DNA of 56,083 nt, taken from NCBI GenBank assembly GCA_016191165.1, contig JACPPF010000007.1:1-56083 (forward strand). Reading direction: 5' to 3'. Shown here one piece after another: positions 1 through 56,083 of this stretch. The translations under genes and the position numbers were made by a program. The stretch is from Planctomycetota bacterium. Its GTDB lineage: Bacteria; Planctomycetota; Planctomycetia; Gemmatales; Gemmataceae. Every line of letters starts with the position of its first letter. Within the stretch, counting starts at the first letter, position 1. A model generated the notes under the pieces. That model was not told the DNA's origin. It searched no databases and worked only from the letters and a program-made list of their open reading frames with translations.

Positions 1-1110
1 AACGTACAGAATAGCATTCGCCCCGATGGTTGTCCTCGCATCGCTTGCACCGATCATTGTGCCGCCGGACCAATACATTTCCCTGTTTATGGTGAGAGTA
101 CCCGTGCCCGAAACGATGCCCCGCTTGAGAATAAGGTTTTCCACGGAAGACGTACCGGCGTGGCGTACTTCGGCGTTAGCCCCGTCAATCACCAGGGTTC
201 CCGCCCCCGTGACCTGGAAGCCATTTAGATCAAAAACACCCCCTAGCCCAAACCCACTGAAATCAACGATACCACCTTCCAGGGTCAAGGCGGCCCCAGC
301 TGCGATCGTCGCCACGTTTCCTTGGCCGACTCCACGACCCTGTATACGAAGGTTACCGTTGTTGACGTTTAAGGTGCCGATGTTCGTAACGTGGACATTC
401 CTAAGAAGGATATCGGCGTCGAGACCGGATTTTGTTATGGTTCCTTGGTTGTCAATAACAAACGAGAAGAAAGCAGCGGGAGCGTCGAGAGCGATGCCGC
501 TTCCCAAAAAATTAAGTTGGCCGCCTTGCCGGACGTAGAGTGTCGCCCCACTTCCCCCGGCTGCGACCGTGGCATTGTCGTGAATGTTGATTGTTCCGAA
601 ATTGTTCAAGATAACGGGATCAACGGGCGCCGAGCTAATACCAAGTCCATGCAATGCCGCGGTCCGCACATTGACGGTGGCGCCAGAACTGATAACCAGT
701 TCGTTGTTGTACCTGGCTATGAATTTGCCAGCCAACCATTCAAAATCCGCGCCGCTTCCAATGGTAAAGTTTCCGAACGTCAATTCGATGGCACCGCCGG
801 CTTGGATAAAGCTATTGGTTATCGTGAGGGGCCTATGGAGGGTGAGCGACGTGGTTGGGACCGTATTGGTGCCGTCATAGCCTGATTCGATCCGCAAGTT
901 TGCTATGGTCGCTGGAAAAGCAGAATCCACGGTTATAGATTTGGTGCTGGTCGCGTTGAAAACAATTGTATCCTGGGCGGTAGGGGCGGTATCGTCCGAC
1001 CAATTGAGGGGATTGCTGGCCAGGGCGTCCGCCCCACCGCCGTCCCAAAAACGGACGGCTGGGGCCAATCGATCTTCAAGCGCCTCAACAAGGAGTGGCC
1101 GGCGCCTCAC
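1..1110 (-). CDS. Exported LEDR-motif protein with beta-helix-like repeats (C-terminus beyond left edge)
   Basis: The minus strand is open from about 1,250 to the left edge. Near its start it reads RRRPLLVEALEDRLAPA, the basic stretch plus LEDR motif seen at the N-terminus of many large planctomycete exoproteins. After it come short Gly/Thr/Asn-rich repeats (for example GTGTLTI, WSGGTM, GAGTLVIDG, NIGTLNV), the pattern of a right-handed beta-helix or autotransporter-like passenger. I chose GTG at 1,110 because it directly precedes the basic stretch and a G-rich block (1,126-1,131) could be its ribosome binding site; GTG 1,230 and CTG 1,242 are alternatives, and an in-frame TAA at 1,249-1,251 closes the frame above them. 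The function is unknown; a cell-surface structural role is inferred. At least 370 residues are inside the window. Confidence 0.75.
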   Translation of the reverse strand, partial: MRRRPLLVEALEDRLAPAVRFWDGGGADALASNPLNWSDDTAPTAQDTIVFNATSTKSITVDSAFPATIANLRIESGYDGTNTVPTTSLTLHRPLTITNSFIQAGGAIELTFGNFTIGSGADFEWLAGKFIARYNNELVISSGATVNVRTAALHGLGISSAPVDPVILNNFGTINIHDNATVAAGGSGATLYVRQGGQLNFLGSGIALDAPAAFFSFVIDNQGTITKSGLDADILLRNVHVTNIGTLNVNNGNLRIQGRGVGQGNVATIAAGAALTLEGGIVDFSGFGLGGVFDLNGFQVTGAGTLVIDGANAEVRHAGTSSVENLILKRGIVSGTGTLTINREMYWSGGTMIGASDARTTIGANAILYV

Positions 1111-1329
1111 AATTGGCGAACGTCGCCCCCCCTGATGTACGAATTTATATCTAGCCAGGTTTTGGAAGGAAACATTGGGATCGCTCCTTGCGAAAGTAGG
1201 ACGTGCGTGGGTTCGCCAGCAACCACACACCGAGCCTATCAGGCCAGCTTAACCGTTGTCAAAGGAAATCTCCAAAATCGGTCAACGTTCGTGCCGCTTC
1301 GCCCCTCTGCCGACCACATCTCGGAGCGG

Positions 1330-1368
1330 AAAAAAAAGCCGCGCCCGCAGCGGTGCTTCGGGCGCGGC
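1330..1368 (-). terminator. Rho-independent terminator for the minus-strand genes to its right
   Basis: A perfect 10-bp stem (GCCGCGCCCG at 1,338-1,347 with its complement at 1,359-1,368) has an 11-nt loop. On the minus strand it is followed by a run of U (A run at 1,330-1,337). It lies downstream of the sialate-esterase-like gene and upstream of the LEDR gene, so it separates those two transcription units. Confidence 0.8.
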
Positions 1369-1415
1369 CATGAAGTTATCTGGGGGCCCGGGTGGTTGGG
1401 TCCCACGGAGGGGGG

Positions 1416-1554
1416 TTAGAAGCCCTCCGCGTAGTACTGGGTTTCCGCGCCGCCTCCGCCGGTCGATCGGCGTGACCTCGACGGACAATTCCGCCGGCAG
1501 GCGCGTGCGGCACGCCAGCGTGAAGTAGCCGGCGCCAAAATCGCCCAGGAGCAC
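1416..1554 (-). pseudogene. Short protein-like segment with an apparent frameshift
   Basis: Just after the esterase-like gene stops, a GTG at 1,554 opens a frame that reads like a globular protein (VLLGDFGAGYFTLACRTRL, then AELSVEVTPID). It then degenerates into Arg/Pro-rich text. A -1 shift near the Gly-rich stretch gives the natural-looking end GGGGAETQYYAEGF and a TAA at 1,416-1,418. It could be the remnant of a small exported protein, a sequencing or assembly indel, or chance. I do not recognise a family. The terminator directly downstream would serve this reading as well as the esterase gene. Confidence 0.25.
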
Positions 1555-1562
1555 TGCGCTTG

Positions 1563-2777
1563 CTATTGCTTTTTCCGCAAATCAACCATCGCGGTTGCAA
1601 ATGCATCCCCGAGGCGGACGAAAAACGTGCCGCTGCCCATGTAGTGATAGGGGCGGTCGCTGCCAACCAGGGAGAATTCAAGAAGATGCTCGGCCCAGCC
1701 CTTGCGGAAGATCGCCAGGGCGTCCAGATCGTAGTACCGGTAGCTCTCGACGGCAGCGACATTGCCCTTGAACTCAGGTCGCGCGGCCGCCTGGCGCTGG
1801 GCGACGGACACCGCATTCTTGTCCACGCTTTCCTTCGTCGCGCCCGTTCCCATGACGCCGATGACGAAGGGCAAATCCGGAACTTGATACTCCTTGCGTA
1901 CATCCTTGATGAACGCGATCATGTTGTTCTTGTAGTTGTCGCGGAAGGCAGGCGAAAACTGATCGTTGAACCCCTGGAACCACACAAAGCCGGCAATCTC
2001 ATAACCGATGCCGGCGTCGTATTCGGGATGATATTTTTTCAAATCCCTGAGTACGTCGTGCACGATCTTGTTCATCATCCGATAGTTGAGCCCCGCGTTT
2101 TCCTTGATCTTTTTGACGTCGCCTTTCGTCTGCTCCTGTTTGCTCAATTCGTAGGGACCGGCCGAGGGGGGACGGAAGTTGTAATGCAAGGATTTACCGC
2201 CCCAGGAAGTCTTGATCAGCAAAATCGGCGCGTCGATCCTTTTCTCCAGCGCGAGACCGAAACCGAGTTCGGGCCCAATCTTGTCCGCACTGCCGCCGAA
2301 GCCAATCGTGAGCGGCCCCGACCGGCGATGTCCGTCGCCGACCGATGTGATGTAAACGCGCCTGGACACCGTGAATGCGTCCTTGATTTTCTTGCTCTTG
2401 ATTTCGAAGTCCGCTTGCAGTTTCTTGAGTTCCGCCTGCGCCGCGGCGATTTTCGCCGGGTCGCCGAGCTTCTTGGCGCGAAGGTCGTTGCTCAACTGGT
2501 CGCGCCTGATGCGAACCTGGAGCAACGTTCGAGCATCTCCAGGCGCGATCGCGCCTTCCTTGAAGACCCATTTCGCGAGTTGATTGACGCCTGGCTCCTT
2601 GGAGGTGAGCATGGCGGGGAGCGTGACATAGTTGGCATGGCCGACCATGTTCGATTGGCCAGCCAGAATGAAGATCTGGAGTTTCTTCTTGGCAGCTCCC
2701 TGCGCCTGCCCCAGGACCGAACCGGCTGCAAACAGGAGCGCGACCCACGCGGAAAACAGTTTCGCCTTGGACAACAT
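1563..2777 (-). CDS. Exported SGNH/sialate O-acetylesterase-like (SASA/DUF303) carbohydrate esterase
   Basis: 404 residues with a signal peptide (hydrophobic segment about 8-25, then GQAQGA). The family signature FILAGQSNMVG follows at about residues 36-46, with the putative nucleophile Ser in GQSNM. Later come KTSWGGKSLHYNF and VWFQGFNDQF, the block that in sialate esterases reads W-x-QGE-x-N; Phe in place of Glu is a variant I associate with planctomycete members. The expected role is removal of acetyl groups from polysaccharide outside the cytoplasm. A charged segment at about 90-135 looks helical and may be an insertion. The gene is followed by a terminator and lies downstream of the glycosidase-like gene on the same strand, so joint polysaccharide processing is plausible. 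Confidence 0.85.
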   Translation of the reverse strand: MLSKAKLFSAWVALLFAAGSVLGQAQGAAKKKLQIFILAGQSNMVGHANYVTLPAMLTSKEPGVNQLAKWVFKEGAIAPGDARTLLQVRIRRDQLSNDLRAKKLGDPAKIAAAQAELKKLQADFEIKSKKIKDAFTVSRRVYITSVGDGHRRSGPLTIGFGGSADKIGPELGFGLALEKRIDAPILLIKTSWGGKSLHYNFRPPSAGPYELSKQEQTKGDVKKIKENAGLNYRMMNKIVHDVLRDLKKYHPEYDAGIGYEIAGFVWFQGFNDQFSPAFRDNYKNNMIAFIKDVRKEYQVPDLPFVIGVMGTGATKESVDKNAVSVAQRQAAARPEFKGNVAAVESYRYYDLDALAIFRKGWAEHLLEFSLVGSDRPYHYMGSGTFFVRLGDAFATAMVDLRKKQ

Positions 2778-2872
2778 GATTATCTCCTTGCACTCGATGG
2801 ACGGACCGAGGCACGCGGATTCTACGAGGCGGCATTGGCCGCGTAACTACCGTTGTCTTATCTCTTGGGCGA

Positions 2873-4156
2873 CTATCTACCACCCTGGCCTGGCGGCGCG
2901 CGCTCCCGTCGCCCGCGAATGCGGAGGAGTTCGCCGCCGCCGGGCCGGAGGTCGAATGCGTAGCGGTTATTCGTAGGCTTCAGCAATCGCCATTGTCCGG
3001 TCGCGCGGTCAAAGATCTCGACGCCCGCCTGGTTGTCGCGGACTTTAGTCCCAATCGTAAACACAACGGGTTGCTTGAGGAATGCATTGTGGTTGGCTAC
3101 GAATACCGCATCCTCCCCCGAAGGATATCGGAAAAAACCCGCGAGAACCTCTCCGGCGTGAACCTGGAACCAGAAGTCCCTGGGAAATGCCGGCAGCCTC
3201 CAGGGCGTGTCGCCCTTGTCTTTTTTCCGGTCGCGCGGTTTGTTGTCGTGCGTTTTCGCGGTGGGCGTCGAGAAGACGTCCGTGGGGCGCCCGATCTTGC
3301 CCAGTTCCGGGTAGAGAAGTTGCATCTCCTGACCGAGCTTGACGAGATGATGGAAACGATGCCTCGGATCGACATGGCCTTCCTTGTCAAACGGGCCGCC
3401 GATAAACCAAATGGTTACTTTCGTGCCGAACACGATCGACGTGTTGAGCGAGTAGGAGTTCCAGTTGAAATTGCTCCCCTGCTCCCAGCGGCCGATGTAT
3501 CCGTCCTGACTGGGGACGTATTTGTAGTACCACATCAGGTCGGCAAAGTGATAAAGGAAACCCCGGTGCCAGGGATAATCGTAGTAGCCGTGCACGCCCG
3601 GCTTCTGCTTTGGTGCGTTGGCATAGGACACGGTGCGCGTGCCCAGCCAGACCGGGTGAGTGGGATCCCATTCCTTGAGCATGGCGATGTAGGCGTCAAC
3701 GTTCTTGCCATCCGGATTGCCGAAGAACGAGAGCGTTTCGTTCCAGAGGTTGTACCCCCAGACTGCGTCGTCGCCGCGAGCTTTTTCGCAGATTTTCTTC
3801 ACAACCGCCCGCTGGTCGGGTTTGCGAATATCGGTCCCGCCGCCCTCTTTCCAGGCGAGCACGTCGATCATCATCTTGACCTTGTGCTTGCGGCAAAGCT
3901 CCACGCGCCAGTCCCGGTAGACGCAGTGGATCGTGTTGAAGCCCGACTTCCTCATGTTGATCAGCAGGTTCTCGAAGATTTTGGGATCGTTTGAGAAACG
4001 ATCCCCTTCGCCGTAGCCGTTCGACAGCACGTACGCGAATTCCTTGGGAGCGGGTGGACGCGGCGGTTCCTTCTTTTCGCCACTCTGGGCAAAGCTAACC
4101 AGAGGGAACCAAAGGCAGACCGCGGTCGAAATCAGGAATAAGCAAATATCGCGCAT
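2873..4156 (-). CDS. Exported glycoside-hydrolase-like (TIM-barrel) protein
   Basis: 427 residues from ATG 4,156, which is preceded by AGAAAGG and starts a clear signal peptide (MRDICLFLISTAVCLWFP, ending near SFAQ). A longer open frame upstream is Arg/Ser-rich and not convincing. The segment around residues 63-105 (SGFNTIHCVYRD, KVKMMIDVLAWKEGG) and the motif WGYNLWNE (132-140) resemble beta-strands of clan A glycosidases, where the Glu after Asn is the acid/base. Repeated Trp/Tyr-rich stretches (YDYPWHRGFLYHF, GYIGRWEQGSNFNW) suit a sugar-binding groove. The C-terminal third looks like a beta-sandwich. The exact family and substrate cannot be set by eye. Confidence 0.65.
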   Translation of the reverse strand: MRDICLFLISTAVCLWFPLVSFAQSGEKKEPPRPPAPKEFAYVLSNGYGEGDRFSNDPKIFENLLINMRKSGFNTIHCVYRDWRVELCRKHKVKMMIDVLAWKEGGGTDIRKPDQRAVVKKICEKARGDDAVWGYNLWNETLSFFGNPDGKNVDAYIAMLKEWDPTHPVWLGTRTVSYANAPKQKPGVHGYYDYPWHRGFLYHFADLMWYYKYVPSQDGYIGRWEQGSNFNWNSYSLNTSIVFGTKVTIWFIGGPFDKEGHVDPRHRFHHLVKLGQEMQLLYPELGKIGRPTDVFSTPTAKTHDNKPRDRKKDKGDTPWRLPAFPRDFWFQVHAGEVLAGFFRYPSGEDAVFVANHNAFLKQPVVFTIGTKVRDNQAGVEIFDRATGQWRLLKPTNNRYAFDLRPGGGELLRIRGRRERAPPGQGGR

Positions 4157-4199
4157 GTTCGCCTTTCTGCTACTGACGCCTGCCCAAATAGCCGAAACC

Positions 4200-4312
4200 A
4201 ACCGAGCACGCAGCGCAAGCAAGGGCCTGGAACGAGCAGGTGAAGTGATCCTATTGCTTGGGGTTGGATTTGACCGGTGGGATTTACCACATGAGCGTTC
4301 GTCAAGCGGAGC
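4200..4312. repeat. Fragments of two dispersed repeats in the 363-bp gap before gdhA
   Basis: The gap 4,157-4,519 holds no gene. GCAGCGCAAGCAAGGG at about 4,210 matches one arm of the hairpin at 39,146. GCGTTCGTCAAGCGGAGC at about 4,288 resembles the inner part of the 140-bp element at 49,696. Both are single arms without partners, so they look like decayed copies. Confidence 0.35.
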
Positions 4313-4393
4313 AGTCGCCCCGCCCAATCACGAGAACGCAATCCGTTTGCTCGACCGATTCCTTCATGGTAGAACATCTCTTCTGACATTTTC

Positions 4394-4423
4394 GCCCTGG
4401 GTTGGCGCCGACCAGGGCTTTTT
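4394..4423 (+). terminator. Terminator-like hairpin in the leader region of gdhA
   Basis: GCCCTGG (4,394-4,400) pairs with CCAGGGC (4,412-4,418), with a GC-rich inner loop, followed by TTTTT at 4,419-4,423. No plus-strand gene ends before it; the next plus-strand gene is gdhA about 97 bp on. It could end upstream noise transcription or act as an attenuator in a gdhA leader if the promoter lies before it. No known riboswitch is recognised. Confidence 0.45.
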
Positions 4424-4519
4424 CAACATTCTCGGAAAACGCGGCCGTGGTTAGCGGCGCCTCCGAGAAACGTCGCTCGCAAGCCAAGGTCGGTAGGCAA
4501 AAAAAGGGGCATCCCCACC

Positions 4520-5932
4520 ATGGAAAAGATTAGCTTTCTCGATCAGGTCAACCGCAACTTCGACAAGGCCGCCGCCTTTACGAAGCATGACCCCACGTTG
4601 CTCGAGCAGATCAAGGCCTGCAACAGCGTCTACCGCATGTCGTTTCCGTTGCGGCGCGATGACGGGACGATCGAAGTGATCCATGCCTGGCGGGCCGAGC
4701 ACAGCCAGCACAAGATGCCCACCAAGGGCGGCATTCGCTTCAGCGTCGACGTCAATGAAGATGAGGTCATGGCCCTGGCGGCGCTGATGTCCTACAAGTG
4801 CGCGATCGTCAACGTCCCGTTCGGCGGCGCCAAGGGCGGCGTGGCCATCGATCGCAAGAGATATTCGCCCCGCGAGCTGGAACGCATCACCCGGCGCTAC
4901 ACGTTTGAGCTGGTGAAAAAGAACTTCATCGGCCCCGGCGTCGATGTGCCCGCGCCCGACTTCGGAACCGGGCCCCAGGAGATGGCCTGGATCGCCGACA
5001 CCTACACCTCGCTTCAGCGCAACGAGCTCGACGGCCTGGGTTGCGTGACCGGAAAGCCCGTCCATCTCGGCGGAATTCGCGGACGCAAGGAAGCCACAGG
5101 CCTGGGAGTCTACTACGGCATTCGCGAGGCCTGTGCCAGCCCCGACGATATGAGGTTGATCGGCCTGACACCCGGACTGGAAGGAAAACGCGTGGTGATT
5201 CAGGGATTTGGCAACGTGGGCTACCATGCCGCCAAGTTTTTGGCCGAAGGCGGCGCTTCCATCATCGCCATCGCCGAGGTGGACGGCGCCATCTTCCTGC
5301 CGACCGGCCTGCCCGTGGAAAAGGTCGCCGAGCATCGCCTGGAAAAAGGCACGATCGTAGGCTTTCCCGCATCCAATACCCTGGCCGCGAGCGAGTCAGC
5401 GCTTGAGCTGGAATGCGACATCCTCGTGCCCGCCGCGTTGGAGAACACCATCACGATGGACAATGTCGCACGCATCAAGGCTCGCATCGTCGCGGAGGCC
5501 GCCAACGGACCGACCAGCGCGGAGGCCAGCGAACACCTGTTTCGCCGCGGCGTCCTCGTCATTCCCGATAGCTTCCTGAATGCCGGTGGCGTCACGGTTT
5601 CGTACTTCGAGTGGCTCAAGAACCTTTCCCATGTCCGCTTCGGCCGCATGGAGAAACGCTTTGAGGAACGCGCCTTCCAGCGCGTCCTTCAAGTGATGGA
5701 AACGGCCACGGCGAAAAAGCTCGGCGACGACATTTGCCGGGCGATGGTGCATGGCGCCGACGAACAAGACCTGGTCTACTCCGGTCTGGAAGAGACGATG
5801 CTCGACGCCTACCAGGAAACGCGGGCGATTCAGAAACGGCTGGACGGGCAGGCCGACTTGCGCGCCGCCGCCCTCGTCGGTGCGATTGACAAGATCGCCC
5901 TGTGTTATTTCGAGATGGGTATTTTTCCGTAG
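4520..5932 (+). CDS. gdhA: Glutamate dehydrogenase (Glu/Leu/Phe/Val dehydrogenase family)
   Basis: 470 residues. The enzyme interconverts glutamate with 2-oxoglutarate and ammonia using NAD(P). The substrate-side motifs [10 protein letters not shown] (about 71-80) and [10 protein letters not shown] (about 98-107) carry the conserved lysines. The Rossmann nucleotide-binding motif [16 protein letters not shown] lies near 225-240. [14 protein letters not shown] near the end is the family's second substrate-side block. Length is slightly above the usual 410-450; the extra is mostly at the C-terminus (about 400-470), which looks helical. The start ATG follows an AGGGG stretch. It is transcribed alone and meets the DUF1501 gene tail to tail across a strong hairpin. 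Family assignment is secure; the preferred substrate (Glu rather than Leu or Phe) is inferred. Confidence 0.95.
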
Positions 5933-5962
5933 TCAGCCGTCGCGGGGTCTTTTGGTTTCGAT

Positions 5963-5984
5963 CCCGCAGCCTTTCGGCTGCGGG
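5963..5984. terminator. Hairpin between convergent gdhA and the DUF1501 gene
   Basis: CCCGCAGCC (5,963-5,971) and GGCTGCGGG (5,976-5,984) form a perfect 9-bp stem with a TTTC loop, midway between two convergent stop codons. There is no strong U-run on either side, so it is a likely but not textbook bidirectional terminator. Confidence 0.6.
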
Positions 5985-5998
5985 CGTCGGGTTGATCT

Positions 5999-7348
5999 TT
6001 AGCCGATCAGGCGCGGGATGGCGCGGCCTTCGCGGAAGAGCTGCATCGGGCGGCCCGTCGGGGTTTGCAGTTCCTGGTGCGGGTTGATGCCGAGCTGGGT
6101 GAAGATGGTCGAGGCGACATCGTCCGGCGTGCACGGGTCGGTGGCGGGGGCCATGCCGTTGACGTCGGTGGTGCCGTGAGCGTAACCGCGCTTGAAGCCG
6201 CCGCCCGCGAGGACGACCGCCATCGAGCGAGCCCAGTGATCACGCCCGGCGTTGTTGTTGATGCGCGGGGTACGGCCGAACTCGCCAGCACAATAGACGA
6301 TCGTGTCTTCGAGCATGCCGCGATCATCGAGGTCTTCGATGAGCGTGGAGAGAACCTGATCGAGCTGGGGCAGCAAACGGCCACGCAAAGCGTTGAAGTT
6401 TTGACCATGCGTATCCCAGCCGCCGATGGAGACGGTGGTGAAGCGAACGCCGGCTTCGATCAAACGGCGAGCCGCGAGGGCGCCCTGCCCGAACGGGGTC
6501 ATGCCGTAGCGCTCGCGGATCATTTCGGGTTCCTGGGCCAGATCGAAAGCGACGCGGGTCTTGTTCGAGCGCAGGATTTCCAGCGCCTGGCGATGGAAGG
6601 CGTCAAGGCCGCCGACGAGGTCGGCATTGCGATCGACATTCTGGAAGGTCTCGTCGAAGTTGCGCAGGAGCCGATCACGATTTTCGAGCTGCTCAAGCGT
6701 GAAACCGGTCGGCAGCGTGATGCCGCGGACCCGAAGACTGGCGGCCGTCGGCGATGCGCCTCGCGCGGGGCGACGAGCGGCGGGCTGGCCTTCGACGATG
6801 AACGGGTTGTAGGCCGTGCCGAGGTAACCGGCCTGTCCAGCGGTGCCGTTGCGAAGTTCGGTGAAGGAGACATAAGGCGGCACGCCAGGAGCGGCGGGCA
6901 TCAGGCGGGTGACCAGCGAGCCCAGCGACGGATACTGCGTCGCGGGCGTCGGGCGGTTGCCCGTCGTCATGAAAATCGTCGCGGGGCCATGCGACGGAAT
7001 CGTGTGGGCCAGGCTGCGAACGACCGTTGTGCGGTTCATCACGCGCGCCATCTGCGGCAGGTGTTCGCTAATGCGGACGCCGTCGGCGGACGTGTTGATT
7101 TCCCGGAACTCGCCCCGAATGTTTTCCGTGGCATTGGGACGCAGGTCCCACATGTCGATGGTCGCCGGGCCGCCGGCCAGCCAAACCATGATGACCGAGG
7201 TCGCCCGGCGCGCCTGGCCACGCGCTGGCGGCGTCGCCTGGACCTGCGACTCCAGCTGGAGCAGCTGCGGCAACGTCAGCCCAAGCAGGCCGGCCGAGCC
7301 GACTTTGATGAAATCACGGCGTGAAAAACCTTCGCAATCGCGAGCCAT
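5999..7348 (-). CDS. DUF1501 family Tat-exported protein
   Basis: 449 residues. The N-terminus carries a twin-arginine signal (FSRRDFIKVGSAGLLGL, residues about 8-24). The body matches the DUF1501 family, which has a sulfatase/phosphatase-like fold: WLAGGPATIDMWD, SHGPATIFMTTGNRP, GGWDTHGQNF and EFGRTPRINNNAGRDHW are its hallmark blocks. Families of this kind nearly always sit beside a DUF1549/DUF1553 cytochrome protein in planctomycetes, as here (7,529-9,934, same strand, 180 bp upstream), and the two are presumed to act together outside the cytoplasm. The biochemical activity is unknown. ATG 7,348 is preceded by AAAAAGGAAT. Confidence 0.92.
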   Translation of the reverse strand: MARDCEGFSRRDFIKVGSAGLLGLTLPQLLQLESQVQATPPARGQARRATSVIMVWLAGGPATIDMWDLRPNATENIRGEFREINTSADGVRISEHLPQMARVMNRTTVVRSLAHTIPSHGPATIFMTTGNRPTPATQYPSLGSLVTRLMPAAPGVPPYVSFTELRNGTAGQAGYLGTAYNPFIVEGQPAARRPARGASPTAASLRVRGITLPTGFTLEQLENRDRLLRNFDETFQNVDRNADLVGGLDAFHRQALEILRSNKTRVAFDLAQEPEMIRERYGMTPFGQGALAARRLIEAGVRFTTVSIGGWDTHGQNFNALRGRLLPQLDQVLSTLIEDLDDRGMLEDTIVYCAGEFGRTPRINNNAGRDHWARSMAVVLAGGGFKRGYAHGTTDVNGMAPATDPCTPDDVASTIFTQLGINPHQELQTPTGRPMQLFREGRAIPRLIG

Positions 7349-7444
7349 GGGTAGGATTCCTTTTTAGCTGCCCTGACTGCCCCCCTGAGAACGTCCCTTC
7401 TTTGAGCAGCAAAGAGAAGGGTTTTGGCGGGAAAACTAATGCAT

Positions 7445-7473
7445 CCCAGGGATTCGCTTCGCTCACCCCTGGG
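7445..7473. repeat. Palindrome with CCCAGGG arms between the DUF1553 and DUF1501 genes
   Basis: CCCAGGG (7,445-7,451) and CCCTGGG (7,467-7,473) flank TTCGCTTCGCTC. It sits between two co-oriented genes presumed to be one operon, so it may be a REP-like element or modulate readthrough. No U-run follows on the minus strand. Confidence 0.5.
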
Positions 7474-7528
7474 CTTCTTTGTGAATTACCTTAACCAAAA
7501 TTAAACACCTGAGCCACGAAAAAGTTCC

Positions 7529-9934
7529 TCAATGGTTCAAAATAAATTCCCGGGTGTTGATGAGCGCCCACATCGTGTCGATCAGGGCCTCGCGGCGACT
7601 GCCCACCAGCCGGCGATGGTCCGCGAAACTTTGCCTGTCCTTCGCGGTCGGCATACGCGACAAAGTCGCCAGGAACAATTCTTCCAGACACTCCTCATCC
7701 GTCTTGCCGCTCTTGATCAAAGTTTGCACGCGGCCCTTCGGATCGTTGAACTTGGCCAGCAAGTTCGGGTCGGTCATCAGGAACAGTTTCTGGGGCAACG
7801 CGGGCTCCATGGCGCGCTCGCAATCGCACGCGGTCGTACGGGGCGGGCGGCCGAAAATGCGGAACGTGTAGGCCAGCGTCTGATTCTGCATCTGGCTGGC
7901 GCCAACCTCGACCGACTTCAGACCGGCCTTCACGTCTTGCCCATACTTCTCGGTCGTTCCCAGCGCGGAATTCAAAACGTCAACCACCGCCTCGGCGATC
8001 ATCGGCCGAATGTAGGCGTGCGCGTAGTTCCGCGTGTCGAATCGGTTCGTCTCGTTCACCCGGGCGCTGAGTTGATACGTTCGGCTCGTGAGCACGACGC
8101 GTTCGATGTGGCGGAAGTCAAACTTGTGGTCGATGAAGTCCTTGGCGAGCGCGTTCAAGAGGACATCGTTGGACGGCGGATTGCCGAGCGAGAAATCGTC
8201 AACGGGATGAACCAGCCCGACGCCAGTGTAATGGGCCCAGATACGGTTGACCAGGGCGCGGGCGAAGAACGGATTGTCGGGCGAGCGCATCCAGTTGAAT
8301 AACTCGACCCGGGCGTCCTCGCCGCGCTTGAGTTCGATTTCGGGCCCGCCCAGCGCCTTGGCGGGAAGCCTGGCGTTGGTGTCCGGGTGCGTGAAGGTCT
8401 TGCCGATGGTGCCGAAGTAGACTTCCTTGATCAGGTTGAGCTGGGCGTTGTTTTTCTTCTTTTGCCCCTTGCGGGCATTATTCTCTTTGTTGATGACAGC
8501 GCGGGCTTCCGGCGAAATACCAACATTGACTGATGCGAAGATGTTCGCATAGGCGCGGTACTCGGCCTGGGTCCAGCGGTCGAACGGGTGCTTGTGGCAC
8601 TGGGCGCATTCGACGCGCACGCCGAGGAAGGCGGCCGCGGTGCGTTCGCCCCAGATTTCAATCGGGATGTTCTGCTGGCGGCGCCAGTACAGGTCGAGCG
8701 TTTCCCGCTTGGCGTATTCGGTCGTGTCGAAGCGGCCCGCCCCATCGATGCCGGCCTCGGTCTTCTTGAGTTCATCGAGCCATTGTTCGGGCGACATGTT
8801 CTGCCGGCTGGTGGCGGTGAGGATGCCCTTGACCAGCTGGTCGTAGGGCATGTTGTCCTGAAAGCGCTTGCGGAGCCAATCGTGCCATTGCTGGCTGCGT
8901 TTGGCCTTGAGCTGGACGGGATTCTGAAGCGATTGCGTGTCGTTCCCGGTGATGTCGCTGAACTTGGTCGCCCACAGAGCCGCGTGCAACGGATGCGCCA
9001 GTAGCTCGTCGATCTTCCTGGTACGTTTATCGGGGCGCGTGTCCTTGACGAAGGCGCGGACTTCTTCCGGCGTCGGAAGCTGGCCGATCGTGTCAATCGT
9101 GATGCGCCGCAAGAAATCTTCATCCGAGGAAAGGTCCGACGGAACCATGTTCAACTTCTTCAACCGCGCGAAGACCTCGCGATCCACGTAGTTGACCTCG
9201 GGCGTCTGCGGGTATTTGAATCCGACCGGCAGGTCCATTGGCACCAGGGTTGGCACCGGCACGACGTTGCCCCGGTAAGAGACGATGATCGCGGTGCTGC
9301 CCGCCCGGACGCTCCGCACCACGCCGAGGTTGGAGACATCGGCGACGGCGTCATCGTTGGTGCGGAAATCGCAAAAGGGAGTGATGTCATGGTCGCTGCC
9401 GTCGGAGAAGCGGACCGTGACACGCAGCGTTTGCGTTTCGCGGGGTTTCTTGAAGGCGAGTTCCTTGGGGGAAACCGTGACGCTCACGACGTCACCGCTG
9501 CCGGGAGACCAGGGCGCCCCTTGCGCGATCCATTCCCGAATGATGTTGTACTGCCAGGTATCCTTGCCAAAACGCATCGCCCCGCCGTGTTCGACCTGGC
9601 CGGTCGCCTTGAGCAGGAGCAGGCTATTGTCCGGATCGACCGGATTGATGCGGCGTGCGAGGCTGTCGCGCGTGATGGCCCAAAAATCCTTGGCCGGTTC
9701 GTAACCAAATAACGAAAGGCGGAACCCCCCCTTGCCCTGGAAAGATCCATGGCATCCGCCCCCGTTGCAGCCCGTCCGGCCCAAAAGGCCCATGATGTGC
9801 CGCTCGAAATCGACCGTTTCAAGTTTTTTTCCGCCAGGCAAATCCACGGCCGCGTGCGCGGATGACGCGGAGAAAAACAACGCCAGCGCCGGCACGAGGG
9901 CCAGCCAAAAATGGGATTTGGAAGCAGTTCGCAT
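7529..9934 (-). CDS. DUF1549/DUF1553 planctomycete cytochrome protein with Ig-like domain
   Basis: 801 residues. It has a signal peptide (cleavage near SSAHA, residue 28), then a heme-type motif at residues 56-62 spaced CX4CH (CNGGGCH) instead of CX2CH. A Big_2/Ig-like segment follows (about 150-235, VSVTVSPKELAF to STAIIVSYRG). The DUF1549 region (about 250-470) contains CAQCHKHPFDRW, a canonical CX2CH with the family's HPFDRW tail. DUF1553 forms the C-terminus (about 560-790; NPFFARALVNRIWAHY, IIRPMIAEAVVD-like text). ATG 9,934 has a GGAGG eight bases upstream. Such proteins pair with DUF1501 and are thought to be redox-active and envelope-located; the substrate is unknown. Confidence 0.92.
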   Translation of the reverse strand: MRTASKSHFWLALVPALALFFSASSAHAAVDLPGGKKLETVDFERHIMGLLGRTGCNGGGCHGSFQGKGGFRLSLFGYEPAKDFWAITRDSLARRINPVDPDNSLLLLKATGQVEHGGAMRFGKDTWQYNIIREWIAQGAPWSPGSGDVVSVTVSPKELAFKKPRETQTLRVTVRFSDGSDHDITPFCDFRTNDDAVADVSNLGVVRSVRAGSTAIIVSYRGNVVPVPTLVPMDLPVGFKYPQTPEVNYVDREVFARLKKLNMVPSDLSSDEDFLRRITIDTIGQLPTPEEVRAFVKDTRPDKRTRKIDELLAHPLHAALWATKFSDITGNDTQSLQNPVQLKAKRSQQWHDWLRKRFQDNMPYDQLVKGILTATSRQNMSPEQWLDELKKTEAGIDGAGRFDTTEYAKRETLDLYWRRQQNIPIEIWGERTAAAFLGVRVECAQCHKHPFDRWTQAEYRAYANIFASVNVGISPEARAVINKENNARKGQKKKNNAQLNLIKEVYFGTIGKTFTHPDTNARLPAKALGGPEIELKRGEDARVELFNWMRSPDNPFFARALVNRIWAHYTGVGLVHPVDDFSLGNPPSNDVLLNALAKDFIDHKFDFRHIERVVLTSRTYQLSARVNETNRFDTRNYAHAYIRPMIAEAVVDVLNSALGTTEKYGQDVKAGLKSVEVGASQMQNQTLAYTFRIFGRPPRTTACDCERAMEPALPQKLFLMTDPNLLAKFNDPKGRVQTLIKSGKTDEECLEELFLATLSRMPTAKDRQSFADHRRLVGSRREALIDTMWALINTREFILNH

Positions 9935-10246
9935 TCCGCGTTCCTCCGTGAGGAAAAATCAGGACCAAAACGGCCCCGGTGAAAATTCATGCTGGAAATC
10001 GACTCAGGAAGGTCTTACCATTCGCTTTGGGTGAGAATTTAATCGCGAATGAAAACGGTTACAAGGAAATTATCGCAGGTATTCGGCAAAAAGGCAAACC
10101 CTGGCTGCCAATCCGGCGTTTCCCCGTGGGCGGGCGCATACTCCGCGCGCAACAGATTAAACCGTGGCCGCAGCAAAAAGTTTCGCCTTGTTTCAAATTA
10201 ATCCGTCACCTCCTCCCGCTCGCGCGGCAGGCGCGCAAAGAAAAAG
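9935..10246. other. 312-bp divergent intergenic region
   Basis: It lies between the divergently transcribed DUF1553 and multiheme cytochrome genes and should hold both promoters. It is AT-richer than its flanks around 10,030-10,100. I see no clear -10/-35 pair, palindrome or small gene in it. Confidence 0.5.
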
Positions 10247-12100
10247 ATGGCCCCTTCGATCAAAAAGACCGCCGTCGTTTGCCTGGCCCTGGGCGCCGCC
10301 GCGCTTGGAATGATGTGGTGGACCGGCTGGCCGATCCCGTGGGGCTCAGCGCCGCCACCGACCGTGATGGAAATCCCCCTCCCCGCAATTTCCGGGACCC
10401 GCTTTCTCAACGCTTCCGCCGACGCTCGCTTCATCGGCTCGGCGGCCTGCGCCAAATGTCACAACCGGCAGCATCAAACCTACCTGCTCACTCCGCATAG
10501 CAAGGCTCTGAGCGATCTCGATCCCAAGGCCGAGCCGCCTGACGGCGCCTTTGAACACAAGGCGTCGGGACGATCCTATCGCGTCTACCGCGCCGGCGGA
10601 AAACTTCGGCACGAGGAGATTTTGCGCACCGAGGCCGGCAAGGAGATCGCGCGGATCGATCTGCCGGTCCGCTATCTCATCGGCTCCGGCGCCTTCGCCC
10701 GGACCTATCTCGTCGAGGTGGACGGTTTCTTGCACGAATCGCCCATCACCTGGTATCCGTCCAAGAAAAAGTGGGACGTCTCCCCGGGCTACGACTTCCA
10801 ACAGCATCACGGATTCGAGCGGCCCATCCGCCTCGGCTGCGTGGCGTGTCATGCCGGGCGCGTCGAGAACACGGATGGGGCAGCCCATCGTATCACCTTC
10901 CACGAAAAGGCGATCGGCTGCGAGAGTTGCCACGGTCCAGGCTCGATTCATCAGCAACGCCGGGCACGCAACGAGATCGCGGCGGGCGAGGAGGATCTGA
11001 CCATCGTCAATCCAGGCAAGCTTTCGCGACCGTTGCAAGAATCGATCTGCGCCAGTTGCCACCTGAGCGGCGCGGCGACGATTCAGCTGCGCGGACGCGC
11101 GCCCACCGATTATCGCCCGGGCTTGCCCGTGAACGACTTTCGAGCCGAGTTTCGCTTCGACGATTCCGATGACCGGATGACGGTGGTAGGGCACGTCGAG
11201 CAAATGCGGCAAAGCGCGTGTTATCAGAAGTCGAAGGATTTGACCTGCTTGACCTGCCACGATCCGCATCAGCGCACGCCGGTCAAAGATGTGGTTGGGC
11301 ACTTCCGCAAGAAATGCCAGTCGTGCCATGAGACGCGAACCTGCGCGCTGCCGGCGCCGGAACGTCTGAAGAAACAGCCGGCGGACAACTGCGTCGCCTG
11401 CCACATGCCGCGCGGCGACACGGAGATTCCGCACATCGCGTTCACGCATCACCGCATCGGCAAACACGACGCTCAACCGCCGCGGCTTGCGAAGAAGCCG
11501 CGCGTGCTCAAGGCGATGGACGAAAACCCGCGCCTCTCGAAGGCGGACAAGCAGCGCAACCTGGGGCTTGCCTATCTGGAACTGGTGCGCGACCCGGTTC
11601 ACGCGGAGTTCGGGTTGCATTATCGCGCCAGCGCGCTGCGTTACCTGGAGTCGGCGCATGCCGCCGGCCTGCGCGATGCGGGCACCTGCCAGGGGTTGGC
11701 GGAGATTTTTTGGCACGACGATCCGGAACGCGCCGGCGAATTCGCCCGGCAAGCTCTGGCGGCCAAGTCGCTTTCCCCCAACCTGCGCGCCCTGGCGTTG
11801 CTGATCGCGGCCGATGTCGATTTCAGAAAGGGCGACTTCGACGCCGCCATCCCTCGCCTCCAAGAACTGACGCGCCTGCGCCGCTTTGCCGAGGACTGGC
11901 GCCTTTTGGGTGTGAGCTACCTCGAACAGAAAAAGCCCGCGCTGGCTTTGAAGACGCTGGAGCAGGCGCTGGCGATTCGCCCCTATCGGGCGACGACGCA
12001 TCTGGCTCTCGCGGAGGTCTTTCGCCGCCTGAGCGACCCGAGCCGCGCCCTGGAGCACGACGAGAAGGCGCAGTGGTTGCAAGAACATCGGCAAGATTGA
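10247..12100 (+). CDS. Membrane-anchored seven-heme cytochrome c with C-terminal TPR repeats
   Basis: 617 residues. An N-terminal hydrophobic segment (about 8-28) serves as anchor or signal. CX2CH heme motifs are CAKCH (68-72), then CVACH, CESCH, CASCH, CLTCH, CQSCH and CVACH, seven in all, the last near residue 390. The spacing and the CHGPGSIH and CLTCHDPHQ blocks resemble cytochrome c554-like/doubled-CXXCH proteins. From about 430 to the end the sequence is helical and repeat-like (SALRYLESAHAAGLRDAG, ALAIRPYRATTHLALAEVF), fitting tetratricopeptide repeats. An electron-transfer role outside the cytoplasm is likely; the partner is unknown, though the neighbouring DUF1549 protein also carries heme motifs. 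The ribosome binding site before ATG 10,247 is weak (AAAGAAAAAG). Confidence 0.88.
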   Translation: MAPSIKKTAVVCLALGAAALGMMWWTGWPIPWGSAPPPTVMEIPLPAISGTRFLNASADARFIGSAACAKCHNRQHQTYLLTPHSKALSDLDPKAEPPDGAFEHKASGRSYRVYRAGGKLRHEEILRTEAGKEIARIDLPVRYLIGSGAFARTYLVEVDGFLHESPITWYPSKKKWDVSPGYDFQQHHGFERPIRLGCVACHAGRVENTDGAAHRITFHEKAIGCESCHGPGSIHQQRRARNEIAAGEEDLTIVNPGKLSRPLQESICASCHLSGAATIQLRGRAPTDYRPGLPVNDFRAEFRFDDSDDRMTVVGHVEQMRQSACYQKSKDLTCLTCHDPHQRTPVKDVVGHFRKKCQSCHETRTCALPAPERLKKQPADNCVACHMPRGDTEIPHIAFTHHRIGKHDAQPPRLAKKPRVLKAMDENPRLSKADKQRNLGLAYLELVRDPVHAEFGLHYRASALRYLESAHAAGLRDAGTCQGLAEIFWHDDPERAGEFARQALAAKSLSPNLRALALLIAADVDFRKGDFDAAIPRLQELTRLRRFAEDWRLLGVSYLEQKKPALALKTLEQALAIRPYRATTHLALAEVFRRLSDPSRALEHDEKAQWLQEHRQD

Positions 12101-12102
12101 CA

Positions 12103-12156
12103 CGCCGCTTGCGGCTTAGCGTTCGCATGGCGCCGCGCGAACGCTAAACGGCAAGC
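12103..12156. repeat. Palindromic repeat, AGCGTTCGC family, copy 1
   Basis: GCCGCTTGCGGCTTAGCG leads into an inverted pair (TTAGCGTTCGC and GCGAACGCTAA) around a GGCGCC core. It begins directly after the cytochrome stop codon and lies before the SDR gene. Related copies are at 43,366, 47,644 and 54,655. Confidence 0.75.
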
Positions 12157-12173
12157 CGAATAAGGAAACCACC

Positions 12174-12953
12174 ATGTACGACTCCCTCTTTTCAGTCCAG
12201 GACCAGGTCACGCTCGTGTCCGGGGCCAGCCGCGGCATTGGCCGGGCCATCGCCGAAGGGTTCGCGAAGCGCGGCGCCAGGGTCATCATCACCGGGCGCG
12301 AGGCGGCGACGCTCGAAAAAACCGCGGCCGACATCGGCGCCCATCCCATCGTCTGCGATGTCGCCAGCGGCAAGGCGATCGAACGACTCGTCCAGGCGGC
12401 GCTCGACAAGTTCGGGCACATCGACACGCTCCTGAATGTCGCCGGCGTCAATCGCCGCATGCGCGCGGAAAACCTGAGCGAGGACGACTACGACTTTATT
12501 CTTAACGTCAATCTCAAGGGCCCGTTTCTCCTGTCGCAGACGGTCGGCAAGGCGATGTTGGCGCGCGGCCAGGGCAACCAGATCAACATCGTCTCGCTCA
12601 ACAATGACCGCCCCCTCAAGGGAGTCATGCCCTACGCCATGACCAAGATCGCCCTGAGCCACATGACACGCTCGCTGGCGCTGGAGTGGGGTCCGCGCGG
12701 CATTCGCGTCAACGCCATCGCGCCGGGGTTCGTGCTCACGGATTTGACGAAAAAATTGTGGTCGCAACCGCAGATGCAGGCCTGGGGTGAAGCGAACACC
12801 CCGCTCATTCGCCTCGGGCAACCCGACGACATGGTCGGCGCCGCCATCTTCCTCGCCTCGGCGGCGTCCGCCTGGATGACCGGGCAAACCGTCTTCGTGG
12901 ACGGCGGATTCTCCGCGGGCCTGGCCTGGCCGATTGATTTCGACAAGCAGTGA
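12174..12953 (+). CDS. SDR-family oxidoreductase (gluconate 5-dehydrogenase-like)
   Basis: 259 residues, the usual size for a classical short-chain dehydrogenase. The cofactor motif SGASRGIG is at about 20-27, NVAG near 90 stabilises the fold, and the catalytic set is Ser in NIVSLNN with YAMTK 13 residues later (Tyr and Lys). FVDGGFSAGLAW at the C-terminus is typical of the family. GR after the third beta-strand (ITGREAATLEK) suggests NADP preference. The substrate is likely a polyol or sugar acid, by resemblance only. It has a good AAGGA ribosome binding site at 12,162. It follows the multiheme cytochrome gene across a palindrome, and the FMN reductase gene converges on it. Confidence 0.88.
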   Translation: MYDSLFSVQDQVTLVSGASRGIGRAIAEGFAKRGARVIITGREAATLEKTAADIGAHPIVCDVASGKAIERLVQAALDKFGHIDTLLNVAGVNRRMRAENLSEDDYDFILNVNLKGPFLLSQTVGKAMLARGQGNQINIVSLNNDRPLKGVMPYAMTKIALSHMTRSLALEWGPRGIRVNAIAPGFVLTDLTKKLWSQPQMQAWGEANTPLIRLGQPDDMVGAAIFLASAASAWMTGQTVFVDGGFSAGLAWPIDFDKQ

Positions 12954-12970
12954 ACGCGACCTTTGGCAGT

Positions 12971-13552
12971 CTACGATGGCTTGAGTTTCTTCAAGAACTC
13001 CGCGAGCGTTTTGCCCAGGTTCTCGACACCCGCTTGTTGCTTGGGATCTTTGAGGGTGCCGTCGTCGTTGATCGCTTCGTGCGCCCTGGCAATGGCGAGC
13101 TGGTCCGGCAGGACAATCACGCCGATGTTGCCCAGGATGGAACGCACGTGAACCAGTCCGCGCAAGCCGCCCAGCGCGCCGGGCGAGGCGCTCATGAGGA
13201 CCGCCGCCTTGCCGGTGAAGCACGCGAGCGACGCCTCGTCAGGCGCGGGGCGGGAGACCCAGTCGATCGTGTTCTTCAGGACGGCGGTGATCGAGCTGTT
13301 GTATTCCGGCGCCGCGAGCAGCAGCCCGTCGTGGGCGAGGAACAACTGTTTGAGTTTCAGCGCGTTCTCGGGCAGGCCCGAGGCGGCTTCCAGGTCGCCG
13401 TCGTAAACGGGCATCGCGTAATCACGGAGGTCCACGTAGCTCGTCTCGACTCCCGCAGATCGCGCCCCGGCGATGGCGATTTGTACCAGCTTTTTGTTAT
13501 ACGAGTCTTTTCGTAGGCTGCCCGCGAAGGCGAGAATGCGAGGTCCGGCCAT
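12971..13552 (-). CDS. NAD(P)H-dependent FMN reductase
   Basis: 193 residues of flavodoxin-like fold. The FMN phosphate loop GSLRKDSYN is at about 11-19, and the second flavin block APEYNSSITAVLKNTIDW at about 80-97 is diagnostic of the NADPH-dependent FMN reductase (azoreductase/ArsH/ChrR-like) family. SASPGALGGLRG follows at about 120. It reduces FMN, or quinones and similar acceptors, in the cytoplasm. ATG 13,552 has GGAG seven bases upstream. It lies 33 bp downstream of the rhomboid gene on the same strand, so the two probably share a transcript, though no functional link is obvious. Confidence 0.9.
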   Translation of the reverse strand: MAGPRILAFAGSLRKDSYNKKLVQIAIAGARSAGVETSYVDLRDYAMPVYDGDLEAASGLPENALKLKQLFLAHDGLLLAAPEYNSSITAVLKNTIDWVSRPAPDEASLACFTGKAAVLMSASPGALGGLRGLVHVRSILGNIGVIVLPDQLAIARAHEAINDDGTLKDPKQQAGVENLGKTLAEFLKKLKPS

Positions 13553-13585
13553 GACGTGCTCCTTGAATAACGGGCGATCCAGGGT

Positions 13586-14392
13586 TTATTCCCAGCGCCG
13601 CGGCACAACCGGGCGCTGCCCGGGCCAGCGATCCTGGCGGTCGCGCCACGGATCGCCGATGGCGAATAGCGGTGTGAGCGCGAGTCCCGCAACAAACCCG
13701 CCCAAATGGGCCGCGTAGGCCACCCCGCTCTGCTGCGAACCAGCGCCGAGCATCCCCAGGCCGTTGATGAGTTGAAACCCAAACCAGATCCCGATCGCCA
13801 CCCACGCCGGGACCCACACCAAGATACGTAGCAACAGCACCAGCACCCGGCGATGCGGAAACAACAGCACGTAGCCTGCGAGTACGCCGGAAATCGCGCC
13901 CGACGCCCCCAGCGACGGGATGAGCGCCGCAGGGCTGTCGACGCCATCGAGCCCGACAACGCTGAACACGTGGGCCAACCCCGCAAGCACGCCGCACACG
14001 AGGTAAAAGCAGATATACCGCGCATGTCCCAGCGCGTCCTCGATGTTGTCACCGAATATCCACAAGAACAGCATGTTCCCCAACAGGTGCATGAGCCCGC
14101 CGTGCATGAACATCGAGGTGATCAGCGTGAGATACACCGGAATCGGCGTCGGCTGCAAACCCGGCAGCTCATGGACCTGGCCCAGCCGATCCTCCACCAC
14201 CTGCGGCGGCGTCTCGAGGTCCTGCCCCGTCACGATCTCGCGCGGCACCGTCGAGAACGCGAAAGTGAACCCCACGTTTTCACCCAGCCCCTGGAAGATC
14301 ACAAACACCAGCACGTTGATGCCGATGAGAACGTAGTTGACGAACGGAAACGTCACGCGGCCAGAATTGTCGTCCGCGAGGGGCATGATCAT
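13586..14392 (-). CDS. Rhomboid-family intramembrane serine protease
   Basis: 268 residues from ATG 14,392; ATG 14,386 two codons later is an alternative, and the open frame above it is not protein-like. There are at least six hydrophobic segments. The family block MFMHGGLMHLLGNMLFLW (about 92-109) is followed by FGDNIED. The catalytic Ser lies in LGASGAISGVLAGY and the catalytic His in YAAHLGGFVAGL near the end. A long soluble loop (about 35-85) sits between the first two membrane segments, as is common in bacterial rhomboids of the GlpG/YqgP kind. It cleaves membrane proteins within the bilayer; its substrates are unknown. Confidence 0.92.
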   Translation of the reverse strand: MIMPLADDNSGRVTFPFVNYVLIGINVLVFVIFQGLGENVGFTFAFSTVPREIVTGQDLETPPQVVEDRLGQVHELPGLQPTPIPVYLTLITSMFMHGGLMHLLGNMLFLWIFGDNIEDALGHARYICFYLVCGVLAGLAHVFSVVGLDGVDSPAALIPSLGASGAISGVLAGYVLLFPHRRVLVLLLRILVWVPAWVAIGIWFGFQLINGLGMLGAGSQQSGVAYAAHLGGFVAGLALTPLFAIGDPWRDRQDRWPGQRPVVPRRWE

Positions 14393-14510
14393 TTTTCGAC
14401 TCCTGTGCAAAACTGGCTTTGCAATCCAAAGGCGGGCCGACCATAATAGCGTAGAGACCCGTTGCTGGCTTGTCCCTGCCCAGAGGCAGCAGATTGCGGA
14501 GACGCCAACC

Positions 14511-16154
14511 ATGAACGATTCGACCCGAATCCTGGTGGACCGACAGATTGCCCGCGTCTGGCGGCGCCTGTTCTTGCAAGTCGCGCTGGATAGTGTCCTC
14601 CTCGGCTCGGCCGTCGGACTGGCGCTGGCGATGTTCTGGTTTCTGGTCAGGCCGTTCGCATTCCCGAATCTCGACGACACGCTGCGCTGGGTTGTGCCTG
14701 GCGGCCTTTTCGGCCTGGGCGTTTTTGCCGGGCTGGGGCTGGCGTGGTTGCGCCGACCGACGCCCGTGGCATCATCACTCGCACTGGATGAACGCTTCGG
14801 CCTGAAGGAACGCGTCACCACCTTCCTGACCTTGCCGCCCGAAACGCTCGACACGCCCGCCGGGCAGGCCTTGCTGAGCGATGTTACGACCCGCCTTGCC
14901 GCGGTGAAGATCGCCGGGGCGTTCCCGTTGAGCGTTTCGTGGAAGCAAGCGCTGCTCCCGGGCGGCGCTTTCGCTCTCGCGCTTTTGGCCGGTCTCGCCG
15001 ATCCCTACCTTGGCGAAATCCGGTTCAGCTCGCGTTCGCTCGCCGATCAACCGCCGGTGCTTCTCGATGCCAAGGAAATTCAAAAGAAGCTCGACGCCCT
15101 GAAGGAGCAGATTCAAAAACGCAACCAGGACGATCAGGGCAAATCCGAGGAGCTCAAGGAGCTTGAAAAGGAATTCGAGAAGCTCTTCAAGGAACAAATC
15201 GACGGCAAGAACGAACAAAAAGTGCGTGAACAGCTCGACAAGATGCAAAAACTCGAAGACAAGATGAGCGACCGCCTCGACGCGCTGCGCGAAAAGGCCG
15301 AGAAGATCGACGCTCTCAAGAAGCAACTCCAGCGCCTCGGCCTGGACCCAGACAAGGCCGCCAAGGACGGGCCCGCCAAGGACTTTGAGGACGCCCTCAA
15401 GAACGGCAACCTCGAAAAGGCCAAGGCCGCCCTCGAAAAAATGGTCAAGGACCTCAAGAACGACAAGCTCAATCCAAAAGAGCGAAAACAGCTGGCCGAG
15501 CGTTTCAAGAAACTTCAGGACAAGATGGAAAAACTGATGAACAACGACGAGCGCGTCAAGCAACTCAAAAAGGACCTCAAGGACGGCAAGATCACCAAGA
15601 AGGACCTCGAACGCGAAATGGAACGTTTCCAGGAACTAAAGGATTTGACCGACCTCGTCGGCGATGCCAAGGACGCGCTCGACGGCGCCGGCAAGGAAGG
15701 CGCGGAACGAGTCGAAAAACTCCTCAAACGCTTTGAAAAGATGGAGCTGACCGACAAGGAAATCGGCGACCTCCTGCGCGATCAAGATGAGCTGGCCAAC
15801 GCGCGCGATCTTCTGATGCAAGCCATGAACGGCGACGAATTCGGCGACGGCGAAGAAGGCAACGGCATGGGCGGAGGCAAATTCCCCGGCGGCCGCCGCC
15901 CCATCGCCAAGAAGGACCCCGACGGCAAGGTCAGCCCGCAGCGAAGCCGCGCCAACGCCAGCCCCAAGGGAATGCAGCGCATCACCGGCTATGCCCGCGG
16001 CGGAACCTTCAGCAAAATCCCCGCCAAGGCCGTCGAAGGCGCCTTCCGCCAGGCGGTCCAGAACGCCCCCGAGGCGCTCGATCGGCAACGCATCCCCGAG
16101 GATGCCCGCGATATCGCCACCAAATACTTTGACAAACTTGGTAACCAGAAGTGA
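14511..16154 (+). CDS. Membrane protein with long Lys/Glu/Asp-rich coiled coil, function unknown
   Basis: 547 residues from ATG 14,511, the first ATG that gives a sensible N-terminus; a 58-codon upstream extension reads through low-complexity text. Two hydrophobic segments (about 20-45 and 60-82) are followed by a soluble region and a third (about 145-165). Residues about 190-430 are almost entirely charged heptad-like helix (for example ELEKEFEKLFKEQ, KKDLEREMERFQELKDL), a long coiled coil. The tail is Gly-rich (GMGGGKFPGGRRP) and then Arg/Lys-rich. A scaffold or envelope-tether role is possible; I do not recognise a family. It is divergent from the rhomboid gene and followed by a perfect palindrome. 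Confidence 0.75.
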   Translation: MNDSTRILVDRQIARVWRRLFLQVALDSVLLGSAVGLALAMFWFLVRPFAFPNLDDTLRWVVPGGLFGLGVFAGLGLAWLRRPTPVASSLALDERFGLKERVTTFLTLPPETLDTPAGQALLSDVTTRLAAVKIAGAFPLSVSWKQALLPGGAFALALLAGLADPYLGEIRFSSRSLADQPPVLLDAKEIQKKLDALKEQIQKRNQDDQGKSEELKELEKEFEKLFKEQIDGKNEQKVREQLDKMQKLEDKMSDRLDALREKAEKIDALKKQLQRLGLDPDKAAKDGPAKDFEDALKNGNLEKAKAALEKMVKDLKNDKLNPKERKQLAERFKKLQDKMEKLMNNDERVKQLKKDLKDGKITKKDLEREMERFQELKDLTDLVGDAKDALDGAGKEGAERVEKLLKRFEKMELTDKEIGDLLRDQDELANARDLLMQAMNGDEFGDGEEGNGMGGGKFPGGRRPIAKKDPDGKVSPQRSRANASPKGMQRITGYARGGTFSKIPAKAVEGAFRQAVQNAPEALDRQRIPEDARDIATKYFDKLGNQK

Positions 16155-16160
16155 TCGCGC

Positions 16161-16226
16161 GTTTAGCCGCACGCCTTTGGCGTGCGCGCCGTGAAGTGCC
16201 CGCACGCCAAAGGCGTGCGGCTAAAC
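16161..16226. repeat. Palindromic repeat, GTTTAGCCGC family, copy 1 (perfect 26-bp arms)
   Basis: The arms at 16,161-16,186 and 16,201-16,226 are exact complements, and each arm folds on itself (CGCACGCC, TTT, GGCGTGCG). It lies six bases after the coiled-coil gene and ten before the convergent exported-protein gene, a position suited to bidirectional termination. Confidence 0.85.
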
Positions 16227-16235
16227 CACTTGGCC

Positions 16236-17087
16236 TCACGGAAACAGATACAACCCACCCATGATGACGCTCGCCTGCCCCACTAACCCCGTGACGCTGA
16301 AGCGCTCGCGCGGAATCAACAGGGGCGAGGGATCGCCCGGCATGCACTTGCCCACGTCGGTATCCCATTGGCTCTGCAAATCCGAGCAAGCGTGATAGGG
16401 CAACAGCGCCAGGTCGTAGAAATAAACACCCACGCAAATGGCCGGCTGGAGGACGCCGAAATCGTAGCCCGCGCGTTCGAAGTTGGGCTGCTCAAACAGG
16501 ATTCGGCGATGGAGCACGTAGCCCGGCTCGACCAGTTCCACCATGCGCGGGAACGGTTGCCTGCGCGTCGGGTCCCAGCGGATGTCCGGCACGCGCGTCA
16601 GCGTTTCCTTGCTGATGACCGGTTCTTCGGGGAAAATAGCGCGCCGGCCGCCGGGTTGCTTCTTGGCCTCCTGCGCGATTCGTTCAAAGAACTGCTGTTC
16701 CGAGACGCGGCGGAAAAATCGCTGCGGGCCAGGCAGATCGATATTCGCCAGCGGCTCGCTATCGTCGTCCACGGTTCCCGAGGTGCGTTTGATCGGCACG
16801 AAGGGCAACTGCCCGGGTTGATAGATTGCCGAGACCACGCGCTGACGGGGTGCGAAGCGGGGCGTTTCCGCCGGGCCGGTGGCGACGGCGCCTTTCCACA
16901 GGGGCTGCGGATTGGCCGGCGCGAACTTCGGCGTACCGTTGATTGATTCCAGCGTCAGGTAGTTTTGCGCCGGCGCGCTGGAGGCGAGGGCGAGCAGGAG
17001 CAGGGCCGCACTAGCTATCTTCCGTGCCAGCCTGCCCGGAGATGCGGGACGAGTAATTTGGCGCTTCCTGCGTGATAAGAATGTCAT
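16236..17087 (-). CDS. Exported protein of unknown function overlapping the 3' end of guaB
   Basis: 283 residues if it starts at ATG 17,087. A basic stretch ([19 protein letters not shown]) precedes a hydrophobic signal ([17 protein letters not shown]). The mature part has no motif I know: [55 protein letters not shown] and a hydrophobic [11 protein letters not shown] segment. With this start it overlaps the last 77 bp of guaB in another frame; a non-ATG start after the basic stretch would remove most of the overlap. Translational coupling to guaB is possible. Confidence 0.7.
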
Positions 17088-18510
17088 GAGGATGCCCTTC
17101 CTGCACCGAGGCCCCGGAGACGAGGATGAACTGGGTTTTGGTCCGCAACTCGTCGATGTTGCGCGAGCCGCAATACCCCATGCCGGCCCGCAACCCGCCC
17201 ACCAGCTGATAAACGAAGGGCGACAGGTTTCCCTTGTAGGGGACGCGCCCCTCAACTCCTTCGGGAACCAGCTTGCCGCCGCGGGCGTCGCCTTGTCGAT
17301 ACCGCTCGCTGGACCCTTCCACCATGGCGCCGATCGAACCCATGCCGCGATAGGTTTTGAAAGTTCGGCCCTTGTAGATGATGAGCTGCCCCGGGCTTTC
17401 CGCCAGTCCCGCGAGCAAGCTGCCAAGCATGACGGTATGCCCGCCAGCCGCGAGCGCTTTGACCAGGTCGCCGGAGTAGCGGATGCCGCCATCCGCGATG
17501 ATCGGCACGCCGGAGCCCTGCAAGCCCTGGCAGGCGCTGGCAATGGCGGTGATCTGCGGCACGCCGACGCCGGAGATGACGCGCGTCGTACAGATCGACC
17601 CGGGCCCGATGCCAACCTTCACCGCGTCCGCTCCCGCGTCGAGCAGAGCCTTGGCGCCGGCCTTGGTGGCGACATTGCCGGCGATCACGTCGATGTCGAA
17701 CTGCTTCTTCAGTTCCCTGACGGTTTCAATCACGTTGCTCGAATGCCCGTGCGCCGAATCGACGACCAGCACGTCCACGTCCGCGTTGATGAGGGCCTTG
17801 GCCCGTTCGTAATCGCGGACGCCCACCGCGGCCCCGACCCGCAACCGCCCGCGCTGGTCCTTGCAGGCCGACGGGAAGGCGCTCATCTTGTCGATATCGC
17901 GGATGGTAATGAGGCCTCTCAGTTTATATTTTTCGTCAACCAGCAGTAATTTCTCGACTTTATTTTCCGTCAAAATCCGTTCAGCCGTTTCAAGCGTCGT
18001 ATTTTCCTGGGCCGTCACCAGTTTGTCCTTGGTCATGACCTCGGCCAGGCGCTGCTGGTTGTTGGTGATGAAGCGCAGGTCGCGTTTGGTGATGATGCCC
18101 TTGAGCAGGCCGTTGACGGTGATCGGAATGCCGGAGATGTGCTGATCTTCCATGATTTTGCGGGCGGTCTCGACGGTTTCCTCGGGGGTGAGGGTGATCG
18201 GGTCGGTGATGATGCCGTTCTCGCTGCGCTTCACTTTATCCACTTCGCGGGCTTGCATGGGGATTGCCATGTTTTTGTGGATGATGCCAATCCCCCCCTC
18301 TTGCGCCAGCGCGATGGCCAGCTCGCTTTCCGTCACGGTGTCCATGGGCGAGGAGACAATGGGGATGTTGAGGCGAATGCGGCGAGTCAGCATGGTCTTG
18401 ACGTCCACGTCGCGCGGCAGCACGTCCGAGTAGCCGGGCTCAAGGAGAACGTCGTCGAAGGTAATTCCTTGGTAGGCGATGCGGTCTTGCAGATAGAATT
18501 GATCGAGCAT
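17011..18510 (-). CDS. guaB: IMP dehydrogenase
   Basis: 499 residues, a normal length. It oxidises IMP to XMP with NAD, the committed step of GMP synthesis. The N-terminal block [17 protein letters not shown] opens the barrel. Two CBS domains fill about 95-215 ([30 protein letters not shown]). The catalytic Cys loop is [18 protein letters not shown] near 305-322, and [19 protein letters not shown] is the flap with the conserved Arg. DGGIRYSGD and GMGSIGAM bind phosphate. A TATGAT sequence about 40 bp upstream of ATG 18,510 on the minus strand could be its -10 box. A REP palindrome separates it from the divergent hom gene. Confidence 0.97.
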
Positions 18511-18584
18511 GGTTGAAAGCTCCAGGGAATGGAGGATTCCTGGTTATCATACGGCGCGCGGCGACATTTGACTTGCCCGCATTT

Positions 18585-18651
18585 GTTTAGCCGCTCGCCT
18601 TGGGCGAGCACGGTCGCGAAGGCCGCGCTCGCCCAAGGCAAGCGGCTAAAC
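18585..18651. repeat. Palindromic repeat, GTTTAGCCGC family, copy 2
   Basis: The arms begin GTTTAGCCGCTCGCCTTGGG and end with the complementary CGGCTAAAC, with one mismatch over 25 bp. It lies between divergent guaB and hom, ending 12 bp before the hom start, so it would be in the hom leader transcript. Confidence 0.85.
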
Positions 18652-18663
18652 GTGGTTTTCCCT

Positions 18664-20034
18664 ATGATTGAATTCATGGAACCCCTCGGTATCGCCTTGA
18701 TCGGTTACGGCACGGTCGGCAGCGGCGTGGCAAGGTTGTTGCTGGATCATCCGGAGCGTCTGGCCGCCCGCGCCGGGCGCCGGCTGGAGCTGCGCCATGT
18801 CGTCGTCCGCGATCTGAACAAGCCGCGCGAACCGGACGTTGCGCCAGCGCTGCTCACCAGCGATCTGCGCCAGGTGATCGATGATCCAGGCGTACACGTC
18901 GCAGTCGAAGTCGTCGGCGGCATCGACTGGGCCAGGCGAGCCGTGCTCGATCTGCTCGCCGCGGGCAAGCACGTCGTCACCGCGAACAAGGCCCTGCTCG
19001 CCACCCACGGCGCGGAAATCTTTGACGCCGGGCGAAAGCATGGCCGCGCCATCGCGTTCGAGGCGTCGGTCGGCGGCGGCATCCCGATCATCAACGCCCT
19101 GTGCCAGGGCCTGGCGGCCAACCAGATCCTGTCGCTTCAGGGCATTCTCAACGGGACGTGCAACTTCATCCTCACCGGGATGATCGAGCTGGGCCGAAGC
19201 TACCGCGACGTACTGGCCGAGGCGCAGTCGAAGGGCTACGCCGAGGCCGACCCGACCATGGACGTGGACGGGACCGACTCGGCCCACAAGCTTGCCATCC
19301 TCGTGCAGATCGCCTTTGGCATTGCGTTACCGCTTTCCGCCATTCAGCGCCGTGGCATCGCCGACATCGATCAACTCGACATCCGCTTCGCCCGCGAACT
19401 GGGCTACACGATCAAACTGCTGGCGGAGGCGTGGCTGTTGCAGGAGAATCCCCCCCTCACCCCCAGCCCATCTCCCAGAGGGAGCGGGGAGGAAATGCAA
19501 CTGGCCCTCCACGTGTCGCCGGTGATGCTCAGGCAAAGCGCGCCGCTGGCGCTGGTGCGCGACGCGTACAATGCGCTCTTCGTCGTTGGAGATGCCGTTG
19601 GCAACACGCTGTACTATGGTCGCGGCGCCGGGCAGATGCCGACCGCCAGCGCCGTGGTCGCCGATCTGATCGACATGGCCGTCGGGCGGGCGCAGCAGAC
19701 GTTTCAAAGCTTGCGGCTCTGGTCGGGCAATCACGGTCCCGTTGTGCTACGCGATCCCAGTACGATGCGGAGCCGATTTTACCTGCGCATGATGGTCGAG
19801 GACCGCCCCGGCGTCATGGCGGACATCACCCGCATCCTGGCGAATCACCGGATCAGCATCTCGTCGGTCATCCAGCACGAGGCGCTTGACCACGGCGACG
19901 AGGAGATCGAGATCGTGCCGCTCATCATCATGACGCACACCGTGACGACGGGCAGTTTCAACGACGCCCTGGCGGAGATCGACGCCCTCAAGAGCGTTCG
20001 CCCACCCAGTGTCTACTACCCCGTGGGCGATTAA
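18664..20034 (+). CDS. hom: Homoserine dehydrogenase with C-terminal ACT domain and in-frame repeat insertion
   Basis: 456 residues from ATG 18,664 (ATG 18,676 is equally possible). It reduces aspartate semialdehyde to homoserine for Thr and Met synthesis. The NAD(P) loop is IALIGYGTVGSGVA (10-23), TANKALLA at 107-114, and the catalytic region is ILNGTCNFILTGM (161-173) with Lys in GTDSAHKLAIL (203-213). An ACT domain occupies about 375-450 (YLRMMVEDRPGVMADITRIL). Residues 262-277 (PPLTPSPSPRGSGEEM region) are Pro/Gly/Ser-rich, absent from normal family members, and encoded by a palindromic repeat that is also found in trpA and the ThuA-like gene. The insertion lies between the catalytic and C-terminal parts and is probably tolerated as a surface loop. 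Confidence 0.95.
   Translation: MIEFMEPLGIALIGYGTVGSGVARLLLDHPERLAARAGRRLELRHVVVRDLNKPREPDVAPALLTSDLRQVIDDPGVHVAVEVVGGIDWARRAVLDLLAAGKHVVTANKALLATHGAEIFDAGRKHGRAIAFEASVGGGIPIINALCQGLAANQILSLQGILNGTCNFILTGMIELGRSYRDVLAEAQSKGYAEADPTMDVDGTDSAHKLAILVQIAFGIALPLSAIQRRGIADIDQLDIRFARELGYTIKLLAEAWLLQENPPLTPSPSPRGSGEEMQLALHVSPVMLRQSAPLALVRDAYNALFVVGDAVGNTLYYGRGAGQMPTASAVVADLIDMAVGRAQQTFQSLRLWSGNHGPVVLRDPSTMRSRFYLRMMVEDRPGVMADITRILANHRISISSVIQHEALDHGDEEIEIVPLIIMTHTVTTGSFNDALAEIDALKSVRPPSVYYPVGD
19451..19492. repeat. Protein-coding palindromic repeat (CCCTCTCCC/GGGAGAGGG family), copy in hom
   Basis: CCCATCTCCCAGAGGGAGCGGGG is the core, with CCCCTCACCCCC before it. It stays in frame and adds about 15 codons to hom. 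The same consensus is at 30,645 (trpA) and 41,272 (ThuA-like gene). Confidence 0.8.
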
Positions 20035-20046
20035 CCCTTGTGGAAG

Positions 20047-20076
20047 CCCGCGGGTTGAGCGCGGGGAACCCGCGGG
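20047..20076. repeat. Hairpin after hom (CCCGCGGGTT arms)
   Basis: CCCGCGGGTT (20,047-20,056) and AACCCGCGGG (20,067-20,076) form a perfect 10-bp stem, 13 bp after the hom stop. No U-run follows directly, although CTTTT is present at about 20,109. It may terminate hom or be another REP-type palindrome. Confidence 0.55.
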
Positions 20077-20145
20077 ATCGCGCAATCCCTCGCCCAATGC
20101 CCTCCGTCTTTTAATGTGTGAATCCGTTTTTTTGGGAGTAAGAAC

Positions 20146-21015
20146 ATGCCGCATCGCTGGATCCTCTTGTCGATCGCCGTGCTTGCCCTGGCGCCTGTGG
20201 CGCGCGCGGACCGCGCGTTCCCGATGCCAGGCATCGACCGCATCGCCGCGGCGGACGCCATCGTGGTCGGGCGAGTCATCGGCATGGAACCCCAAGACGT
20301 CGAGGTTCCGGCTTCCCCGGGCAGCAAAATCAAGATCAAATATCGCATTGCCGTGGTCAACGTGTCCGAGGTCGTGCTGGGCAAGAAGGGGACCAAGACG
20401 CTGCGTGTCGGCTTCGTGCCGGTCAACGAACCCAAGCCGAACCGCCGCCGCTACCCGAGCCTCGCCTTCAAGGTGGACCTTGGGCAAAACGGGTTGATGT
20501 TTCTGCGCAAGCATCCGACGGAAAATATCTACATGGGCCGGATGAACTTTGACTTCGTCCCCTATGCGGACGGCAAGAGTCCGCCGATGCCGGTGGCTTA
20601 CATGGGTGTCGGTTCCTACGCGGACGAGTTGAAACAGGCGCGCCGAATCGCCAGGATGTTGGCCGACCCGTTGCCTGCCTTGAAGTCGAAGGACCCCGCG
20701 GACCGTTTCACGGCGGCGGCTCACCTCATCGCCCGGTACCGCATCATGCCCGCGCCGGGCGCCAAAACCACGCCCGTGTCCGCCGAGGAGACCCGGCTGA
20801 TTATGACCACACTTCTGGACCATGATTGGAAATCGTCCACGCGGCCCATCAATGGCTGGCCGTGTTTCCACATGCTTGGCCTTACGGACAAGGATGGCTG
20901 GAGGATGCCCGCGAAGATTCGGGACTTCAACGACCTGCGCGACGCCGCCCGCGCCTGGTTTCGCGAACGCGGGAAGGACTATCGCATTCAGCGGTTCATC
21001 CTGTCCGGGGAGTGA
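20146..21015 (+). CDS. Exported protein of unknown function
   Basis: 289 residues with a signal peptide (MPHRWILLSIAVLALAPVARA). The mature N-terminus (RIAAADAIVVGRVIGMEP, then VVNVSEVVLGKKGTKTLRVG) resembles beta-rich exported planctomycete proteins in which a secretion of metal- or ligand-responsive type is not established. Helical text follows at about 170-215, and the C-terminus is Arg/Trp-rich. I do not recognise a domain. ATG 20,146 has GGGAG seven bases upstream. It stands alone between hom and the convergent recG. Confidence 0.8.
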   Translation: MPHRWILLSIAVLALAPVARADRAFPMPGIDRIAAADAIVVGRVIGMEPQDVEVPASPGSKIKIKYRIAVVNVSEVVLGKKGTKTLRVGFVPVNEPKPNRRRYPSLAFKVDLGQNGLMFLRKHPTENIYMGRMNFDFVPYADGKSPPMPVAYMGVGSYADELKQARRIARMLADPLPALKSKDPADRFTAAAHLIARYRIMPAPGAKTTPVSAEETRLIMTTLLDHDWKSSTRPINGWPCFHMLGLTDKDGWRMPAKIRDFNDLRDAARAWFRERGKDYRIQRFILSGE

Positions 21016-21087
21016 GCGAGTCATGTTTTCGAGCCGCCGGTTTTTTCCCGACGGGATGAACACGCCGGCTCGCTTCGCGGACCTGTT

Positions 21088-23151
21088 TTACCCAATCGCC
21101 GCCAGGTCCAGCGTCTGCCCATAGCGAGCCAATACCGCGTGGCGCAACGCGGTGTGCTCCGGTTTGCGCAGTCCCGCGTCGCCGGCGACGATTTCAATCG
21201 CGTCGGCGCGGGCCATTTCCAGTAAATCGAAATCGTGCAGCAAGTCGCCGAAGCGCAAGTCGCCCAGCCCGTGCTGGCGCGTGCCGAAAAACTCGCCCAG
21301 ACCGCGCAGGCGAGCGTCCTCTTCCGCCAGGGCGAAGCCGTCGCTGGTGCGCGCGATGGCGCGCAGCCGCTGCCGGGCTTCCTCGGTCGTGACGCCGGCG
21401 AACAGGTAGCATTCCCCAGCGACGTTGCCGCGTGTCACCCGGCCACGGAGTTGATGGAGTTGCGATAGCCCGAAGCGGTCGGCATGTTCGATCATCATCA
21501 ACGTCGCGTTCGGAACATCCACGCCGACCTCGATGACGACCGTGGCAATCAAGAGATCGAGCTTGCGCTCGCGGAAGTCAGTCATGACCTGGCGTTTCTC
21601 GTCGTCCGCCAGTCGGCCGTGCAGGAGGCCGACGCGAAAATCCTTGAACACCCCGGTACGCAGAATTTCGTACAGCTCGGTCGCGGCGGTCAGGTCGAGC
21701 TTTTCGGATTCTTCGACCAGCGGGCAGACGATGAACGCCTGCCTACCTTTTTTCATTTCCTCCTGGAATCGCTGATAGACGCGTTCGCGCTGCGTCTCCG
21801 CCTGCCAGCGCGTCACCACGCGTTGCCTGCCCGGCGGAAGCTGCTTGATGGTTGAGGTATCCAGATCGCCGAAGACGGAAAGTGCGATCGTGCGCGGGAT
21901 CGGCGTGGCGGTCATCACCAGATAGTGCGGATCGACGCCCAGCTTCTTGACGCGGGCGCGCTGATTGACGCCGAACTTGTGCTGCTCGTCGATCACCACT
22001 AGGCCGAGCTTCGCGAACTCGACGCCTTCCTGAATGAGCGCCTGGGTGCCAATGACGAGGTCGATTTCGCCCGCCCGGATCGCGTTTAGCGTCTGCTCCC
22101 TTTCCTTCGGCGCCACGCTCCCGGTCAGCAAGGCCCGCCGCACTCGGCTATGGGCCAGGTACTTTTCGATGGTCTGCCAGTGCTGTTGCGCCAGCACCTC
22201 GGTCGGCGCCATGAGGATGGCCTGATGCTTGTTGGCGACGGCGACGAGCAGGGCATAGACGGCGACCGCGGTCTTGCCTGCGCCGACGTCCGCTTGCAGC
22301 AGACGCTGCATCGGGCGGTCGCTCGCCAGATCCTTGACGATCGCGGCGACCGCGCGATCCTGATCGGCGGTCAGCCTGAAGGGGTACAGCTTGCGAATAT
22401 GGGCGTCGATCTGCGGCGTCGTCGAAAGCTTCGGCGCCAGCTGCCGATCGCGCACGCCGCGCCGGCGCACGGCCAAAGCGACTTGCAGAATAAGAAATTC
22501 CTCGTAGATAAAGCGGCGCCGGGCGTGAACCCCCTGGGGCAAGGTTTCTGGGAAGTGGACCTGCCAGAGCGCCTGTTCGACGGGCGGGTAGGCGCGCTGG
22601 ACTCGAGCCGCTTCGGGCAGCGTTTCGGGTACGTCACGGGCCGCCTTTTCGAGCGCCGCGCGCATCGCCTCGCGCAGGTTTTCCAGGCGCAGCCCTTCCG
22701 TCAACGGATAGACCGGCACGACTTCGAGTTTCGCCTCGCCTTCGTTCACGACCTGCACGCGCGGGTGGTTCATCGTCCAGTGATCGCGATACCATTTCGG
22801 CTTGCCGCTGAACGTCACCTGTTGCCCATAGTGAAGCTTGTTCACGAACATCATCGTGTTGAACCAGGTGCCGGCAACGCATTTGCCCTTCGGATCGGAG
22901 ATGACAACTTTGGCGACCTGCCGGCCGTCGGGCAACTCCTTGCCGTCGATCTCGACGACCTCGCCCTGGACGGTCTGCAAGACCCCGGCCTCGATCTTGT
23001 CCATCGAGCGCAGGTCGGTGAGGTCGTCATAGGAACGCGGAAAGTGGAAGAGCAGTTCGCCCAGGGTGCCCACGTTGAGCTTCGCCAGCAGATCGGCCCG
23101 CGCGGGGCCGACGCCTTTCAGGAATTGAACGCTTTGCTCCAGGTTCGACAT
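21088..23151 (-). CDS. recG: ATP-dependent DNA helicase RecG
   Basis: 687 residues from ATG 23,151 (MSNLEQSVQFLKGVGPARA). The enzyme remodels branched DNA (fork reversal, Holliday junctions). The N-terminal helix-hairpin-helix-like GVGPARADLLAKLNV and LLFHFPRSYDDL are followed by an OB-fold wedge domain (about 50-150). Helicase motifs include Walker A ADVGAGKTAVA, motif II VIDEQHKFGVNQR, motif III VMTATPIPRT, and in the second half GLLHGRLADDEK, ATVVIEVGVDVPNATLM and QLRGRVTRG. An in-frame extension to 23,247 would read through a palindromic repeat and is rejected as the start. It lies downstream of the histidine kinase gene with that repeat between. Confidence 0.96.
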   Translation of the reverse strand: MSNLEQSVQFLKGVGPARADLLAKLNVGTLGELLFHFPRSYDDLTDLRSMDKIEAGVLQTVQGEVVEIDGKELPDGRQVAKVVISDPKGKCVAGTWFNTMMFVNKLHYGQQVTFSGKPKWYRDHWTMNHPRVQVVNEGEAKLEVVPVYPLTEGLRLENLREAMRAALEKAARDVPETLPEAARVQRAYPPVEQALWQVHFPETLPQGVHARRRFIYEEFLILQVALAVRRRGVRDRQLAPKLSTTPQIDAHIRKLYPFRLTADQDRAVAAIVKDLASDRPMQRLLQADVGAGKTAVAVYALLVAVANKHQAILMAPTEVLAQQHWQTIEKYLAHSRVRRALLTGSVAPKEREQTLNAIRAGEIDLVIGTQALIQEGVEFAKLGLVVIDEQHKFGVNQRARVKKLGVDPHYLVMTATPIPRTIALSVFGDLDTSTIKQLPPGRQRVVTRWQAETQRERVYQRFQEEMKKGRQAFIVCPLVEESEKLDLTAATELYEILRTGVFKDFRVGLLHGRLADDEKRQVMTDFRERKLDLLIATVVIEVGVDVPNATLMMIEHADRFGLSQLHQLRGRVTRGNVAGECYLFAGVTTEEARQRLRAIARTSDGFALAEEDARLRGLGEFFGTRQHGLGDLRFGDLLHDFDLLEMARADAIEIVAGDAGLRKPEHTALRHAVLARYGQTLDLAAIG

Positions 23152-23168
23152 CGCAGGCACAACGTTGC

Positions 23169-23234
23169 ACCAGCCCGGAGCGCCAGCGACGGGGAAGGCT
23201 CGCGATACCCCCGTCGCTTGCGCTCCGGGCTGGT
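23169..23234. repeat. Palindrome, ACCAGCCCGGAGCG family, copy 1
   Basis: The 26-bp arms (ACCAGCCCGGAGCGCCAGCG... and its complement ending GGGCTGGT) differ at one position. It lies between the kinase stop (23,244) and the recG start (23,151), both on the minus strand. The second copy is at 54,737. Confidence 0.85.
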
Positions 23235-23243
23235 TGGGAAAAG

Positions 23244-24908
23244 TCATGGCGTCGCGGGTGGTCCGCCGGCGTAGACGCGCGCATCGACCCGCTGCGCCCG
23301 TGCCAATTCAATCTGCTCGGCAGCCAGGTCGAATTCCAGCCTCGGCTCTTCGCTCAGGTGCATCGGCACGCGAACCGTGAAGGTACTACCCCGGCCCAAT
23401 TCGCTTTGCAGGGTCACCTCGCCGCCCAGCAGCTTGCACAATTCGCGCACGATCGAAAGACCCAGGCCCGTGCCCGCGTGTTCGCGCGTTAGCGGGTTGC
23501 CCGACTGGCGGAACTTCTGAAAGACCAGGTCCTCCTCGTCCTTGGCGACGCCGACCCCCGTATCCATCACCGCGATCGTCACGTATTTCGTGTCCGCTTC
23601 CGCCTTGAGCGCGACCCGGCCGCCTTCCGGCGTAAACTTGATTGCGTTCGACAATAAGTTCTGCAGAATCTGTTGCAGCTTCGTCATGTCCTGTTTCAAA
23701 GTCGGGATGTCCGGTTCGATCTGGCTGCGGAGGTCGATATTCTTTTTCTCCGCCAGCGGGCGGAACATATTGAGCAAGCCATCGCACACGTCGTGCAGGT
23801 TGAAGTTTTCGAGCCGAATTTGCATCTTGCCTGCTTCCGTCTTGGCCAGATCGAGGATGTCGTTGATTAGACTCAGCAGCTTTTGGCCGCTCGACTGGAT
23901 GTTGGCTACCCAGCGGCGTTGTTTCTCGGTCAGCGCATCACTGGAAAGGAGCACATCGGAGAAGCCGAGAATGCTGTTGAGGGGCGTGCGCAACTCATGG
24001 CTCATGGTGGTGAGGAATTCACCTTTGAGCTTGTTCGATTCGAAGAGGGCCAGGTTGGTCTGCGCGAGTTCATCCACCTTGCGGTCCAGGTCGGCGTTGA
24101 CCTTGCGCCATTGGTCCTGCATGGAAACGAGATGGCGCAACATGCGGTTGAAGGCGTGGCTCAGGTCCTCGAACTCGTCGCCGGTCTGGATTTCGCTGCG
24201 GACGTTGAGCTCTCCCGCGGAGATCTTGTCGGAGACCTCTTTCAGATGGGTCACTGGCTTGACGATGATGTAGCGGACGATGATCCAGCTGCCGACCATG
24301 ATGAGAATGGCCGTCGCGATCGCGGTGGTCACGAGGATGGCGCGGTTCCAGTGGACGCCTTCCTCGATGGAGCGCGTCGGCATGCGAATGCGGATCATCG
24401 CGAGCATGTCGCTCTCGGCCAGCGCGTCCTGCCCCTTTTTCTTGGCGATGCCCTGATGGCACGTCAGACACTCGTTGGCGGCGCGGATCGGCGCGTAATA
24501 GAGCAGCACGCGATCGGCGGGGCGCAGCCGGCTATCCTCGGCCTTGCCTTCGCCGCCCTGAAATTCCTTGTAAAGTTCCCGCTCGTAGCTGTCGTCGAAC
24601 TTGTCGCTCAGAAAATGGTACTGGTATTCCTTGCCCGCATCCTTGAGGACCACGTTCTCCAGGTTCGGCGGCGGCTTGGCGGGCGCCATGCCGCGCAGGT
24701 CGCCCTTGATGCAATTCAATTGTTGAATCGGCGCGATCAGCTGGCGGCAACTGGTGATCGCCTGATCGTACGCCAGCCGCTCGGTGTGATACGAGTAGAG
24801 CCAAAAACTGAGCGAGATCAAAACGACCACGCCGGAGCCGAACAAAAATCGGCACTTGCGTTCGAGGCTGGTTTCGCCCAGCAGGCGTTTGAATGCGCGA
24901 TAGGACAT
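23244..24908 (-). CDS. Membrane sensor histidine kinase with heme-type CXXCH periplasmic domain
   Basis: 554 residues from ATG 24,908 (MSYRAFKRLLGE). Two membrane segments (about 23-39 and 189-213) enclose an external sensor domain that ends with CLTCHQG (147-153), a c-type heme motif; the architecture matches Tll0287/DUF3365-like sensors. A HAMP domain follows (about 214-267), then coiled coil, the HisKA box SHELRTPLNSILG (303-315, phospho-acceptor His304) and the ATPase boxes NLLSNAIKFTPEGG, MDTGVGV and GTGLGLSIVREL. The tail after about 535 is short and ends in text close to the repeat. No response regulator is in the window, so its output partner is elsewhere. Redox or small-ligand sensing is inferred. 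Confidence 0.93.
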   Translation of the reverse strand: MSYRAFKRLLGETSLERKCRFLFGSGVVVLISLSFWLYSYHTERLAYDQAITSCRQLIAPIQQLNCIKGDLRGMAPAKPPPNLENVVLKDAGKEYQYHFLSDKFDDSYERELYKEFQGGEGKAEDSRLRPADRVLLYYAPIRAANECLTCHQGIAKKKGQDALAESDMLAMIRIRMPTRSIEEGVHWNRAILVTTAIATAILIMVGSWIIVRYIIVKPVTHLKEVSDKISAGELNVRSEIQTGDEFEDLSHAFNRMLRHLVSMQDQWRKVNADLDRKVDELAQTNLALFESNKLKGEFLTTMSHELRTPLNSILGFSDVLLSSDALTEKQRRWVANIQSSGQKLLSLINDILDLAKTEAGKMQIRLENFNLHDVCDGLLNMFRPLAEKKNIDLRSQIEPDIPTLKQDMTKLQQILQNLLSNAIKFTPEGGRVALKAEADTKYVTIAVMDTGVGVAKDEEDLVFQKFRQSGNPLTREHAGTGLGLSIVRELCKLLGGEVTLQSELGRGSTFTVRVPMHLSEEPRLEFDLAAEQIELARAQRVDARVYAGGPPATP

Positions 24909-24919
24909 CCCATTTTCTC

Positions 24920-24981
24920 GTTTAGCCGGTCGCCTTCGGCGAGCGCGACGCTCGCGCACGCCGAAGGCGTTGCGGCTCAAC
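24920..24981. repeat. Palindromic repeat, GTTTAGCC family, copy 3 (diverged)
   Basis: GTTTAGCCGGTCGCCTTCGG pairs with CCGAAGGCGTTGCGGCTCAAC, with several mismatches. It spans the end of mutM, encoding that protein's tail, and reaches to within 12 bp of the kinase start. Confidence 0.7.
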
Positions 24982-25806
24982 AATTGTACCCAAAACCTGG
25001 CAGCGCGGGCAATAATGCGTCGAACGCCCCGCCAGCACGATCCTCACAATCGTCGTTCGGCAGCGACGGCAGGGTTCGCCGGTTCGGCCATAAACCCGGA
25101 ACTCGTTCTGCATTTCGCCCTTCAAACCCGACCCGCCGATGTAGTCGCGAATGCTGGAGCCACGCTTCTCGATGGCGCGTGTCAGGACGGCAACCATCGC
25201 CAGGCGCAACGATTTCGCTTGCTTGCGCGTGACCGCATTGCCGAGGGTCGTCGGATGAAGCCTTGCCTCGAAAAGCGATTCGTCCGCGTAGATGTTGCCG
25301 ACGCCGGCGACGATCGTTTGGTCGAGGAGGATCGCCTTGAGGTTGCGCCGCGTCGCGTTCAAGCTGCCAAACCAACGGCCATCGGTCAGGTCGAACGGCT
25401 CGGGACCAAGGCTGATTTGGAGAAAATACCGATCTGCGTGTACCATGGTGGGAAACACCGTGACACTCCCGAAACGCCGCACGTCGCGGAAGCGCAGCTC
25501 GGTTTGGTCATCGAGCGTGAAAACGACGTGCGTGTGCGCCTCGCGCGGCTGATCGGCGGAGGCGACGGTTAGCTGCCCGGTCATGCCCAGATGGGCGACC
25601 AGGCACGGAATACCCAATTCGATGACGATCCACTTGCCGCGGCGCCGAATGGCGTGAACGCACCGGTCGAGCAGCGTTGCCTCCCATGCGCGCGACCACT
25701 TGCGGCGCAGCGATTTCCTGCTCACGGCGATCTTGACGAACGATCGGCCAAGCAAAAGCGGGCGCAAATCGCGTACGACGGTTTCGACTTCGGGCAATTC
25801 GGGCAC
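24922..25806 (-). CDS. mutM: Formamidopyrimidine-DNA glycosylase
   Basis: 294 residues. It removes oxidised purines (8-oxoguanine, FaPy) and nicks the abasic site. The catalytic N-terminal Pro is in MPELPEVETVVRDL; the conserved Lys is in RRRGKWIVIEL (about 54-64). The helix-two-turns-helix is QTIVAGVGNIYADESLFEA, and the C-terminal zinc finger has Cys pairs CRRC and YCPRC 16 residues apart. Normal members end soon after the finger; here about 18 more residues (EPQRLRRARASRSPKATG region) come from a palindromic repeat into which the gene runs before its stop. It is divergent from the transposase gene across an AT-rich 54-bp leader. Confidence 0.95.
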   Translation of the reverse strand: MPELPEVETVVRDLRPLLLGRSFVKIAVSRKSLRRKWSRAWEATLLDRCVHAIRRRGKWIVIELGIPCLVAHLGMTGQLTVASADQPREAHTHVVFTLDDQTELRFRDVRRFGSVTVFPTMVHADRYFLQISLGPEPFDLTDGRWFGSLNATRRNLKAILLDQTIVAGVGNIYADESLFEARLHPTTLGNAVTRKQAKSLRLAMVAVLTRAIEKRGSSIRDYIGGSGLKGEMQNEFRVYGRTGEPCRRCRTTIVRIVLAGRSTHYCPRCQVLGTIVEPQRLRRARASRSPKATG

Positions 25807-25831
25807 GGGGCATCCTCCGACATGAGGGGAT

Positions 25832-25858
25832 CATACAATATTAATGTATTCATATACT
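25832..25858. promoter_or_regulatory. AT-rich divergent promoter region (mutM / RAYT)
   Basis: The stretch TACAATATTAATGTATTC is far richer in A+T than its surroundings and nearly symmetrical. It offers -10-like hexamers on both strands (TACAAT forward, TACATT reverse) between mutM and the transposase gene. No clear -35 box is visible. Confidence 0.4.
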
Positions 25859-25860
25859 TC

Positions 25861-25886
25861 GTTTAGCCGCTCGCCTTTGGCGAGCG
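25861..25886. repeat. Palindromic repeat, GTTTAGCCGC family, copy 4 (single arm)
   Basis: One arm (GTTTAGCCGCTCGCCTTTGG then CGAGCG) folds as a small hairpin and is followed at once by AAGGGGG, the probable ribosome binding site of the transposase. The partner arm is absent on this side. Confidence 0.8.
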
Positions 25887-25901
25887 TGAAGGGGGCATGG
25901 C

Positions 25902-26510
25902 GTGGTCCTTGCTCATCATCTCATTTTCACGGCTTACGGTTTCTGGCTGCCGAACGATCCGCGCGGCTCATGGTCTGATTTTGTCGGCTCGTGGGATTTG
26001 CTGCGCTATGGCAAAGCCACCAAGACGACGACGCGCCGCTCCGTCGCCGGGGTTCCCCACGACCGGGAACTTCGTGAACAGGCCAAGAGGGCCTTGAAAA
26101 ACCCTCCGGTGCAATTCTCGGACGCCCAGATTCAAGCGGTTGGCCAGGGCATTGCCGAATCGGCTCGTAAGGGCGACCTCAAGATATGGGCGTGTGCCGT
26201 AATGTCCGATCACATTCACCTCGTGGTGGCGCGACATCGATGCCTGGCTGAACAGATCATCAATCTCACGAAGGGAGCGATAACCAGAAAATTGCTGGAC
26301 CTGGAATTGCACCCATTTCAAACGCTCGCTGGCAATCATACCCGCGTGCCCACATGCTGGGCGGCCAAGGGATGGAAGGTATTTCTCGATCGGATCGAGG
26401 ATATCCAGCGGGCGATCGCGTATGTTAACAACAATCCAATCAAGGAAGACCTACCGGCCCAGTTGTGGGATTTTGTCACGCCGTTTGACCCGAATATTGA
26501 AGGCGTTTAG
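25902..26510 (+). CDS. REP-associated tyrosine transposase (RAYT, Y1/IS200-like)
   Basis: 202 residues from GTG 25,902, which follows the AAGGGGG stretch. An out-of-frame ATG at 25,897 gives no protein. The N-terminal block [19 protein letters not shown] is the hallmark of this transposase branch. The two-His metal site is in [13 protein letters not shown] (about 105-117), and [23 protein letters not shown] (about 168-190) is the C-terminal block with the catalytic Tyr in AYVNNNP. It cuts and joins single-stranded hairpin DNA. Its last two codons and stop (GGC GTT TAG) come from the downstream palindrome. The gene looks intact. Confidence 0.9.
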
Positions 26511-26566
26511 CCGCTCGCCTTTGGCGAGCGTTCTACACCGCGCTCGCCAGAGGCGAGCGGCTAAAC
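26505..26566. repeat. Palindromic repeat, GTTTAGCCGC family, copy 5
   Basis: The arms at 26,505-26,530 and 26,541-26,566 are complementary except for one base. It overlaps the transposase stop codon and ends eight bases before the trpB start, so it forms the trpB leader. Confidence 0.88.
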
Positions 26567-26574
26567 GAATAAAA

Positions 26575-27774
26575 ATGTCAGCAATCCCCGATGCCACCGG
26601 CCGCTTCGGCCCCTATGGCGGACGCTATGTTCCTGAAACCCTGATGCACGCGCTGCGACAACTGTCCGAGCACTACGACGCGGCGTGCGCGGATCCGGAA
26701 TTTCAAAAACACCTCGATTACTATTTGCACCATTACGTCGGCCGGCCGTCGCCGCTCTATTTTGCTGAACGGTTGACCAAGTACGCCGGCGGCGCCCGCA
26801 TCTTCCTCAAACGCGAGGACCTCAACCATACCGGCGCCCACAAGATTAACAACTGCATCGGCCAGGCGCTCTTGTGTAAGCGCATGGGCAAACCGAGGAT
26901 CATCGCGGAAACCGGCGCCGGGCAGCATGGTGTCGCCACCGCGACGGCCGCGGCGTTGTTCGGGTTCCAGTGCCAGGTTTACATGGGTGAGGAAGACGTG
27001 CGCCGGCAAAAGCTCAACGTCTTCAAGATGCGCGCCCTCGGAACCGACGTCGTCTCCGTCACCAGCGGCAGCCGAACCCTGCGCGACGCCATCAACGAGG
27101 CCATGCGCGACTGGATGGCGTCGGTCGAGACCACGCACTACATCATCGGCAGCGTCGTCGGCCCACACCCCTTCCCGATGATGGTCCGCGATTTCCAGGC
27201 CGTCATCGGCAAGGAGACCAAACAGCAATGCCACGACCAAATAGGCAGATTGCCTGATGTCGTCGTCGCCTGCGTCGGCGGCGGGTCGAATGCCGCGGGC
27301 ATGTTCCATCCCTTCGTCGGCGATCACGACGTGGAACTCGTCGGCGTCGAAGCCGGCGGCCGCGGAACGAAGGAAGGCGAGCACGCATCCACCTTGAGCC
27401 ACGGCAAGCCCGGCGTCCTCCACGGCTCGATGAGCTACGTCCTGCAAGACAACGACGGCCAAACCGCCAACGTCCACAGCGTCTCCGCAGGCCTCGACTA
27501 CCCCGGCGTCGGCCCCGAGCACAGCTACTGGAAAGACACGAATCGCGTCGTTTATACGCACGTCAACGACGCCGACGCCCTCCAGGCCTTTTCCCTGTGC
27601 AGCAAGCTCGAAGGCATCCTCCCCGCGCTGGAGACCTCGCACGCCATTGTCGAAGCCGTCCGCCTCGCCGCCAGGCGCAGCCATCAGGATGTCGTGGTCG
27701 TGTCCTTCTCGGGCCGGGGCGACAAGGATTGCTTCGAGGTGGCGCGGTTGCTGGGGGAGGAGATTGCGGAATGA
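26575..27774 (+). CDS. trpB: Tryptophan synthase beta chain
   Basis: 399 residues from ATG 26,575 ([21 protein letters not shown]). It joins indole and serine with pyridoxal phosphate. [12 protein letters not shown] and the PLP-lysine block [18 protein letters not shown] (about 82-99) are followed by [19 protein letters not shown], the phosphate-binding [12 protein letters not shown], and [11 protein letters not shown] near the end. An upstream in-frame extension to 26,422 overlaps the transposase and is an artefact. The ribosome binding site is poor (AATAAAA), which may reflect insertion of the repeat just before the start. trpA, normally adjacent, is 2.6 kb downstream beyond a restriction-modification system. 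Confidence 0.97.
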
Positions 27775-27807
27775 ATCGTCCGCAATGCCGAAACCGTCGC
27801 TCCCTTA

Positions 27808-27813
27808 TATAAT
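27808..27813 (+). promoter_or_regulatory. Candidate -10 box for the restriction-modification genes
   Basis: An exact TATAAT lies 47 bp before the methyltransferase ATG, just after trpB. The -35 region is weak (TGCCGA at about 27,786). It suggests the inserted genes have their own promoter rather than depending on trpB. Confidence 0.45.
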
Positions 27814-27859
27814 GGGCGCATGTTCAGGTTTTCTTGTTTTGCATCACCGAGGAATCGCG

Positions 27860-28924
27860 ATGGAAACATTAATCGATTCAGTCCTACCCTCGCGAATTCG
27901 CCGTTACCTTTCATCTGACGATCGCAGTCCACTCTTCTTGGCTGGCGATTCGCTAGAGTTAATGCGATCGTTTCCGACTGCGTGTATTGACTGTTGCATG
28001 ACCAGTCCGCCATACTGGGGCCAACGTTCTTATTCCGACGGCGGGATTGGACTTGAAACTTTTCCCCAAGATTACATCAAACACCTCGTGCAGATTTCTC
28101 GCGAGATCAAGCGTGTGTTGAGGCCAACTGGTTCTTTCTGGCTCAACATTGGCGACGCCTACGACAAGAAATCCCTCCTGGGCCTCCCGTGGAGAATTGC
28201 AATCGCCTTGATGGACCAGCAAGGGTGGATCCTCCGGAACAGCGTCGTCTGGAACAAGGTGAAGGGAGGGCTAGATAACTCCAAAGACAAACTGCGAAAT
28301 GTTCATGAGCCTGTTTTTCATTTCGTCGCATCCGGCGACTATTATTACGATGTCGATGCTATCCGAAATAAGCCCGGCCAAACTAAAATCGTGAATGGTT
28401 CCGTGGTTTCGGCAACGGGAGTGTCAGGTGTTCGCTACCGTCGTCAGATTGAACTATCTACGGCCTTGACGGACGCAGAAAAGGCGACGGCTTTCCGCGC
28501 CTTGGATGAGATCTTGACTGAAGTTCGCGCGGGGAACTTGACGGATTTTCGAATGATTATCCGGGGCCAACAGCGCGTTACACATTCGGATTCGGACAGG
28601 GTTTCTGGACGGGCGCGTGAGATTTCTGAAAAAGGCTTCTACTTCCTAAAATACGACCCGAACGGAAGCAAACCGAGCGATGTATGGGATATCCTTCCCG
28701 AGGACACGCAAAAACGCAGGTTGCATTTCGCCCCCTATCCAGAAGATTTGTGTAAAATTCCCATTCTTGCAACCTGTCCGGAAAATGGCATCGTTCTCGA
28801 TCCGTTTGCCGGCACGGGTACGACAAATTTGGCGGCATTCCACCTCGGCAGAAAATCCGTTGGAATCGATATTTCAAAGGAGTATTTGCTTGCCGCGCGG
28901 GAAAGGTGCAGGCTGCTACTATGA
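27860..28924 (+). CDS. Type II DNA methyltransferase (SPPY motif; N4-cytosine/N6-adenine type)
   Basis: 354 residues from ATG 27,860, with GAGGAA upstream. The catalytic motif IV is MTSPPYWGQRS (47-57); SPPY favours N4-methylcytosine but does not prove it. LRPTGSFWLNIGDAYD follows, and motif I DPFAGTGTT with VGIDIS is near the C-terminus (about 314-336), so the motifs are in the permuted beta-type order. A central region (about 170-250) is the likely target recognition domain. The gene overlaps the next by four bases (ATGA). Base use is visibly AT-richer and less third-position GC-biased than trpB, a sign of horizontal transfer. It should protect the host from the adjoining nuclease. Confidence 0.93.
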   Translation: METLIDSVLPSRIRRYLSSDDRSPLFLAGDSLELMRSFPTACIDCCMTSPPYWGQRSYSDGGIGLETFPQDYIKHLVQISREIKRVLRPTGSFWLNIGDAYDKKSLLGLPWRIAIALMDQQGWILRNSVVWNKVKGGLDNSKDKLRNVHEPVFHFVASGDYYYDVDAIRNKPGQTKIVNGSVVSATGVSGVRYRRQIELSTALTDAEKATAFRALDEILTEVRAGNLTDFRMIIRGQQRVTHSDSDRVSGRAREISEKGFYFLKYDPNGSKPSDVWDILPEDTQKRRLHFAPYPEDLCKIPILATCPENGIVLDPFAGTGTTNLAAFHLGRKSVGIDISKEYLLAARERCRLLL

Positions 28925-29802
28925 CCAAAGTTGCTGAACTTTACGGATTACCCACGCACCAGCCGGCGGATTGGAAAACCATTGCCGAGTCACAGCAATG
29001 CCCGTTTCTCGGCCGCAAATGTTTGAAAAATCGCAAAAGCGAACCGGAATTCACGATCGGCACCTGTACGATGACCTACGGCAAGGCTTCGCACCCTACG
29101 ATGATTTGCCCTTATCGTTTGCTGGAGCGGAGTCAGATTTTTCTCGATTGCATCCATTTGCTCGCCCTTCACGAACCAGGCAACGAGCTTCGTATTATCG
29201 CGGAACTCAATGTCCCGGGGGGAAGCGTTGACTTTTGCCTGATTTCAGTTCGGGACAAGAAACCGTGCGATTTCGTTGGCATCGAACTACAAACTCTCGA
29301 CACGACCGGAACCGTTTGGCCCGAGCGGCAACGATTTCTCAAGGAGCACGGCGTTTCCGTGAAAGGCAAGCACACTCGGTCTGCCAAGCCTTTCGGAATG
29401 AACTGGAAAATGACTGCCAAAACGATCCTGATCCAACTCAACCACAAGATTGAGACCTTCGAACATCTGAGCAAGCGACTTGTACTCGTGCTCCAAGACC
29501 GCCTGCTCGGTTACATGCAAACCGAGTTTTCGTTCGGCCATATCAAGGGTTCGCGCGCCGGCGATCCAATGCATTTTCATTCCTACGAGTTGCACCGAGA
29601 ATCAGCGGCGTTTAAGCTGCAACTCAAGGAGAGGTTGAGCACCGACGCCGCCGGCATCGCGGCATGTCTGGGCCTTCAGGTAAACGCAAGGGTCGAACTA
29701 GCGACGATATTCGCGCAGATTGAAGCGAAGTTGCCTCAGAGTACGTTGCTTACAGTTCAAGGAGGCGCCATTCCTATTCCCCCAAACGAGGCCGAGTCTT
29801 AA
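28921..29802 (+). CDS. NotI-family type II restriction endonuclease
   Basis: 293 residues; ATG 28,921 overlaps the methyltransferase stop, so translation is probably coupled. Four cysteines, CPF (27), C34, TCTM (49) and CPYR (63), match the Cys4 iron-binding fold known for NotI. The nuclease centre is VDFCLISVRD (103-112) with IELQTLDTTG (121-130); Asp104, Glu122 and Gln124 fit the D...ExQ variant of the PD-(D/E)XK site in that family. The rest is helical with basic patches. Together with the preceding gene it forms a complete two-gene type II system. Its recognition site cannot be read from the sequence; a GC-rich octamer would be the family expectation. Confidence 0.85.
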   Translation: MTKVAELYGLPTHQPADWKTIAESQQCPFLGRKCLKNRKSEPEFTIGTCTMTYGKASHPTMICPYRLLERSQIFLDCIHLLALHEPGNELRIIAELNVPGGSVDFCLISVRDKKPCDFVGIELQTLDTTGTVWPERQRFLKEHGVSVKGKHTRSAKPFGMNWKMTAKTILIQLNHKIETFEHLSKRLVLVLQDRLLGYMQTEFSFGHIKGSRAGDPMHFHSYELHRESAAFKLQLKERLSTDAAGIAACLGLQVNARVELATIFAQIEAKLPQSTLLTVQGGAIPIPPNEAES

Positions 29803-29875
29803 ACATTTACCCGCAGGATCGGCTAGAATACTACCCACCGATCTCCCCTAGCGTGTGTCAGCGATGGAGCCTCCC

Positions 29876-30240
29876 ATGACCCAAATCACAATTCACGCCC
29901 AGGTAATGGACGAACATTTGCAACATGAAAGCAATCTGGCCGAATTCGAAGGTCAGCGCGTCCTCGCTACGCTCACCGTGGCGCCGAACGGCCGACCCGC
30001 GACTTCGCCAGGGAGGAGCGCATTAGCCACATTCGGGAATTGGTTCTTGTTTGTCCATTTGGGAACTCGAAGGGCTTGCTCTACGCATCGAATATTTCGG
30101 CGGCAAGCGAGGCCGAGAAGAACTGCGCCGCAGAAATCTGCCTGGCTACCAAATGCTCAATCGTTGTGCGTTGGCGGAAAAGCCGACTGGTTTCCTGGTC
30201 GTCGAATTCCGGTTGCAAGTTGCCACCAAGCTGATTCACT
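29876..30240 (+). pseudogene. Degraded open reading frames between the endonuclease gene and trpA
   Basis: The 581-bp gap 29,803-30,383 has no intact gene that I can defend. ATG 29,876 opens MTQITIHAQVMDEHLQHES and FEGQRVLATLTV, which vaguely resembles a small antitoxin-like protein. The protein-like text then moves to a second frame (RDFAREERISHIRELVLV at about 30,000) and a third (WELEGLALRIEYFGGKRG, LPGYQMLNRCALAEKP at 30,055-30,170). This is the look of one gene broken by frameshifts, perhaps debris from the insertion of the restriction system. No family is assigned. Confidence 0.35.
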
Positions 30241-30383
30241 TGAAACCGTTGGCCGGCGCGCGGAAGCCGCGTCTACGTTTGTTGCCGGCCCAATCGCGGA
30301 CTTTTGGCGCAAGCCTTGGCCCGCTTTTTTATGCGCGTCGGATTGCCCGGGGACATACCAACGTTCTGAAGACAAGAAACACC

Positions 30384-31208
30384 ATGAACCCCATCGACTC
30401 CCTCTTCACCCGCCTGAAAACCGAACGCAAGAAGGCGTTCATCCCCTTCATCACGGCCGGCGATCCCGACCTGGAGACGACTGCAAGGTTGGTGCGCGAA
30501 TGCGCCCTTCGTGGCGCGTCGCTGATCGAGATCGGGTTTCCCTACAGCGATCCGATTGCCGATGGCAGCGTCATCCAGGCGTCGTATACGCGGGCGCTTG
30601 GCAAGGGATTGAGCGTGGATGCGATCTTCAGTGCCGTGCGAGCGCTCACCCTCACCCCCGGCCCCTCTCCCGGGGGGAGAGGGGAGGCGGTGCCTTTGGT
30701 GGCAATGGTCTCCTACAGCCTCGTTCACCATCGTGGGCCGGAGAGGTTTGTTATTGATGCGAAGGCGAACGGGTTCGCCGGCGCCATCGTGCCTGATCTG
30801 CCCGTCGATGAAGCCGAAACGCTGGCGAAAATCGCGGCAGCGCATGACTTCAAGCTCATCTTGCTCGTGACGCCCACGACGCCGCGCGAACGCGCCACGC
30901 GGATCGCCCGGCTTTCGACGGGGTTCTTGTATTGCGTCAGTGTTGTCGGCATCACCGGGGAGCGTTCCCAACTGCCGCCCGATTTGCTCGAACAATTGAG
31001 CTGGCTGCGAACCCAAACCGAACTCCCCCTGTGCGTCGGCTTCGGCATCTCGACGCCGGAGCATGTGCGGATGCTGCGTGATTCGGCTGACGGCGTCATC
31101 GTCGGCAGCGCCCTGGTGCGCAAGCTGGAAGCCGCGAAGCCTGTCAGCGAAGTCGTGACCGACGTTGGCGACCTGGTTCAGCAACTTGTTGGGGCCTTGC
31201 ACGGTTGA
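30384..31208 (+). CDS. trpA: Tryptophan synthase alpha chain with in-frame repeat insertion
   Basis: 274 residues from ATG 30,384. It cleaves indole-3-glycerol phosphate to indole for the beta chain. The catalytic Glu49 is in ASLIEIGFPYSDPIADG (45-61) and Asp60 follows at the family's exact position. YCVSVVGITGERS is the flexible loop, and VGFGIST and GVIVGSALV bind phosphate. Residues about 88-103 (TLTPGPSPGGRGEAV) replace the short turn before the strand PLVAMVSYS and are encoded by a palindromic repeat. This surface turn is remote from Glu49 and Asp60 in sequence, so activity is likely retained. The start has a weak ribosome binding site (GAAGACAAG). Confidence 0.95.
   Translation: MNPIDSLFTRLKTERKKAFIPFITAGDPDLETTARLVRECALRGASLIEIGFPYSDPIADGSVIQASYTRALGKGLSVDAIFSAVRALTLTPGPSPGGRGEAVPLVAMVSYSLVHHRGPERFVIDAKANGFAGAIVPDLPVDEAETLAKIAAAHDFKLILLVTPTTPRERATRIARLSTGFLYCVSVVGITGERSQLPPDLLEQLSWLRTQTELPLCVGFGISTPEHVRMLRDSADGVIVGSALVRKLEAAKPVSEVVTDVGDLVQQLVGALHG
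30645..30688. repeat. Protein-coding palindromic repeat, copy in trpA
   Basis: CTCACCCTCACCCCCGG runs into CCCCTCTCCCGGGGGGAGA and GGGGAGG. The CCCCTCTCC arm pairs with GGAGAGGGG. It is 44 bases long or slightly less and keeps the trpA frame. Confidence 0.85.
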
Positions 31209-31484
31209 AACCGTCGTCGCTGGCGCTTGAACCGATTATGCCGATGGGGAAACCCGGAGAATTCAGGGCAACCCCGCGGATTTTTCCGAAAGGCTAGGCC
31301 AGTTTCAGATAGAATTGCGGGACCGGCAAGGCCCGGAACCAACGCCGGCCGCCGAAACAAATGTTGTCAGCCGGCCAAACGCCAGCGGCTCTGTCTCGTT
31401 ATTTGATAGGGGCGGGTAAAAACAACCATTCGCGCCGAGCCGGGAATGCGCTTCGAGACTCGCGAAACCAATCGTGGAATGACT

Positions 31485-34217
31485 ATGCACTTGTCCACCA
31501 AAGACATCTGGAATCTCCTTCGCCGTCGCACAAACTCCAAAAGCCTGCCCAAGATGAAGCGGCTGTCCCGCTTGACCGTTGAGGTCTTGGAGGATCGCTG
31601 CACACCCTCAGCGACCGCGTCGAGCGTGTTGAATGGGTTCGCGTTCATCGACGGCAACGGCAACGGCGTCTTCGACACCGGCGAGGCAGCGATCCCGGGC
31701 GTCGTCGTGAAACTGACCGGCAGCACCAGCGCGCCTGCGGCGGCCAACCTGACCGACAGCGCGGCACGGATCCCGCTAACCTTCAACGTCAGCGCCATCA
31801 CCGATTCGACCGGTGCGTATCATTTCCAAAATGTCCTACCCGGAACCTACCAGCTCAAGGCCGGTCCCGCCGCCGGCGTGCTCAACAGCGGGCCGGTCAC
31901 CATCGGCAATATCCTCGTCAATGACCAGGGACACGCCGTCTCGCGCAACCTCGGCCTGCAGGGCGGCCTCGACCCGGCGCTCGTCTCGATGCGGCAATTC
32001 CTCACGACCACTGCCGTGGCCGACTACGGCTACACGACCACCAGCAACGGCATCGCCGAAACGAATTTCCGCGCCAACAGCAAACCAATCGAGAAGACGG
32101 CTCTCGCCGATCTCCAGATTGCCAAGAACAGCCCCGATTCGATTATTAACCTGGCCGGCCATTTTAGCGATCCGGACTTTACCAATAGCCAGGTGACGTT
32201 CAACATCACCAACGGCACGACCCAGGTCAAACTCAAGGTGGACCTATTTGACAAGAAGGCCCCGCAGACGGTGGCGAATTTCTTCGATTACATCGCGTCC
32301 GGCGCCTATGACAACAGCATCTTCCATCGCCTTGCCGCCAGCTTCGTGTTGCAAGGCGGCGCGCTCAAACTCGCCAACAGTGCTGGCACGAACCTCGATC
32401 TGGTCGATTTGCACAACCTCAAGGTGCCCAACGAATTCGGGACCTCCAACACGTTTGGCACCCTGGCGATGGCCCAGTCAGGCAACGACCCCAACAGCGC
32501 CACCAACCAGTTCTTCTTCAACCTCGTGAACAACGCCTCCAGCCTCGACGCGCAGAAGTTTGCCGTCTTCGGCCAGCTGGCGGATGCGGCCTCGCGCACC
32601 GCGTTGACCTCCCTCGGCACCACCCCTAATTTCGATGAAAGCACCACGACGTTCGCAGTGAACCATGGCACCGCGCTACTCAACTCCGTGCCAATCAAAA
32701 AGGCGGGGTATACCAACAACGACGCGGAATTCCCGACGAACCTGGTGGCGGCGGACTACCTGGTCATTAACAGCGTCAGCGTCGATAAGCGCGACGAGTT
32801 CTTGAAATACGAGATCGTGTCCAACACCAACCCAGACCTGGTGACGGCAACGCTTGATCCGAACTCGAACGAGTTGCTGAAATTGCAATACGCGACCGAC
32901 GAAGCGGGCGCGGCAACGATCACAATTCGCGCGACCGATCGCTTCGGCGCCACGCTCGATGTCAGCTTTGACGTGACCGTCGCCAACACCGCCCCGACCG
33001 CGAGCGTCACGCTTACGCCAGACGCCCCCGCGCCGACAGCGACTTTAACCGCGACGGCGACCGCTTCCGACGCCAACGGCGATACGCCCATCACCTTCAC
33101 CTACAACTGGAGCGTCAACGGCGGCGCCCCGGTCAAGACCACCACCGGGACCACGAGCACGACGGATACGCTCGACCTGTCGGCTCCGGAAGTGGGCGCC
33201 CTCAACCCGGGCGACACCATCACCGTCACCGTCACCCCCAACGATGGCACGGACAACGGCGCCAATGCCTCGGCGAATGTGACCATCAATCAGCCGCCGG
33301 CCTTCAGCGGCGATACCGTTCTGTCGCCGACGTCGCCGAGCCTGACCGGTTCAACGACCGTCACCGTGGCTGCCACGGATCCCGATGAGGACCCAGTCAC
33401 GTTCACTTACGTTTGGGAAGTCAACGGCACGGTTGTTCGCTCGGTGACCAAGACCGCGGTGAGCGATACGCTCAACCTGGATAACTTACGCGACCTGAGC
33501 AACAATCCGGTCCCGACGCAGGCAGGCGACCAGATCGTCGTGACCATCACGCCGAGCGACGGCAAGACCACCGGCGAAACGACCACTGCCGCCACGACCA
33601 TCAACCAGCCCCCGGTCCTTGCCGCGGAGTTAACGCCGGCTGGGCCCAACAGCAACGACCTGATGACGGCGACGGTGACCTCCTCGTCCGACCCGGACCT
33701 CGACGCGCTCAATTACACCTACACGTGGTACGCGCGCGGCGCCCCGGTCCACGTCACGCAATCGACCACGAGCACCACGGATGTCTTTGACCTCTCCACC
33801 GTGCCCAATCTCGTCGCGGGTGATCTCGTCGAGGTATTCGTCGTCCCCAACGACGGCAAGATTGATGGGGCCGGCGTTCTCCTCGGTCAAACCGTGAGCA
33901 ACACCGCGCCCGAGGCAACGTCGGTCTCGATCGCGCCCGACAACGCGCTCGCCGTGACGTTGCTGGCAGCCACGCCTGTTGGTTCAGATTTCGATATGGA
34001 CCCGGTAACCTTCACCTACCAGTGGCTGAAAAACGATGTGCTGATCGTTGACGCGACCTCGGACACGCTGATTCTGGCGGATGTCCCAGGCGGCGTGAAC
34101 GTGGACGATACCTTCGCCGTCATCGTGACCCCCAACGATGGCGCGACGAATGGCGCCGAGTTTATCAGCCCCGCGGTGACGGTTGCCACCATCGATCCGA
34201 CGATCACGCTGGTTTAG
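31485..34217 (+). CDS. Exported LEDR-motif protein with SdrD-like, cyclophilin and Ig-like domains
   Basis: 910 residues from ATG 31,485, which has GGA six bases upstream; ATG 31,446 and 31,554 are alternatives. The basic stretch and RLTVEVLEDRCTPSA (about 26-40) form the planctomycete LEDR N-terminus. Next is an SdrD B-like domain (FAFIDGNGNGVFDTGEAAIPG to FQNVLPGTYQLKAG). At about 230-390 is a cyclophilin-type peptidyl-prolyl isomerase domain (DLFDKKAPQTVANFFDYI, IFHRL, FGTLAMAQSGNDPNSATNQF, FAVFGQL). The rest is four or more cadherin/Ig-like repeats of about 100 residues, each closing with VTPNDG or a variant. It is a large surface or secreted protein. Its stop TAG comes from the following mobile element. 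Confidence 0.85.
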   Translation: MHLSTKDIWNLLRRRTNSKSLPKMKRLSRLTVEVLEDRCTPSATASSVLNGFAFIDGNGNGVFDTGEAAIPGVVVKLTGSTSAPAAANLTDSAARIPLTFNVSAITDSTGAYHFQNVLPGTYQLKAGPAAGVLNSGPVTIGNILVNDQGHAVSRNLGLQGGLDPALVSMRQFLTTTAVADYGYTTTSNGIAETNFRANSKPIEKTALADLQIAKNSPDSIINLAGHFSDPDFTNSQVTFNITNGTTQVKLKVDLFDKKAPQTVANFFDYIASGAYDNSIFHRLAASFVLQGGALKLANSAGTNLDLVDLHNLKVPNEFGTSNTFGTLAMAQSGNDPNSATNQFFFNLVNNASSLDAQKFAVFGQLADAASRTALTSLGTTPNFDESTTTFAVNHGTALLNSVPIKKAGYTNNDAEFPTNLVAADYLVINSVSVDKRDEFLKYEIVSNTNPDLVTATLDPNSNELLKLQYATDEAGAATITIRATDRFGATLDVSFDVTVANTAPTASVTLTPDAPAPTATLTATATASDANGDTPITFTYNWSVNGGAPVKTTTGTTSTTDTLDLSAPEVGALNPGDTITVTVTPNDGTDNGANASANVTINQPPAFSGDTVLSPTSPSLTGSTTVTVAATDPDEDPVTFTYVWEVNGTVVRSVTKTAVSDTLNLDNLRDLSNNPVPTQAGDQIVVTITPSDGKTTGETTTAATTINQPPVLAAELTPAGPNSNDLMTATVTSSSDPDLDALNYTYTWYARGAPVHVTQSTTSTTDVFDLSTVPNLVAGDLVEVFVVPNDGKIDGAGVLLGQTVSNTAPEATSVSIAPDNALAVTLLAATPVGSDFDMDPVTFTYQWLKNDVLIVDATSDTLILADVPGGVNVDDTFAVIVTPNDGATNGAEFISPAVTVATIDPTITLV

Positions 34218-34352
34218 CCTCATTACCGTTCGTCAAGCAGAGGAATACCAGCATCACGCGCAAGCGTGGGGGGTTTGCACGCGTCCCAAAACCCCCACGC
34301 TTGCGCGTGGGGCTGGTCAAGTGCTCTTGCACGAACGGCATTGCGCCAAAAC
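34212..34352. mobile_element. 140-bp MITE-like element, copy A
   Basis: The ends are imperfect inverted repeats (GTTTAGCCTCATTACCGTTC and the complement of GTTTTGGCGCAATGCCG). Inside are complementary blocks ACGCGCAAGCGTGGGG and CCCCCACGCTTGCGCGTGG. It starts within the stop codon of the LEDR protein and ends exactly at the stop of the convergent DUF6065-like gene. Copies B and C are at 45,384 and 49,696. Confidence 0.8.
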
Positions 34353-35102
34353 CTACTGGCGAAACTCGCCCACGCGCAGCTTGGTCTGGTGCTCGGCGAA
34401 CGCCTTCCCTTCGCTGTCCAGTCCCAGCATGTAGGCGCGTTGCCAACCTTTCTTGACGGCCTCTTCGTCGATACTCAACAGCGCTTCATTGAAATCCACG
34501 CGCGTATCCTTCCACTGGTTGTATGCCCGCGCCAGTTCGGGCTCCGCCTCCAGGGGTCGGCGCACCGGGTCGAGCGATTCCGCCAGGCCGCGCGGGACCG
34601 GCACGATCATGCAAATCGGTTCACCTTCATCGAAGGCGACGGCATGGTTGGCCCGCGTCAGACGCCAGTTCATGGTGAACGTATAGGGACTCCAGTCGGT
34701 CTCAACGATGCCTTCGAGCGGAAAGATACCGTCCTTGGGGGAATTGGCGGGACCTTTCACCCACAGGTTGATGCCCGGCGGGGTGCGGAAAAGAAAGGGG
34801 ATACCGATGGTGAGCACGCCCTCCCCGAAATGGCTGCCGATGCGGTCGTCGCGCCGCCCGGACGGGAACGAAACCGCCACGTCACCCGGTCCGGGACCGC
34901 CATTCCAGATGACATGGAAGGCGACAGGGCTTCGCAGCACCCAACCTGCCTGATTGGCGATGACGAGCGGCAAGCAGCGATAGGCGTTGCGCACCGCCGT
35001 CTGGTCCATCCAGGCGCGGTCCACCGGCGCGGGCTCCAGAGCCATTGCCGCGTTGGCGTAAACCTCAAAGGCAATCAGCAGGCGATTCGGTTCGTTCGTC
35101 AT
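34353..35102 (-). CDS. DUF6065-like protein
   Basis: 249 residues with no signal peptide. The segments INLWVKGPANSPKDGIFPLEGI, split here as INLWVKGPANSPKDG and FPLEGIVETDWSPYTFTMNW, and then GEPICMIVPVPRG, recall the DUF6065 family, which is of unknown function. The N-terminus (CLPLVIANQAGWVL) and the centre are beta-rich, the C-terminal 60 residues helical. It lies downstream of the WD40 kinase on the same strand, separated by a perfect 24-bp palindrome, and its stop codon abuts a mobile element. The family call is by eye and moderately sure. Confidence 0.7.
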   Translation of the reverse strand: MTNEPNRLLIAFEVYANAAMALEPAPVDRAWMDQTAVRNAYRCLPLVIANQAGWVLRSPVAFHVIWNGGPGPGDVAVSFPSGRRDDRIGSHFGEGVLTIGIPFLFRTPPGINLWVKGPANSPKDGIFPLEGIVETDWSPYTFTMNWRLTRANHAVAFDEGEPICMIVPVPRGLAESLDPVRRPLEAEPELARAYNQWKDTRVDFNEALLSIDEEAVKKGWQRAYMLGLDSEGKAFAEHQTKLRVGEFRQ

Positions 35103-35135
35103 GGTTGATAGGCTCCGCGCGCCCGGCGTGGCACA

Positions 35136-35206
35136 TCCGAGCCTGAGCGCCAGCGAAGGACCGCGAACTGCTCCTGGGTTGCCCTTCGCTGGCGCTCAGG
35201 CTCGGA
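35136..35206. repeat. Palindrome, TCCGAGCCTGAGCG family (perfect 24-bp arms)
   Basis: TCCGAGCCTGAGCGCCAGCG... at 35,136-35,159 is exactly complementary to 35,183-35,206. It sits between the kinase stop (35,214) and the DUF6065-like start (35,102), both on the minus strand. Confidence 0.85.
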
Positions 35207-35213
35207 CAACACG

Positions 35214-38200
35214 TCAAACGGGGCCGCGCAGGACGGGATGATCGGGATACCGAATGCGGAACTCGCGCCAGCGATTGAGCCATTGGTCTTTCGACAGACG
35301 AGTCGCCGCGCCGCCGTCATGGATGTGCTGCGACGAGAGGATTTCTCCCAGGCGCCGCAACTCATCGGAGCGGAATTGCCGATCCGGTTTGCGTATCCAG
35401 GCCTTGAGGTCAAAACCGTGCTGGGCTTTGACCCGGCCCGCGGCAATCACATGTTCGCCATCCGCGGTCACGGCCAGTTGAAAGACCATATCGCTCAGGC
35501 GGCGAACCGGGGAGATCATCTTGCCGAGCGTGGCTTCCCAGGCGCTGATTTTGCCGTCGCGCGTGCCGATCAGAAAGATTTCATCGCCTGGCAGAAACGC
35601 GACGGCGTAGACCTCGTCGCTCTGCGCCGGCGTGGTAACGCCGATTTTCCCGGTCTCGAGGTTCCAGATGCGTGCATGGCGATCGGAACAAGCGGTCAAC
35701 AGCCGTTTGCCGTCGCGGCTGAATTGGGCGGTGAAGACCCAGCCGGGATGGCGCAGTTCCGATCCGACCGGCTTGCCGTCGGCGCAATTCCAGAGGCGGA
35801 CCGTGCCATCGGAAGAACAGGATGCGAAACGCGTTCCATCCGGGGCAAAACGAACGTCGTGAACATAGTTGGTCGCATGTTCAATCCTGGCGCGCAGGCC
35901 CCCGGTCCTGGCGTGGCGAAGTTCGACCCGTGGTCCGCTGCCCCAAATCGCAAAGCAATCACCATCGGGAGAAAAGCGAATACGGTCCCGGATGACATAG
36001 CCGTGGTGCGCCGGTTGGCCGTGAAACGCCTGTTCGACGCCGCGCGACTTGCCCGAGCGTGGGTCGAAAAGCAGCAAATGGCCGCGCTGGCACAGGACGA
36101 CCGCGCAGTTGCCGTTCGGGCAGACCGCGACGGCGATCGGCTCGGTTGGCGTCGGCACGTCGGCAAACGCCGGTCCGCCTTTTTCGCAATCATGCCAGCG
36201 CACCAAACCGGGGCCATTCAGATCTTGCTGGTTGACGTGTTCCGCTTGGGGGACGTACCTGGACGATCCACCGGCAAGAATCAGATGCGTTCCGGCGACA
36301 AAAGTGGCATCACTGACGAGCCCGGGCATGGTCAGGCGCTTACCCAGTGCGACGCCAGTCCGCGCGTCGTGGACCTGGAGGTCACGACCATCGCGCATCA
36401 AGTCAATGCCACAAGGCAGGAATCGTCGCCCGTCCGCACTGAGTTTGACGAAGGCATGTCGGGCGCTCATTGGCGCGTCGAAATCTCGTGCGGTGGGTCG
36501 GCCCCATTTCCAGACGCGCACCAGCTGGTCACTCCAGTGGGTGGTCGCGAAGGTCGAGCCGTCTGGCGACCAGACACAACGGCTGACGAGCCCTTGATGC
36601 GACGCCGGCGCCAGCGCCTGCTTTCCCGTCGTCAACGACCAGATCCGCGCGGTGTGATCGCCGCATGCCGTCAGGAGGTATTCTCCACCCGGATGAAAGG
36701 CGACGTCGTACAAAAGGTTGCGATGGGCAAACGCCTTGCCGAGTTGCGAGCCGTCCGCGGCATCCAGCACGAGCGCGTCATATTTTTGCCCCAGGCACAC
36801 GCGTTTGCCGTCGCGCGAACCGGCGGCCGCGAGAATGCGCTCCGCCGGGCGCGTCCAAAGCGGCACGCCCGCATTGGTATCCCAGCACGAGACGCTCTTG
36901 CCGCTATCGACGATAATCAGGCGCCGACCATCGAGGAAGAACGGCACGACGTCCTTGCCCTCGGCGCCGGAGGGTTGCGCGGGCACAATCATTTCTCCAC
37001 TCACGGCAAAGACACGCACTTTTTGATTGGCGCAGCGCGTCGCCAACCGTTTTCCGTCAGCGCTGAACGTGACCGCACTCACGCGAGCCGCATGAGCCAG
37101 GACGGGGGAAGCGAATGCCTTGCCTGGCACGTTGCGGATCCGGGCCGACTTTTTCGCGCCGAAGGCGACCTGGCTGCCGTCAGGACTGAAGGTCAGGCAT
37201 GCGATGGTCTCGTGGTGTTTCCATTGGTCCAGCCGTTTGCCCGACGGAAATTCGAAAACGCTGACGCTGGCCTTCGATGCAAGGGCGAGGCGGCGCCCGT
37301 CCTGACTGAACGCGCCGGCGTGCAACGCCCCGTCCAGGGGCAGACGGACCAGGCTGCCGTCTCTCAGATCGCGCAGCTCGCAGGTCGGCGGGTCGCCCTC
37401 AGCCTCAGCCAGGAGATAACGCCCGGACGGATGATACGCCAGCGACTTGTGCCACGTTCCCGCGGTTTCAAACGCCTGGATCGGAATGGCGATCTCGGCC
37501 AACCATGAGTTGAGCCGAATGCGGTTGTGCAACGCGCGAAGGGGATGGGCGTCGGATCGAGCGGCGGCGCCGGTGAACCAGAGGATCGCCTCGCCGGGAT
37601 CGCCGTTGCGGTCGGCGGTGAGGCCGGTTTCGGTATAGGTATCGATCAGGAGTTGTTCGGTGGCCAGGCGTGCCGCGGCTTCCTTGCCGCGCGCGGTCTC
37701 GGCCGCGTCGGCGTCCCGGGTTGCCTGGGCGGCCAGATCGCGAAAACGCAGCGCCAGCAGCGGACCGGCAATCGCCGCGCTGCTCAGCAGGATCACGACC
37801 AGGGCGATCAAACTGGCAACCAGGCGATTGTTGCTGCACCAGCGAAACAGCCGTTCGCGCATGCCGATGGGCCGCGCCTGAAGCGGCCGACCCTCCAGCC
37901 AGCGCTGCAAATCGTCCGCCAACGCCTGCATGTTGGCATAGCGGTCGGCTGGCTCTTTTTCCAACGCCTTCAGGCAACAGGCCTCCAGGTCGACGGGCAC
38001 GCCAGGCCGATGCACCCGCGGCGGCGGCGGCGCAACTTGCACGTTCGCCACGCTCGACAACACCGACCACGGTTCCCCCACGAACGGGGTCTGTCCGCAC
38101 AGCATCTCGTACAGCATGGCGCCCACTGCATATTGATCGCTGTGCGGCCCCACGCCGGCAATGTTGCCGCGCGCCTGCTCGGGCGCCATGTACGCCGGCG

Positions 38201-39059
38201 TACCGATGATCTGTCCTTCGACGCTGCGGCGCGCCGCCTCATCGTCGAGCCGGCGCGCCAGCCCGAAATCCATCACCTGCGGACGGCCCGCCCGGCTGAC
38301 CATGATGTTGGCCGGTTTGATGTCGCGGTGGACGATCCCTTCGCCGTGGGCATAACTCAGGGCATCCGCGATCTGGCGAACCCACTCGACCGCGGTGCGC
38401 AAATCCGGCGGCTGATCTCGCATTCGCTTCCACAGCGGGACGCCATCCACGAATTCCGACGCGATGTAAGGAATGCCGTCGGCCTGCCCGGTTTCGAAAA
38501 TGGCGACAATGTTGGGATGCTTCAATCCCGCCGCGGCCTTCGCCTCGCGCAGGAACCGCTCCAGCATGGCGTCGTCCTCGCGGTCAAAGCGTGGCACCTT
38601 GAGCGCCACCTCGCGATCGAGCACCGGGTCGTAGGCGCGGTAGACGGTGCCGAACGCGCCGCTGCCCAGCACACTGCGCACCTGAAATCGGCCGAGCTGT
38701 CTCAGATTCGGCGCGCGCGGCTTGACGATCCCGCCGGGCGGATTGACTCCGTCCCGACTCGGCGTGTAGTCGAAGGTTGCCTCGGTATTCTCGTCGCCCA
38801 GCTGCGATGGGGTTTCGATCCTGGTTTCCATCGCCCCTTCCAATCCAGGGGCCGCATCGATTGTCTCATTACCAACCGGTTGCGGTTCCTGGGGCGGGGG
38901 CTTGGGCCGAAGTGTCCGCTGGACAAGGTCAATCGTTTCGGGAGGCAAAGGCGCAAGCGGAATCACCGCGCCGCAAGCAGGACAGTGACGTGGCAGTGCG
39001 TCATCCTCGGAAAACGCGGCGCCGCATGCGGGACAGGTTGGCGGGAGGGACGAGGGCAT
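35214..39059 (-). CDS. Transmembrane Ser/Thr protein kinase with WD40 repeats
   Basis: 1,281 residues. An N-terminal zinc ribbon has Cys pairs at 9/12 and 26/29 (CPAC, CPACG). The kinase domain spans about 124-395: glycine loop LGSGAFGTVYRAYD (131-144), Lys154 in VALKVPR, catalytic HRDIKPANIM with Asp246, DFGLARR (264-270) and GTPAYMAPEQ. One membrane segment is at about 413-436 (VASLIALVVILLSSAAIAG), followed by a short coiled coil. The extracytoplasmic part, about 530-1,240, holds many WD40 repeats (ARIWSLTTGKQ, VRLWNCADGKP, ARIWNLETGKI), probably two propellers. It senses or scaffolds through the propellers and phosphorylates cytoplasmic targets; both are unknown. This architecture is greatly expanded in Gemmataceae. 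Confidence 0.95.
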   Translation of the reverse strand: MPSSLPPTCPACGAAFSEDDALPRHCPACGAVIPLAPLPPETIDLVQRTLRPKPPPQEPQPVGNETIDAAPGLEGAMETRIETPSQLGDENTEATFDYTPSRDGVNPPGGIVKPRAPNLRQLGRFQVRSVLGSGAFGTVYRAYDPVLDREVALKVPRFDREDDAMLERFLREAKAAAGLKHPNIVAIFETGQADGIPYIASEFVDGVPLWKRMRDQPPDLRTAVEWVRQIADALSYAHGEGIVHRDIKPANIMVSRAGRPQVMDFGLARRLDDEAARRSVEGQIIGTPAYMAPEQARGNIAGVGPHSDQYAVGAMLYEMLCGQTPFVGEPWSVLSSVANVQVAPPPPRVHRPGVPVDLEACCLKALEKEPADRYANMQALADDLQRWLEGRPLQARPIGMRERLFRWCSNNRLVASLIALVVILLSSAAIAGPLLALRFRDLAAQATRDADAAETARGKEAAARLATEQLLIDTYTETGLTADRNGDPGEAILWFTGAAARSDAHPLRALHNRIRLNSWLAEIAIPIQAFETAGTWHKSLAYHPSGRYLLAEAEGDPPTCELRDLRDGSLVRLPLDGALHAGAFSQDGRRLALASKASVSVFEFPSGKRLDQWKHHETIACLTFSPDGSQVAFGAKKSARIRNVPGKAFASPVLAHAARVSAVTFSADGKRLATRCANQKVRVFAVSGEMIVPAQPSGAEGKDVVPFFLDGRRLIIVDSGKSVSCWDTNAGVPLWTRPAERILAAAGSRDGKRVCLGQKYDALVLDAADGSQLGKAFAHRNLLYDVAFHPGGEYLLTACGDHTARIWSLTTGKQALAPASHQGLVSRCVWSPDGSTFATTHWSDQLVRVWKWGRPTARDFDAPMSARHAFVKLSADGRRFLPCGIDLMRDGRDLQVHDARTGVALGKRLTMPGLVSDATFVAGTHLILAGGSSRYVPQAEHVNQQDLNGPGLVRWHDCEKGGPAFADVPTPTEPIAVAVCPNGNCAVVLCQRGHLLLFDPRSGKSRGVEQAFHGQPAHHGYVIRDRIRFSPDGDCFAIWGSGPRVELRHARTGGLRARIEHATNYVHDVRFAPDGTRFASCSSDGTVRLWNCADGKPVGSELRHPGWVFTAQFSRDGKRLLTACSDRHARIWNLETGKIGVTTPAQSDEVYAVAFLPGDEIFLIGTRDGKISAWEATLGKMISPVRRLSDMVFQLAVTADGEHVIAAGRVKAQHGFDLKAWIRKPDRQFRSDELRRLGEILSSQHIHDGGAATRLSKDQWLNRWREFRIRYPDHPVLRGPV

Positions 39060-39145
39060 GTTGCCGGTAGGCTACCAGATTTCCTGGTCGGATTCAAGGA
39101 GGGAACGATCGAAGAAACTAGCCCGCGCCGCAAGCCAGGAGTGAA

Positions 39146-39180
39146 GCAGCGCAAGCAAGTGCCACCTTTGCTTGCGCTGC
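39146..39180. repeat. Hairpin, GCAGCGCAAGCAA arms
   Basis: GCAGCGCAAGCAA (39,146-39,158) and TTGCTTGCGCTGC (39,168-39,180) are perfect complements. A single arm of the same sequence is at about 4,210, so it is a dispersed family. Confidence 0.7.
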
Positions 39181-39219
39181 AATGCTATACTGTACGCGCT
39201 CGAGATTGGCGCTTTCGTC

Positions 39220-39280
39220 ACGAGCCGCGACCGCAACGGAGCGGGAACGAGCCCAACGCTCCCTTACGGTCGCGGCTCGT
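39220..39280. repeat. Palindrome, ACGAGCCGCGACCG arms
   Basis: The 24-bp arms (ACGAGCCGCGACCGCAACGG... and its complement ending CGCGGCTCGT) have two mismatches. It has the same size and spacing as the 24-bp palindromes at 35,136 and 54,737 but a different sequence. Confidence 0.7.
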
Positions 39281-39575
39281 TAATGAGGATGTGTCATTTC
39301 GTGGGACGACGGCCAGCGGGAGGGGACGCAACCTAGAAGTTTCGGGAACACGGCACTTTTTCCTATCGACCTGGGTTGCGGGCGCAGGCCGCCCTGAATG
39401 CCCACGTTGCCCACCGATAGTTGCGCCATTTTGCGCAGATGCCAGCAACCCCCCAGCTACCGACGCCGCGCCAGGACGAACCCAAAGATGGGTTGAAAAA
39501 CTCGTCCAATTGGCCGATATTGATTTGGCACTCCAAGAAAATCTTAGCGAACAAGGACGGCGCGGGGTAGTTTCG

Positions 39576-40934
39576 ATGCGCGGACCCATCCGGAACGTTT
39601 TCACCAGCGATCGTAAGAATGTTCTGATGCTTTACGATCACAACGAAACGCACGTCAAGACGATTGCCCACTACCTTGAGAGTTTTTATCGTCATTCGCG
39701 ATTTAGCTATTCCTATGTCGCGTCCTTTTCGCCGTGCGAATTCGACCTCAACTATTTTGACGCCGTGGTGATTCATTTTTCCGTGCGCGTCTGTCATGCC
39801 GGGCACCTGTCCAGTTCGTTTGCCCGGGCCTTGAAGGGACACCGCGGTCTGAAGGCGCTATTCCTGCAAGACGAATACGAGAACACGGGCAAGGCGCATC
39901 AGGCCATTCGCGACCTCGGCATCAACGTTGTTTTCACCTGCGTGCCGGGTCCGTCGATCCCCACGGTGTATCCGCCCTCGGCGTTCCCGGGTGTCCGTTT
40001 CGTCCCGGTGCTGACCGGCTACGCGCCCCTGGATATTGACCGCCTGCACGGAGGCAAGCCCATGCGGGAGAGGTCGATCCTCATCGGCTATCGCGGGCGC
40101 CGCATCGGCTACTGGTACGGCGACCTCGGACAGGAAAAACTGCACATCGGCCAGCGCATGAAAGCGATCTGTGACGCACGCCGGCTGAAAACCGATATCG
40201 CCTGGGAGGAAAGCGACCGCATCTACGGCAACTGGTTCGAGTTCCTGGGTAATTGCCGGGCCACGCTGGGCACGGAAAGCGGCGCCAACATTTTCGATTT
40301 CGATGGCGAACTCGCCCTGGCCGTTCAGCGCGCCCAGTACGCCAACCCCGATGTCACCTACGAGGAAATACGTACACAGTACCTCAAGGATCGCGAAGGC
40401 GAAGTAGTGATGAATCAGGTCTCGCCGAAGATTTTCGAGGCCATTGCCATGCGAACCGCGCTCGTCCTGTTCGAGGGGCACTACTCGGGAGTCGTGCAAC
40501 CCGGCGTTCATTTCCTGGCGCTGAAAAAAGACTTCAGCAACGTGGACGAGATTCTCGCCAAGCTTCAAGATGACGCCCTGCTGGAGACCATGACGCGCCG
40601 CGCCTACGAGGACGTGATTCAGAGCGGGCGTTTTTCCTACGCGGCCTTCGTGCGGCAAGTGGATGAGGCTTTGTTCGAGCAGATGAAGCCACGCGAACGG
40701 GCAACGCCCGCTTGGCTGCCGCTGCCGCCGTGCGACGCGTTGCCGGATTTCACGGCACGCTACAACCGCACCTTCCGCGGCCCGCTGTTGAAACGCCTGT
40801 GGGCCAGGCTTCCCAGCTTCGTGCGCGCCAGGCTCAACCGCGAGCGACTCAAACGATGGTGGGTTCACTCCCCCAGCCCGCTTCGAGGCTGCCTCCGCCC
40901 GATGCTGCAGGCGTTTCGCGCGGTGTTGAAATAG
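39576..40934 (+). CDS. CgeB/YkvP-type glycosyltransferase
   Basis: 452 residues from ATG 39,576 (MRGPIRNVFTSDRKNVLMLY). The open frame continues upstream for 683 codons, but that part is antisense to the kinase gene and not a real protein. The N-terminal half looks like a Rossmann fold (NVLMLYDHNETHVKTI, FDAVVIHFSVRVCH, LKALFLQDEY). The C-terminal half matches the CgeB-like glycosyltransferase domain, with SPKIFEAIAMRTALVLFEG and GVVQPGVHFLALKKDFSNVD, the nucleotide-sugar region of GT-B enzymes. The C-terminal 50 residues are basic and amphipathic and may bind membrane. The donor and acceptor are unknown; a surface polysaccharide role is likely. Confidence 0.85.
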   Translation: MRGPIRNVFTSDRKNVLMLYDHNETHVKTIAHYLESFYRHSRFSYSYVASFSPCEFDLNYFDAVVIHFSVRVCHAGHLSSSFARALKGHRGLKALFLQDEYENTGKAHQAIRDLGINVVFTCVPGPSIPTVYPPSAFPGVRFVPVLTGYAPLDIDRLHGGKPMRERSILIGYRGRRIGYWYGDLGQEKLHIGQRMKAICDARRLKTDIAWEESDRIYGNWFEFLGNCRATLGTESGANIFDFDGELALAVQRAQYANPDVTYEEIRTQYLKDREGEVVMNQVSPKIFEAIAMRTALVLFEGHYSGVVQPGVHFLALKKDFSNVDEILAKLQDDALLETMTRRAYEDVIQSGRFSYAAFVRQVDEALFEQMKPRERATPAWLPLPPCDALPDFTARYNRTFRGPLLKRLWARLPSFVRARLNRERLKRWWVHSPSPLRGCLRPMLQAFRAVLK

Positions 40935-40989
40935 GGTGTCACGCCCACGAACCGGCCTTTCGGCGGTGTCTTATTTTGCGTCGGCGCAT

Positions 40990-41020
40990 CGTAGACCTCA
41001 CGCGGAGCATGAGGTCTACG
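40990..41020. terminator. Hairpin between convergent glycosyltransferase and ThuA-like genes
   Basis: CGTAGACCTCA (40,990-41,000) and TGAGGTCTACG (41,010-41,020) are perfect 11-bp complements with a 9-nt loop, between two convergent stops. There is no U-run, so it may be a REP-type palindrome acting as a terminator. Confidence 0.55.
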
Positions 41021-41048
41021 GTCAAACTGAGACCCTACGGGCAGCCGC

Positions 41049-42080
41049 TTATTTGATCCCCAGCTCCCCCGGCCGCACTCCTTTCTTGGCGCCGTTGAAC
41101 CCGAACGGGCTGGGCCGATAGTCGCCTACCACGTCCACTTGCAGCTTCGGCGTGATGCCTTTCTCCATTCCCATCGCCCAGAATGAGGCGTTGACCAACA
41201 TGCGGCGTGTTCCCGCGGCGACGAGGTCGTCGGCGCTACCCATCGTCGTGGTGAAGATGCGCTGGCCGCCACCCTCACCCCCGACCCCTCTCCCGGAGGG
41301 AGAGGGGAGAATTCTGGTCCAGGCGACCGGCATCATCGGATCGTTTTTCTTGCCCTTGAGGGGCGGGTCGTCGAACTTCATGCCGGCGACGACCTGGCCG
41401 TAGACCAGGATGGTGGACGGCTTGAGCGGGTTGGCGCCGTAAACGTCGGTCGGGCCCCAGATGTCGCCGTCCTTCAGGCCGGCTAGAATCGGGTGCTTCG
41501 CTTGTTCCTTGTTGAGAATGCCGCGCGTGCTTTGCGAGCCGTGGCCGCCGTGGTGGCTGATCCATTGTTCGCCGAGGATTTGTTTGCCGAAACCGCCCTT
41601 GAATTCCTTGCCGCCGAAGCCGTTGTTGTACTTGGCGAATTTCCCCTTCATGCCATTGAAGGCGTGGGTCGCGGTGCGCATGCCGAGGATCGGTTTGGCG
41701 GTGCCGAGGTAATCGACGATGTGTTGCATCTGCGCTTCGGGCAGATTGCGAAAGCGTGTGGCGATGATCATCAGGTCGGCTGTCTTGAGCATCTCCAGAC
41801 CTGGAATGTTATTGTTCACGTTCGGATTGATCACGCCGGTCTTCGGATCGATCGCGAACAGCACGGTGCACTTGAAGCCATGATGTTTTGCCAGGATCTT
41901 GCCAAGTTGGGGCAGCGCTTCCTCGGAGCGGTATTCCTCGTCGCCAGAGACGAGGACGATGTGCTTGCCCTTGCCAGGACCGTCGAAGCCGTCGTAAACG
42001 ATCCACCGGGCGTCGTCCTGAGCCCGGACGACCGAGGCGGTGATGGCAATGGCGACGAAAGTGAAGACAAAGCGATTCAT
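41049..42080 (-). CDS. Exported ThuA-like domain protein with in-frame repeat insertion
   Basis: 343 residues with a signal peptide (MNRFVFTFVAIAITASVVRA). The ThuA-like (class I glutamine amidotransferase-fold) pattern is visible: HIVLVSGDEEYRSEEALP (40-57), LKTADLMIIATRFRNLP (98-114), KPILGMRTATHAF (129-141), HPILAGLKDGDIWG and VNASFWAMGM near the end. The ThuA fold is linked to trehalose or other sugar use, though exported planctomycete versions are uncharacterised. Residues 258-272 (LPSPSGRGVGGEGGG) are an insertion encoded by the palindrome found in hom and trpA, here in the opposite orientation. Confidence 0.88.
   Translation of the reverse strand: MNRFVFTFVAIAITASVVRAQDDARWIVYDGFDGPGKGKHIVLVSGDEEYRSEEALPQLGKILAKHHGFKCTVLFAIDPKTGVINPNVNNNIPGLEMLKTADLMIIATRFRNLPEAQMQHIVDYLGTAKPILGMRTATHAFNGMKGKFAKYNNGFGGKEFKGGFGKQILGEQWISHHGGHGSQSTRGILNKEQAKHPILAGLKDGDIWGPTDVYGANPLKPSTILVYGQVVAGMKFDDPPLKGKKNDPMMPVAWTRILPSPSGRGVGGEGGGQRIFTTTMGSADDLVAAGTRRMLVNASFWAMGMEKGITPKLQVDVVGDYRPSPFGFNGAKKGVRPGELGIK
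41272..41310. repeat. Protein-coding palindromic repeat, copy in the ThuA-like gene (inverted)
   Basis: On the plus strand CCCTCACCCCCGACCCCTC leads to TCCCGGAGGGAGAGGGG. It is the closest match to the trpA copy but read on the other strand by its host gene; the frame is kept. Confidence 0.85.
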
Positions 42081-42222
42081 CTGGGATCATCCTTTCGAGG
42101 AAGAGGTTGTTCGGCGGTCATGTCCATTAAAGCACCCCTGGCGCCAGGAATCACGCGAAATCTCCACGCCAGAGGAAGAACCCGGGAGGGCACGGGGAAA
42201 TGCGCGGAGAAGAAGATTGCGA

Positions 42223-42262
42223 ACCGGGTAACCGGGGGACCGAGTGACCGGGTGACCGAGAA
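42223..42262. repeat. Tandem 8-bp repeat, five copies
   Basis: Units ACCGGGTA, ACCGGGGG, ACCGAGTG, ACCGGGTG and ACCGAGAA follow one another in the 247-bp gap between the methyltransferase and ThuA-like genes. The gap also has repeated CCCCGTG text near 42,300. No gene is seen in it. Confidence 0.65.
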
Positions 42263-42327
42263 CGGAGAACCGATAGTGATTTCGCCTCCCAAGGAAGATT
42301 CCCCGTGTTCCCCGTGCCCCTCGTGGT

Positions 42328-43350
42328 TCATTTTTTGCTCGCCAGGACGCCGCAGTGAATCAGCGTTGGCACGACGGCGCCGGGCGCCAGGCCGGAGCCG
42401 CGCAGCCAGGCGCGATATTCGCCAGCACTGTACAATCGGCCTTCCGTTAACGTAAACAACGCGGCGGAATAAAGCGCCATCGGCAGCGGGCCGTCGAGCG
42501 CGTCGTTCAGAAAGACGTCATGGATTAGCAGCTGGCCGCCGGTCCGCAACGACCCGGCACAACGGGCGATCAAGGCGCGGCATTCGGGCACGTCCCAGTC
42601 GTGCAGGATGTTCGACAACAACACGACATCCGCGTTCCCAGGCATCGGATCGCGAAACATGTCGCACGGCTGAAGCGTCAAGCGCTCGGTGACCCCGAAC
42701 GCCTCGGCCAACTCGCGCGCAACCTTGAGCACTTCGGGGCGATCGAGCACGACCGCGCGAAGGTTGGGATTTCGCCGCAAGAAGGCGATACTGTAGATGC
42801 CCGTCCCGCCGCCGACATCAACGACGAGCTTGGCCTCGGATAAGGCAACTTTCTGAGCCAGGATCGGCGCCACGTTCTTGGCCCGGCCGGCGAGAGCGAG
42901 CGTGAAGTGGCGGGCGGCGGCCTCGTTCTCCATCGCCGAGGCGACGCCCTCCCGATAGATGAATGCGACCCCCGACCCGTGCTCGGCCGGGCGATTGGTC
43001 TTTAGACGATCCACCATCGCCAGTACGCCGGGGCTATTTGCCGCCAGGCTGACGTAATCGCCAACATCGAACCTGCCGCCCGGCAGAAGGTGTTCGCACG
43101 CCAGCGCCGTCAGGTGGAGTTTACCCTCGACGTCCGTCAACAGGCCAAAGGCTCGTAGCGCCGTGGCCAGCACCACGGTCGGGCGTTCCGCCAGGCCGAG
43201 CGCCTCGCCGAGATCCGCAAGAGGCATTGGGGTTTTCGACAGGCGTCCGAAGACATCGAAATGCGCAACCGCGGCGGTCAGCAGTTCCGTACCGTAGTTG
43301 CCGCGAAAGAGTTCGAAGATCGGCGTCGGGTCGATGGTCGGTGGTGTCAT
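42328..43350 (-). CDS. SAM-dependent O-methyltransferase (acetylserotonin/hydroxyneurosporene type)
   Basis: 340 residues, the usual length. The N-terminal 100 residues are a winged-helix dimerisation domain (LFRGNYGTELLTAAVAHFD, LADLGEALGLAERPTVVL). The SAM loop VVDVGGGTGIYSIAFL is at about 173-188, followed by AVVLDRPEVLKVARE. DVVLLSNILHDWDVPECR carries the His-Asp pair typical of this family of O-methyltransferases, and LLIHDVFLND follows. The substrate is a small molecule that cannot be named. It lies 72 bp downstream of the ABC permease gene across a palindrome, on the same strand. Confidence 0.88.
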   Translation of the reverse strand: MTPPTIDPTPIFELFRGNYGTELLTAAVAHFDVFGRLSKTPMPLADLGEALGLAERPTVVLATALRAFGLLTDVEGKLHLTALACEHLLPGGRFDVGDYVSLAANSPGVLAMVDRLKTNRPAEHGSGVAFIYREGVASAMENEAAARHFTLALAGRAKNVAPILAQKVALSEAKLVVDVGGGTGIYSIAFLRRNPNLRAVVLDRPEVLKVARELAEAFGVTERLTLQPCDMFRDPMPGNADVVLLSNILHDWDVPECRALIARCAGSLRTGGQLLIHDVFLNDALDGPLPMALYSAALFTLTEGRLYSAGEYRAWLRGSGLAPGAVVPTLIHCGVLASKK

Positions 43351-43365
43351 TGTTGGCCTCGCGTT

Positions 43366-43415
43366 TGCCGCCGCTTGCGGCGTAGCGTTCGCGTGGCGTC
43401 ATGCGGACGCTAAAC
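43366..43415. repeat. Palindromic repeat, AGCGTTCGC family, copy 2
   Basis: GCCGCCGCTTGCGGCGTAGC and GTTCGCGTGGCG lead to the partly complementary ATGCGGACGCTAAACG. It fills most of the gap between the ABC permease stop (43,423) and the methyltransferase start (43,350). Confidence 0.65.
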
Positions 43416-43422
43416 GAATGGG

Positions 43423-45261
43423 CTATTCCCCGATCGCGCTGGAGCGGCCGATGGCGACATCGAATTCGCTCATCAGCGGAATCGCCATGGCGATGAGGGC
43501 GAACCCGAACGCGCCGCCGGTGACGATCATTGGCACCAGCGGGTCGGTCGATTCGCCCGTGCCTGGTTTGCCGATGAGAACGTTCGTGATCGAGTAAAAC
43601 ACCGCGATGGGCAGCAGGGCGCTGGCCAGGTTGAGGGCGGCCGACGGACGCTCGGCGCTCAGGACCCACCACAGCCCGCCGATGCCGGCGACGATGAAGC
43701 CGGCGAAGCTCAGCCATTGATACTCGAAGCGCCCGTTGATGACGATCAGGTAGATGCAAACTCCGGTCCCGATCGACAGAAAGAAGACCGTGCCCAGCGC
43801 ATTGATGGCGGCGAGCCGGCTGTTGTCGGAGCGCAGCGCGACGTGAATCCCAAGCATGACCGTGAACGACATCAAGATCAGCAGCGTCACCGTCAACGCG
43901 ATCGCGCCTTCCATGTTCTTCCACGCGGCGCCGGCCTCATGCCCACGCGGCAGTGTGGCGAGGTCGCCGCGCACGGCGTAGACGACGATCAAGATCAACG
44001 GCGGAAGGATGTATTCCTTGGTGTTATACAGGATGCCAAAGACCTTCCCGAAGATGAATTCCTTCGGCGCCAGATCGGTGATGACGAGCAAATCGAGCGA
44101 GCCAAGATCGCGTTCGGACGTGATCGACGTGACCGCCTGGGCACTGATGAGCAGCAGACTGAGGATGCCGATGGGTACCAGTCCGTAGGCGGCAACCCAG
44201 CTCTGGCGTTCCGAGACGAAGAGCGCGTAGTAACTTACCAGCGCCAGCACGACGAAGTACGCGGTCTTGACCAGCAACGGCCGCCGGCCATAGGCGCGCG
44301 TGGCAATTTCGCGCCACAGAATCGGGTTGGCCCACACCGGCCGCGCCTTGCCCGGCGCCGCATGAATGCGGTCCGGATTGTCCGCGGTGACACCCACGAC
44401 CTCGCGCTGCATGATCGGTTCGCCGCTCGGATTCCAGACGCGCAGCTTCCAGATGCCCCAGCCGTTCAGGAGAATCGACAGCCCGGTCATAGCGAGGCAA
44501 AAGGGGATGGCGGCGGTCAGCGCCTCGATGTCCCAGTGGCCGCCGTCGGTCAGGCTCTTTTCGGTCATCGCCGGATAAAGCACTTCCCCAAGGGCCAGAA
44601 ACGGATTCAACGCGTTCTGCCAGCCCTGGATCGTTTCCGCGGAAAGAAAACTGGCACTGGCGCCGAAAAGCAACGGCGCCAGGGAAAGCGCCTGCACGAC
44701 GCACAAGTAGAGCACCAAAAACAGCACGGTCATCGCCAGGGCTTGAAACGTCTTCTCACGCCAGAGCGCAACGAGACTGCCCAGCGAACCGGCGGCCAGC
44801 GCGGTCGTGCTCAGCACCAAGAAAGTCGCCAGAACCTGTGGCGGATCGATGCCGCCCAGCATCATCATCAGACCAAAAAGCGGGATCGAGCCGAGCAACA
44901 ACAGGCCAATGTGAAGCAGGCTGCCCAGGAGTTTGCCCAGGACGATTTCGTAATTGTGCAGATCGGTCAAGAGCAGCAACAGGAAGGTACGGCGATCTTT
45001 TTCCTGGGAAACCGTACTGGCGGCCGACAGAGCCGAGAAAAATAGCAGCAGCGTCAGTTGCACAAAGGAAAGCACGCGAAACGAGGACAGGCCGAAGTGG
45101 GCCAGATCGCCAAGCGTGGCGCGGTATTCCCAGCCGATGCTGGTTTGCCAGATCGTCAGCAACAAGACCCACAGGGCGCCGAGATAAAAGGCGCGCGTGA
45201 GATAATGGCGAGGCCGGCGCGGCAACGTGAGCCATTCCCGGATAAAGATTGGCCCGAGCAT
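43423..45261 (-). CDS. ABC-2 type transporter permease
   Basis: 612 residues with about a dozen hydrophobic segments in two clusters (about 25-260 and 350-600). The start MLGPIFIREWLTLPRRP and the block STVSQEKDRRTFLLLLLTDLH (about 82-102), which repeats near 390 as SITSERDLGSLDLLVITDL, are typical of ABC-2 membrane proteins of the ABC-transporter permease subunit (NatB/gliding GldF) kind, suggesting an internal duplication. The two halves are thus probably fused permease domains. No ATPase gene is next to it, which is unusual; it must be supplied from elsewhere or lie outside the window. The substrate is unknown. Confidence 0.85.
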   Translation of the reverse strand: MLGPIFIREWLTLPRRPRHYLTRAFYLGALWVLLLTIWQTSIGWEYRATLGDLAHFGLSSFRVLSFVQLTLLLFFSALSAASTVSQEKDRRTFLLLLLTDLHNYEIVLGKLLGSLLHIGLLLLGSIPLFGLMMMLGGIDPPQVLATFLVLSTTALAAGSLGSLVALWREKTFQALAMTVLFLVLYLCVVQALSLAPLLFGASASFLSAETIQGWQNALNPFLALGEVLYPAMTEKSLTDGGHWDIEALTAAIPFCLAMTGLSILLNGWGIWKLRVWNPSGEPIMQREVVGVTADNPDRIHAAPGKARPVWANPILWREIATRAYGRRPLLVKTAYFVVLALVSYYALFVSERQSWVAAYGLVPIGILSLLLISAQAVTSITSERDLGSLDLLVITDLAPKEFIFGKVFGILYNTKEYILPPLILIVVYAVRGDLATLPRGHEAGAAWKNMEGAIALTVTLLILMSFTVMLGIHVALRSDNSRLAAINALGTVFFLSIGTGVCIYLIVINGRFEYQWLSFAGFIVAGIGGLWWVLSAERPSAALNLASALLPIAVFYSITNVLIGKPGTGESTDPLVPMIVTGGAFGFALIAMAIPLMSEFDVAIGRSSAIGE

Positions 45262-45383
45262 GTTGGTTGCCTAGCCCTCGGTGTGAATTGCGCCTTGTGT
45301 GTTATACGTTGCAAGGTCTCGTTTGGTTTGGTGTCGTATTGTTTTATACTCCGCGCGTTGAGAAATGGCCCATTCGTTAAGCT

Positions 45384-45497
45384 AAACGCAATACCGTTCG
45401 TCGAAGAGCACGTGACCAACCCCCCAGCGAAAGCTGGGGCTTTGGGAGGCTGCCCACACCCCCACGCTTGCGCGTGGGGCTGGTATCGCTTTGCCGA
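45384..45497. mobile_element. 140-bp MITE-like element, copy B (one end lost)
   Basis: ATACCGTTCGTCGAAGAGC starts the intact end; the centre has CCCCACGCTTGCGCGTGGGG and CTGGTATCGCTTTGCCGAGT, complementary to the left part of copy C, so it lies inverted relative to C. The other outer end is truncated or degenerate. It occupies most of the 294-bp gap 45,262-45,555, which has no gene. Confidence 0.7.
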
Positions 45498-45555
45498 GTG
45501 CGCGAGGCTTGAGCTACGCTCGAATGAAGCAGAGGGAAAGGAAACAGGATCGGGA

Positions 45556-46557
45556 TCAATACAGAAAGCGAAATTCCAGTCGATAGGTGTCGCGTGCCCA
45601 GATGTCGCCAGTGAACGAGCGCCCGTAACCCCCATAAAGCTCAAGACGCTGGCCGTAGCCAACGCGCAGGCCGAGGTAGGCGTTGACGATGGTCTGCCCG
45701 GCCGCGTCACGCACGGTGAAATCGGTGGCCGAGTTGGCGTACATCGTCTTGCCGTTGAGCATCGTCCAGCCGATCCCCTCGGCAACGGGCATGTACCAGA
45801 ACCCCGCGCTGCGTTGCCCGTAGGAGATGCCAACGCCGTAGCGCATCAGGTCGCCGGAGAATTCGCTCCCGCCCAGAGCGGCCCAATAGCGGAACTCGCC
45901 TTCGATCAGGATTTTTTCGTTGAGCCGATACGCGGCCAGGATTCCCGGTTCGATGCTCCAGTGCGTCGTGCCCAGGGTCTCGTGGCGCGCCGACGGCTGA
46001 TACAGACGCACAAGGAACGTCGCGATCAGGGCATCGGACGACCAGGTGCATACCTTCAACCCGTAGCGCATGTCGCCGTTGCCTGACTGATTGTCATTGA
46101 TTTCAGGATTGATCCAGCGGAACGAGCCTTCGGCAAAGACCGAAAACCAGGGGACGATGCTGTACTCGGCGAAGCTGGTCAGATCCAGCGTATCGACGCG
46201 GGTTTCCGGCAAGCGAAAACCGACGCTATTGGGCAGACCACCCTTGGCAAACAGATACTCCAGGCGCATCGGGCTGCGGTTGCCGTACATGCCGTCGAAA
46301 CGAATGCCCACCACGTTGCGCGGCACGGCCGGGTCGATGAAGCTGACGAACGATTCCAGGACCGCCAGCGGTTTTTCCGCCTCGGCGCCAGGTTTGCCCG
46401 CGCCGAATATTTGCCCCGACGGCGTGGAAATCGCTCCCATCGACGGCATGGTCATGTTGCCCATGCCCATGCCCTGCTGCGCGCGTGCGGCCGAGGCCAA
46501 TCCGCCCAGAAGGAGGATCGCGAGCAGCCAATCCGAAATTCGGCCATGTCGGCGCAT
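45556..46557 (-). CDS. Probable outer-membrane beta-barrel protein
   Basis: 333 residues from ATG 46,557 (MRRHGRISDWLLAILLLGG), with a signal peptide cleaved near ARAQ. A Met/Gly-rich stretch (GMGMGNMTMPSMG) opens the mature protein. Alternating aromatic/polar strands follow (EYSIVPWFSVFAEGSFRW, ILIEGEFRYWAALG, YLGLRVGYGQRLELYGGYG) and the protein ends YRLEFRFLY, with a C-terminal aromatic residue as in barrel proteins. A pore or surface role is inferred. It is divergent from prs. No specific family is recognised. Confidence 0.72.
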   Translation of the reverse strand: MRRHGRISDWLLAILLLGGLASAARAQQGMGMGNMTMPSMGAISTPSGQIFGAGKPGAEAEKPLAVLESFVSFIDPAVPRNVVGIRFDGMYGNRSPMRLEYLFAKGGLPNSVGFRLPETRVDTLDLTSFAEYSIVPWFSVFAEGSFRWINPEINDNQSGNGDMRYGLKVCTWSSDALIATFLVRLYQPSARHETLGTTHWSIEPGILAAYRLNEKILIEGEFRYWAALGGSEFSGDLMRYGVGISYGQRSAGFWYMPVAEGIGWTMLNGKTMYANSATDFTVRDAAGQTIVNAYLGLRVGYGQRLELYGGYGRSFTGDIWARDTYRLEFRFLY

Positions 46558-46633
46558 GGCGCCACCATAAGTTGGGCGAGCTAATTTGCAAGGCCGGTTT
46601 GGTCGCACGGCCAAACTTCCCCGCTTGCGCGTC

Positions 46634-46661
46634 TTGACGTACCTTCCCCAAACGTTAATAA
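46634..46661 (+). promoter_or_regulatory. Candidate sigma-70-type promoter of prs
   Basis: TTGACG (46,634-46,639) and TAATAA (46,656-46,661) are 16 bp apart, leaving a leader of about 25 nt to the prs ATG. It is the best -35/-10 pair I found in the window. Confidence 0.5.
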
Positions 46662-46692
46662 TTCAGTTCCACCCTTCACAAGGCGCATTCCC

Positions 46693-47649
46693 ATGAACAG
46701 CAACAATCAGCTCAAAGTCTTCAGCGGCCGCGCCAATGTGCCGCTGGCGGAGAAAATCGCGCAGTATCTGGGCGATCCGCTCGGCAAGATCGAGTTGAAG
46801 AACTTCCCCGACGGCGAGTTCTGGGCGCGCATCGATGAGGACGTGCGCGGGCGCGATGTTTTCGTGGTGCAATCGACCTGCCATCCGGTCAACGAAAACC
46901 TGATGGAACTGCTGATCATGCTCGACAGCTTCAAGCGCGCCAGCGCCGCCCGCGTCACGGTCGTCTTGCCTTATTACGGGTACGCCCGGCAAGATCGCAA
47001 GGCGGAAGGCCGCGTGCCGATCACCGCGAAACTGGTCGCCAACTTGCTCACGTCCGCCGGGGCGCAGCGCGTGCTGACGCTCGACTTGCACGCGGCACAA
47101 ATTCAGGGCTTCTTCGATATCCCAGTCGATCACCTTTACGCCAGCCCGGTCTTGCTCGATTACGTCTATCGGCTCGGCATTGATCGGCGCGAAATCATTG
47201 TCCTCAGTCCCGACGAAGGCAGCGTCAAGCGGGCGTTGCGCTATCAGAAAAAACTGGACGTCAACATGGCCATTGTCGATAAGCGCCGGGTCAGCGCGGA
47301 CAAGGTCGAGATCGCCAATTTGATCGGCGCGTCGCTCGAAGGCAAGATCGCCTTGATCTTCGACGACATGATCTCCACGGCAGGAACGGTTGTCGGCGCC
47401 GCGCGCACGGCGCGGACGATCGGCAAGGCCAAGGCGGTCTACATTCTGTCCACGCATGGCGTGCTGTGCGGCGACGCCATCAAGAACCTGCGTGAGGCCC
47501 CCGTCGAACGCGTTGCCATCACCGACACGATCCCGCTGACGCCGGAGAAACGGCTGCCCAACATCGACGTCCTGACCGTCGCGGAGTTGCTGGCCGACGG
47601 GATCAAGCGAATTCACTTCAACCAGTCGGTGAGCGAGTTGTTTGTTTAG
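46693..47649 (+). CDS. prs: Ribose-phosphate pyrophosphokinase
   Basis: 318 residues, exactly the class I length. It makes PRPP from ribose 5-phosphate and ATP for purine, pyrimidine, His, Trp and NAD synthesis. The N-terminus LKVFSGRANVPLAEKIA and FPDGEFWARI are followed by the ATP/flexible-loop region PYYGYARQDRKAEGR (about 95-109), the metal site TLDLHAAQIQGFFDIP (about 133-148) and the PRPP-binding loop IFDDMISTAGT (about 220-230). The stop is the TAG of a palindromic repeat beginning GTTTAGCCGC, so the last codon (Val) may also derive from it. It supplies PRPP needed by the pathway that trpA and trpB finish and by purine synthesis (guaB). Confidence 0.97.
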   Translation: MNSNNQLKVFSGRANVPLAEKIAQYLGDPLGKIELKNFPDGEFWARIDEDVRGRDVFVVQSTCHPVNENLMELLIMLDSFKRASAARVTVVLPYYGYARQDRKAEGRVPITAKLVANLLTSAGAQRVLTLDLHAAQIQGFFDIPVDHLYASPVLLDYVYRLGIDRREIIVLSPDEGSVKRALRYQKKLDVNMAIVDKRRVSADKVEIANLIGASLEGKIALIFDDMISTAGTVVGAARTARTIGKAKAVYILSTHGVLCGDAIKNLREAPVERVAITDTIPLTPEKRLPNIDVLTVAELLADGIKRIHFNQSVSELFV

Positions 47650-47705
47650 CCGCTTGCGGCTTGGCGTTCGCACGGCGCCAGGCGAACGCCAAGCCGCTTG
47701 CGGTG
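47644..47705. repeat. Palindromic repeat, AGCGTTCGC family with GTTTAG end, copy 3
   Basis: GTTTAGCCGCTTGCGGCTTG leads to the inverted pair GGCGTTCGC and GCGAACGCC around GGCGCC. It exactly fills the gap between the prs stop (47,649) and the stop of the convergent GTPase gene (47,706). Confidence 0.8.
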
Positions 47706-48698
47706 TCAGATGTGCAATTCGACCACGTCCTTGTCGTGCAGAACATGTTCGCGCCCGACGGATTGCCCATCGTGAACGCCGGTGCCCCAGATGCGGGCGG
47801 ACTTGAGGGAATCGGCGAAATCGCGATGCACCAGGGCTGCCATCTCCACCACGGTGCTGCCGACGGGACAGGTGAAAGGCGAGGTCATGTCGGCGGGCTT
47901 GCCGGGCTGCTTGGTGTAGACGCGGATGACGTTGAGGAAGGCGTAGATCGCATCGCGTAGTTCTTCCAGGCCGATGCCATGCTCGGCGGAGATGACGTGG
48001 ATGGGGAATCTTTCGGCGAACATTTCGCGGACGATGTCGAGTCGATCGTTCGCCCCGTCGAGGTCGATCTTATTCGCCACCAGCAGGGTCTTCACGTACT
48101 GAATCGACAGGTCGTCCTGCGTCGCGGGTTGCTGGCCGACGAGTACGGTTTTGACATTCGCAAGGCGTTCGAGGACTGTCTCGGCCGTGAAGGGGCCGTC
48201 GTCATCGCCGAGATCGAGCATGAGGATGGCGGCGTCGGCGGCGCGGACGAGGCTGGAGACGTAGCTTTCCAGGTAGTCGGCGGTGATGGGGGGCGTGTCG
48301 ATGAGCTGGACCTTGACGTCGTGCCAGTCCATCATGCCGGCGTGGGGTTCGCGCGTGGTAAACGGGTAGGCCGCCACCTCGGGGGCCGCGCGGGTCAAGC
48401 GGGTTAGCAGCCGGCTTTTTCCCGCGTTGGGGGCGCCGACGATGAGGTACTGCCCCGCACCCTGCCTGGGAAACTTGTAGCTGACGCCGACCTTCTTGGG
48501 ATGCTTCTTCGCTTCCTCGATCTCACCCTTGAGTTCCGCCATCCTGGTCTTGAGATCGGCCTGTAGCTTTTCGCTCGCCTTGTGCTTGGGCACGAGCTGA
48601 AACATCGTCTTCAGGCACGCCAGCTTTTCCTCCGGCGTTTGCGCCTTCTTGTACGCTTCTTCGGCTTCCAGGTATTGAGGCGTGAGGTTCGTGGCCAT
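47706..48698 (-). CDS. Obg/DRG-like GTP-binding protein with TGS domain
   Basis: 330 residues. A helical N-terminus (about 1-70, [16 protein letters not shown]) precedes the G domain: G1 [11 protein letters not shown] (88-98), switch region [12 protein letters not shown]3 QLIDTPPIT and G4 NKIDLDG. A C-terminal TGS domain follows (about 255-330, [32 protein letters not shown], ending DVVELHI). This order matches the developmentally regulated GTP-binding protein group of the Obg family, found in archaea, eukaryotes and some bacteria including planctomycetes. A ribosome- or translation-related role is likely. It faces prs tail to tail. Confidence 0.92.
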
Positions 48699-48711
48699 GG
48701 CAATGAATTCA

Positions 48712-48774
48712 GTTTAGCCGCTCGCCTTGGGCGAGCGATCGCGAACCCCGCTCGCCAGAAGCGAGCGGCTAAAC
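48712..48774. repeat. Palindromic repeat, GTTTAGCCGC family, copy 6
   Basis: GTTTAGCCGCTCGCCTTGGG pairs with CTCGCCAGAAGCGAGCGGC then TAAAC, with a few mismatches. It lies between the exported-protein gene stop (48,782) and the GTPase start (48,698), co-oriented minus-strand genes. Confidence 0.85.
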
Positions 48775-48781
48775 CCGGTCA

Positions 48782-49657
48782 TTATTTCTTGAGCCGCAGC
48801 GTCGTTGTCTGCGTCAGGTTGACCGTTTGCCCTTCGATGCCCATCTGCATCGTTTGGGTAAGGGTGGATTCCACGATACGGCCCAGCTTGTTGTCGAAGA
48901 GGATCTTGCCCGTGCCCTTGGCGTCTTTGAGGGTTGCTTTCACCGTGGCCTTTGGGTCCGGTTCGATTTTCTTGGTCGACTTGACGCTGATTTTTTCGAG
49001 GGTGCCGCCGCCGCTTGGGGCCGCGCCCTCGTAGGTGTAGGTGTTTTCGGTAACGCCTTTGCCGAAGGGGGATTTTTCGTCGCTCTTGTTGGTCCAGGTT
49101 TTCCCCTTCGCCATGGCGCCAGCGGGGAAGACCAGATTGCTGACCAAGGACTTGAAGGAATCGGGATTGGAGAAGTCGCCGAACTTGTCGGCGCCGGGGA
49201 CCGATTTGAGCGCCTTGAGCGTTTTCTCGGAAACCTTGATGTCTTTCATCTCCCCGGTCGGGAGCATCACGCCCGCCACTTCCATGCCGCCCAGCGCCTT
49301 GATCATCGGCGAGAGGATTTTGCCGACGGCATCTTCTGGTTCATTCTTGTCGCTCGAATCGACTTCAACCTTGCCGGTCAGCGCGTCGAGCGAGATCTTG
49401 GCGTGTGTGACCTGGAGCTGGACCTGGGCGGATCCGTCCTTGTTGACGTCGAGCACGTTGAGCGACATCGCCATCGCCATGTTGGTCTTGGTGTCGATGT
49501 TGATGCCCATGACATTGATGGACATGTTGGTTTTCTGTTCCACGGCATAGGGGAGGTTTTGGCCCTTTTTGAACTGATAGCGCAGCGTGGTCTGCGCGGC
49601 CGCCGGCGCGGCGAGAATCAGGACGGCAAGCCAGGCATATCGGAAGCAGCGCAACAT
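48782..49657 (-). CDS. Exported DUF6263-like protein of unknown function
   Basis: 291 residues from ATG 49,657 (MLRCFRYAWLAVLILAAPAAAQ, a clear signal peptide); a 30-codon upstream extension overlaps repeat sequence and is discarded. The mature protein is beta-rich: TTLRYQFKKGQNLPYAVEQK at the start, then strands such as AQVQLQVTHAKISLDA, and a late block KILFDNKLGRIVESTLTQT. This layout resembles the DUF6263 family of exported proteins. No catalytic motif is seen. It is followed on the same strand by the GTPase gene, with a palindrome between. Confidence 0.72.
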   Translation of the reverse strand: MLRCFRYAWLAVLILAAPAAAQTTLRYQFKKGQNLPYAVEQKTNMSINVMGINIDTKTNMAMAMSLNVLDVNKDGSAQVQLQVTHAKISLDALTGKVEVDSSDKNEPEDAVGKILSPMIKALGGMEVAGVMLPTGEMKDIKVSEKTLKALKSVPGADKFGDFSNPDSFKSLVSNLVFPAGAMAKGKTWTNKSDEKSPFGKGVTENTYTYEGAAPSGGGTLEKISVKSTKKIEPDPKATVKATLKDAKGTGKILFDNKLGRIVESTLTQTMQMGIEGQTVNLTQTTTLRLKK

Positions 49658-49695
49658 GAGCAAGGCCTTTCTGCGGAAGAAGGTGGTGGAACCAT

Positions 49696-49835
49696 GTTTA
49701 GCCGCGATACCGTTCGTAAAGCGGAGCGATACCAGCCCCACGCGCAAGCGTGGGGATTCGGGCAGCCTCCCAAAACCCCTAGCTTGTGCTGGGGGCTGGT
49801 CAGGTAACCTTCGACGAACGGTATCGCGGCTAAAC
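49696..49835. mobile_element. 140-bp MITE-like element, copy C (intact)
   Basis: Perfect 22-bp inverted ends (outermost GTTTAGCCGCGATACCG...) enclose two hairpins, ACCAGCCCCACGCGC...GCGTGGGG and CCCCTAGCTTGTGCTGGGGG, the latter ending GGCTGGT. It has no coding capacity. It lies in the 359-bp gap between divergent genes; the remainder (49,836-50,016) shows no gene. Confidence 0.88.
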
Positions 49836-50016
49836 GCGTCGAACCCATCGCATGCGTTTCATTTTCCGAAATCCCGGGCGGCGTACAAGGGGGAAAGCAA
49901 CAATGTGGGACGCCGGGGGGTTGGCCTGGAAAATCCCGGCTGAACCCGTTACAAGATTTCCTCGATGCTCGGGCGCCGGATCGCGGCGCTGTGTCATTCA
50001 ACGGGAGAGTTCTCGG

Positions 50017-51516
50017 ATGTTCAAAAAAGCTGCGCGAATTGCCTCGGTTTTCATCTTGATCGGAATGGGCGTATTCTGCGCCGATCCCACGACCTCCCAG
50101 GAGGCGGTGCCGCCGCCGATCCAGGTCCAGCCGGCGCCGCTGGCATCCACGTCCGGGAGCGAGGTTCCCAAGGGCGTGGAAGTGCTGGCGCGTGGGCCGG
50201 TGCATGAGGCATTCGCGTCGCCGTTGACCGAGCCGAAGGCGACGCCCGTACTCGCCAAGAAGCCGCCGCAGCCCATTGAAGAGATGCCGCCGGAAGACAG
50301 GCCGGAAGGGGACGCGGTGTGGATCGGCGGGTACTGGGCCTGGGATGACGATCGCGCCGATTTCCTCTGGGTCAGCGGTTGCTGGCGCGTTCGTCCCGCC
50401 GGCAAGGAATGGGTTCCGGGGTACTGGCGCGCCAATGCCGCCAACTGGCAGTGGGTCTCGGGGTTCTGGACGGCGGCGCAGGAGGACTATCGCCAGGGCG
50501 TCACTTATTATCCCGAGCCCCCCGCCCCGCCCAACATCGCCCCGCCAGGGGAGCCGCCCCAGGCCGATGCCTTTTACATTCCCGGTTACTGGATGTGGAG
50601 CGGCACACGCTATGCCTGGCGCGCGGGCTACTGGGCGCGCGTGCGCCCCGGTCACATCTATGTCTCGTCTCACTATCGCTGGACGCCCAGCGGCTACGTC
50701 TTCGTTTCCGGTTATTGGGATTATGCCGTCTCGCGCCGCGGCGTGCTATATGCGCCGATCACCGTCAACATCGGCCTGGTCGGGCCTCGCTATGTGTACA
50801 CGCCGTACTATGCCGTGCGCGACACGATCGTGCTGGATACGCTGTTTGTCCGCCCAGCGTTCGGGGCCTATTATTTTGGCGACTACTATGGCCCGCGCTA
50901 TGTCTCGATTGGCTTTGAACCGGTGGTCGTGTTCGCCCGGCGTCGGCACGATCCGATCATTGCCTATGAACGGTATGTCTATCGCGACAATCCGCGCTGG
51001 CTGGACACGCGCGTGACGCTGGTGATCGAACGCAACGCCGGCCGGGCGCCGGTGCCGCCGCGCACTCTGGTACAGCAAACGACGATCATTCAGAAAAATG
51101 TCACGATCAACAATGTGACCAAGGTGACGAACGTGACGAATGTGCTCGCGCCGACGAGGACGGTCGTCGCCGCCAGCGGAGGCAAGAGCGTGCCGCTCAG
51201 CACAGCCGCCCGCGTCCAGGTGCGCAACAACACCCAGGTCGCCCAGCGAACGCTCGCCGCGGAACGCCAAAAGTTGGAAACGGGACGAGGCGCGGGCACG
51301 CCGCTCACCCGGCCGCAATCCACCGCGCTCAAGGTCCCCGCCACCACGCCCCGCACAGGCGTCAAAGGCGGCAACGTCACCCTGCCAAAAACGAAGATCA
51401 CCGACCGCGGGCGCGATCCGTTCACCACCAGGGACCGCCCCGGCATCGGCACGACCCCACGCGACAAGGGCAAGGGCGGCCCCATCCCACTGCCCAAGAA
51501 AAAGAAAAAGCTCTAA
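50017..51516 (+). CDS. Exported YXWGXW-repeat protein
   Basis: 499 residues from ATG 50,017 (MFKKAARIASVFILIGMGVF, signal peptide), with GGGAG about ten bases upstream; a 55-codon upstream extension is not signal-like. After a Pro-rich stretch (about 30-90) the centre has repeated aromatic motifs WIGGYW, WVSGCW, WVPGYW, WVSGFW, IPGYW and FVSGYW (about 105-245), the pattern of YXWGXW-repeat proteins. Tyr-rich strands follow, then an Asn/Thr/Val-rich segment (TIIQKNVTINNVTKVTNV) and a Lys/Arg/Pro-rich tail ending PLPKKKKKL. A surface or matrix role is plausible; activity is unknown. Confidence 0.82.
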   Translation: MFKKAARIASVFILIGMGVFCADPTTSQEAVPPPIQVQPAPLASTSGSEVPKGVEVLARGPVHEAFASPLTEPKATPVLAKKPPQPIEEMPPEDRPEGDAVWIGGYWAWDDDRADFLWVSGCWRVRPAGKEWVPGYWRANAANWQWVSGFWTAAQEDYRQGVTYYPEPPAPPNIAPPGEPPQADAFYIPGYWMWSGTRYAWRAGYWARVRPGHIYVSSHYRWTPSGYVFVSGYWDYAVSRRGVLYAPITVNIGLVGPRYVYTPYYAVRDTIVLDTLFVRPAFGAYYFGDYYGPRYVSIGFEPVVVFARRRHDPIIAYERYVYRDNPRWLDTRVTLVIERNAGRAPVPPRTLVQQTTIIQKNVTINNVTKVTNVTNVLAPTRTVVAASGGKSVPLSTAARVQVRNNTQVAQRTLAAERQKLETGRGAGTPLTRPQSTALKVPATTPRTGVKGGNVTLPKTKITDRGRDPFTTRDRPGIGTTPRDKGKGGPIPLPKKKKKL

Positions 51517-51542
51517 CGCGATGCCCTCATGCCATTGCGACT

Positions 51543-51765
51543 ACCAGCCCCCGGCGCTAGCCGGGGGGTGAAGCGACCTTGCTAACACCAGCCCCCGGCG
51601 CTAGCCGGGGGGTGAAGCGACCTTGTTAACACCAGCCCCCGGCGCTAGCCGGGGGGTGAAGCGACCTTGTTAACACCGGGGGGTGAAGCGACCTTGTTAA
51701 CACCAGCCCCCGGCGCTAGCCGGGGGGTGAAGCGGCCCTTACCCCCCGGCTAGCGCCGGGGGGCT
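51543..51765. repeat. 44-bp tandem repeat array ending in an inverted half unit
   Basis: Units start at 51,543, 51,587 and 51,631 (each 44 bp, ACCAGCCCCCGGCGCTAGCC then GGGGGGTGAAGCGACCTTG(C/T)TAAC). A fourth at 51,675 has lost 17 bp, and a fifth begins at 51,702. The array closes with CCCCCCGGCTAGCGCCGGGG, the reverse complement of the unit core, so the last copies can fold into a long hairpin. The only difference between units 1 and 2/3 is C/T near the end, indicating recent duplication. Confidence 0.92.
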
Positions 51766-51774
51766 AGTAAAACT

Positions 51775-51987
51775 TTAACGCTTTGCGACCGCCGCACACA
51801 ATTCGCACGCCCCGCAAACTTCGCAATCCCGTTTTTTGTTGCGATTCCTTGACCGGGTAATATCGAAAGCACCTATCTGATCCATGCACGGCACAGAGTC
51901 GGCATAGATTCGGCTGCTTTTCCACACTTCTTCACTCCCGTCACTTTCCCAACGCGCCGATGTTAGGCATATTGGTGGTGAGTCCAA
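51775..51987 (-). CDS. Possible small Cys-motif protein
   Basis: 70 codons from TTG 51,987, or about 36 from an internal ATG (MDQIGAFDITRSRNRNKKR). It ends DCEVCGACELCAAVAKR, with four Cys spaced CX2CX2C and further, a possible metal site. Base use is AT-richer than in neighbours. The ribosome binding site is not evident. It may be a small protein or a fragment; confidence is low. The 550-bp stretch 51,517-52,066 otherwise holds only the tandem array. Confidence 0.3.
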   Translation of the reverse strand: MDSPPICLTSARWESDGSEEVWKSSRIYADSVPCMDQIGAFDITRSRNRNKKRDCEVCGACELCAAVAKR

Positions 51988-52066
51988 ATCACTCGTTGTC
52001 GATCCAAACCTGGCGGGCGTGTCCGTAGGGGAAAACCGGATCGGCGTGTATTACCAAGGAGAAGGC

Positions 52067-53122
52067 ATGGTGTGCCAACCTGTTCGTCTTGCTCTGTTGA
52101 TTGGCGCCATTACCGCCGTGGCGGTTTCGCCCGTAAGGGCCAGTTTCCGGGCGCCTCGATGCTGTGACCCCTGTGGCCCGTCGTCCAGTGCGACAGCCCC
52201 CGCGTTCCGCTCTGTTACTTGCACGGAGTGGGTGCGCGAAACGTTTACGACGACCCGCAAGGCTTACAAGATGGAGTGCCGTACCGAAGCCTACAGCACC
52301 TTCCGTTGTGAGCGCGTCCCGGTCTGCAAAGACGTGACCGTGACGGTCATGAAACGCGTTCCCGTCTGGACCGAACAGGAACGCAAGGTCTGCTGCAACG
52401 TCACCGTCTATGAAGACCGCGTTGTCAACAAGACCACCCACAAGTATGTCCAGCAAACCGTCATGAAGAAGCAGCTCGTCCGGCTCGGCCACTGGGAATG
52501 CCGGGAAGTTCAGCCAATCTTCAGCGGCTTCGGCGGCGGACTCGGCGGCGGCATCCTCGGCGGCCACGGGCATCACGGCTGCAGAGATAACTGCGGCAAA
52601 GCCTGCGGCAACCCGTGCCCGACCACGAACGCCTGCGACAACGCTTGCCGTCCCGCCCGCACTCGCAAAGTCTGGGTTCGTTGCCCAGAGTACAAAGAGT
52701 GCCCGGTGACCGTCTGCAAGAAAGTTTGCGTCACGGAACCCGTGAAGTGCAAGGTCGCGGTTTGCAAGCAGGAATGGAAAGTGACCAAGGTCAAGGTCTG
52801 CACGATGCAATGCGTCGCCGAGAAGGTCGTTCGCAAGTGCACCGTGTGGGAAACTCGCAAGGTTGAATGCAAGGGCACCCGTACGGTTCGCGTCTGCGTC
52901 CCCTACGATCAGACCGTGACTTGCACCAAGCTGGTTCCCAAGACGGTGACCCGTCAAGTTCCCTGCACCCCGGCTCGCGCCGATGCGTGCAGCAACGCTT
53001 GCACGACCAGCCGTGATTGCTGCGAATCGCGTCTGCGTGGCTTCTTCCGGAACGCCGGTCATCGCCTGCGTTGCAACGCCGACTGCGGAAGCTCCTGCCG
53101 CAGCTCGTCCTGCTGCAAGTAA
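52067..53122 (+). CDS. Cys-rich YTV-type planctomycete surface protein
   Basis: 351 residues from ATG 52,067, with a strong AAGGAG site six to seven bases upstream and a signal peptide (VRLALLIGAITAVAVSPVRA). About 39 residues are Cys, often in the repeated pattern Cys-x-x-x-Val/Thr (VCKDVTVTVMKRVPVW, VCKKVCVTEPVKCKVAVC, CTVWETRKVEC), consistent with the YTV domain of planctomycete cell-envelope proteins. A Gly/His-rich spacer (FGGGLGGGILGGHGHHG) at about 165-182 splits it into two halves. It is probably a disulfide-linked envelope component. A strong terminator follows, fitting a highly expressed single gene. Confidence 0.88.
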   Translation: MVCQPVRLALLIGAITAVAVSPVRASFRAPRCCDPCGPSSSATAPAFRSVTCTEWVRETFTTTRKAYKMECRTEAYSTFRCERVPVCKDVTVTVMKRVPVWTEQERKVCCNVTVYEDRVVNKTTHKYVQQTVMKKQLVRLGHWECREVQPIFSGFGGGLGGGILGGHGHHGCRDNCGKACGNPCPTTNACDNACRPARTRKVWVRCPEYKECPVTVCKKVCVTEPVKCKVAVCKQEWKVTKVKVCTMQCVAEKVVRKCTVWETRKVECKGTRTVRVCVPYDQTVTCTKLVPKTVTRQVPCTPARADACSNACTTSRDCCESRLRGFFRNAGHRLRCNADCGSSCRSSSCCK

Positions 53123-53146
53123 GTGATCCCCAAGCGGTCGGATACG

Positions 53147-53183
53147 AAAGACCTCGTCACCCCAGGTGGCGAGGTCTTTTTTT
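53147..53183 (+). terminator. Strong Rho-independent terminator of the YTV gene
   Basis: AAAGACCTCGTCACC and GGTGGCGAGGTCTTT form a 15-bp stem with one G-U pair and a CCCA loop (T-rich), ending in a run of seven T. It is the clearest intrinsic terminator in the window and also lies downstream of the convergent gene at 53,203. Confidence 0.92.
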
Positions 53184-53202
53184 GTCTTCGCCGCTTGCGG
53201 CA

Positions 53203-54642
53203 TCAGGGGCGTTCGAGTTCGACCGGCGGGGCGATGCCGCGGTGCGCCGGGTTCCAGAGTTGGAAGCCGAGGTCGGTTCCCTTGGCGAGCGGATTGGCGC
53301 GATCCAGCTTGCCGCCGTCGTCCGCCTTGTCCAGGCCGACCGAATAGACCACCGCCCCCGTCGGCGTGATGCGCCAGCGCAGCGGCTTGCCGTCGTAGGG
53401 GTCCATCGGCAGTTCCAACAGCAGCGTCTCAGCGCGCAACTCCTTCAACGTGGCCGGCCATTTTCCATGCCGCAGGCAATAGCGCTCCGCCGCCAGCGCC
53501 GCCACCGCGCAGCGCAGGTTGGCCTGGGTGCGCCGCGCCGCCTCCGCCACCTTGGCGGCCGCCGGCATCAACATGCGGATCGAAAAGTTCCGGGTTTGCC
53601 GAATCTTCGCCTCGGCCCGCGCCAAGGCGTCAACGCGCTCCACTTCGGGAAGCTGACTGGCGGCGACGTACTCGTTCATCAAGCGAAGATGTTCGGGCTC
53701 CCCGCGCAGAATGATGCCGGAGAACAAATCCAACAGCCGTTCCTGAGCGCCGCCAGGACCTGCTTGCTGCATCGTTCGTGCGACGGATATTTCGCCCGCC
53801 CGAACACCCTCAAAGAATCGATGCGTGCCGGCGCGTTCGCCGCGCATCCCGAAATAGAGCGTGTTGGCCTCGACTTCCGTCTCCAGCGCGGTTTGCAGTT
53901 GTACGAGTTCCGCCTCGCGCACCTTGCCCTGGCCGAGCAGACGTTCAATCGCCGCCACCGAGATGCCCTGCCCCGCGTTGCGCACCAGCTGCGAGATCAA
54001 AAACGGATGATCGTTGATCGCATGAGCCGCGTGAACCAGCGCCAGGCACGACTCGGCCGAGCCCTGAAGGGAAGGCTCCGTCTGCCCGCGCGCCATCGCG
54101 TCGCATTGCAACAAATGCACTACTTCACGCGTTTGCTGAATCCAGTCCAGCTTTATCTCGAATGGATTGACGACCGGCTCAATCGGGAATCGCCCGCGCG
54201 GCAAGTCCTTGAGCTTGCGCGCCTCCGCAAGGCAGGTCGGATCCAGCCCGGCAAACGCGACCTGCAACGCCTTGAGATTCTCCGCGCTCACCCGCGCGTT
54301 GTGCACCGCCAGTTCCTTGTCATTCACACCCTTCGCCCATCGCCCCCGGGGATTGAACGGCTTCGCCTTGAGCAGCCTGGCTACTTTGAGGATCTGCACG
54401 GCCGCATTCTGATCGTCCGGCGGCGGTTCGAGTTCAGCGATCAGGTCGGCCCAGCGCCAGTTGGGATCGTCCGCGTCCATCTCGGCATAAAGCGCTTCGA
54501 GTTCGCGGTCCGTCTGCCAGCCGGTGAGGAAATAGTAACCCACCAGCACGCCGAGCAAAAACAGCGTGATACCCGCGAGCCATTTCCAGCGCCGTTTCCT
54601 GCGCGGCGGCGCTTCCATGGGTGGCGTCGATGGGGTTTGCAT
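53203..54642 (-). CDS. Membrane-anchored protein of unknown function, paralogue 1
   Basis: 479 residues from ATG 54,642 (MQTPSTPPMEAPPRRKRRWK). A single membrane segment (about 21-42, WLAGITLFLLGVLVGYYFL) precedes a large outer part, mostly helical. The C-terminal block LRCAVAALAAERYCLRHGKW then PATLKEL, LPMDPYDGKPLRWR and VYSVGLDKADDGG resembles text found near the ends of many planctomycete exported proteins with a pseudopilin-like C-terminal module. The same blocks recur in the next gene upstream, so the two are tandem duplicates. No catalytic motif is recognised. Confidence 0.8.
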   Translation of the reverse strand: MQTPSTPPMEAPPRRKRRWKWLAGITLFLLGVLVGYYFLTGWQTDRELEALYAEMDADDPNWRWADLIAELEPPPDDQNAAVQILKVARLLKAKPFNPRGRWAKGVNDKELAVHNARVSAENLKALQVAFAGLDPTCLAEARKLKDLPRGRFPIEPVVNPFEIKLDWIQQTREVVHLLQCDAMARGQTEPSLQGSAESCLALVHAAHAINDHPFLISQLVRNAGQGISVAAIERLLGQGKVREAELVQLQTALETEVEANTLYFGMRGERAGTHRFFEGVRAGEISVARTMQQAGPGGAQERLLDLFSGIILRGEPEHLRLMNEYVAASQLPEVERVDALARAEAKIRQTRNFSIRMLMPAAAKVAEAARRTQANLRCAVAALAAERYCLRHGKWPATLKELRAETLLLELPMDPYDGKPLRWRITPTGAVVYSVGLDKADDGGKLDRANPLAKGTDLGFQLWNPAHRGIAPPVELERP

Positions 54643-54654
54643 GAGATTCTCCCC

Positions 54655-54723
54655 GCCGTTTGCGGCATAGCGTTCGCGTGGCGCCGCGCGGGCGCTGAAC
54701 CGCAAAGGCGCTTAGGCGAGCGG
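54655..54723. repeat. Palindromic repeat, AGCGTTCGC family, copy 4
   Basis: GCCGTTTGCGGCATAGCG and TTCGCGTGGCGCCGCGCGG are followed by GCGCTGAACCGC, then AGGCGAGCGG, a piece like the GTTTAGCCGC family. It appears to be a composite of two families, directly before paralogue 1. Confidence 0.6.
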
Positions 54724-54736
54724 TCGGTATTAACTT

Positions 54737-54802
54737 ACCAGCCCGGAGCGCAAGCGACGGGGCAGATGTCCGCTGGATCCGTCGCTTGCGCTCCGGGCTG
54801 GT
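54737..54802. repeat. Palindrome, ACCAGCCCGGAGCG family, copy 2 (perfect 24-bp arms)
   Basis: ACCAGCCCGGAGCGCAAGCG then ACGG at 54,737-54,760 is exactly complementary to 54,779-54,802. It lies between the two co-oriented paralogues, as copy 1 lies between co-oriented genes. Confidence 0.88.
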
Positions 54803-54828
54803 GGGGATATATTTTCCTGCCGCTCGCC

Positions 54829-56083
54829 TTATTGCTCCACTTCCGGCATCGCGATCGGCGGCAGCGGGGCGCCGCGGCGTTTGTTGGGGTCCCACATGCG
54901 GAACCCGATGTCCACGCCTGGCGCCGCCGCGCGACTGCGATCGACATTTCCCTGGTTGTCCGCCTTGTCGAGACCGATGGAATAAATCACGATGCCGTCC
55001 TTGGTTCGCCGAAAACGCAACGGCAGGTTGTCCATCGGATCCATGGGAACGGCTCCGAGCAGCTTCTCCTGGACGAGCACATCGAGCGACTTCGGCCACT
55101 CGCCATGCCTGAGCCGATAGCGCTCGCACGCCAGCGCCGCGGCCACGGAGCGCAGCATGGCCTGGCTGCGGCATTCGGCGGTGTGAACCTTGGCAAGCCC
55201 CGGCGCGAGCAGTTTTGTGACGGAGCTCTTGGTTTTCTTGCGGTCCATTTCCCATTCAGCCAGCCTGGCGTGTCGCTCGTGGATGGGCAGCTTGGCAATC
55301 TCCACGCAACGGTTCATGAAGTGCAGGTGCTCGGGATAATCCTTGACCATCAAGATCGGGAAGGTGTCGATGAACCATTCATCGAAACCACGCCCGCCGC
55401 CACCGCCGCCGCGCGACATGCCCAACAGGCCGCCCAGCGATGCCTTGCCGGTGCGAACGTTCTCGAAAAGGTGATGGGTCCCTCCCCGTTCGCCGCGGAT
55501 GGCAATGAGCCACTGGTTGACCTGGCTCTCCTGTTCAAGGGCCGTCTGCATCTTGTGAAGCGCGTCCTCCGAGGGCGTCCCCTGCGCCAGCACGCGCTCG
55601 AGCGTGTCGCAACACATCGCGTGCAAAGCGATCCGGATCAACAGCGAGATCAAAAACAGGTCGTCCTGCATCGAACGCCCCGTGTTGAGGATCGCCCGGC
55701 ACGATCCCATGGCCGCATCGTCTTTTCGATCTTGCGCCAGCAGATAGGCATCGTGTTGAAGTAGATACCCGACGCCACGCGCATTCTGATGCTCGGGAAT
55801 GAGCGAGCTAATGAAGTCGTCGCTGTACTTGATAGGAAACCGCCCGCGCGGCATGTCCTTGAGCTTGCGAGCCTCGTCCAGGCCGCCGGGCAAAATCTTG
55901 GCGAAATCGACGCGGATGACGTTGATCTGTTGCGAGTTGAGCTGCGTGGTCGGCGTCAGTTTTTCAAATATTTGCTCAAAGTTCTTGGACGCACCCAGGT
56001 TGGCGACGCGGATCAGGCGGTAAACCTTGATGATTTGCAGCGCGGAGTTTTCCGCATCGGGAACCGTGGGCCGATCCGCCTCC
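54829..56083 (-). CDS. Membrane-anchored protein of unknown function, paralogue 2 (N-terminus beyond right edge)
   Basis: At least 417 residues; the frame is open to the right edge, where it reads ENSALQIIKVYRLIRV, matching NAAVQILKVARLLKA of paralogue 1. Further shared blocks are LDEARKLKDMPRGRFPI, AIRGERGGTHHLFENVRTG and the C-terminal ACERYRLRHGEWPKSLDVL, VPMDPMDNLPLRFR and IYSIGLDKADNQG. A Gly-rich stretch (MSRGGGGGGRG) is private to this copy. An internal TTG or ATG start at 55,893 is not needed. It is transcribed ahead of paralogue 1 with a palindrome between. Function is unknown. Confidence 0.8.
   Translation of the reverse strand, partial: EADRPTVPDAENSALQIIKVYRLIRVANLGASKNFEQIFEKLTPTTQLNSQQINVIRVDFAKILPGGLDEARKLKDMPRGRFPIKYSDDFISSLIPEHQNARGVGYLLQHDAYLLAQDRKDDAAMGSCRAILNTGRSMQDDLFLISLLIRIALHAMCCDTLERVLAQGTPSEDALHKMQTALEQESQVNQWLIAIRGERGGTHHLFENVRTGKASLGGLLGMSRGGGGGGRGFDEWFIDTFPILMVKDYPEHLHFMNRCVEIAKLPIHERHARLAEWEMDRKKTKSSVTKLLAPGLAKVHTAECRSQAMLRSVAAALACERYRLRHGEWPKSLDVLVQEKLLGAVPMDPMDNLPLRFRRTKDGIVIYSIGLDKADNQGNVDRSRAAAPGVDIGFRMWDPNKRRGAPLPPIAMPEVEQ

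Follow-up and report, generated by a model that had tools for sequence, protein, structure and literature searches.

A single-copy RAYT gene between its own GTTTAGC-headed palindromes in a planctomycete genome

The transposase gene and the repeats of the window

The stretch of DNA analysed here (the window, 56,083 nucleotides) is contig C19 of a planctomycete genome (G000) of 7.23 Mb in 183 contigs that is 95% complete. It carries a gene for a RAYT (TnpA_REP-like) transposase with REP palindromes on both sides, and further copies of the palindrome lie elsewhere in the window:

25861..26566, plus strand: REP-RAYT-REPIN unit of 706 bp, sitting in the fpg-trpB gap
25861..25886, plus strand: REP arm upstream of the RAYT gene and left edge of the unit; GTTTAGC followed by a CGCTCGCC/TTT/GGCGAGCG hairpin
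25902..26510, plus strand: RAYT gene, 202 aa, GTG start
26505..26566: downstream REPIN and right edge of the unit; plus-strand arm 26505-26530, minus-strand arm 26541-26566
16161..16226, unstranded: dispersed REPIN whose stem carries a compensated change (CCGCACGCC/GGCGTGCG)
18585..18651, unstranded: dispersed REPIN in the gap between an IMP dehydrogenase gene (minus strand) and a homoserine dehydrogenase gene (plus strand)
24920..24981, unstranded: older REPIN at the fpg 3' end; intact arm 24920-24945, decayed arm 24946-24981
48712..48774, unstranded: dispersed REPIN between two minus-strand genes
47644..47669, plus strand: doubtful copy with a GTTTAGCCGC head; the hairpin is different and decayed

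Each REP is a 26-nt arm consisting of an unpaired head of 7 nt (GTTTAGC), an 8-bp stem and a 3-nt TTT loop (folding z of -4.2), and the 62-nt arm pair at 26505-26566 folds into one hairpin of 27 bp. The RAYT gene has a lone REP on its upstream side and a REPIN on its downstream side, and its TAG stop codon sits within the head of the downstream REP. The sequence GTTTAGCCGCTCGCC is found exactly at 25861, 26505, 18585 and 48712 on the plus strand and at 26552 on the minus strand, and with one mismatch at 16161, 16212, 18637, 24920 and 48760; allowing up to three mismatches, the window has 13 matches, compared with 3.08 +/- 1.54 in shuffled sequences, and none of 100 shuffles reached 13. The initial annotation of this DNA had placed a Y1 gene between copies of the same hairpin, which agrees with the exact copies at 25861, 26505 and 26552, and the further palindromes that it listed at 16,161, 18,585, 24,920 and 48,712 were all recovered with at most one mismatch. 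It had also taken the long, double-hairpin arms as a hint of an undescribed class; this argument from length fails because REPs are given as 21-65 nt long (PMC6006769), a range that includes 26 nt, and inverted pairs of such arms are the ordinary anatomy of a REP doublet or REPIN. The head GTTTAGC holds no GTAG or GTGG and thus differs from the GT[A/G]G foot, and the repeats have a transposase of their own and no CGTC tag, unlike members of the CGTC REP super-family. Scans of the window for Rfam families and tRNAs gave no hits, which means that the repeats do not belong to a catalogued RNA, and a literature search with the arm sequence returned unrelated papers only. The REPIN at 18585..18651 overlaps only an over-long ORF (18529-20034) whose Pfam match starts at residue 59, and that at 24920..24981 provides the final codons and the TAA stop of fpg.

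The predicted protein has the HUH residues H104/H106 and a catalytic tyrosine, Tyr174, in a YxxxNP motif (YVNNNP); H104, H106, Y174, N178 and P179 do not vary across 29 aligned proteins of the clade described below. It lies just above the cut-off of the Pfam Y1_Tnp model, reaches 47.2 bits with NCBIfam NF047646 (REP-associated tyrosine transposase), which is below the curated cut-off of 80, and scores 22 bits with the NCBIfam IS200 model, under the cut-off and below its REP-transposase score. The long N-terminal insert carries a 14-residue signature, and the AlphaFold model has a pLDDT of 78, residues 18-50 being poor. A fold search with this model retrieved the TnpA proteins of ISDra2 and IS608 (Z 12 each) and the E. 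coli RAYT-REP complex 4er8 (Z 10.8), the latter with 119 residues aligned over 1-189, the longest stretch among the matched RAYT, ISDra2 and IS608 families; matches to Thg1 were put aside as a shared core fold. A sequence search of solved structures gave chance matches only, a plasmid search with the protein detected no relative, and no tnpB was seen beside the gene. The gene is present in a single copy in the genome (one match of full identity, the next best at 33%).

The repeat population in the genome and its relatives

A genome-wide count of the arm, the check proposed in the initial annotation, came out in favour of a dispersed family: the 15-nt arm core occurs 213 times with at most one mismatch vs 4 times for the reversed control, and the full 26-mer 206 times with at most three mismatches vs 0 for the control. 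Counted by two spacing patterns, 67 head-out pairs are present. The gene context of the repeats was established in 658 kb of the genome (11 contigs) with a home-made gene finder that gave 87% coding sequence and rough gene starts. Here, 60 arms (at most two mismatches) occupy 42 sites, made up of 16 clean head-out pairs, one triple and 25 singles, and 30 of the 42 sites are intergenic vs 13% of the bases (binomial p 1e-17); some of the 12 sites scored as inside genes reflect over-long gene starts, as for 18585-18651. At 6 or 7 sites, one of which involves a doubtful ORF, the stop codon of a gene is exactly the TAG or TAA of a REP head. Such stop codons, read from GTTTAG or CTAAAC, are seen for example at C11:23296, C15:28126 and C3:37240 and at 24920 and 26505 in the window, and represent a small way in which repeats reshape protein ends. 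The head is nearly invariant (within TTTAG, the A is kept in 57 of 61 arms and the G in 59 of 61), and stem positions vary with partial compensation (T-A to G-C or A-T, C-G to G-C). The base before the head is C in 25 of 43 cases, a weak preference (p 0.0002 before correction for 16 positions) that may mark the insertion site.

We then compared the distribution of gene and repeats in relatives, most of whose genomes are incomplete MAGs, using a stem-blind REPIN pattern (GTTTAGCSG-gap-CSGCTAAAC). In a sample of 392 genomes of the phylum, REPINs occur in 8 of the 12 that have a gene of the clade and in none of the 380 that do not (p 4e-14, or 1e-12 minus the genome of the window; these statistics ignore shared ancestry). 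Among 119 close relatives the figures are 14/21 with the gene vs 9/98 without it (p 9e-8, again ignoring shared ancestry). In genus g17, G069 has both the gene and 62 REPINs, and its congeners G022, G048 and G060 have 9 REPINs each and no gene; these look like remnants. The possibility that the repeats might be equally frequent in relatives without a RAYT, on which the initial annotation had staked its proposal, is thus contradicted by both samples, but the tracking of repeats with gene is imperfect. G042 contains 115 near-identical GTTTAG REPINs and no clade gene was found in it. In G005 (423 arms with the stem of the window, of which some 100 or more are exact) and G001 (136 such arms) the clade gene is flanked by another stem, and G006 has 39 arms, mostly decayed, and a sister-clade gene only; none of these three has the orthologue of the window RAYT. 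The mismatch in G042, G005 and G001 could be accounted for by contigs absent from the assemblies, by recent loss or by a single enzyme acting on two stems, any of which would suffice. The largest number of arms in the genus, 651, belongs to G003, whose orthologue of the window RAYT (L066/L037, 68% identity, the closest relative) has one in-frame stop, which may indicate a pseudogene or an assembly error. Outside the genus, the arms are nearly absent from close relatives.

Placement of the protein, head recognition and known systems

In an IQ-TREE phylogeny of 80 Y1 proteins, which did not include L133 (an IS200 reference covering a short region around tnpA of a Salmonella plasmid), the 31 clade members form one group (100/98), and the clade and a sister group of six join, with 97/97 support, the canonical RAYTs, among them E. 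coli RayT. Outside this assemblage fall the YVxEQ proteins of planctomycetes, assigned to class 3 (PMC6006769) by motif, and IS200 TnpA. The deep branches are long, that of E. coli RayT itself included, and the clade itself is more secure than the branching order. The tree therefore sets the window RAYT beside the canonical RAYTs, and the protein has neither the YxxxQ motif nor the grouping with IS200 that would mark an ordinary IS200/IS605 transposase, the outcome that the initial annotation had named as the one to speak against it. The sister group (L057-L062, L147, L169, L170; 35-43% identity) has no [AG]TTTAGC nearby, and several of its members are flanked by palindromes of the GCTAAGCCGCAAGCGGC type, another uncatalogued-looking type.

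The clade, for which 44 loci were examined, all in Planctomycetota, has a palindrome of its own at each gene, with different stems and mostly a [G/A]TTTAGC head; genome G305, for example, has four genes of the clade, each with a different stem. [AG]TTTAGC is present on both sides within 260 bp at 27 of the 44 clade loci, at 0 of 9 sister-group loci and at 0 of 32 other Y1 loci (Fisher 7e-11), and 15 of the 44 clade genes have deviating heads such as GTGAAGC, GGTTAGC, GCTTAGC, GGTTCGC and similar. In the genome of the window, a RAYT profile matches 14 Y1 genes, and only the window gene adjoins a GTTTAG hairpin; the other 13 have an adjacent palindrome of their own or none. These 14 Y1/HUH loci (including L083, L097, L113, L032-L036 and L110-L115) belong to several classes, most with a flanking palindrome. 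The repeats that go with L113 and with two canonical RAYTs likewise have many look-alikes in this genome, and palindrome copies at 5959, 34300, 42632, 45467 and 49732 of the window belong to other Y1 genes (types L036, L034 and L083).

In E. coli RAYT, the residues W94, Q95, E100, H101 and R104 have been discussed for the reading of GTAG (PMC6006769). The distance from this tryptophan to the catalytic tyrosine is 21 residues in both the E. coli and the window protein (W153 to Y174), and the positions therefore align without gaps; in this comparison by eye, the window RAYT has W153, A154, K159, V160 and D163 at the GTAG-reading positions. L113, a class-2 RAYT in the same genome, retains W-Q...D-H...R, and the repeats on its flanks are GTAG-headed; their type, GTAGGTCAGGCTTTC, has 34 copies (at most one mismatch) in 658 kb. 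We infer from these few cases that loss of the GTAG reader may be coupled to the change of head.

The locus shares with the REPtrons of E. coli, Stenotrophomonas and Pseudomonas (groups 2 and 3) an HUH motif with a single tyrosine, YxxxNP, one gene copy, a gene between its own REPs, hundreds of dispersed inverted doublets and intergenic placement. It differs from them in its head (GTTTAGC, 7 unpaired nt, vs GT[A/G]G), in the reading residues (W-A...K-V...D vs W94-Q95...E100-H101...R104 of E. coli) and in its long N-terminal insert. A GT(A/G)G head was found on all REPs of Nunvar et al. 2010 (PMC2817692), and recognition of REPs in vitro has been studied with a few gammaproteobacterial enzymes, all of GTAG-headed repeats (PMC8266576). 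The planctomycete setting, the W[T/A] motif and the many-copy atypical palindromes recall the class 3 TnpA_Y1 proteins of Planctomycetes and Acidobacteria (Quentin et al. 2018, PMC6006769), whose N-terminal motif YGxWLPxDxRG is seen in the YVxEQ proteins of the genome of the window. Class 3, however, combines YVxxEQ with a CnGA foot, whereas the window clade combines YxxxNP with GTTTAGC and branches with class 2. In the same study, the heads of subclass 2.6 and class 3 needed manual inspection, class 3 being given as CnGA (PMC6006769), and no row of its Table 1 has the combination of W-A and YxxxNP, subclasses 2.1-2.8 being compared by motif only. The TIRYTs/TIRs, as presented in the main text of Di Nocera et al. 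2013 (PMC3733652), are similar in having RAYT-like genes and non-GTAG inverted repeats, some of them repeated in the genome; R. baltica is reported there to be rich in them, most REPs are sorted into GTAG and CGTC, and that main text names no GTTTAG tag. Lastly, the TnpA proteins of IS200/IS605 elements (IS608, ISDra2) have in common with the window RAYT the fold, the HUH/Y chemistry and hairpin ends with a 5' guide tetranucleotide, but they have YxxxQ, are multicopy and are often accompanied by tnpB, whereas the window gene is single-copy and lies outside the IS200 clade. Judged from the main texts of these papers, the best reading is that the kind of system is known and that what is new is the non-GTAG head together with a RAYT clade that has no entry in the published table of subclasses.

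Possible mobility of the unit and competing explanations

Taken together, the single-copy gene, its cognate REPs, the tree, the predicted fold and the co-occurrence in the phylum bear out the proposal of the initial annotation, and the locus is very probably a REP/RAYT system in which an HUH/Tyr enzyme works with its own GTTTAGC-headed hairpins. Most likely, the single-copy Y1 endonuclease would bind the folded single strand of these hairpins and cut next to them via Tyr174, the head acting as a putative guide or recognition sequence, and REPINs would be copied or moved into intergenic gaps during replication or repair. Hairpin binding, cleavage and strand transfer are predicted here by analogy with the experiments on TnpA_REP of E. 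coli, Stenotrophomonas and Marinomonas (PMC8266576).

Mobility of the unit is suggested by differences in its presence or absence between related genomes. In G001, G004 and G006, fpg and trpB are also neighbours, and the gap between them contains neither a RAYT nor a REP of the window type; deleting 25861-26566 leaves an fpg-trpB gap similar in length to theirs, and the junction can be placed only approximately because the flanking bases are too diverged. The orthologous RAYT of G003 adjoins neither fpg nor trpB. The simplest account of this gap being empty in three congeners is that the REP-RAYT-REPIN unit entered it in the genome of the window as a single piece. At the fpg 3' end, where the window has its older REPIN, the site is empty in G004, is occupied in G001 by a GTTTAG pair of a different stem that also ends fpg, and holds an unrelated palindrome in G006.

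This absence of the unit from the orthologous gap, which means that it has moved at least once, would also be expected of an ordinary IS200/IS605-type insertion sequence, in which the unit is autonomous and the dispersed REPINs are MITE-like internal deletions. Such an explanation would further account for the REPINs having the same ends as the full unit and for the fold common to the window RAYT and the TnpA proteins of IS608 and ISDra2. We nevertheless consider it unlikely, as there is one gene copy for more than 200 arms in the genome, the protein lies outside the IS200 group and has the RAYT-type YxxxNP motif, a second full-length copy was not found in the genome, and the plasmid search detected no relative of the gene.

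It could also be argued that the GTTTAG REPs owe their spread to a different Y1 enzyme encoded in the genome, the window gene being an inert bystander, given the 14 Y1 matches in the genome and the REP families of G042 and G005 that have no matching flanking gene. None of the 13 other Y1 genes adjoins a GTTTAG palindrome, however, each having its own or none, and the canonical-type RAYT L113 has GTAG repeats, making this explanation highly improbable. Slightly less credible still is the idea that the REPs are selected host elements (transcription terminators, or gyrase or nucleoid sites) between two of which the gene landed by chance: they are strong hairpins near gene ends and secondary roles of such kinds are known for REPs (PMC6006769), but throughout the phylum each clade gene lies between palindromes of its own, whose stems differ and whose head is the same, close relatives outside the genus have hardly any of the arms, and the association of 8/12 vs 0/380 speaks against it.

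If the locus is indeed a REP/RAYT system, it is conceivable, although we would put this forward tentatively and do not favour it, that it belongs to a REP super-family of its own, the third after GTAG and CGTC. This would be a Planctomycetota clade, placed between class 3 (YVxEQ) and the class-2 RAYTs, in which the head changed from GTAG to GTTTAGC together with the reading residues and in which, in contrast to the RAYTs known to date, all domesticated and passed on vertically, the unit is still able to jump. RAYTs have been described as single-copy and vertically inherited (PMC8049555), and the empty fpg-trpB site is relevant to the question of whether such units are domesticated in every case. 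With its different head, the clade as a whole offers hundreds of natural stem variants, including the four paralogues of G305 with their different stems, and the canonical GTAG system in the genome of the window serves as an internal control; the reading of head and stem is directly testable by swaps of heads or residues. Just downstream of trpB, at 27647-29802, a DNA N6/N4-methyltransferase gene is followed by a weak match to a NotI-like restriction endonuclease, likely a type II restriction-modification pair.

Follow-up and report, generated by a model that had tools for sequence, protein, structure and literature searches.

NotI binds iron at its four-cysteine site, and the D, E and Q of its PD-(D/E)xQ site are catalytic. 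Genes lodged between trpB and trpA have also been described. In Burkholderia cenocepacia an orphan methyltransferase with the motif GTWWAC, BCAM0992, is situated there according to the accessible part of PMC7364216, and the accessible part of PMC2395257 records unknown genes in the same gap in a Sargasso Sea set, in Flavobacterium and in Burkholderia. We analysed a stretch of planctomycete DNA of 56,083 nucleotides (the window; its genome is denoted G000 and the genus set comprises seven genomes, G000–G006), in which the trpB stop and the trpA start are separated by 2609 bp. An earlier note had placed a NotI-family restriction-modification (R-M) pair in this gap of 2.6 kb. The pair is confirmed, and it is composed of an intact methyltransferase gene (M) and an intact endonuclease gene (R) which overlap. 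Features of the interval and its borders are as follows.

26575–27774, + strand: trpB, tryptophan synthase beta chain, left border of the interval (Pfam PALP, 1.5e-37)
27808–27827, + strand: TATAAT (27808–27813) and the stretch following it; 19-mer at 27809–27827
27860–28924, + strand: M, beta-order DNA aminomethyltransferase, 354 aa (Pfam N6_N4_Mtase, 4e-46)
28921 (or 28906)–29802, + strand: R, NotI-fold type II endonuclease, 293 aa from ATG (298 aa from GTG), assigned from conserved residues, the AlphaFold2 model, Foldseek and VIA-align
29876–30019, + strand: X', start of gene X, cut off after about 45–52 codons (60% identical to residues 1–52 of X in G002, E 5e-13)
30057–30366, + strand: Y', residues ~64–166 of gene Y, with a frameshift near 30289–30338 (matches in two frames, E 1.8e-29 and 4.9e-7)
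30384–31208, + strand: trpA, tryptophan synthase alpha chain, right border (Pfam Trp_syntA, 1.4e-72; TIGR00262, 1.1e-71)

The trpB gene of the window is 87–91% identical to trpB of six genomes of the same genus. Between fpg and trpB, the window carries a Y1 transposase of the REP-associated kind (25902–26510; Pfam Y1_Tnp 5e-5; NCBIfam REP_Tyr_transpos 2e-12, below its cut-off), followed before trpB by a palindrome (26502–26565), whereas the fpg–trpB gap is only about 55–60 bp long in G004 and G006. At the other border, trpA carries a GC-rich in-frame insert, TLTPGPSPGGRGEA (~ 30646–30690), which looks like a dispersed repeat tolerated inside a coding gene; a similar insert is present in trpA of G006, and none in trpA of G002 or G004.

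In M, the motif TSPPYW (residues 48–53) is followed by DPFAGTGT (314–321), and this order, with PPY before FxGxG, is the beta order. Both motifs are kept in all 13 aligned M sequences. As a rule, TSPPYW accompanies N4-cytosine methylation. Relatives of M in the PDB include the DNA cytosine-N4 methyltransferase 8s9n and M.PvuII (1boo), and from the motif and these relatives M is predicted to modify N4 of cytosine. A GAGG is located a few bases upstream of the M ATG. Further upstream, the 19-mer ATAATGGGCGCATGTTCAG is identical in front of M in G004, and among 168 loci it occurs nowhere except ahead of M in G000 and in G004 (five overlapping loci). The segment 27808–27827 is therefore listed as a probable promoter or control element of M. 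The earlier note had credited the pair with its own TATAAT; the hexamer is present, although a scan with consensus promoters called no promoter at 27808–27813.

The reading frame of R overlaps that of M by an ATGA at 28921, or by 19 nt if the listed start, GTG at 28906, is used. We favour the ATG, because the block conserved among relatives begins at MTKVAELYG, to which MSKV, MNRV and similar starts correspond in the relatives. The 4-nt overlap is listed also for three other loci (L033, L040, L044). At the sequence level, R matches Pfam NotI (PF12183) with E 0.00098 and 19 bits, below the 22-bit cut-off, and PADLOC REase_II with 6.7e-7; a phmmer search with the R sequence gave no NotI match. 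The Pfam NotI model matches 20 of the 21 R relatives at E ≤ 0.01 (best 9.3e-9), and when a profile of the 21 was compared with the PDB the sole match was NotI (E 0.13). This profile alignment covers the four-cysteine region of NotI and, in a weak second stretch, pairs NotI LEIQTMD with IELQTLD of R. The AlphaFold2 model of R (mean pLDDT 84.4, pTM 0.86) matches NotI 3c25 in Foldseek with E 8.9e-8, and VIA-align gives Z 17.4 to 3c25 (238 residues, rmsd 3.4) and Z 16.1 to 3bvq, while the next entry that is not NotI has Z 6.2. From the profile of its relatives and the matches of the model, R is therefore filed under the NotI fold family of endonucleases. In the 298-aa numbering, C32, C39, C54 and C68, as well as D109, E127 and Q129 of the D...E-x-Q site, are invariant in all 21 aligned sequences, and the four cysteines are a putative metal site.

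GC content is about 0.51 in the interval and about 0.60–0.63 in flanking windows. Different base use, also claimed before, holds clearly for M, whose GC3 is 0.55 (z −2.55) and whose codon score (z −2.49) is undercut by 2 of 183 reference ORFs; in R it is only mildly atypical (GC3 z −1.73; codon z −1.40, with 21/183 reference ORFs lower). Values of GC3 as low as those of the window are found in M and R of G004 (0.58 and 0.63). The low GC marks the DNA as not fully host-like and does not by itself indicate a recent arrival.

The 581 bases after R (29803–30383), which the earlier note took for debris, do hold decayed genes, but they are not the product of random decay: they are the remains of one specific pair, X and Y. 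In G002 this pair is intact between trpB and trpA (X 946–1266, Y 1259–1759, trpA from 1996), and in G004 it is intact directly downstream of trpB. G006 has just the start of X, upstream of trpA, fused to a different end and with a different partner. Relatives of Y are also found at other loci in the genus; 6/7 genomes show a match, several of them more than one. Neither X nor Y matches a Pfam family at E ≤ 1. Since the remnant is the pair that is intact in the same gap of G002, the gap was already occupied before M–R. Within 29855–31208, the frame of X' is open as far as 30757, past the trpA start, and that of Y' from 30051 into trpA; translation of the remnants could touch trpA expression.

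To see the junction across the family, 95 genomes were surveyed, with trpB found in 86, trpA in 87 and both in 82. The two genes lie within 250 bp of each other in 32/82 genomes, and 11 genomes (the window included) have 0.25–10 kb between them. In 5 the distance on a shared contig is greater, and 34 have the genes on separate contigs, a number that will include assembly breaks. The tight trpB–trpA junction that the earlier note took as its premise thus fails in this family, where the interval is a loose, gene-collecting gap and not a tight operon junction, and trpB and trpA are often uncoupled. Gaps of 0.25–10 kb contain a zeta-toxin-like kinase (G023), an HTH_17 protein (G069), a CN_hydrolase (G052), an MshEN protein (G051) and DMT_YdcZ (G013), and the gap of the window is one among many. 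In G001, G003 and G005 (loci L077, L074 and L075) the pair seems really split, because trpA is located well inside contigs other than that of trpB. The interval was also considered as a defence island; weak PADLOC matches in 2 of 9 cargo and neighbour proteins and a zeta-toxin Pfam match in G023 were not enough to accept it.

A scan of genome contigs disclosed 21 loci with a relative of R, distributed over Planctomycetota, Myxococcota, Acidobacteriota, Pseudomonadota, Bacteroidota, Bacillota, Chloroflexota, Armatimonadota and other phyla. M adjoins R in 19 of them, in most with an overlap or a short gap. Among 72,556 plasmid records in PLSDB, 8 match R; the plasmid relatives are 52–54% identical and annotated as "NotI family restriction endonuclease", and a "site-specific DNA-methyltransferase" adjoins R in both of the plasmid regions read (n = 2). 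No match was found in 50,697 phage records, and 2 loci match in IMG/VR. Within the family, R is present in 5/95 genomes (G000, G004, G048, G051 and G074). The same trpB–M–R–trpA order with host-like codons throughout the family, which the earlier note had named as the sign of an old stable arrangement, was accordingly not seen. In another genus, G048 (L080) and G051 (L081) have M–R in one shared neighbourhood; M of G048 is close and its R is strongly diverged. M–R is only 4 kb from trpA in G048, a proximity we set aside as coincidence, as the same neighbourhood in G051 has trpA ~ 550 kb away.

The recognition site was sought by word avoidance in samples of 356 kb (G000), 206 kb (G004) and 417 kb (G006). 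Among 4-, 6- and 8-base palindromes, none is low in G000 and G004 yet normal in G006. The lowest were TTCGAA in G000 and GAGCTC in G004, and many palindromes are low in all three genomes; none was accepted as a candidate. For the sequence GCGGCCGC, the cut site by which the NotI family was judged, the G000 sample shows no clear underuse (28 occurrences against an expected 29.8). For the plasmid pair, no site motif is given in the accessible parts of PMC9122589 and PMC8259958, which concern Acinetobacter sp. NEB 394.

The same unit is carried by G004, a groundwater planctomycete MAG of the genus in which loci L032 and L076 and contig C294 represent one same stretch. There, the promoter–M–R unit is placed directly before trpA, with the R stop 13 bases before the trpA start, and a gene with leucine-rich repeats (LRR) precedes M. 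The trpB gene of G004 lies on a separate contig, where X, Y and two LRR genes come after it and reach the end of that contig; we infer that the two contigs are neighbours joined through the LRR genes. M and R are 86% identical between G000 and G004, and the two genomes are paired in trees of M (support 100/99) and R (100/100). Divergence at fourfold sites between them, expressed as a fraction of saturation, is 0.89 for M and 0.75 for R, compared with 0.68–0.93 for 11 other gene pairs. These 11 come from the sampled stretches of both genomes and were counted after removal of pairs with fewer than 60 fourfold sites, below 60% identity, with fewer than 100 aligned residues or in an unlikely frame. 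Because the divergence of M and R falls within the range of the 11, the age of the unit in the genus is about that of the G000/G004 split, whether through descent or through two entries around then. Raw pS values (M 0.74 and R 0.64, against 0.50–0.59 in four host genes) had at first looked like a sign of independent acquisition; this argument was dropped, as the saturation-scaled values are within the 11-pair range.

R is absent from G001, G002, G003, G005 and G006 (5/7 genomes of the genus), and M–R is found on different sides of X–Y: G000 has it to the left of the pair, and G004 has it beside trpA. A tree built from the joined trpB and trpA sequences groups G000 with G006 (85/94) and G004 with G001 (95/98), with several forks left open. 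For the unit to have entered just once, it must have been lost several times and rearranged, because the sides of X–Y differ and the nearest relatives, G006 and G001, are without R. Direct repeats of at least 10 nt bracketing M–R, i.e. a target duplication, were not found in G000 or G004.

The locus is, in our assessment, probably an ordinary type II R-M unit (27808–29802), long resident in a loose, gene-collecting trpB–trpA interval. The unit is compact: a probable promoter element is followed by M, probably an N4-cytosine methyltransferase, and by R, an endonuclease of NotI fold whose translation is coupled to that of M. It belongs to a widespread subfamily that is spread across many phyla and also occurs on plasmids. 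Judging from its family, M would mark a site in host DNA, and R, a predicted nuclease of the PD-(D/E)xQ type whose four cysteines would form a metal site, would cut unmarked incoming DNA at the site of M. M would be made first, from its own promoter, with R following through translational coupling. The unit probably entered the interval at or before the G000/G004 split, presumably once, and would afterwards have been kept in some lineages of the genus, lost in others and shuffled against X–Y. In G004, trpA may be read through from the M–R unit, given the 13 bp between R and trpA; in the window, such read-through is less sure, given the 581-base remnant between R and trpA.

Closely related M–R units may instead have entered the interval twice because it is a favoured landing place, once to the left of X–Y (G000) and once beside trpA (G004). 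The different junctions relative to X–Y, the absence of R from G006 and G001 and the presence of other cargo in the interval elsewhere (the zeta-toxin-like kinase, DMT_YdcZ and CN_hydrolase) agree with this. We nevertheless regard it as rather unlikely, as the M and R of each genome have those of the other as their closest relatives at full support, M and R have diverged in line with other genes, the upstream 19-mer is identical, and no target duplication surrounds the unit. The reading of the earlier note, in which a once tight trpBA operon of this genome was split by a recent capture, would explain the low GC and the atypical codons of M, and trpB–trpA gaps of 149 and 203 bp do occur in G010 and G018, genomes of other genera. 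G004 already largely refutes it, and we consider it very improbable: this genus relative has the same unit at a divergence like that of the other genes, X–Y was in the gap beforehand, and in 50/82 family genomes trpB and trpA are separated by over 250 bp or sit on separate contigs, assembly breaks included.

Long residence of a working unit has also to be set against the view that R no longer works as a restriction enzyme and M is a solitary regulator. BCAM0992, a regulatory orphan methyltransferase between trpB and trpA in the accessible part of PMC7364216, is a precedent for that view, which we find quite improbable, since R is full length, has every residue invariant in its relatives and is still under amino-acid constraint (dN 0.091 vs dS 1.43). 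A broader proposition is that DNA-methylation genes of unrelated bacteria have repeatedly settled at the trpB–trpA junction, because a system expressed together with trpA, or read through into it, becomes tied to the supply of tryptophan and is costly to lose. It builds on the orphan methyltransferase in Burkholderia and on the NotI-type R-M at two different junctions in this genus, and we consider it improbable.

Among known systems, R is comparable in fold to NotI (3bvq, 3c25; PF12183), with which it shares 238 aligned residues (Z 17.4), a cysteine-rich start and the E-x-Q-T-x-D stretch. It differs from NotI in being 17% identical and ~ 85 residues shorter than the 383-residue NotI chain, and in a Pfam score below the curated cut-off. 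The "NotI family" pairs of Acinetobacter pBspH9 and Klebsiella pTK421_3 are alike in the order M then R, in the short overlap and in an R that is 52–54% identical, but they are plasmid-borne among toxin-antitoxin genes, whereas the window pair is located between trp genes. BCAM0992 is similar in being a DNA methyltransferase in the same gene gap; in the accessible part of PMC7364216 it is an orphan with no endonuclease, while the window has both M and R. The cases in PMC2395257 share foreign genes in the trpB–trpA gap, which the accessible part of that paper does not describe as R-M genes. An R-M pair between trpB and trpA, and the combination of such a pair with its double arrangement in one genus, were not found in the open literature searched, mostly at title level. 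Both this type of system and this type of location were already known, the latter from BCAM0992 as presented in the accessible part of PMC7364216. Compared with these, the locus offers a clear case of an R-M unit lodged for long beside a biosynthetic gene, with no visible mobile element, and should transcription from the R-M promoter run on into trpA, for which the 13-bp spacing in G004 speaks, the loss of an R-M system would be made difficult by simple means.

Follow-up and report, generated by a model that had tools for sequence, protein, structure and literature searches.

We found that the trpA gene of this planctomycete contains an in-frame palindromic element of 40 nt, which we assign by its sequence to the PIT/TM "intrastrand triplex" repeats and which behaves like a Rickettsia palindromic element (RPE). 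Very probably, it is one copy of a non-autonomous, dispersed palindrome of the PIT/TM class, which spreads through the genome, sometimes lands in genes, and is filtered there by selection. The analyzed stretch of DNA (termed the window, 56,083 nt) is contig 19 of a 7.23-Mb genome assembled in 183 contigs, and it harbors three copies of the element, listed below with their host genes.

18583..20034, + strand: hom, homoserine dehydrogenase, matching PF00742 (Homoserine_dh) with an E value of 5.8e-59
19452..19491, + strand: second copy, in frame in hom (PPLTPSPSPRGSGEE), with two mismatches to the core; the extra residues are missing or different in relatives
30384..31208, + strand: trpA, tryptophan synthase alpha chain, matching PF00290 (Trp_syntA) over residues 8 to 260 with an E value of 4.6e-73
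30647..30686, + strand: PIT/TM-type palindromic element in trpA (CACCCTCACCCCCGGCCCCTCTCCCGGGGGGAGAGGGGAG), 40 nt, in frame, adding LTPGPSPGGRGE
41049..42080, - strand: ThuA-like gene with the third copy, an ORF with a weak match to PF06283 (30.4 bits, under the cut-off of 33.4)
41270..41309, + strand: third copy, reading LPSPSGRGVGGEG, inverted relative to its ThuA-like host gene

The original prediction had announced a copy in hom and an inverted one in the ThuA-like gene, and both were located, the ThuA identity itself being weak. In Hom, the domain match (residues 168 to 363) runs over the insert at residues ∼290 to 305. In the relatives G002 and G006 (loci L291 and L271), the same Hom loop contains, respectively, a TM-like hairpin, apparently in the opposite orientation, and another palindrome (GCTTGCGGCTTAGC...).

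The trpA product has 274 aa, its frame is open throughout, palindrome included, and the gene is the sole strong match in the genome, the remaining matches being weak. Residues 88 to 103 read LTLTPGPSPGGRGEAV. When the TrpA sequences of 30 loci were aligned, the segment was seen only in the congener G006, as LTLTPNPSPGGRGEQ, and G002, at a similar distance, has RALNGIGVPL at the position of the insert. Among the six same-genus genomes, G006 has the TrpA insert and G001 to G005 are devoid of it, as are the distant orthologues. Since the segment is missing from all same-genus orthologues except one, it is an insertion and not an ancestral feature, in agreement with the original prediction, and no homologous Pro/Gly segment extends throughout the family. 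The closest named relatives by TrpA are metagenome-assembled genomes (MAGs) of Gemmataceae, with Baikal-deep-G160 at the top. The trpA element is 92% identical between this genome (G000) and G006 and its flanks are 80% identical, a difference that is not significant (P 0.06), and the two copies may stem from shared descent or from parallel insertion, both of which fit.

We then looked into the position of the insert in an AlphaFold model of TrpA, built on 32 sequences. The mean pLDDT is 91.0, with residues 91 to 100 at only 59, and the insert is located between a helix (residues 78 to 90) and a strand (residues 105 to 108). Two other weak blocks, residues 51 to 60 and 181 to 200, hold loops after strands, as is the case for the mobile loops involved in TrpA catalysis. 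E49 is invariant and D60 nearly invariant in our alignment, and these are the catalytic residues of the TrpA family. In the model, the loop with the insert has low confidence and lies on the helix-to-strand side of the barrel, at a distance from the catalytic residues. In the trpA gene of G038, which belongs to another family, a different palindrome, GGAGAGCGTAAGCTCTCC, is found in frame in the same loop (L072), and G038 contains 7 copies of it.

The core of the palindrome is CCCTCTCCC-N3-GGGAGAGG. The palindrome itself was confirmed, but its extent had been drawn too small, since the CCCTCACCCC arm on one side is also conserved. The conserved unit covers ∼40 nt and is composed of the CCCTCACCCC arm, a short variable stretch, and then the CCCTCTCCC...GGGAGAGGGG hairpin; about two more bases are conserved on each side, the flanks being otherwise unconserved. 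The window yielded six core matches at ≤3 mismatches (three copies, each counted on both strands) versus 0.21 expected from shuffled sequences. Genome-wide, the exact hairpin was found ∼109 times and the oriented pattern 121 times, with no match to the reversed control in either search, which amounts to a total of ∼110 to 120 copies. The copy number among relatives is patchy, from 0 to 500, and in a distant relative (G046, contig C1, 1738670-1739044 and 1885230-1885891) TM copies follow one another in same-strand series, ∼170 to 270 nt apart. The consensus can be read through in five of its six frames, the sixth containing a TGA; the peptide encoded in the open frames (12 to 15 residues) is rich in Pro, Gly, Ser, and Arg and is probably disordered. 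The trpA copy did not fold clearly better than dinucleotide shuffles (z of -1.69 as DNA and -0.97 as RNA), and given these values we make no claim that a structured RNA or DNA hairpin is the selected feature. A search of the window against Rfam gave no match.

The assignment to PIT/TM relies on the same three blocks and on the high copy number (PMC4666352, PMC2869309). Repeats of this class are on record from cyanobacteria as well as from Enterobacter and E. coli. Holder et al. 2015 (PMC4666352) described the PIT/TM intrastrand-triplex repeat and reported its E. coli copies to be intergenic in all cases, and Enterobacter sp. 638 contains the CCCTCTCCCXX(X)GGGAGAGGG repeat, a palindrome present in 100 copies (PMC2869309). 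The 509 kb that we fetched contain 76 copies with the three blocks, CCCTCNCCC - loop - GGGNGAGGG - loop - GGGNGAGGG, and a second loop of 3 to 6 nt. As in E. coli, inverted pairs join two loop types (CCG-like and TT-like). Unlike in the known PIT/TM repeats, where the second loop has 3 nt, it usually has 5 nt here (GCCGG or GTTGG), and the exact 3-nt loop of the E. coli consensus occurs in only 1 of those 76 copies; the 5-nt loop can also be read as one extra base per arm around a 3-nt loop. Our literature search, which was thin on subscription journals, brought up no description of a PIT/TM element located in frame within a gene. In this respect, the element resembles the Rickettsia palindromic elements, which are likewise found in frame in many unrelated, apparently functional proteins (PMC3733652), and differs from them in belonging to another bacterial phylum and a probably free-living host and in having a short unit with the PIT/TM consensus. 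The comparison with RPEs drawn in the original prediction holds for behavior only, the sequence class, PIT/TM, having been left unnamed.

We evaluated the genetic context of the copies in a census covering the window and 76 stretches that surround the 100 copies listed first. The gene caller used codon usage trained on the fetched stretches and was applied to the 150 nt on either side of a copy; the copies were taken in order of contig number and had to match the core exactly, which leads to an under-count of degraded copies. Among 114 non-overlapping copies, 43 were in frame, with coding sequence on both sides and one open frame, in contrast to the copies of E. coli, reportedly always intergenic. 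The others had the same strand coding in different frames (2 copies), opposite strands coding (3 copies), one side coding (48 copies), or no coding sequence (18 copies). The classifier can detect frameshifts, since it called every simulated insertion of 37 or 38 nt frame-shifted. The phase that would supply the TGA was used by none of the 24 inverted copies (P 6e-5 under equal phases). When close copies were merged into sites, 43 of 91 TM sites were in frame and 5 were scored as shifted, every one of them a pair. The suggestion that the palindrome behaves like a protein-coding repeat is borne out by dozens of in-frame copies in unrelated genes across the genome.

Hosts identified by Pfam include GatB, GatA, AspS, TyrS, PurH, SelA, KdpA, PdxA, a KDO transferase, a menaquinone biosynthesis protein, a class-III aminotransferase, an M32 peptidase, two acyl-CoA dehydrogenases, and several planctomycete DUF1501 and PSD1/PSCyt2 proteins, among others. 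Several of these enzymes are usually essential. The Pfam domain match crosses the insert in GatB, GatA, TyrS, PurH, KdpA, SelA, and others. For sixteen further hosts (GatA, GatB, AspS, TyrS, PurH, and Hom among them), we searched the joined flanks in eight genomes and aligned the fetched orthologues: for each of the sixteen, one or more relatives had an empty site, and the net size differences were multiples of three. GatA, GatB, AspS, TyrS, and PurH have one match each in this genome, which argues that the functional copies are those with the insert, given an assembly that is 95% complete; from these sequences, we infer that the decorated enzymes work. The inserts, of about 10 to 15 residues, sit in what look like tolerant loops.

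We propose that a short palindrome, made of the hairpin and the CCCTCACCCC third arm, would spread over the genome as DNA and now and then enter genes. Selection would act as a filter on frame and stop, removing insertions that break the frame and those that supply the TGA (one of six frames), and the five remaining frames would give a peptide rich in Pro, Gly, Ser, and Arg that is tolerated where the loop of the host is already variable.

Filtering alone predicts a depletion of copies from coding DNA, and the absence of such a depletion in our classification exceeds this prediction: 43/91 sites were in frame, and 46.9% of random positions were coding on both sides in one frame. This observation, together with the reuse of loops described below, could reflect a preference for certain sites, a faster loss of intergenic copies, or the limits of the classifier. 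One possible, if doubtful, explanation is that certain loop sites preferentially receive or keep the element, which then serves as a recurrent donor of disordered loops, copies in coding sequence being favored. With the same scoring, 47% of TM sites were in frame in genes versus 10% (7/73) for four other palindrome families, but the samples are small, most of the other families have more stop frames or longer units, which could alone cut their in-frame share, and intergenic copies may be subject to faster decay or deletion. For Hom, MqnA, and PdxA, insertions in the same loop recur in different relatives, in differing phase or apparent orientation (PdxA in G002 and MqnA in G006 each have their own TM copy in another phase), which suggests site preference; however, the peptide differs by frame, so that no one peptide is selected. 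The GatA insert is shared with G002 only and the TrpA insert with G006 only, and since the three genomes G000, G002, and G006 stand at about the same distance from one another, gain and loss are inseparable from parallel insertion and from each other. The broader proposition, that PIT/TM repeats of Gemmataceae are preferentially inserted or kept in a few protein loops and repeatedly give housekeeping enzymes new disordered loops, is in our view unlikely.

Returning to the dispersed palindrome, we looked into how its copies might move. Mobilization by a RAYT, as a REP or REPIN, is also improbable, slightly more so than the use of preferred loop sites, and some of our data point in that direction. 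Close pairs are mostly in one arrangement, as in REPINs, with 18/24 inverted and their third arms facing and none in the opposite inverted arrangement. Furthermore, the numbers of Y1 transposase genes and of TM copies correlate moderately (rho 0.45 over 59 genomes), although this may mirror the general load of mobile elements; G033 contains 33 copies and no Y1 match and G047 contains 11 Y1 matches and no copies. In G026 (500 copies), a spacer of constant length, 31 nt, separates the two copies of most fetched pairs, which mostly join a CGG-type and an AA-type copy; the TM dimers are embedded there in a longer unit whose inverted ends are GGCGAGCGGC/GCCGCTCGCC (L331 to L348), a composite element that, judging from these sequences, looks recently multiplied. 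Against mobilization via flanking copies, none of the 29 best Y1 loci of the relatives had the hairpin nearby, and in this genome at most 2 of 11 did (L039 and L040), several hundred bases to one side, several of the Y1 loci of this genome being flanked by other palindromes; we rejected this candidate. Di Nocera et al. 2013 (PMC3733652) reported intragenic GTAG and CGTC REPs, for example in Opitutus terrae, from the same PVC superphylum. Our element is like them a small palindrome found in ORFs, tRNA synthetase genes included, and often as a dimer, and differs in having no associated RAYT gene and no GTAG or CGTC tag at the foot of the stem, where the unit ends in CCCTCACCCC and GAGAGGGGAG. 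We looked for both the tag and the RAYT association and found neither, and for this reason we did not file the element under REPs. No target-site duplication was recognizable, since the same-genus relatives available for comparison are too diverged (only ∼70 to 90% identical in protein).

The two remaining explanations carry little weight. The fragmentation of the assembly and the fact that the relatives are mostly MAGs might raise the suspicion of an assembly artefact or chimera, which is highly improbable, as the trpA insertion junctions are identical in G000 and in the independently assembled G006, frames are preserved in nearly all cases, and a sequencing read exceeds the element in length. 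Least credible of all is the reading of the segment as an ancestral Pro/Gly loop of TrpA or as the product of drift in a variable loop: the loop does vary in length across the family, and G038, G040, and G041, from the same order, have their own long insertions in it, but the DNA is a near-exact copy of the genome-wide repeat and the orthologues are devoid of the segment, so that copy number and alignment together refute it.

So far, palindromic insertions in frame have been linked chiefly to Rickettsia and its reduced genomes. In this 7-Mb planctomycete, repeats of a class known as intergenic are found in frame in dozens of genes, usually essential enzymes included. The relatives with empty sites constitute natural pairs, with and without the insert, in which its cost to the enzyme can be measured, and the data offer a system for finding what copies PIT/TM repeats.

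The window also contains other repeats. A Y1-transposase-like (RAYT) ORF at 25902-26510 is flanked by GTTTAGCCGCTCGCC...GGCGAGCG palindromes (25860, 26504, and 26537), which look like the REPs of this ORF itself. At least three further families of dispersed palindromes are present, the first at 34247-34317, 45436-45490, and 49725-49779, the second at 12103, 43369, 47648, and 54654, and the third at 16160, 18584, 24919, and 48711. Finally, a tandem array with a 44-nt unit (CCAGCCCCCGGCGCTAGCCGGGGGGTGAAGCGACC...) in about five copies is located at 51517-51737.

Follow-up and report, generated by a model that had tools for sequence, protein, structure and literature searches.

Among described systems, the closest to the elements reported here are the GTAG-tagged REPs, whose termini often supply a TAG stop codon (Di Nocera et al. 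2013, PMC3733652). Because stop supply by GTAG-REPs has already been described, our finding adds a planctomycete example, tagged with GTTTAG, to a known kind. The two groups share short palindromes with a 5' tag, head-to-head dimers, a position just behind gene 3' ends and proximity to RAYT genes. Unlike the GTAG-REPs, the elements here carry the tag GTTTAG (ATTTAG in relatives), have longer stems, and pair the tag with CTAAAC in the partner REP. As in REPINs (Bertels and Rainey 2011, PMC3116915), units of 60-67 nt consist of two inverted REPs that make up one long hairpin, but the copy number in this genome is modest.

RAYT proteins carry a Y---NP signature (PMC6006769), and REPs immediately behind the rayt stop have been noted before (PMC2817692). 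The tag has been described as guiding the choice of cleavage site, as in IS200/IS605 (PMC6006769, PMC8266576). With the class 2 RAYT/TnpA-REP systems (PMC2817692, PMC6006769), the present locus shares an HUH motif, Y---NP, REPs on both sides of the gene and a REP at the RAYT stop; it departs from them in scoring below the NCBIfam cut-off and in its non-canonical tag, which is not GT[AG]G. Coxiella QMITE2 elements likewise lie at gene 3' ends, and the C-terminus of enhC is coded by the element, or the stop lies at its edge (PMC5896051), but QMITE2 is a MITE of a different family and not a RAYT/REP element.

The window, that is, the whole stretch of DNA analysed, comprises 56,083 nucleotides of a Planctomycetota genome (G000), a 7.2-Mb assembly in 183 contigs of which 1.387 Mb was tested for gene ends; samples of about 375 kb each were taken from the relatives G001 and G006. 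Gene calls come from our own hexamer-based caller, not an annotation. The window contains no tRNA (ARAGORN) and gave no match in Rfam, and GTTTAG occurs in it 18 times against 8.2 expected from shuffles. An initial annotation had proposed that three genes in it end in frame on GTT TAG, at 26505-26510 (RAYT), 34212-34217 (LEDR/cyclophilin) and 47644-47649 (prs), and that in each case these six bases begin a repeat. All three in-frame ends were confirmed; the second part holds for the RAYT-type and the ~140-nt elements and fails for prs, as detailed below. The RAYT gene, the REPs beside it and the other REP dimers of the window are as follows:

25861-25887, plus strand: REP copy upstream of the RAYT gene (repeat family D4), identical in sequence to 26505-26531
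25902-26510, plus strand: RAYT gene, 202 aa, ending Val-TAG on the downstream REP dimer (PF01797, E 5e-5)
26505-26566, plus strand: RAYT-type REP dimer (REPIN-like), GTTTAG-hairpin...hairpin-CTAAAC; arms of 27 nt at 96%, fold -59.8 kcal/mol, z -11.2
16161-16226, plus strand: REP dimer lying 6 nt behind the stop codon of gene 14511-16154
18585-18651, plus strand: REP dimer between two gene starts
48712-48774, plus strand: REP dimer, separated by 7 nt from the stop codon of the minus-strand gene 48782-49747

The RAYT protein reaches the cut-off of the Y1 transposase family PF01797 (23.9 against 23) and matches NF047646 (REP_Tyr_transpos) with E 2e-12 and 47.3 bits, below the curated cut-off of 80. 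It has both expected motifs, HIH within MSDHIHL and YVNNNP within AYVNNNP; comparison with solved structures gave no match. REPs stand on both sides of the gene (25861-25887 and 26505-26566), an arrangement that recurs in the loci L255, L264 and others. The closest relatives of the protein come from planctomycete assemblies, which together with the LEDR motif suggests a planctomycete source for the window, and in 6 of 13 planctomycete relatives the gene's own REP supplies the stop: by GTTTAG in L255 and L258, by ATTTAG in L264, and by cgcTAAac in L262, L263 and L267. At L264 the flanking REPs are tagged ATTTAG...CTAAAT and the RAYT stop lies within ATTTAG, an example of a tag that differs among lineages while the stop codon is kept.

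The elements are short palindromes with a fixed 5' tag, present as dispersed copies and inverted doublets (fold z -7 to -11), mostly extragenic and near gene 3' ends. In the 1.387-Mb sample the RAYT-type core carries the GTTTAG tag in 36-37 of 37 copies. We call the elements REP-like, because this tag stands in place of the canonical GTAG/GTGG tetranucleotide. Inspection by eye of 25 paired elements revealed no target-site duplication.

A larger element of about 140 nt supplies the stop of the LEDR/cyclophilin gene:

31446-34217, plus strand: gene for a LEDR-motif protein with a cyclophilin domain, 923 aa (Pfam PF00160, E 7e-27; PF17210)
34212-34217, plus strand: GTTTAG, last codon (Val) and TAG of that gene and left end of the ~140-nt element
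34212-34352, plus strand: degenerate ~140-nt palindromic element; fold -79.8 kcal/mol, z -7.1
34353-35102, minus strand: convergent gene for a 249-aa protein without an NCBIfam match; its stop, TAG at 34353-34355, directly adjoins the right end of the element
49696-49835, plus strand: intact ~140-nt element with GTTTAG/CTAAAC ends

The degenerate element thus fills exactly the gap between the two converging genes. It is 80% identical to 49696-49779 over 84 nt, and its right end reads acgaacggcattgcgccaaaac against ACGAACGGTATCGCGGCTAAAC at 49814-49835. GTTTAG precedes five of the six copies of the ~140-nt core. No orthologue of the LEDR gene was found with confidence, the candidates being 30-38% identical. 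Inside the element lies an ACCAGC/GCTGGT palindrome with arms at 34247-34317. It belongs to a second palindrome family, ACCAGCC..GGGCTGGT, seen at 34247-34317, 49731-49800, 23169-23234 and 54737-54802, nested in the 140-nt elements and also free-standing.

The third of the proposed cases has a different character:

46693-47649, plus strand: prs (ribose-phosphate pyrophosphokinase), ending ..VSELFV TAG
47649-47703, plus strand: prs-type palindrome, (G)CCGCTTGCGGC..GCCGCTTGCGG; fold -47.2 kcal/mol, z -6.5

In the 1.387-Mb sample GTTTAG precedes the core CCGCTTGCGGC in just two of its 42 copies (at prs and at a GNAT gene on contig C21), so that we no longer regard it as the start of the prs repeat, nor this palindrome as a GTTTAG-tagged family member. 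The base adjoining the core is G in 39 of 42 copies, and the bases further 5' are only T-rich. The prs orthologues end ..VSELFV in G001, G002 and G003 and ..VSEMFV in G006, all with GTG as last codon, and stop at TAG or TGA without a prs-type element. Since relatives end in Val with no element present and nearly all core copies lack GTTTAG, the Val of prs is most likely native and its TAG probably so, with the palindrome directly behind.

Does the coincidence of stop and element extend beyond the window? The initial annotation had called for a genome-wide check of enrichment at stops, and the result bears out its expectation. Of 1116 complete called genes in the 1.387 Mb, 16 end in GTTTAG against 3.4 expected from independent usage of last codon and stop (Poisson P 7e-7). 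CC follows in all 16 (CCG or CCT in 15, CCC in one), and a search of the same sample for a GTTTAG-ending gene without this continuation found none. At every one of the 16 the sequence leads directly into GTTTAGCC, which in 15 cases is of the GTTTAGCC[G/T] class; one, C92 58272, has only a short element stub. Across the 7.2 Mb there are 374 GTTTAGCC sites, many of them due to chance, and four copies of GTTTAGCCGCTTGCGG, two of which form the stop of a clear gene. The coincidence is real and not a product of chance.

It is, however, restricted to some element families. Among 35 GTTTAGCC[G/T] ends that face a gene 3' end within 25 nt, 15 fall exactly on the stop and the others mostly 2-13 nt behind it, whereas all 31 GTTTAGCG palindromes at gene 3' ends lie 5-21 nt past the stop and none on it (15/35 against 0/31, P 1e-5). 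Two GTTTAGCG stops in relatives (G001 C4 and G006 C44) show that this family rule is not absolute. The GTTTAGCG palindromes of this genome and its relatives, for example at the G006 prs locus L096, lie mostly 7-16 nt behind stops, often as perfect palindromes that continue into the flanking sequence; in appearance they are closer to transcription terminators than to a stop-overlapping family.

Other repeats were seen at gene ends. Tandem 44-bp repeats with ACCAGCCCCCGGCGCTAGCCGGGGGGT occupy 51517-51762 behind gene 50065-51516. At the 3' end of the minus-strand gene C42 1414 and of its orthologues (L273, L281, L282, L297) there are CCGCTTGCGG-like palindromes at distances that vary by species, which suggests repeated independent insertion at one spot.

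The reading frame of the overlap is strongly biased. Where element and gene share the strand sense, the junction is in the GTT-TAG frame in 15 cases, compared with one or two read-throughs in frames 2 and 3, one of these being a doubtful short ORF. Because such read-throughs are rare, selection probably favors in-frame stops as well. The opposite element end can serve as well, and it gives the window a fourth gene with an element-derived stop, beyond the three first proposed:

24920-24969, plus strand: element (repeat family D4) that gives the Fpg-like gene its TAA (CTAAAC on the minus strand)
24922-25806, minus strand: Fpg-like DNA glycosylase gene, ending ..RASRSPKATG* on the element's TAA

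Relatives of the Fpg-like gene stop about 20 residues earlier (..CQRKRV*, ..CQPV*, ..CQPKRG*), so the gene has been extended, not truncated. A CTAAAC end also provides the TAA of C15 28128-29015 and C30 56958-57944 in this genome. The element-coded tails of read-through genes read ..RASRSPKATG*, ..PRSPEASG* and ..PPEAGG*, and the orthologue of the C30 gene in G001 likewise ends ..PRSPEASG*.

How, then, do genes come to end on elements? Chance recurrence of GTTTAG at gene ends is extremely improbable: GTT is within the ten commonest last codons, though half of these occurrences are the element cases themselves, and a chance origin is at odds with both the excess over expectation and the uniform CC continuation as in the elements. 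The initial annotation had offered two options, that the elements insert preferentially at such stops, or that insertion truncates genes which the element's TAG then rescues. The second makes a clear prediction about protein ends, which we compared by our own reading of alignments with same-genus genomes, relatives that are about 60-90% identical in protein. Nine of the 11 genes that could be compared stop no more than one codon from where their relatives do. The final residue is the same for prs, PfkB (on C26), IspE, enolase, GNAT, GatB and the C92 gene, and the MutS2 and response regulator genes end at most one residue away. Shortening by one or two residues in an ABC-type gene on C45, and the lack of three to six C-terminal residues in a CFA-synthase-like gene, the sole clearly shortened case, are what truncation would leave; given the unshortened remainder, we consider rescue after truncation very improbable for genes with a clear orthologue, a group that does not include the LEDR gene. 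Element-free controls behave alike: among 93 pairs of orthologues the ends coincide in 71% and differ by at most one residue in 83%. In G006 the GNAT and response regulator orthologues end in GTTTAG and carry no element, which is how a site would look before insertion or after loss of an element, and this speaks for insertion at native stops.

It is harder to decide between preferential insertion and random insertion around gene 3' ends, in which the coincidence with stops would simply reflect the survivors, namely copies with GTT TAG in frame or lying behind the stop. Random insertion agrees with the location of most elements close to gene ends, with the near absence of frame-2 and frame-3 read-throughs that selection would leave, and with the few read-throughs that survive with an element-coded tail such as ..PRSPEASG*. 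It is difficult to reconcile with the lengths of the proteins, however. At the density of elements observed behind stops (1.1 per nt), uniform in-frame insertion could yield 15 cases only if truncation were tolerated over about 13 codons, yet 9 of 11 ends fall within one codon (P 2e-6). In addition, the ends of the orthologues look target-like: 21 of 53 end in V, I or L, against a background of 12% (conservative P 0.009), a count that takes as element-free the C45 orthologue (G001, L181), whose terminal GTC TAG lies on a degenerate palindrome and whose omission changes little. The stops of these orthologues are not enriched in TAG (9 of 53) and are mostly TGA or TAA; stop codons turn over, and among control orthologues of genes with TAG in this genome just one of 16 has TAG as well. 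We therefore view random insertion as possible though doubtful, and the first option of the initial annotation as the better supported by the V/I/L ends and the non-uniform placement.

The explanation that we favor, and hold to be probable though well short of certain, is that REP/REPIN-type non-autonomous elements of the RAYT enter genes' native stops or the bases directly after them, and that copies which disrupt the frame are eliminated by selection. The RAYT genes of relatives that end in their own REP and the strong hairpins also speak for it; the missing target-site duplications, the RAYT score below the NCBIfam cut-off and the lack of TAG enrichment among orthologue stops speak against it. 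The RAYT, as an HUH single-strand transposase related to IS200/IS605, would be the enzyme that moves them, and GTTTAG, the 5' tag of the RAYT-type dimer itself, would be the counterpart of the proteobacterial REP tag GTAG. The insertion point would be a native stop codon or a position a few bases from it, presumably through a site preference for stop-like, T-rich ..TAG sequence. If the tag fell in frame on the former stop, the gene would exchange its last codon and stop for Val-TAG at unchanged protein length; a tag behind the stop would be harmless; and copies that destroyed the stop out of frame would mostly have been lost through selection. At prs, where the palindrome comes from another family, the Val-TAG is most likely the gene's own. 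A bolder version, in which the RAYT machinery actively targets stop-like T-rich ..TAG sequence and the guide tag rebuilds the stop upon insertion and so spares the gene, strikes us as rather unlikely.

What determines where REP elements insert is an open question in the field. A stop-containing tag, exact overlap counts, unchanged protein ends and a sister family, GTTTAGCG, that in this genome sample stays off the stops together make a comparative system in which insertion preference can be set against selection. For annotation, some caution is in order, as protein ends of the form Val-TAG or ..PRSPEASG* may derive from a repeat. If stop targeting is true, these elements would have a built-in way of inserting beside genes without harm.
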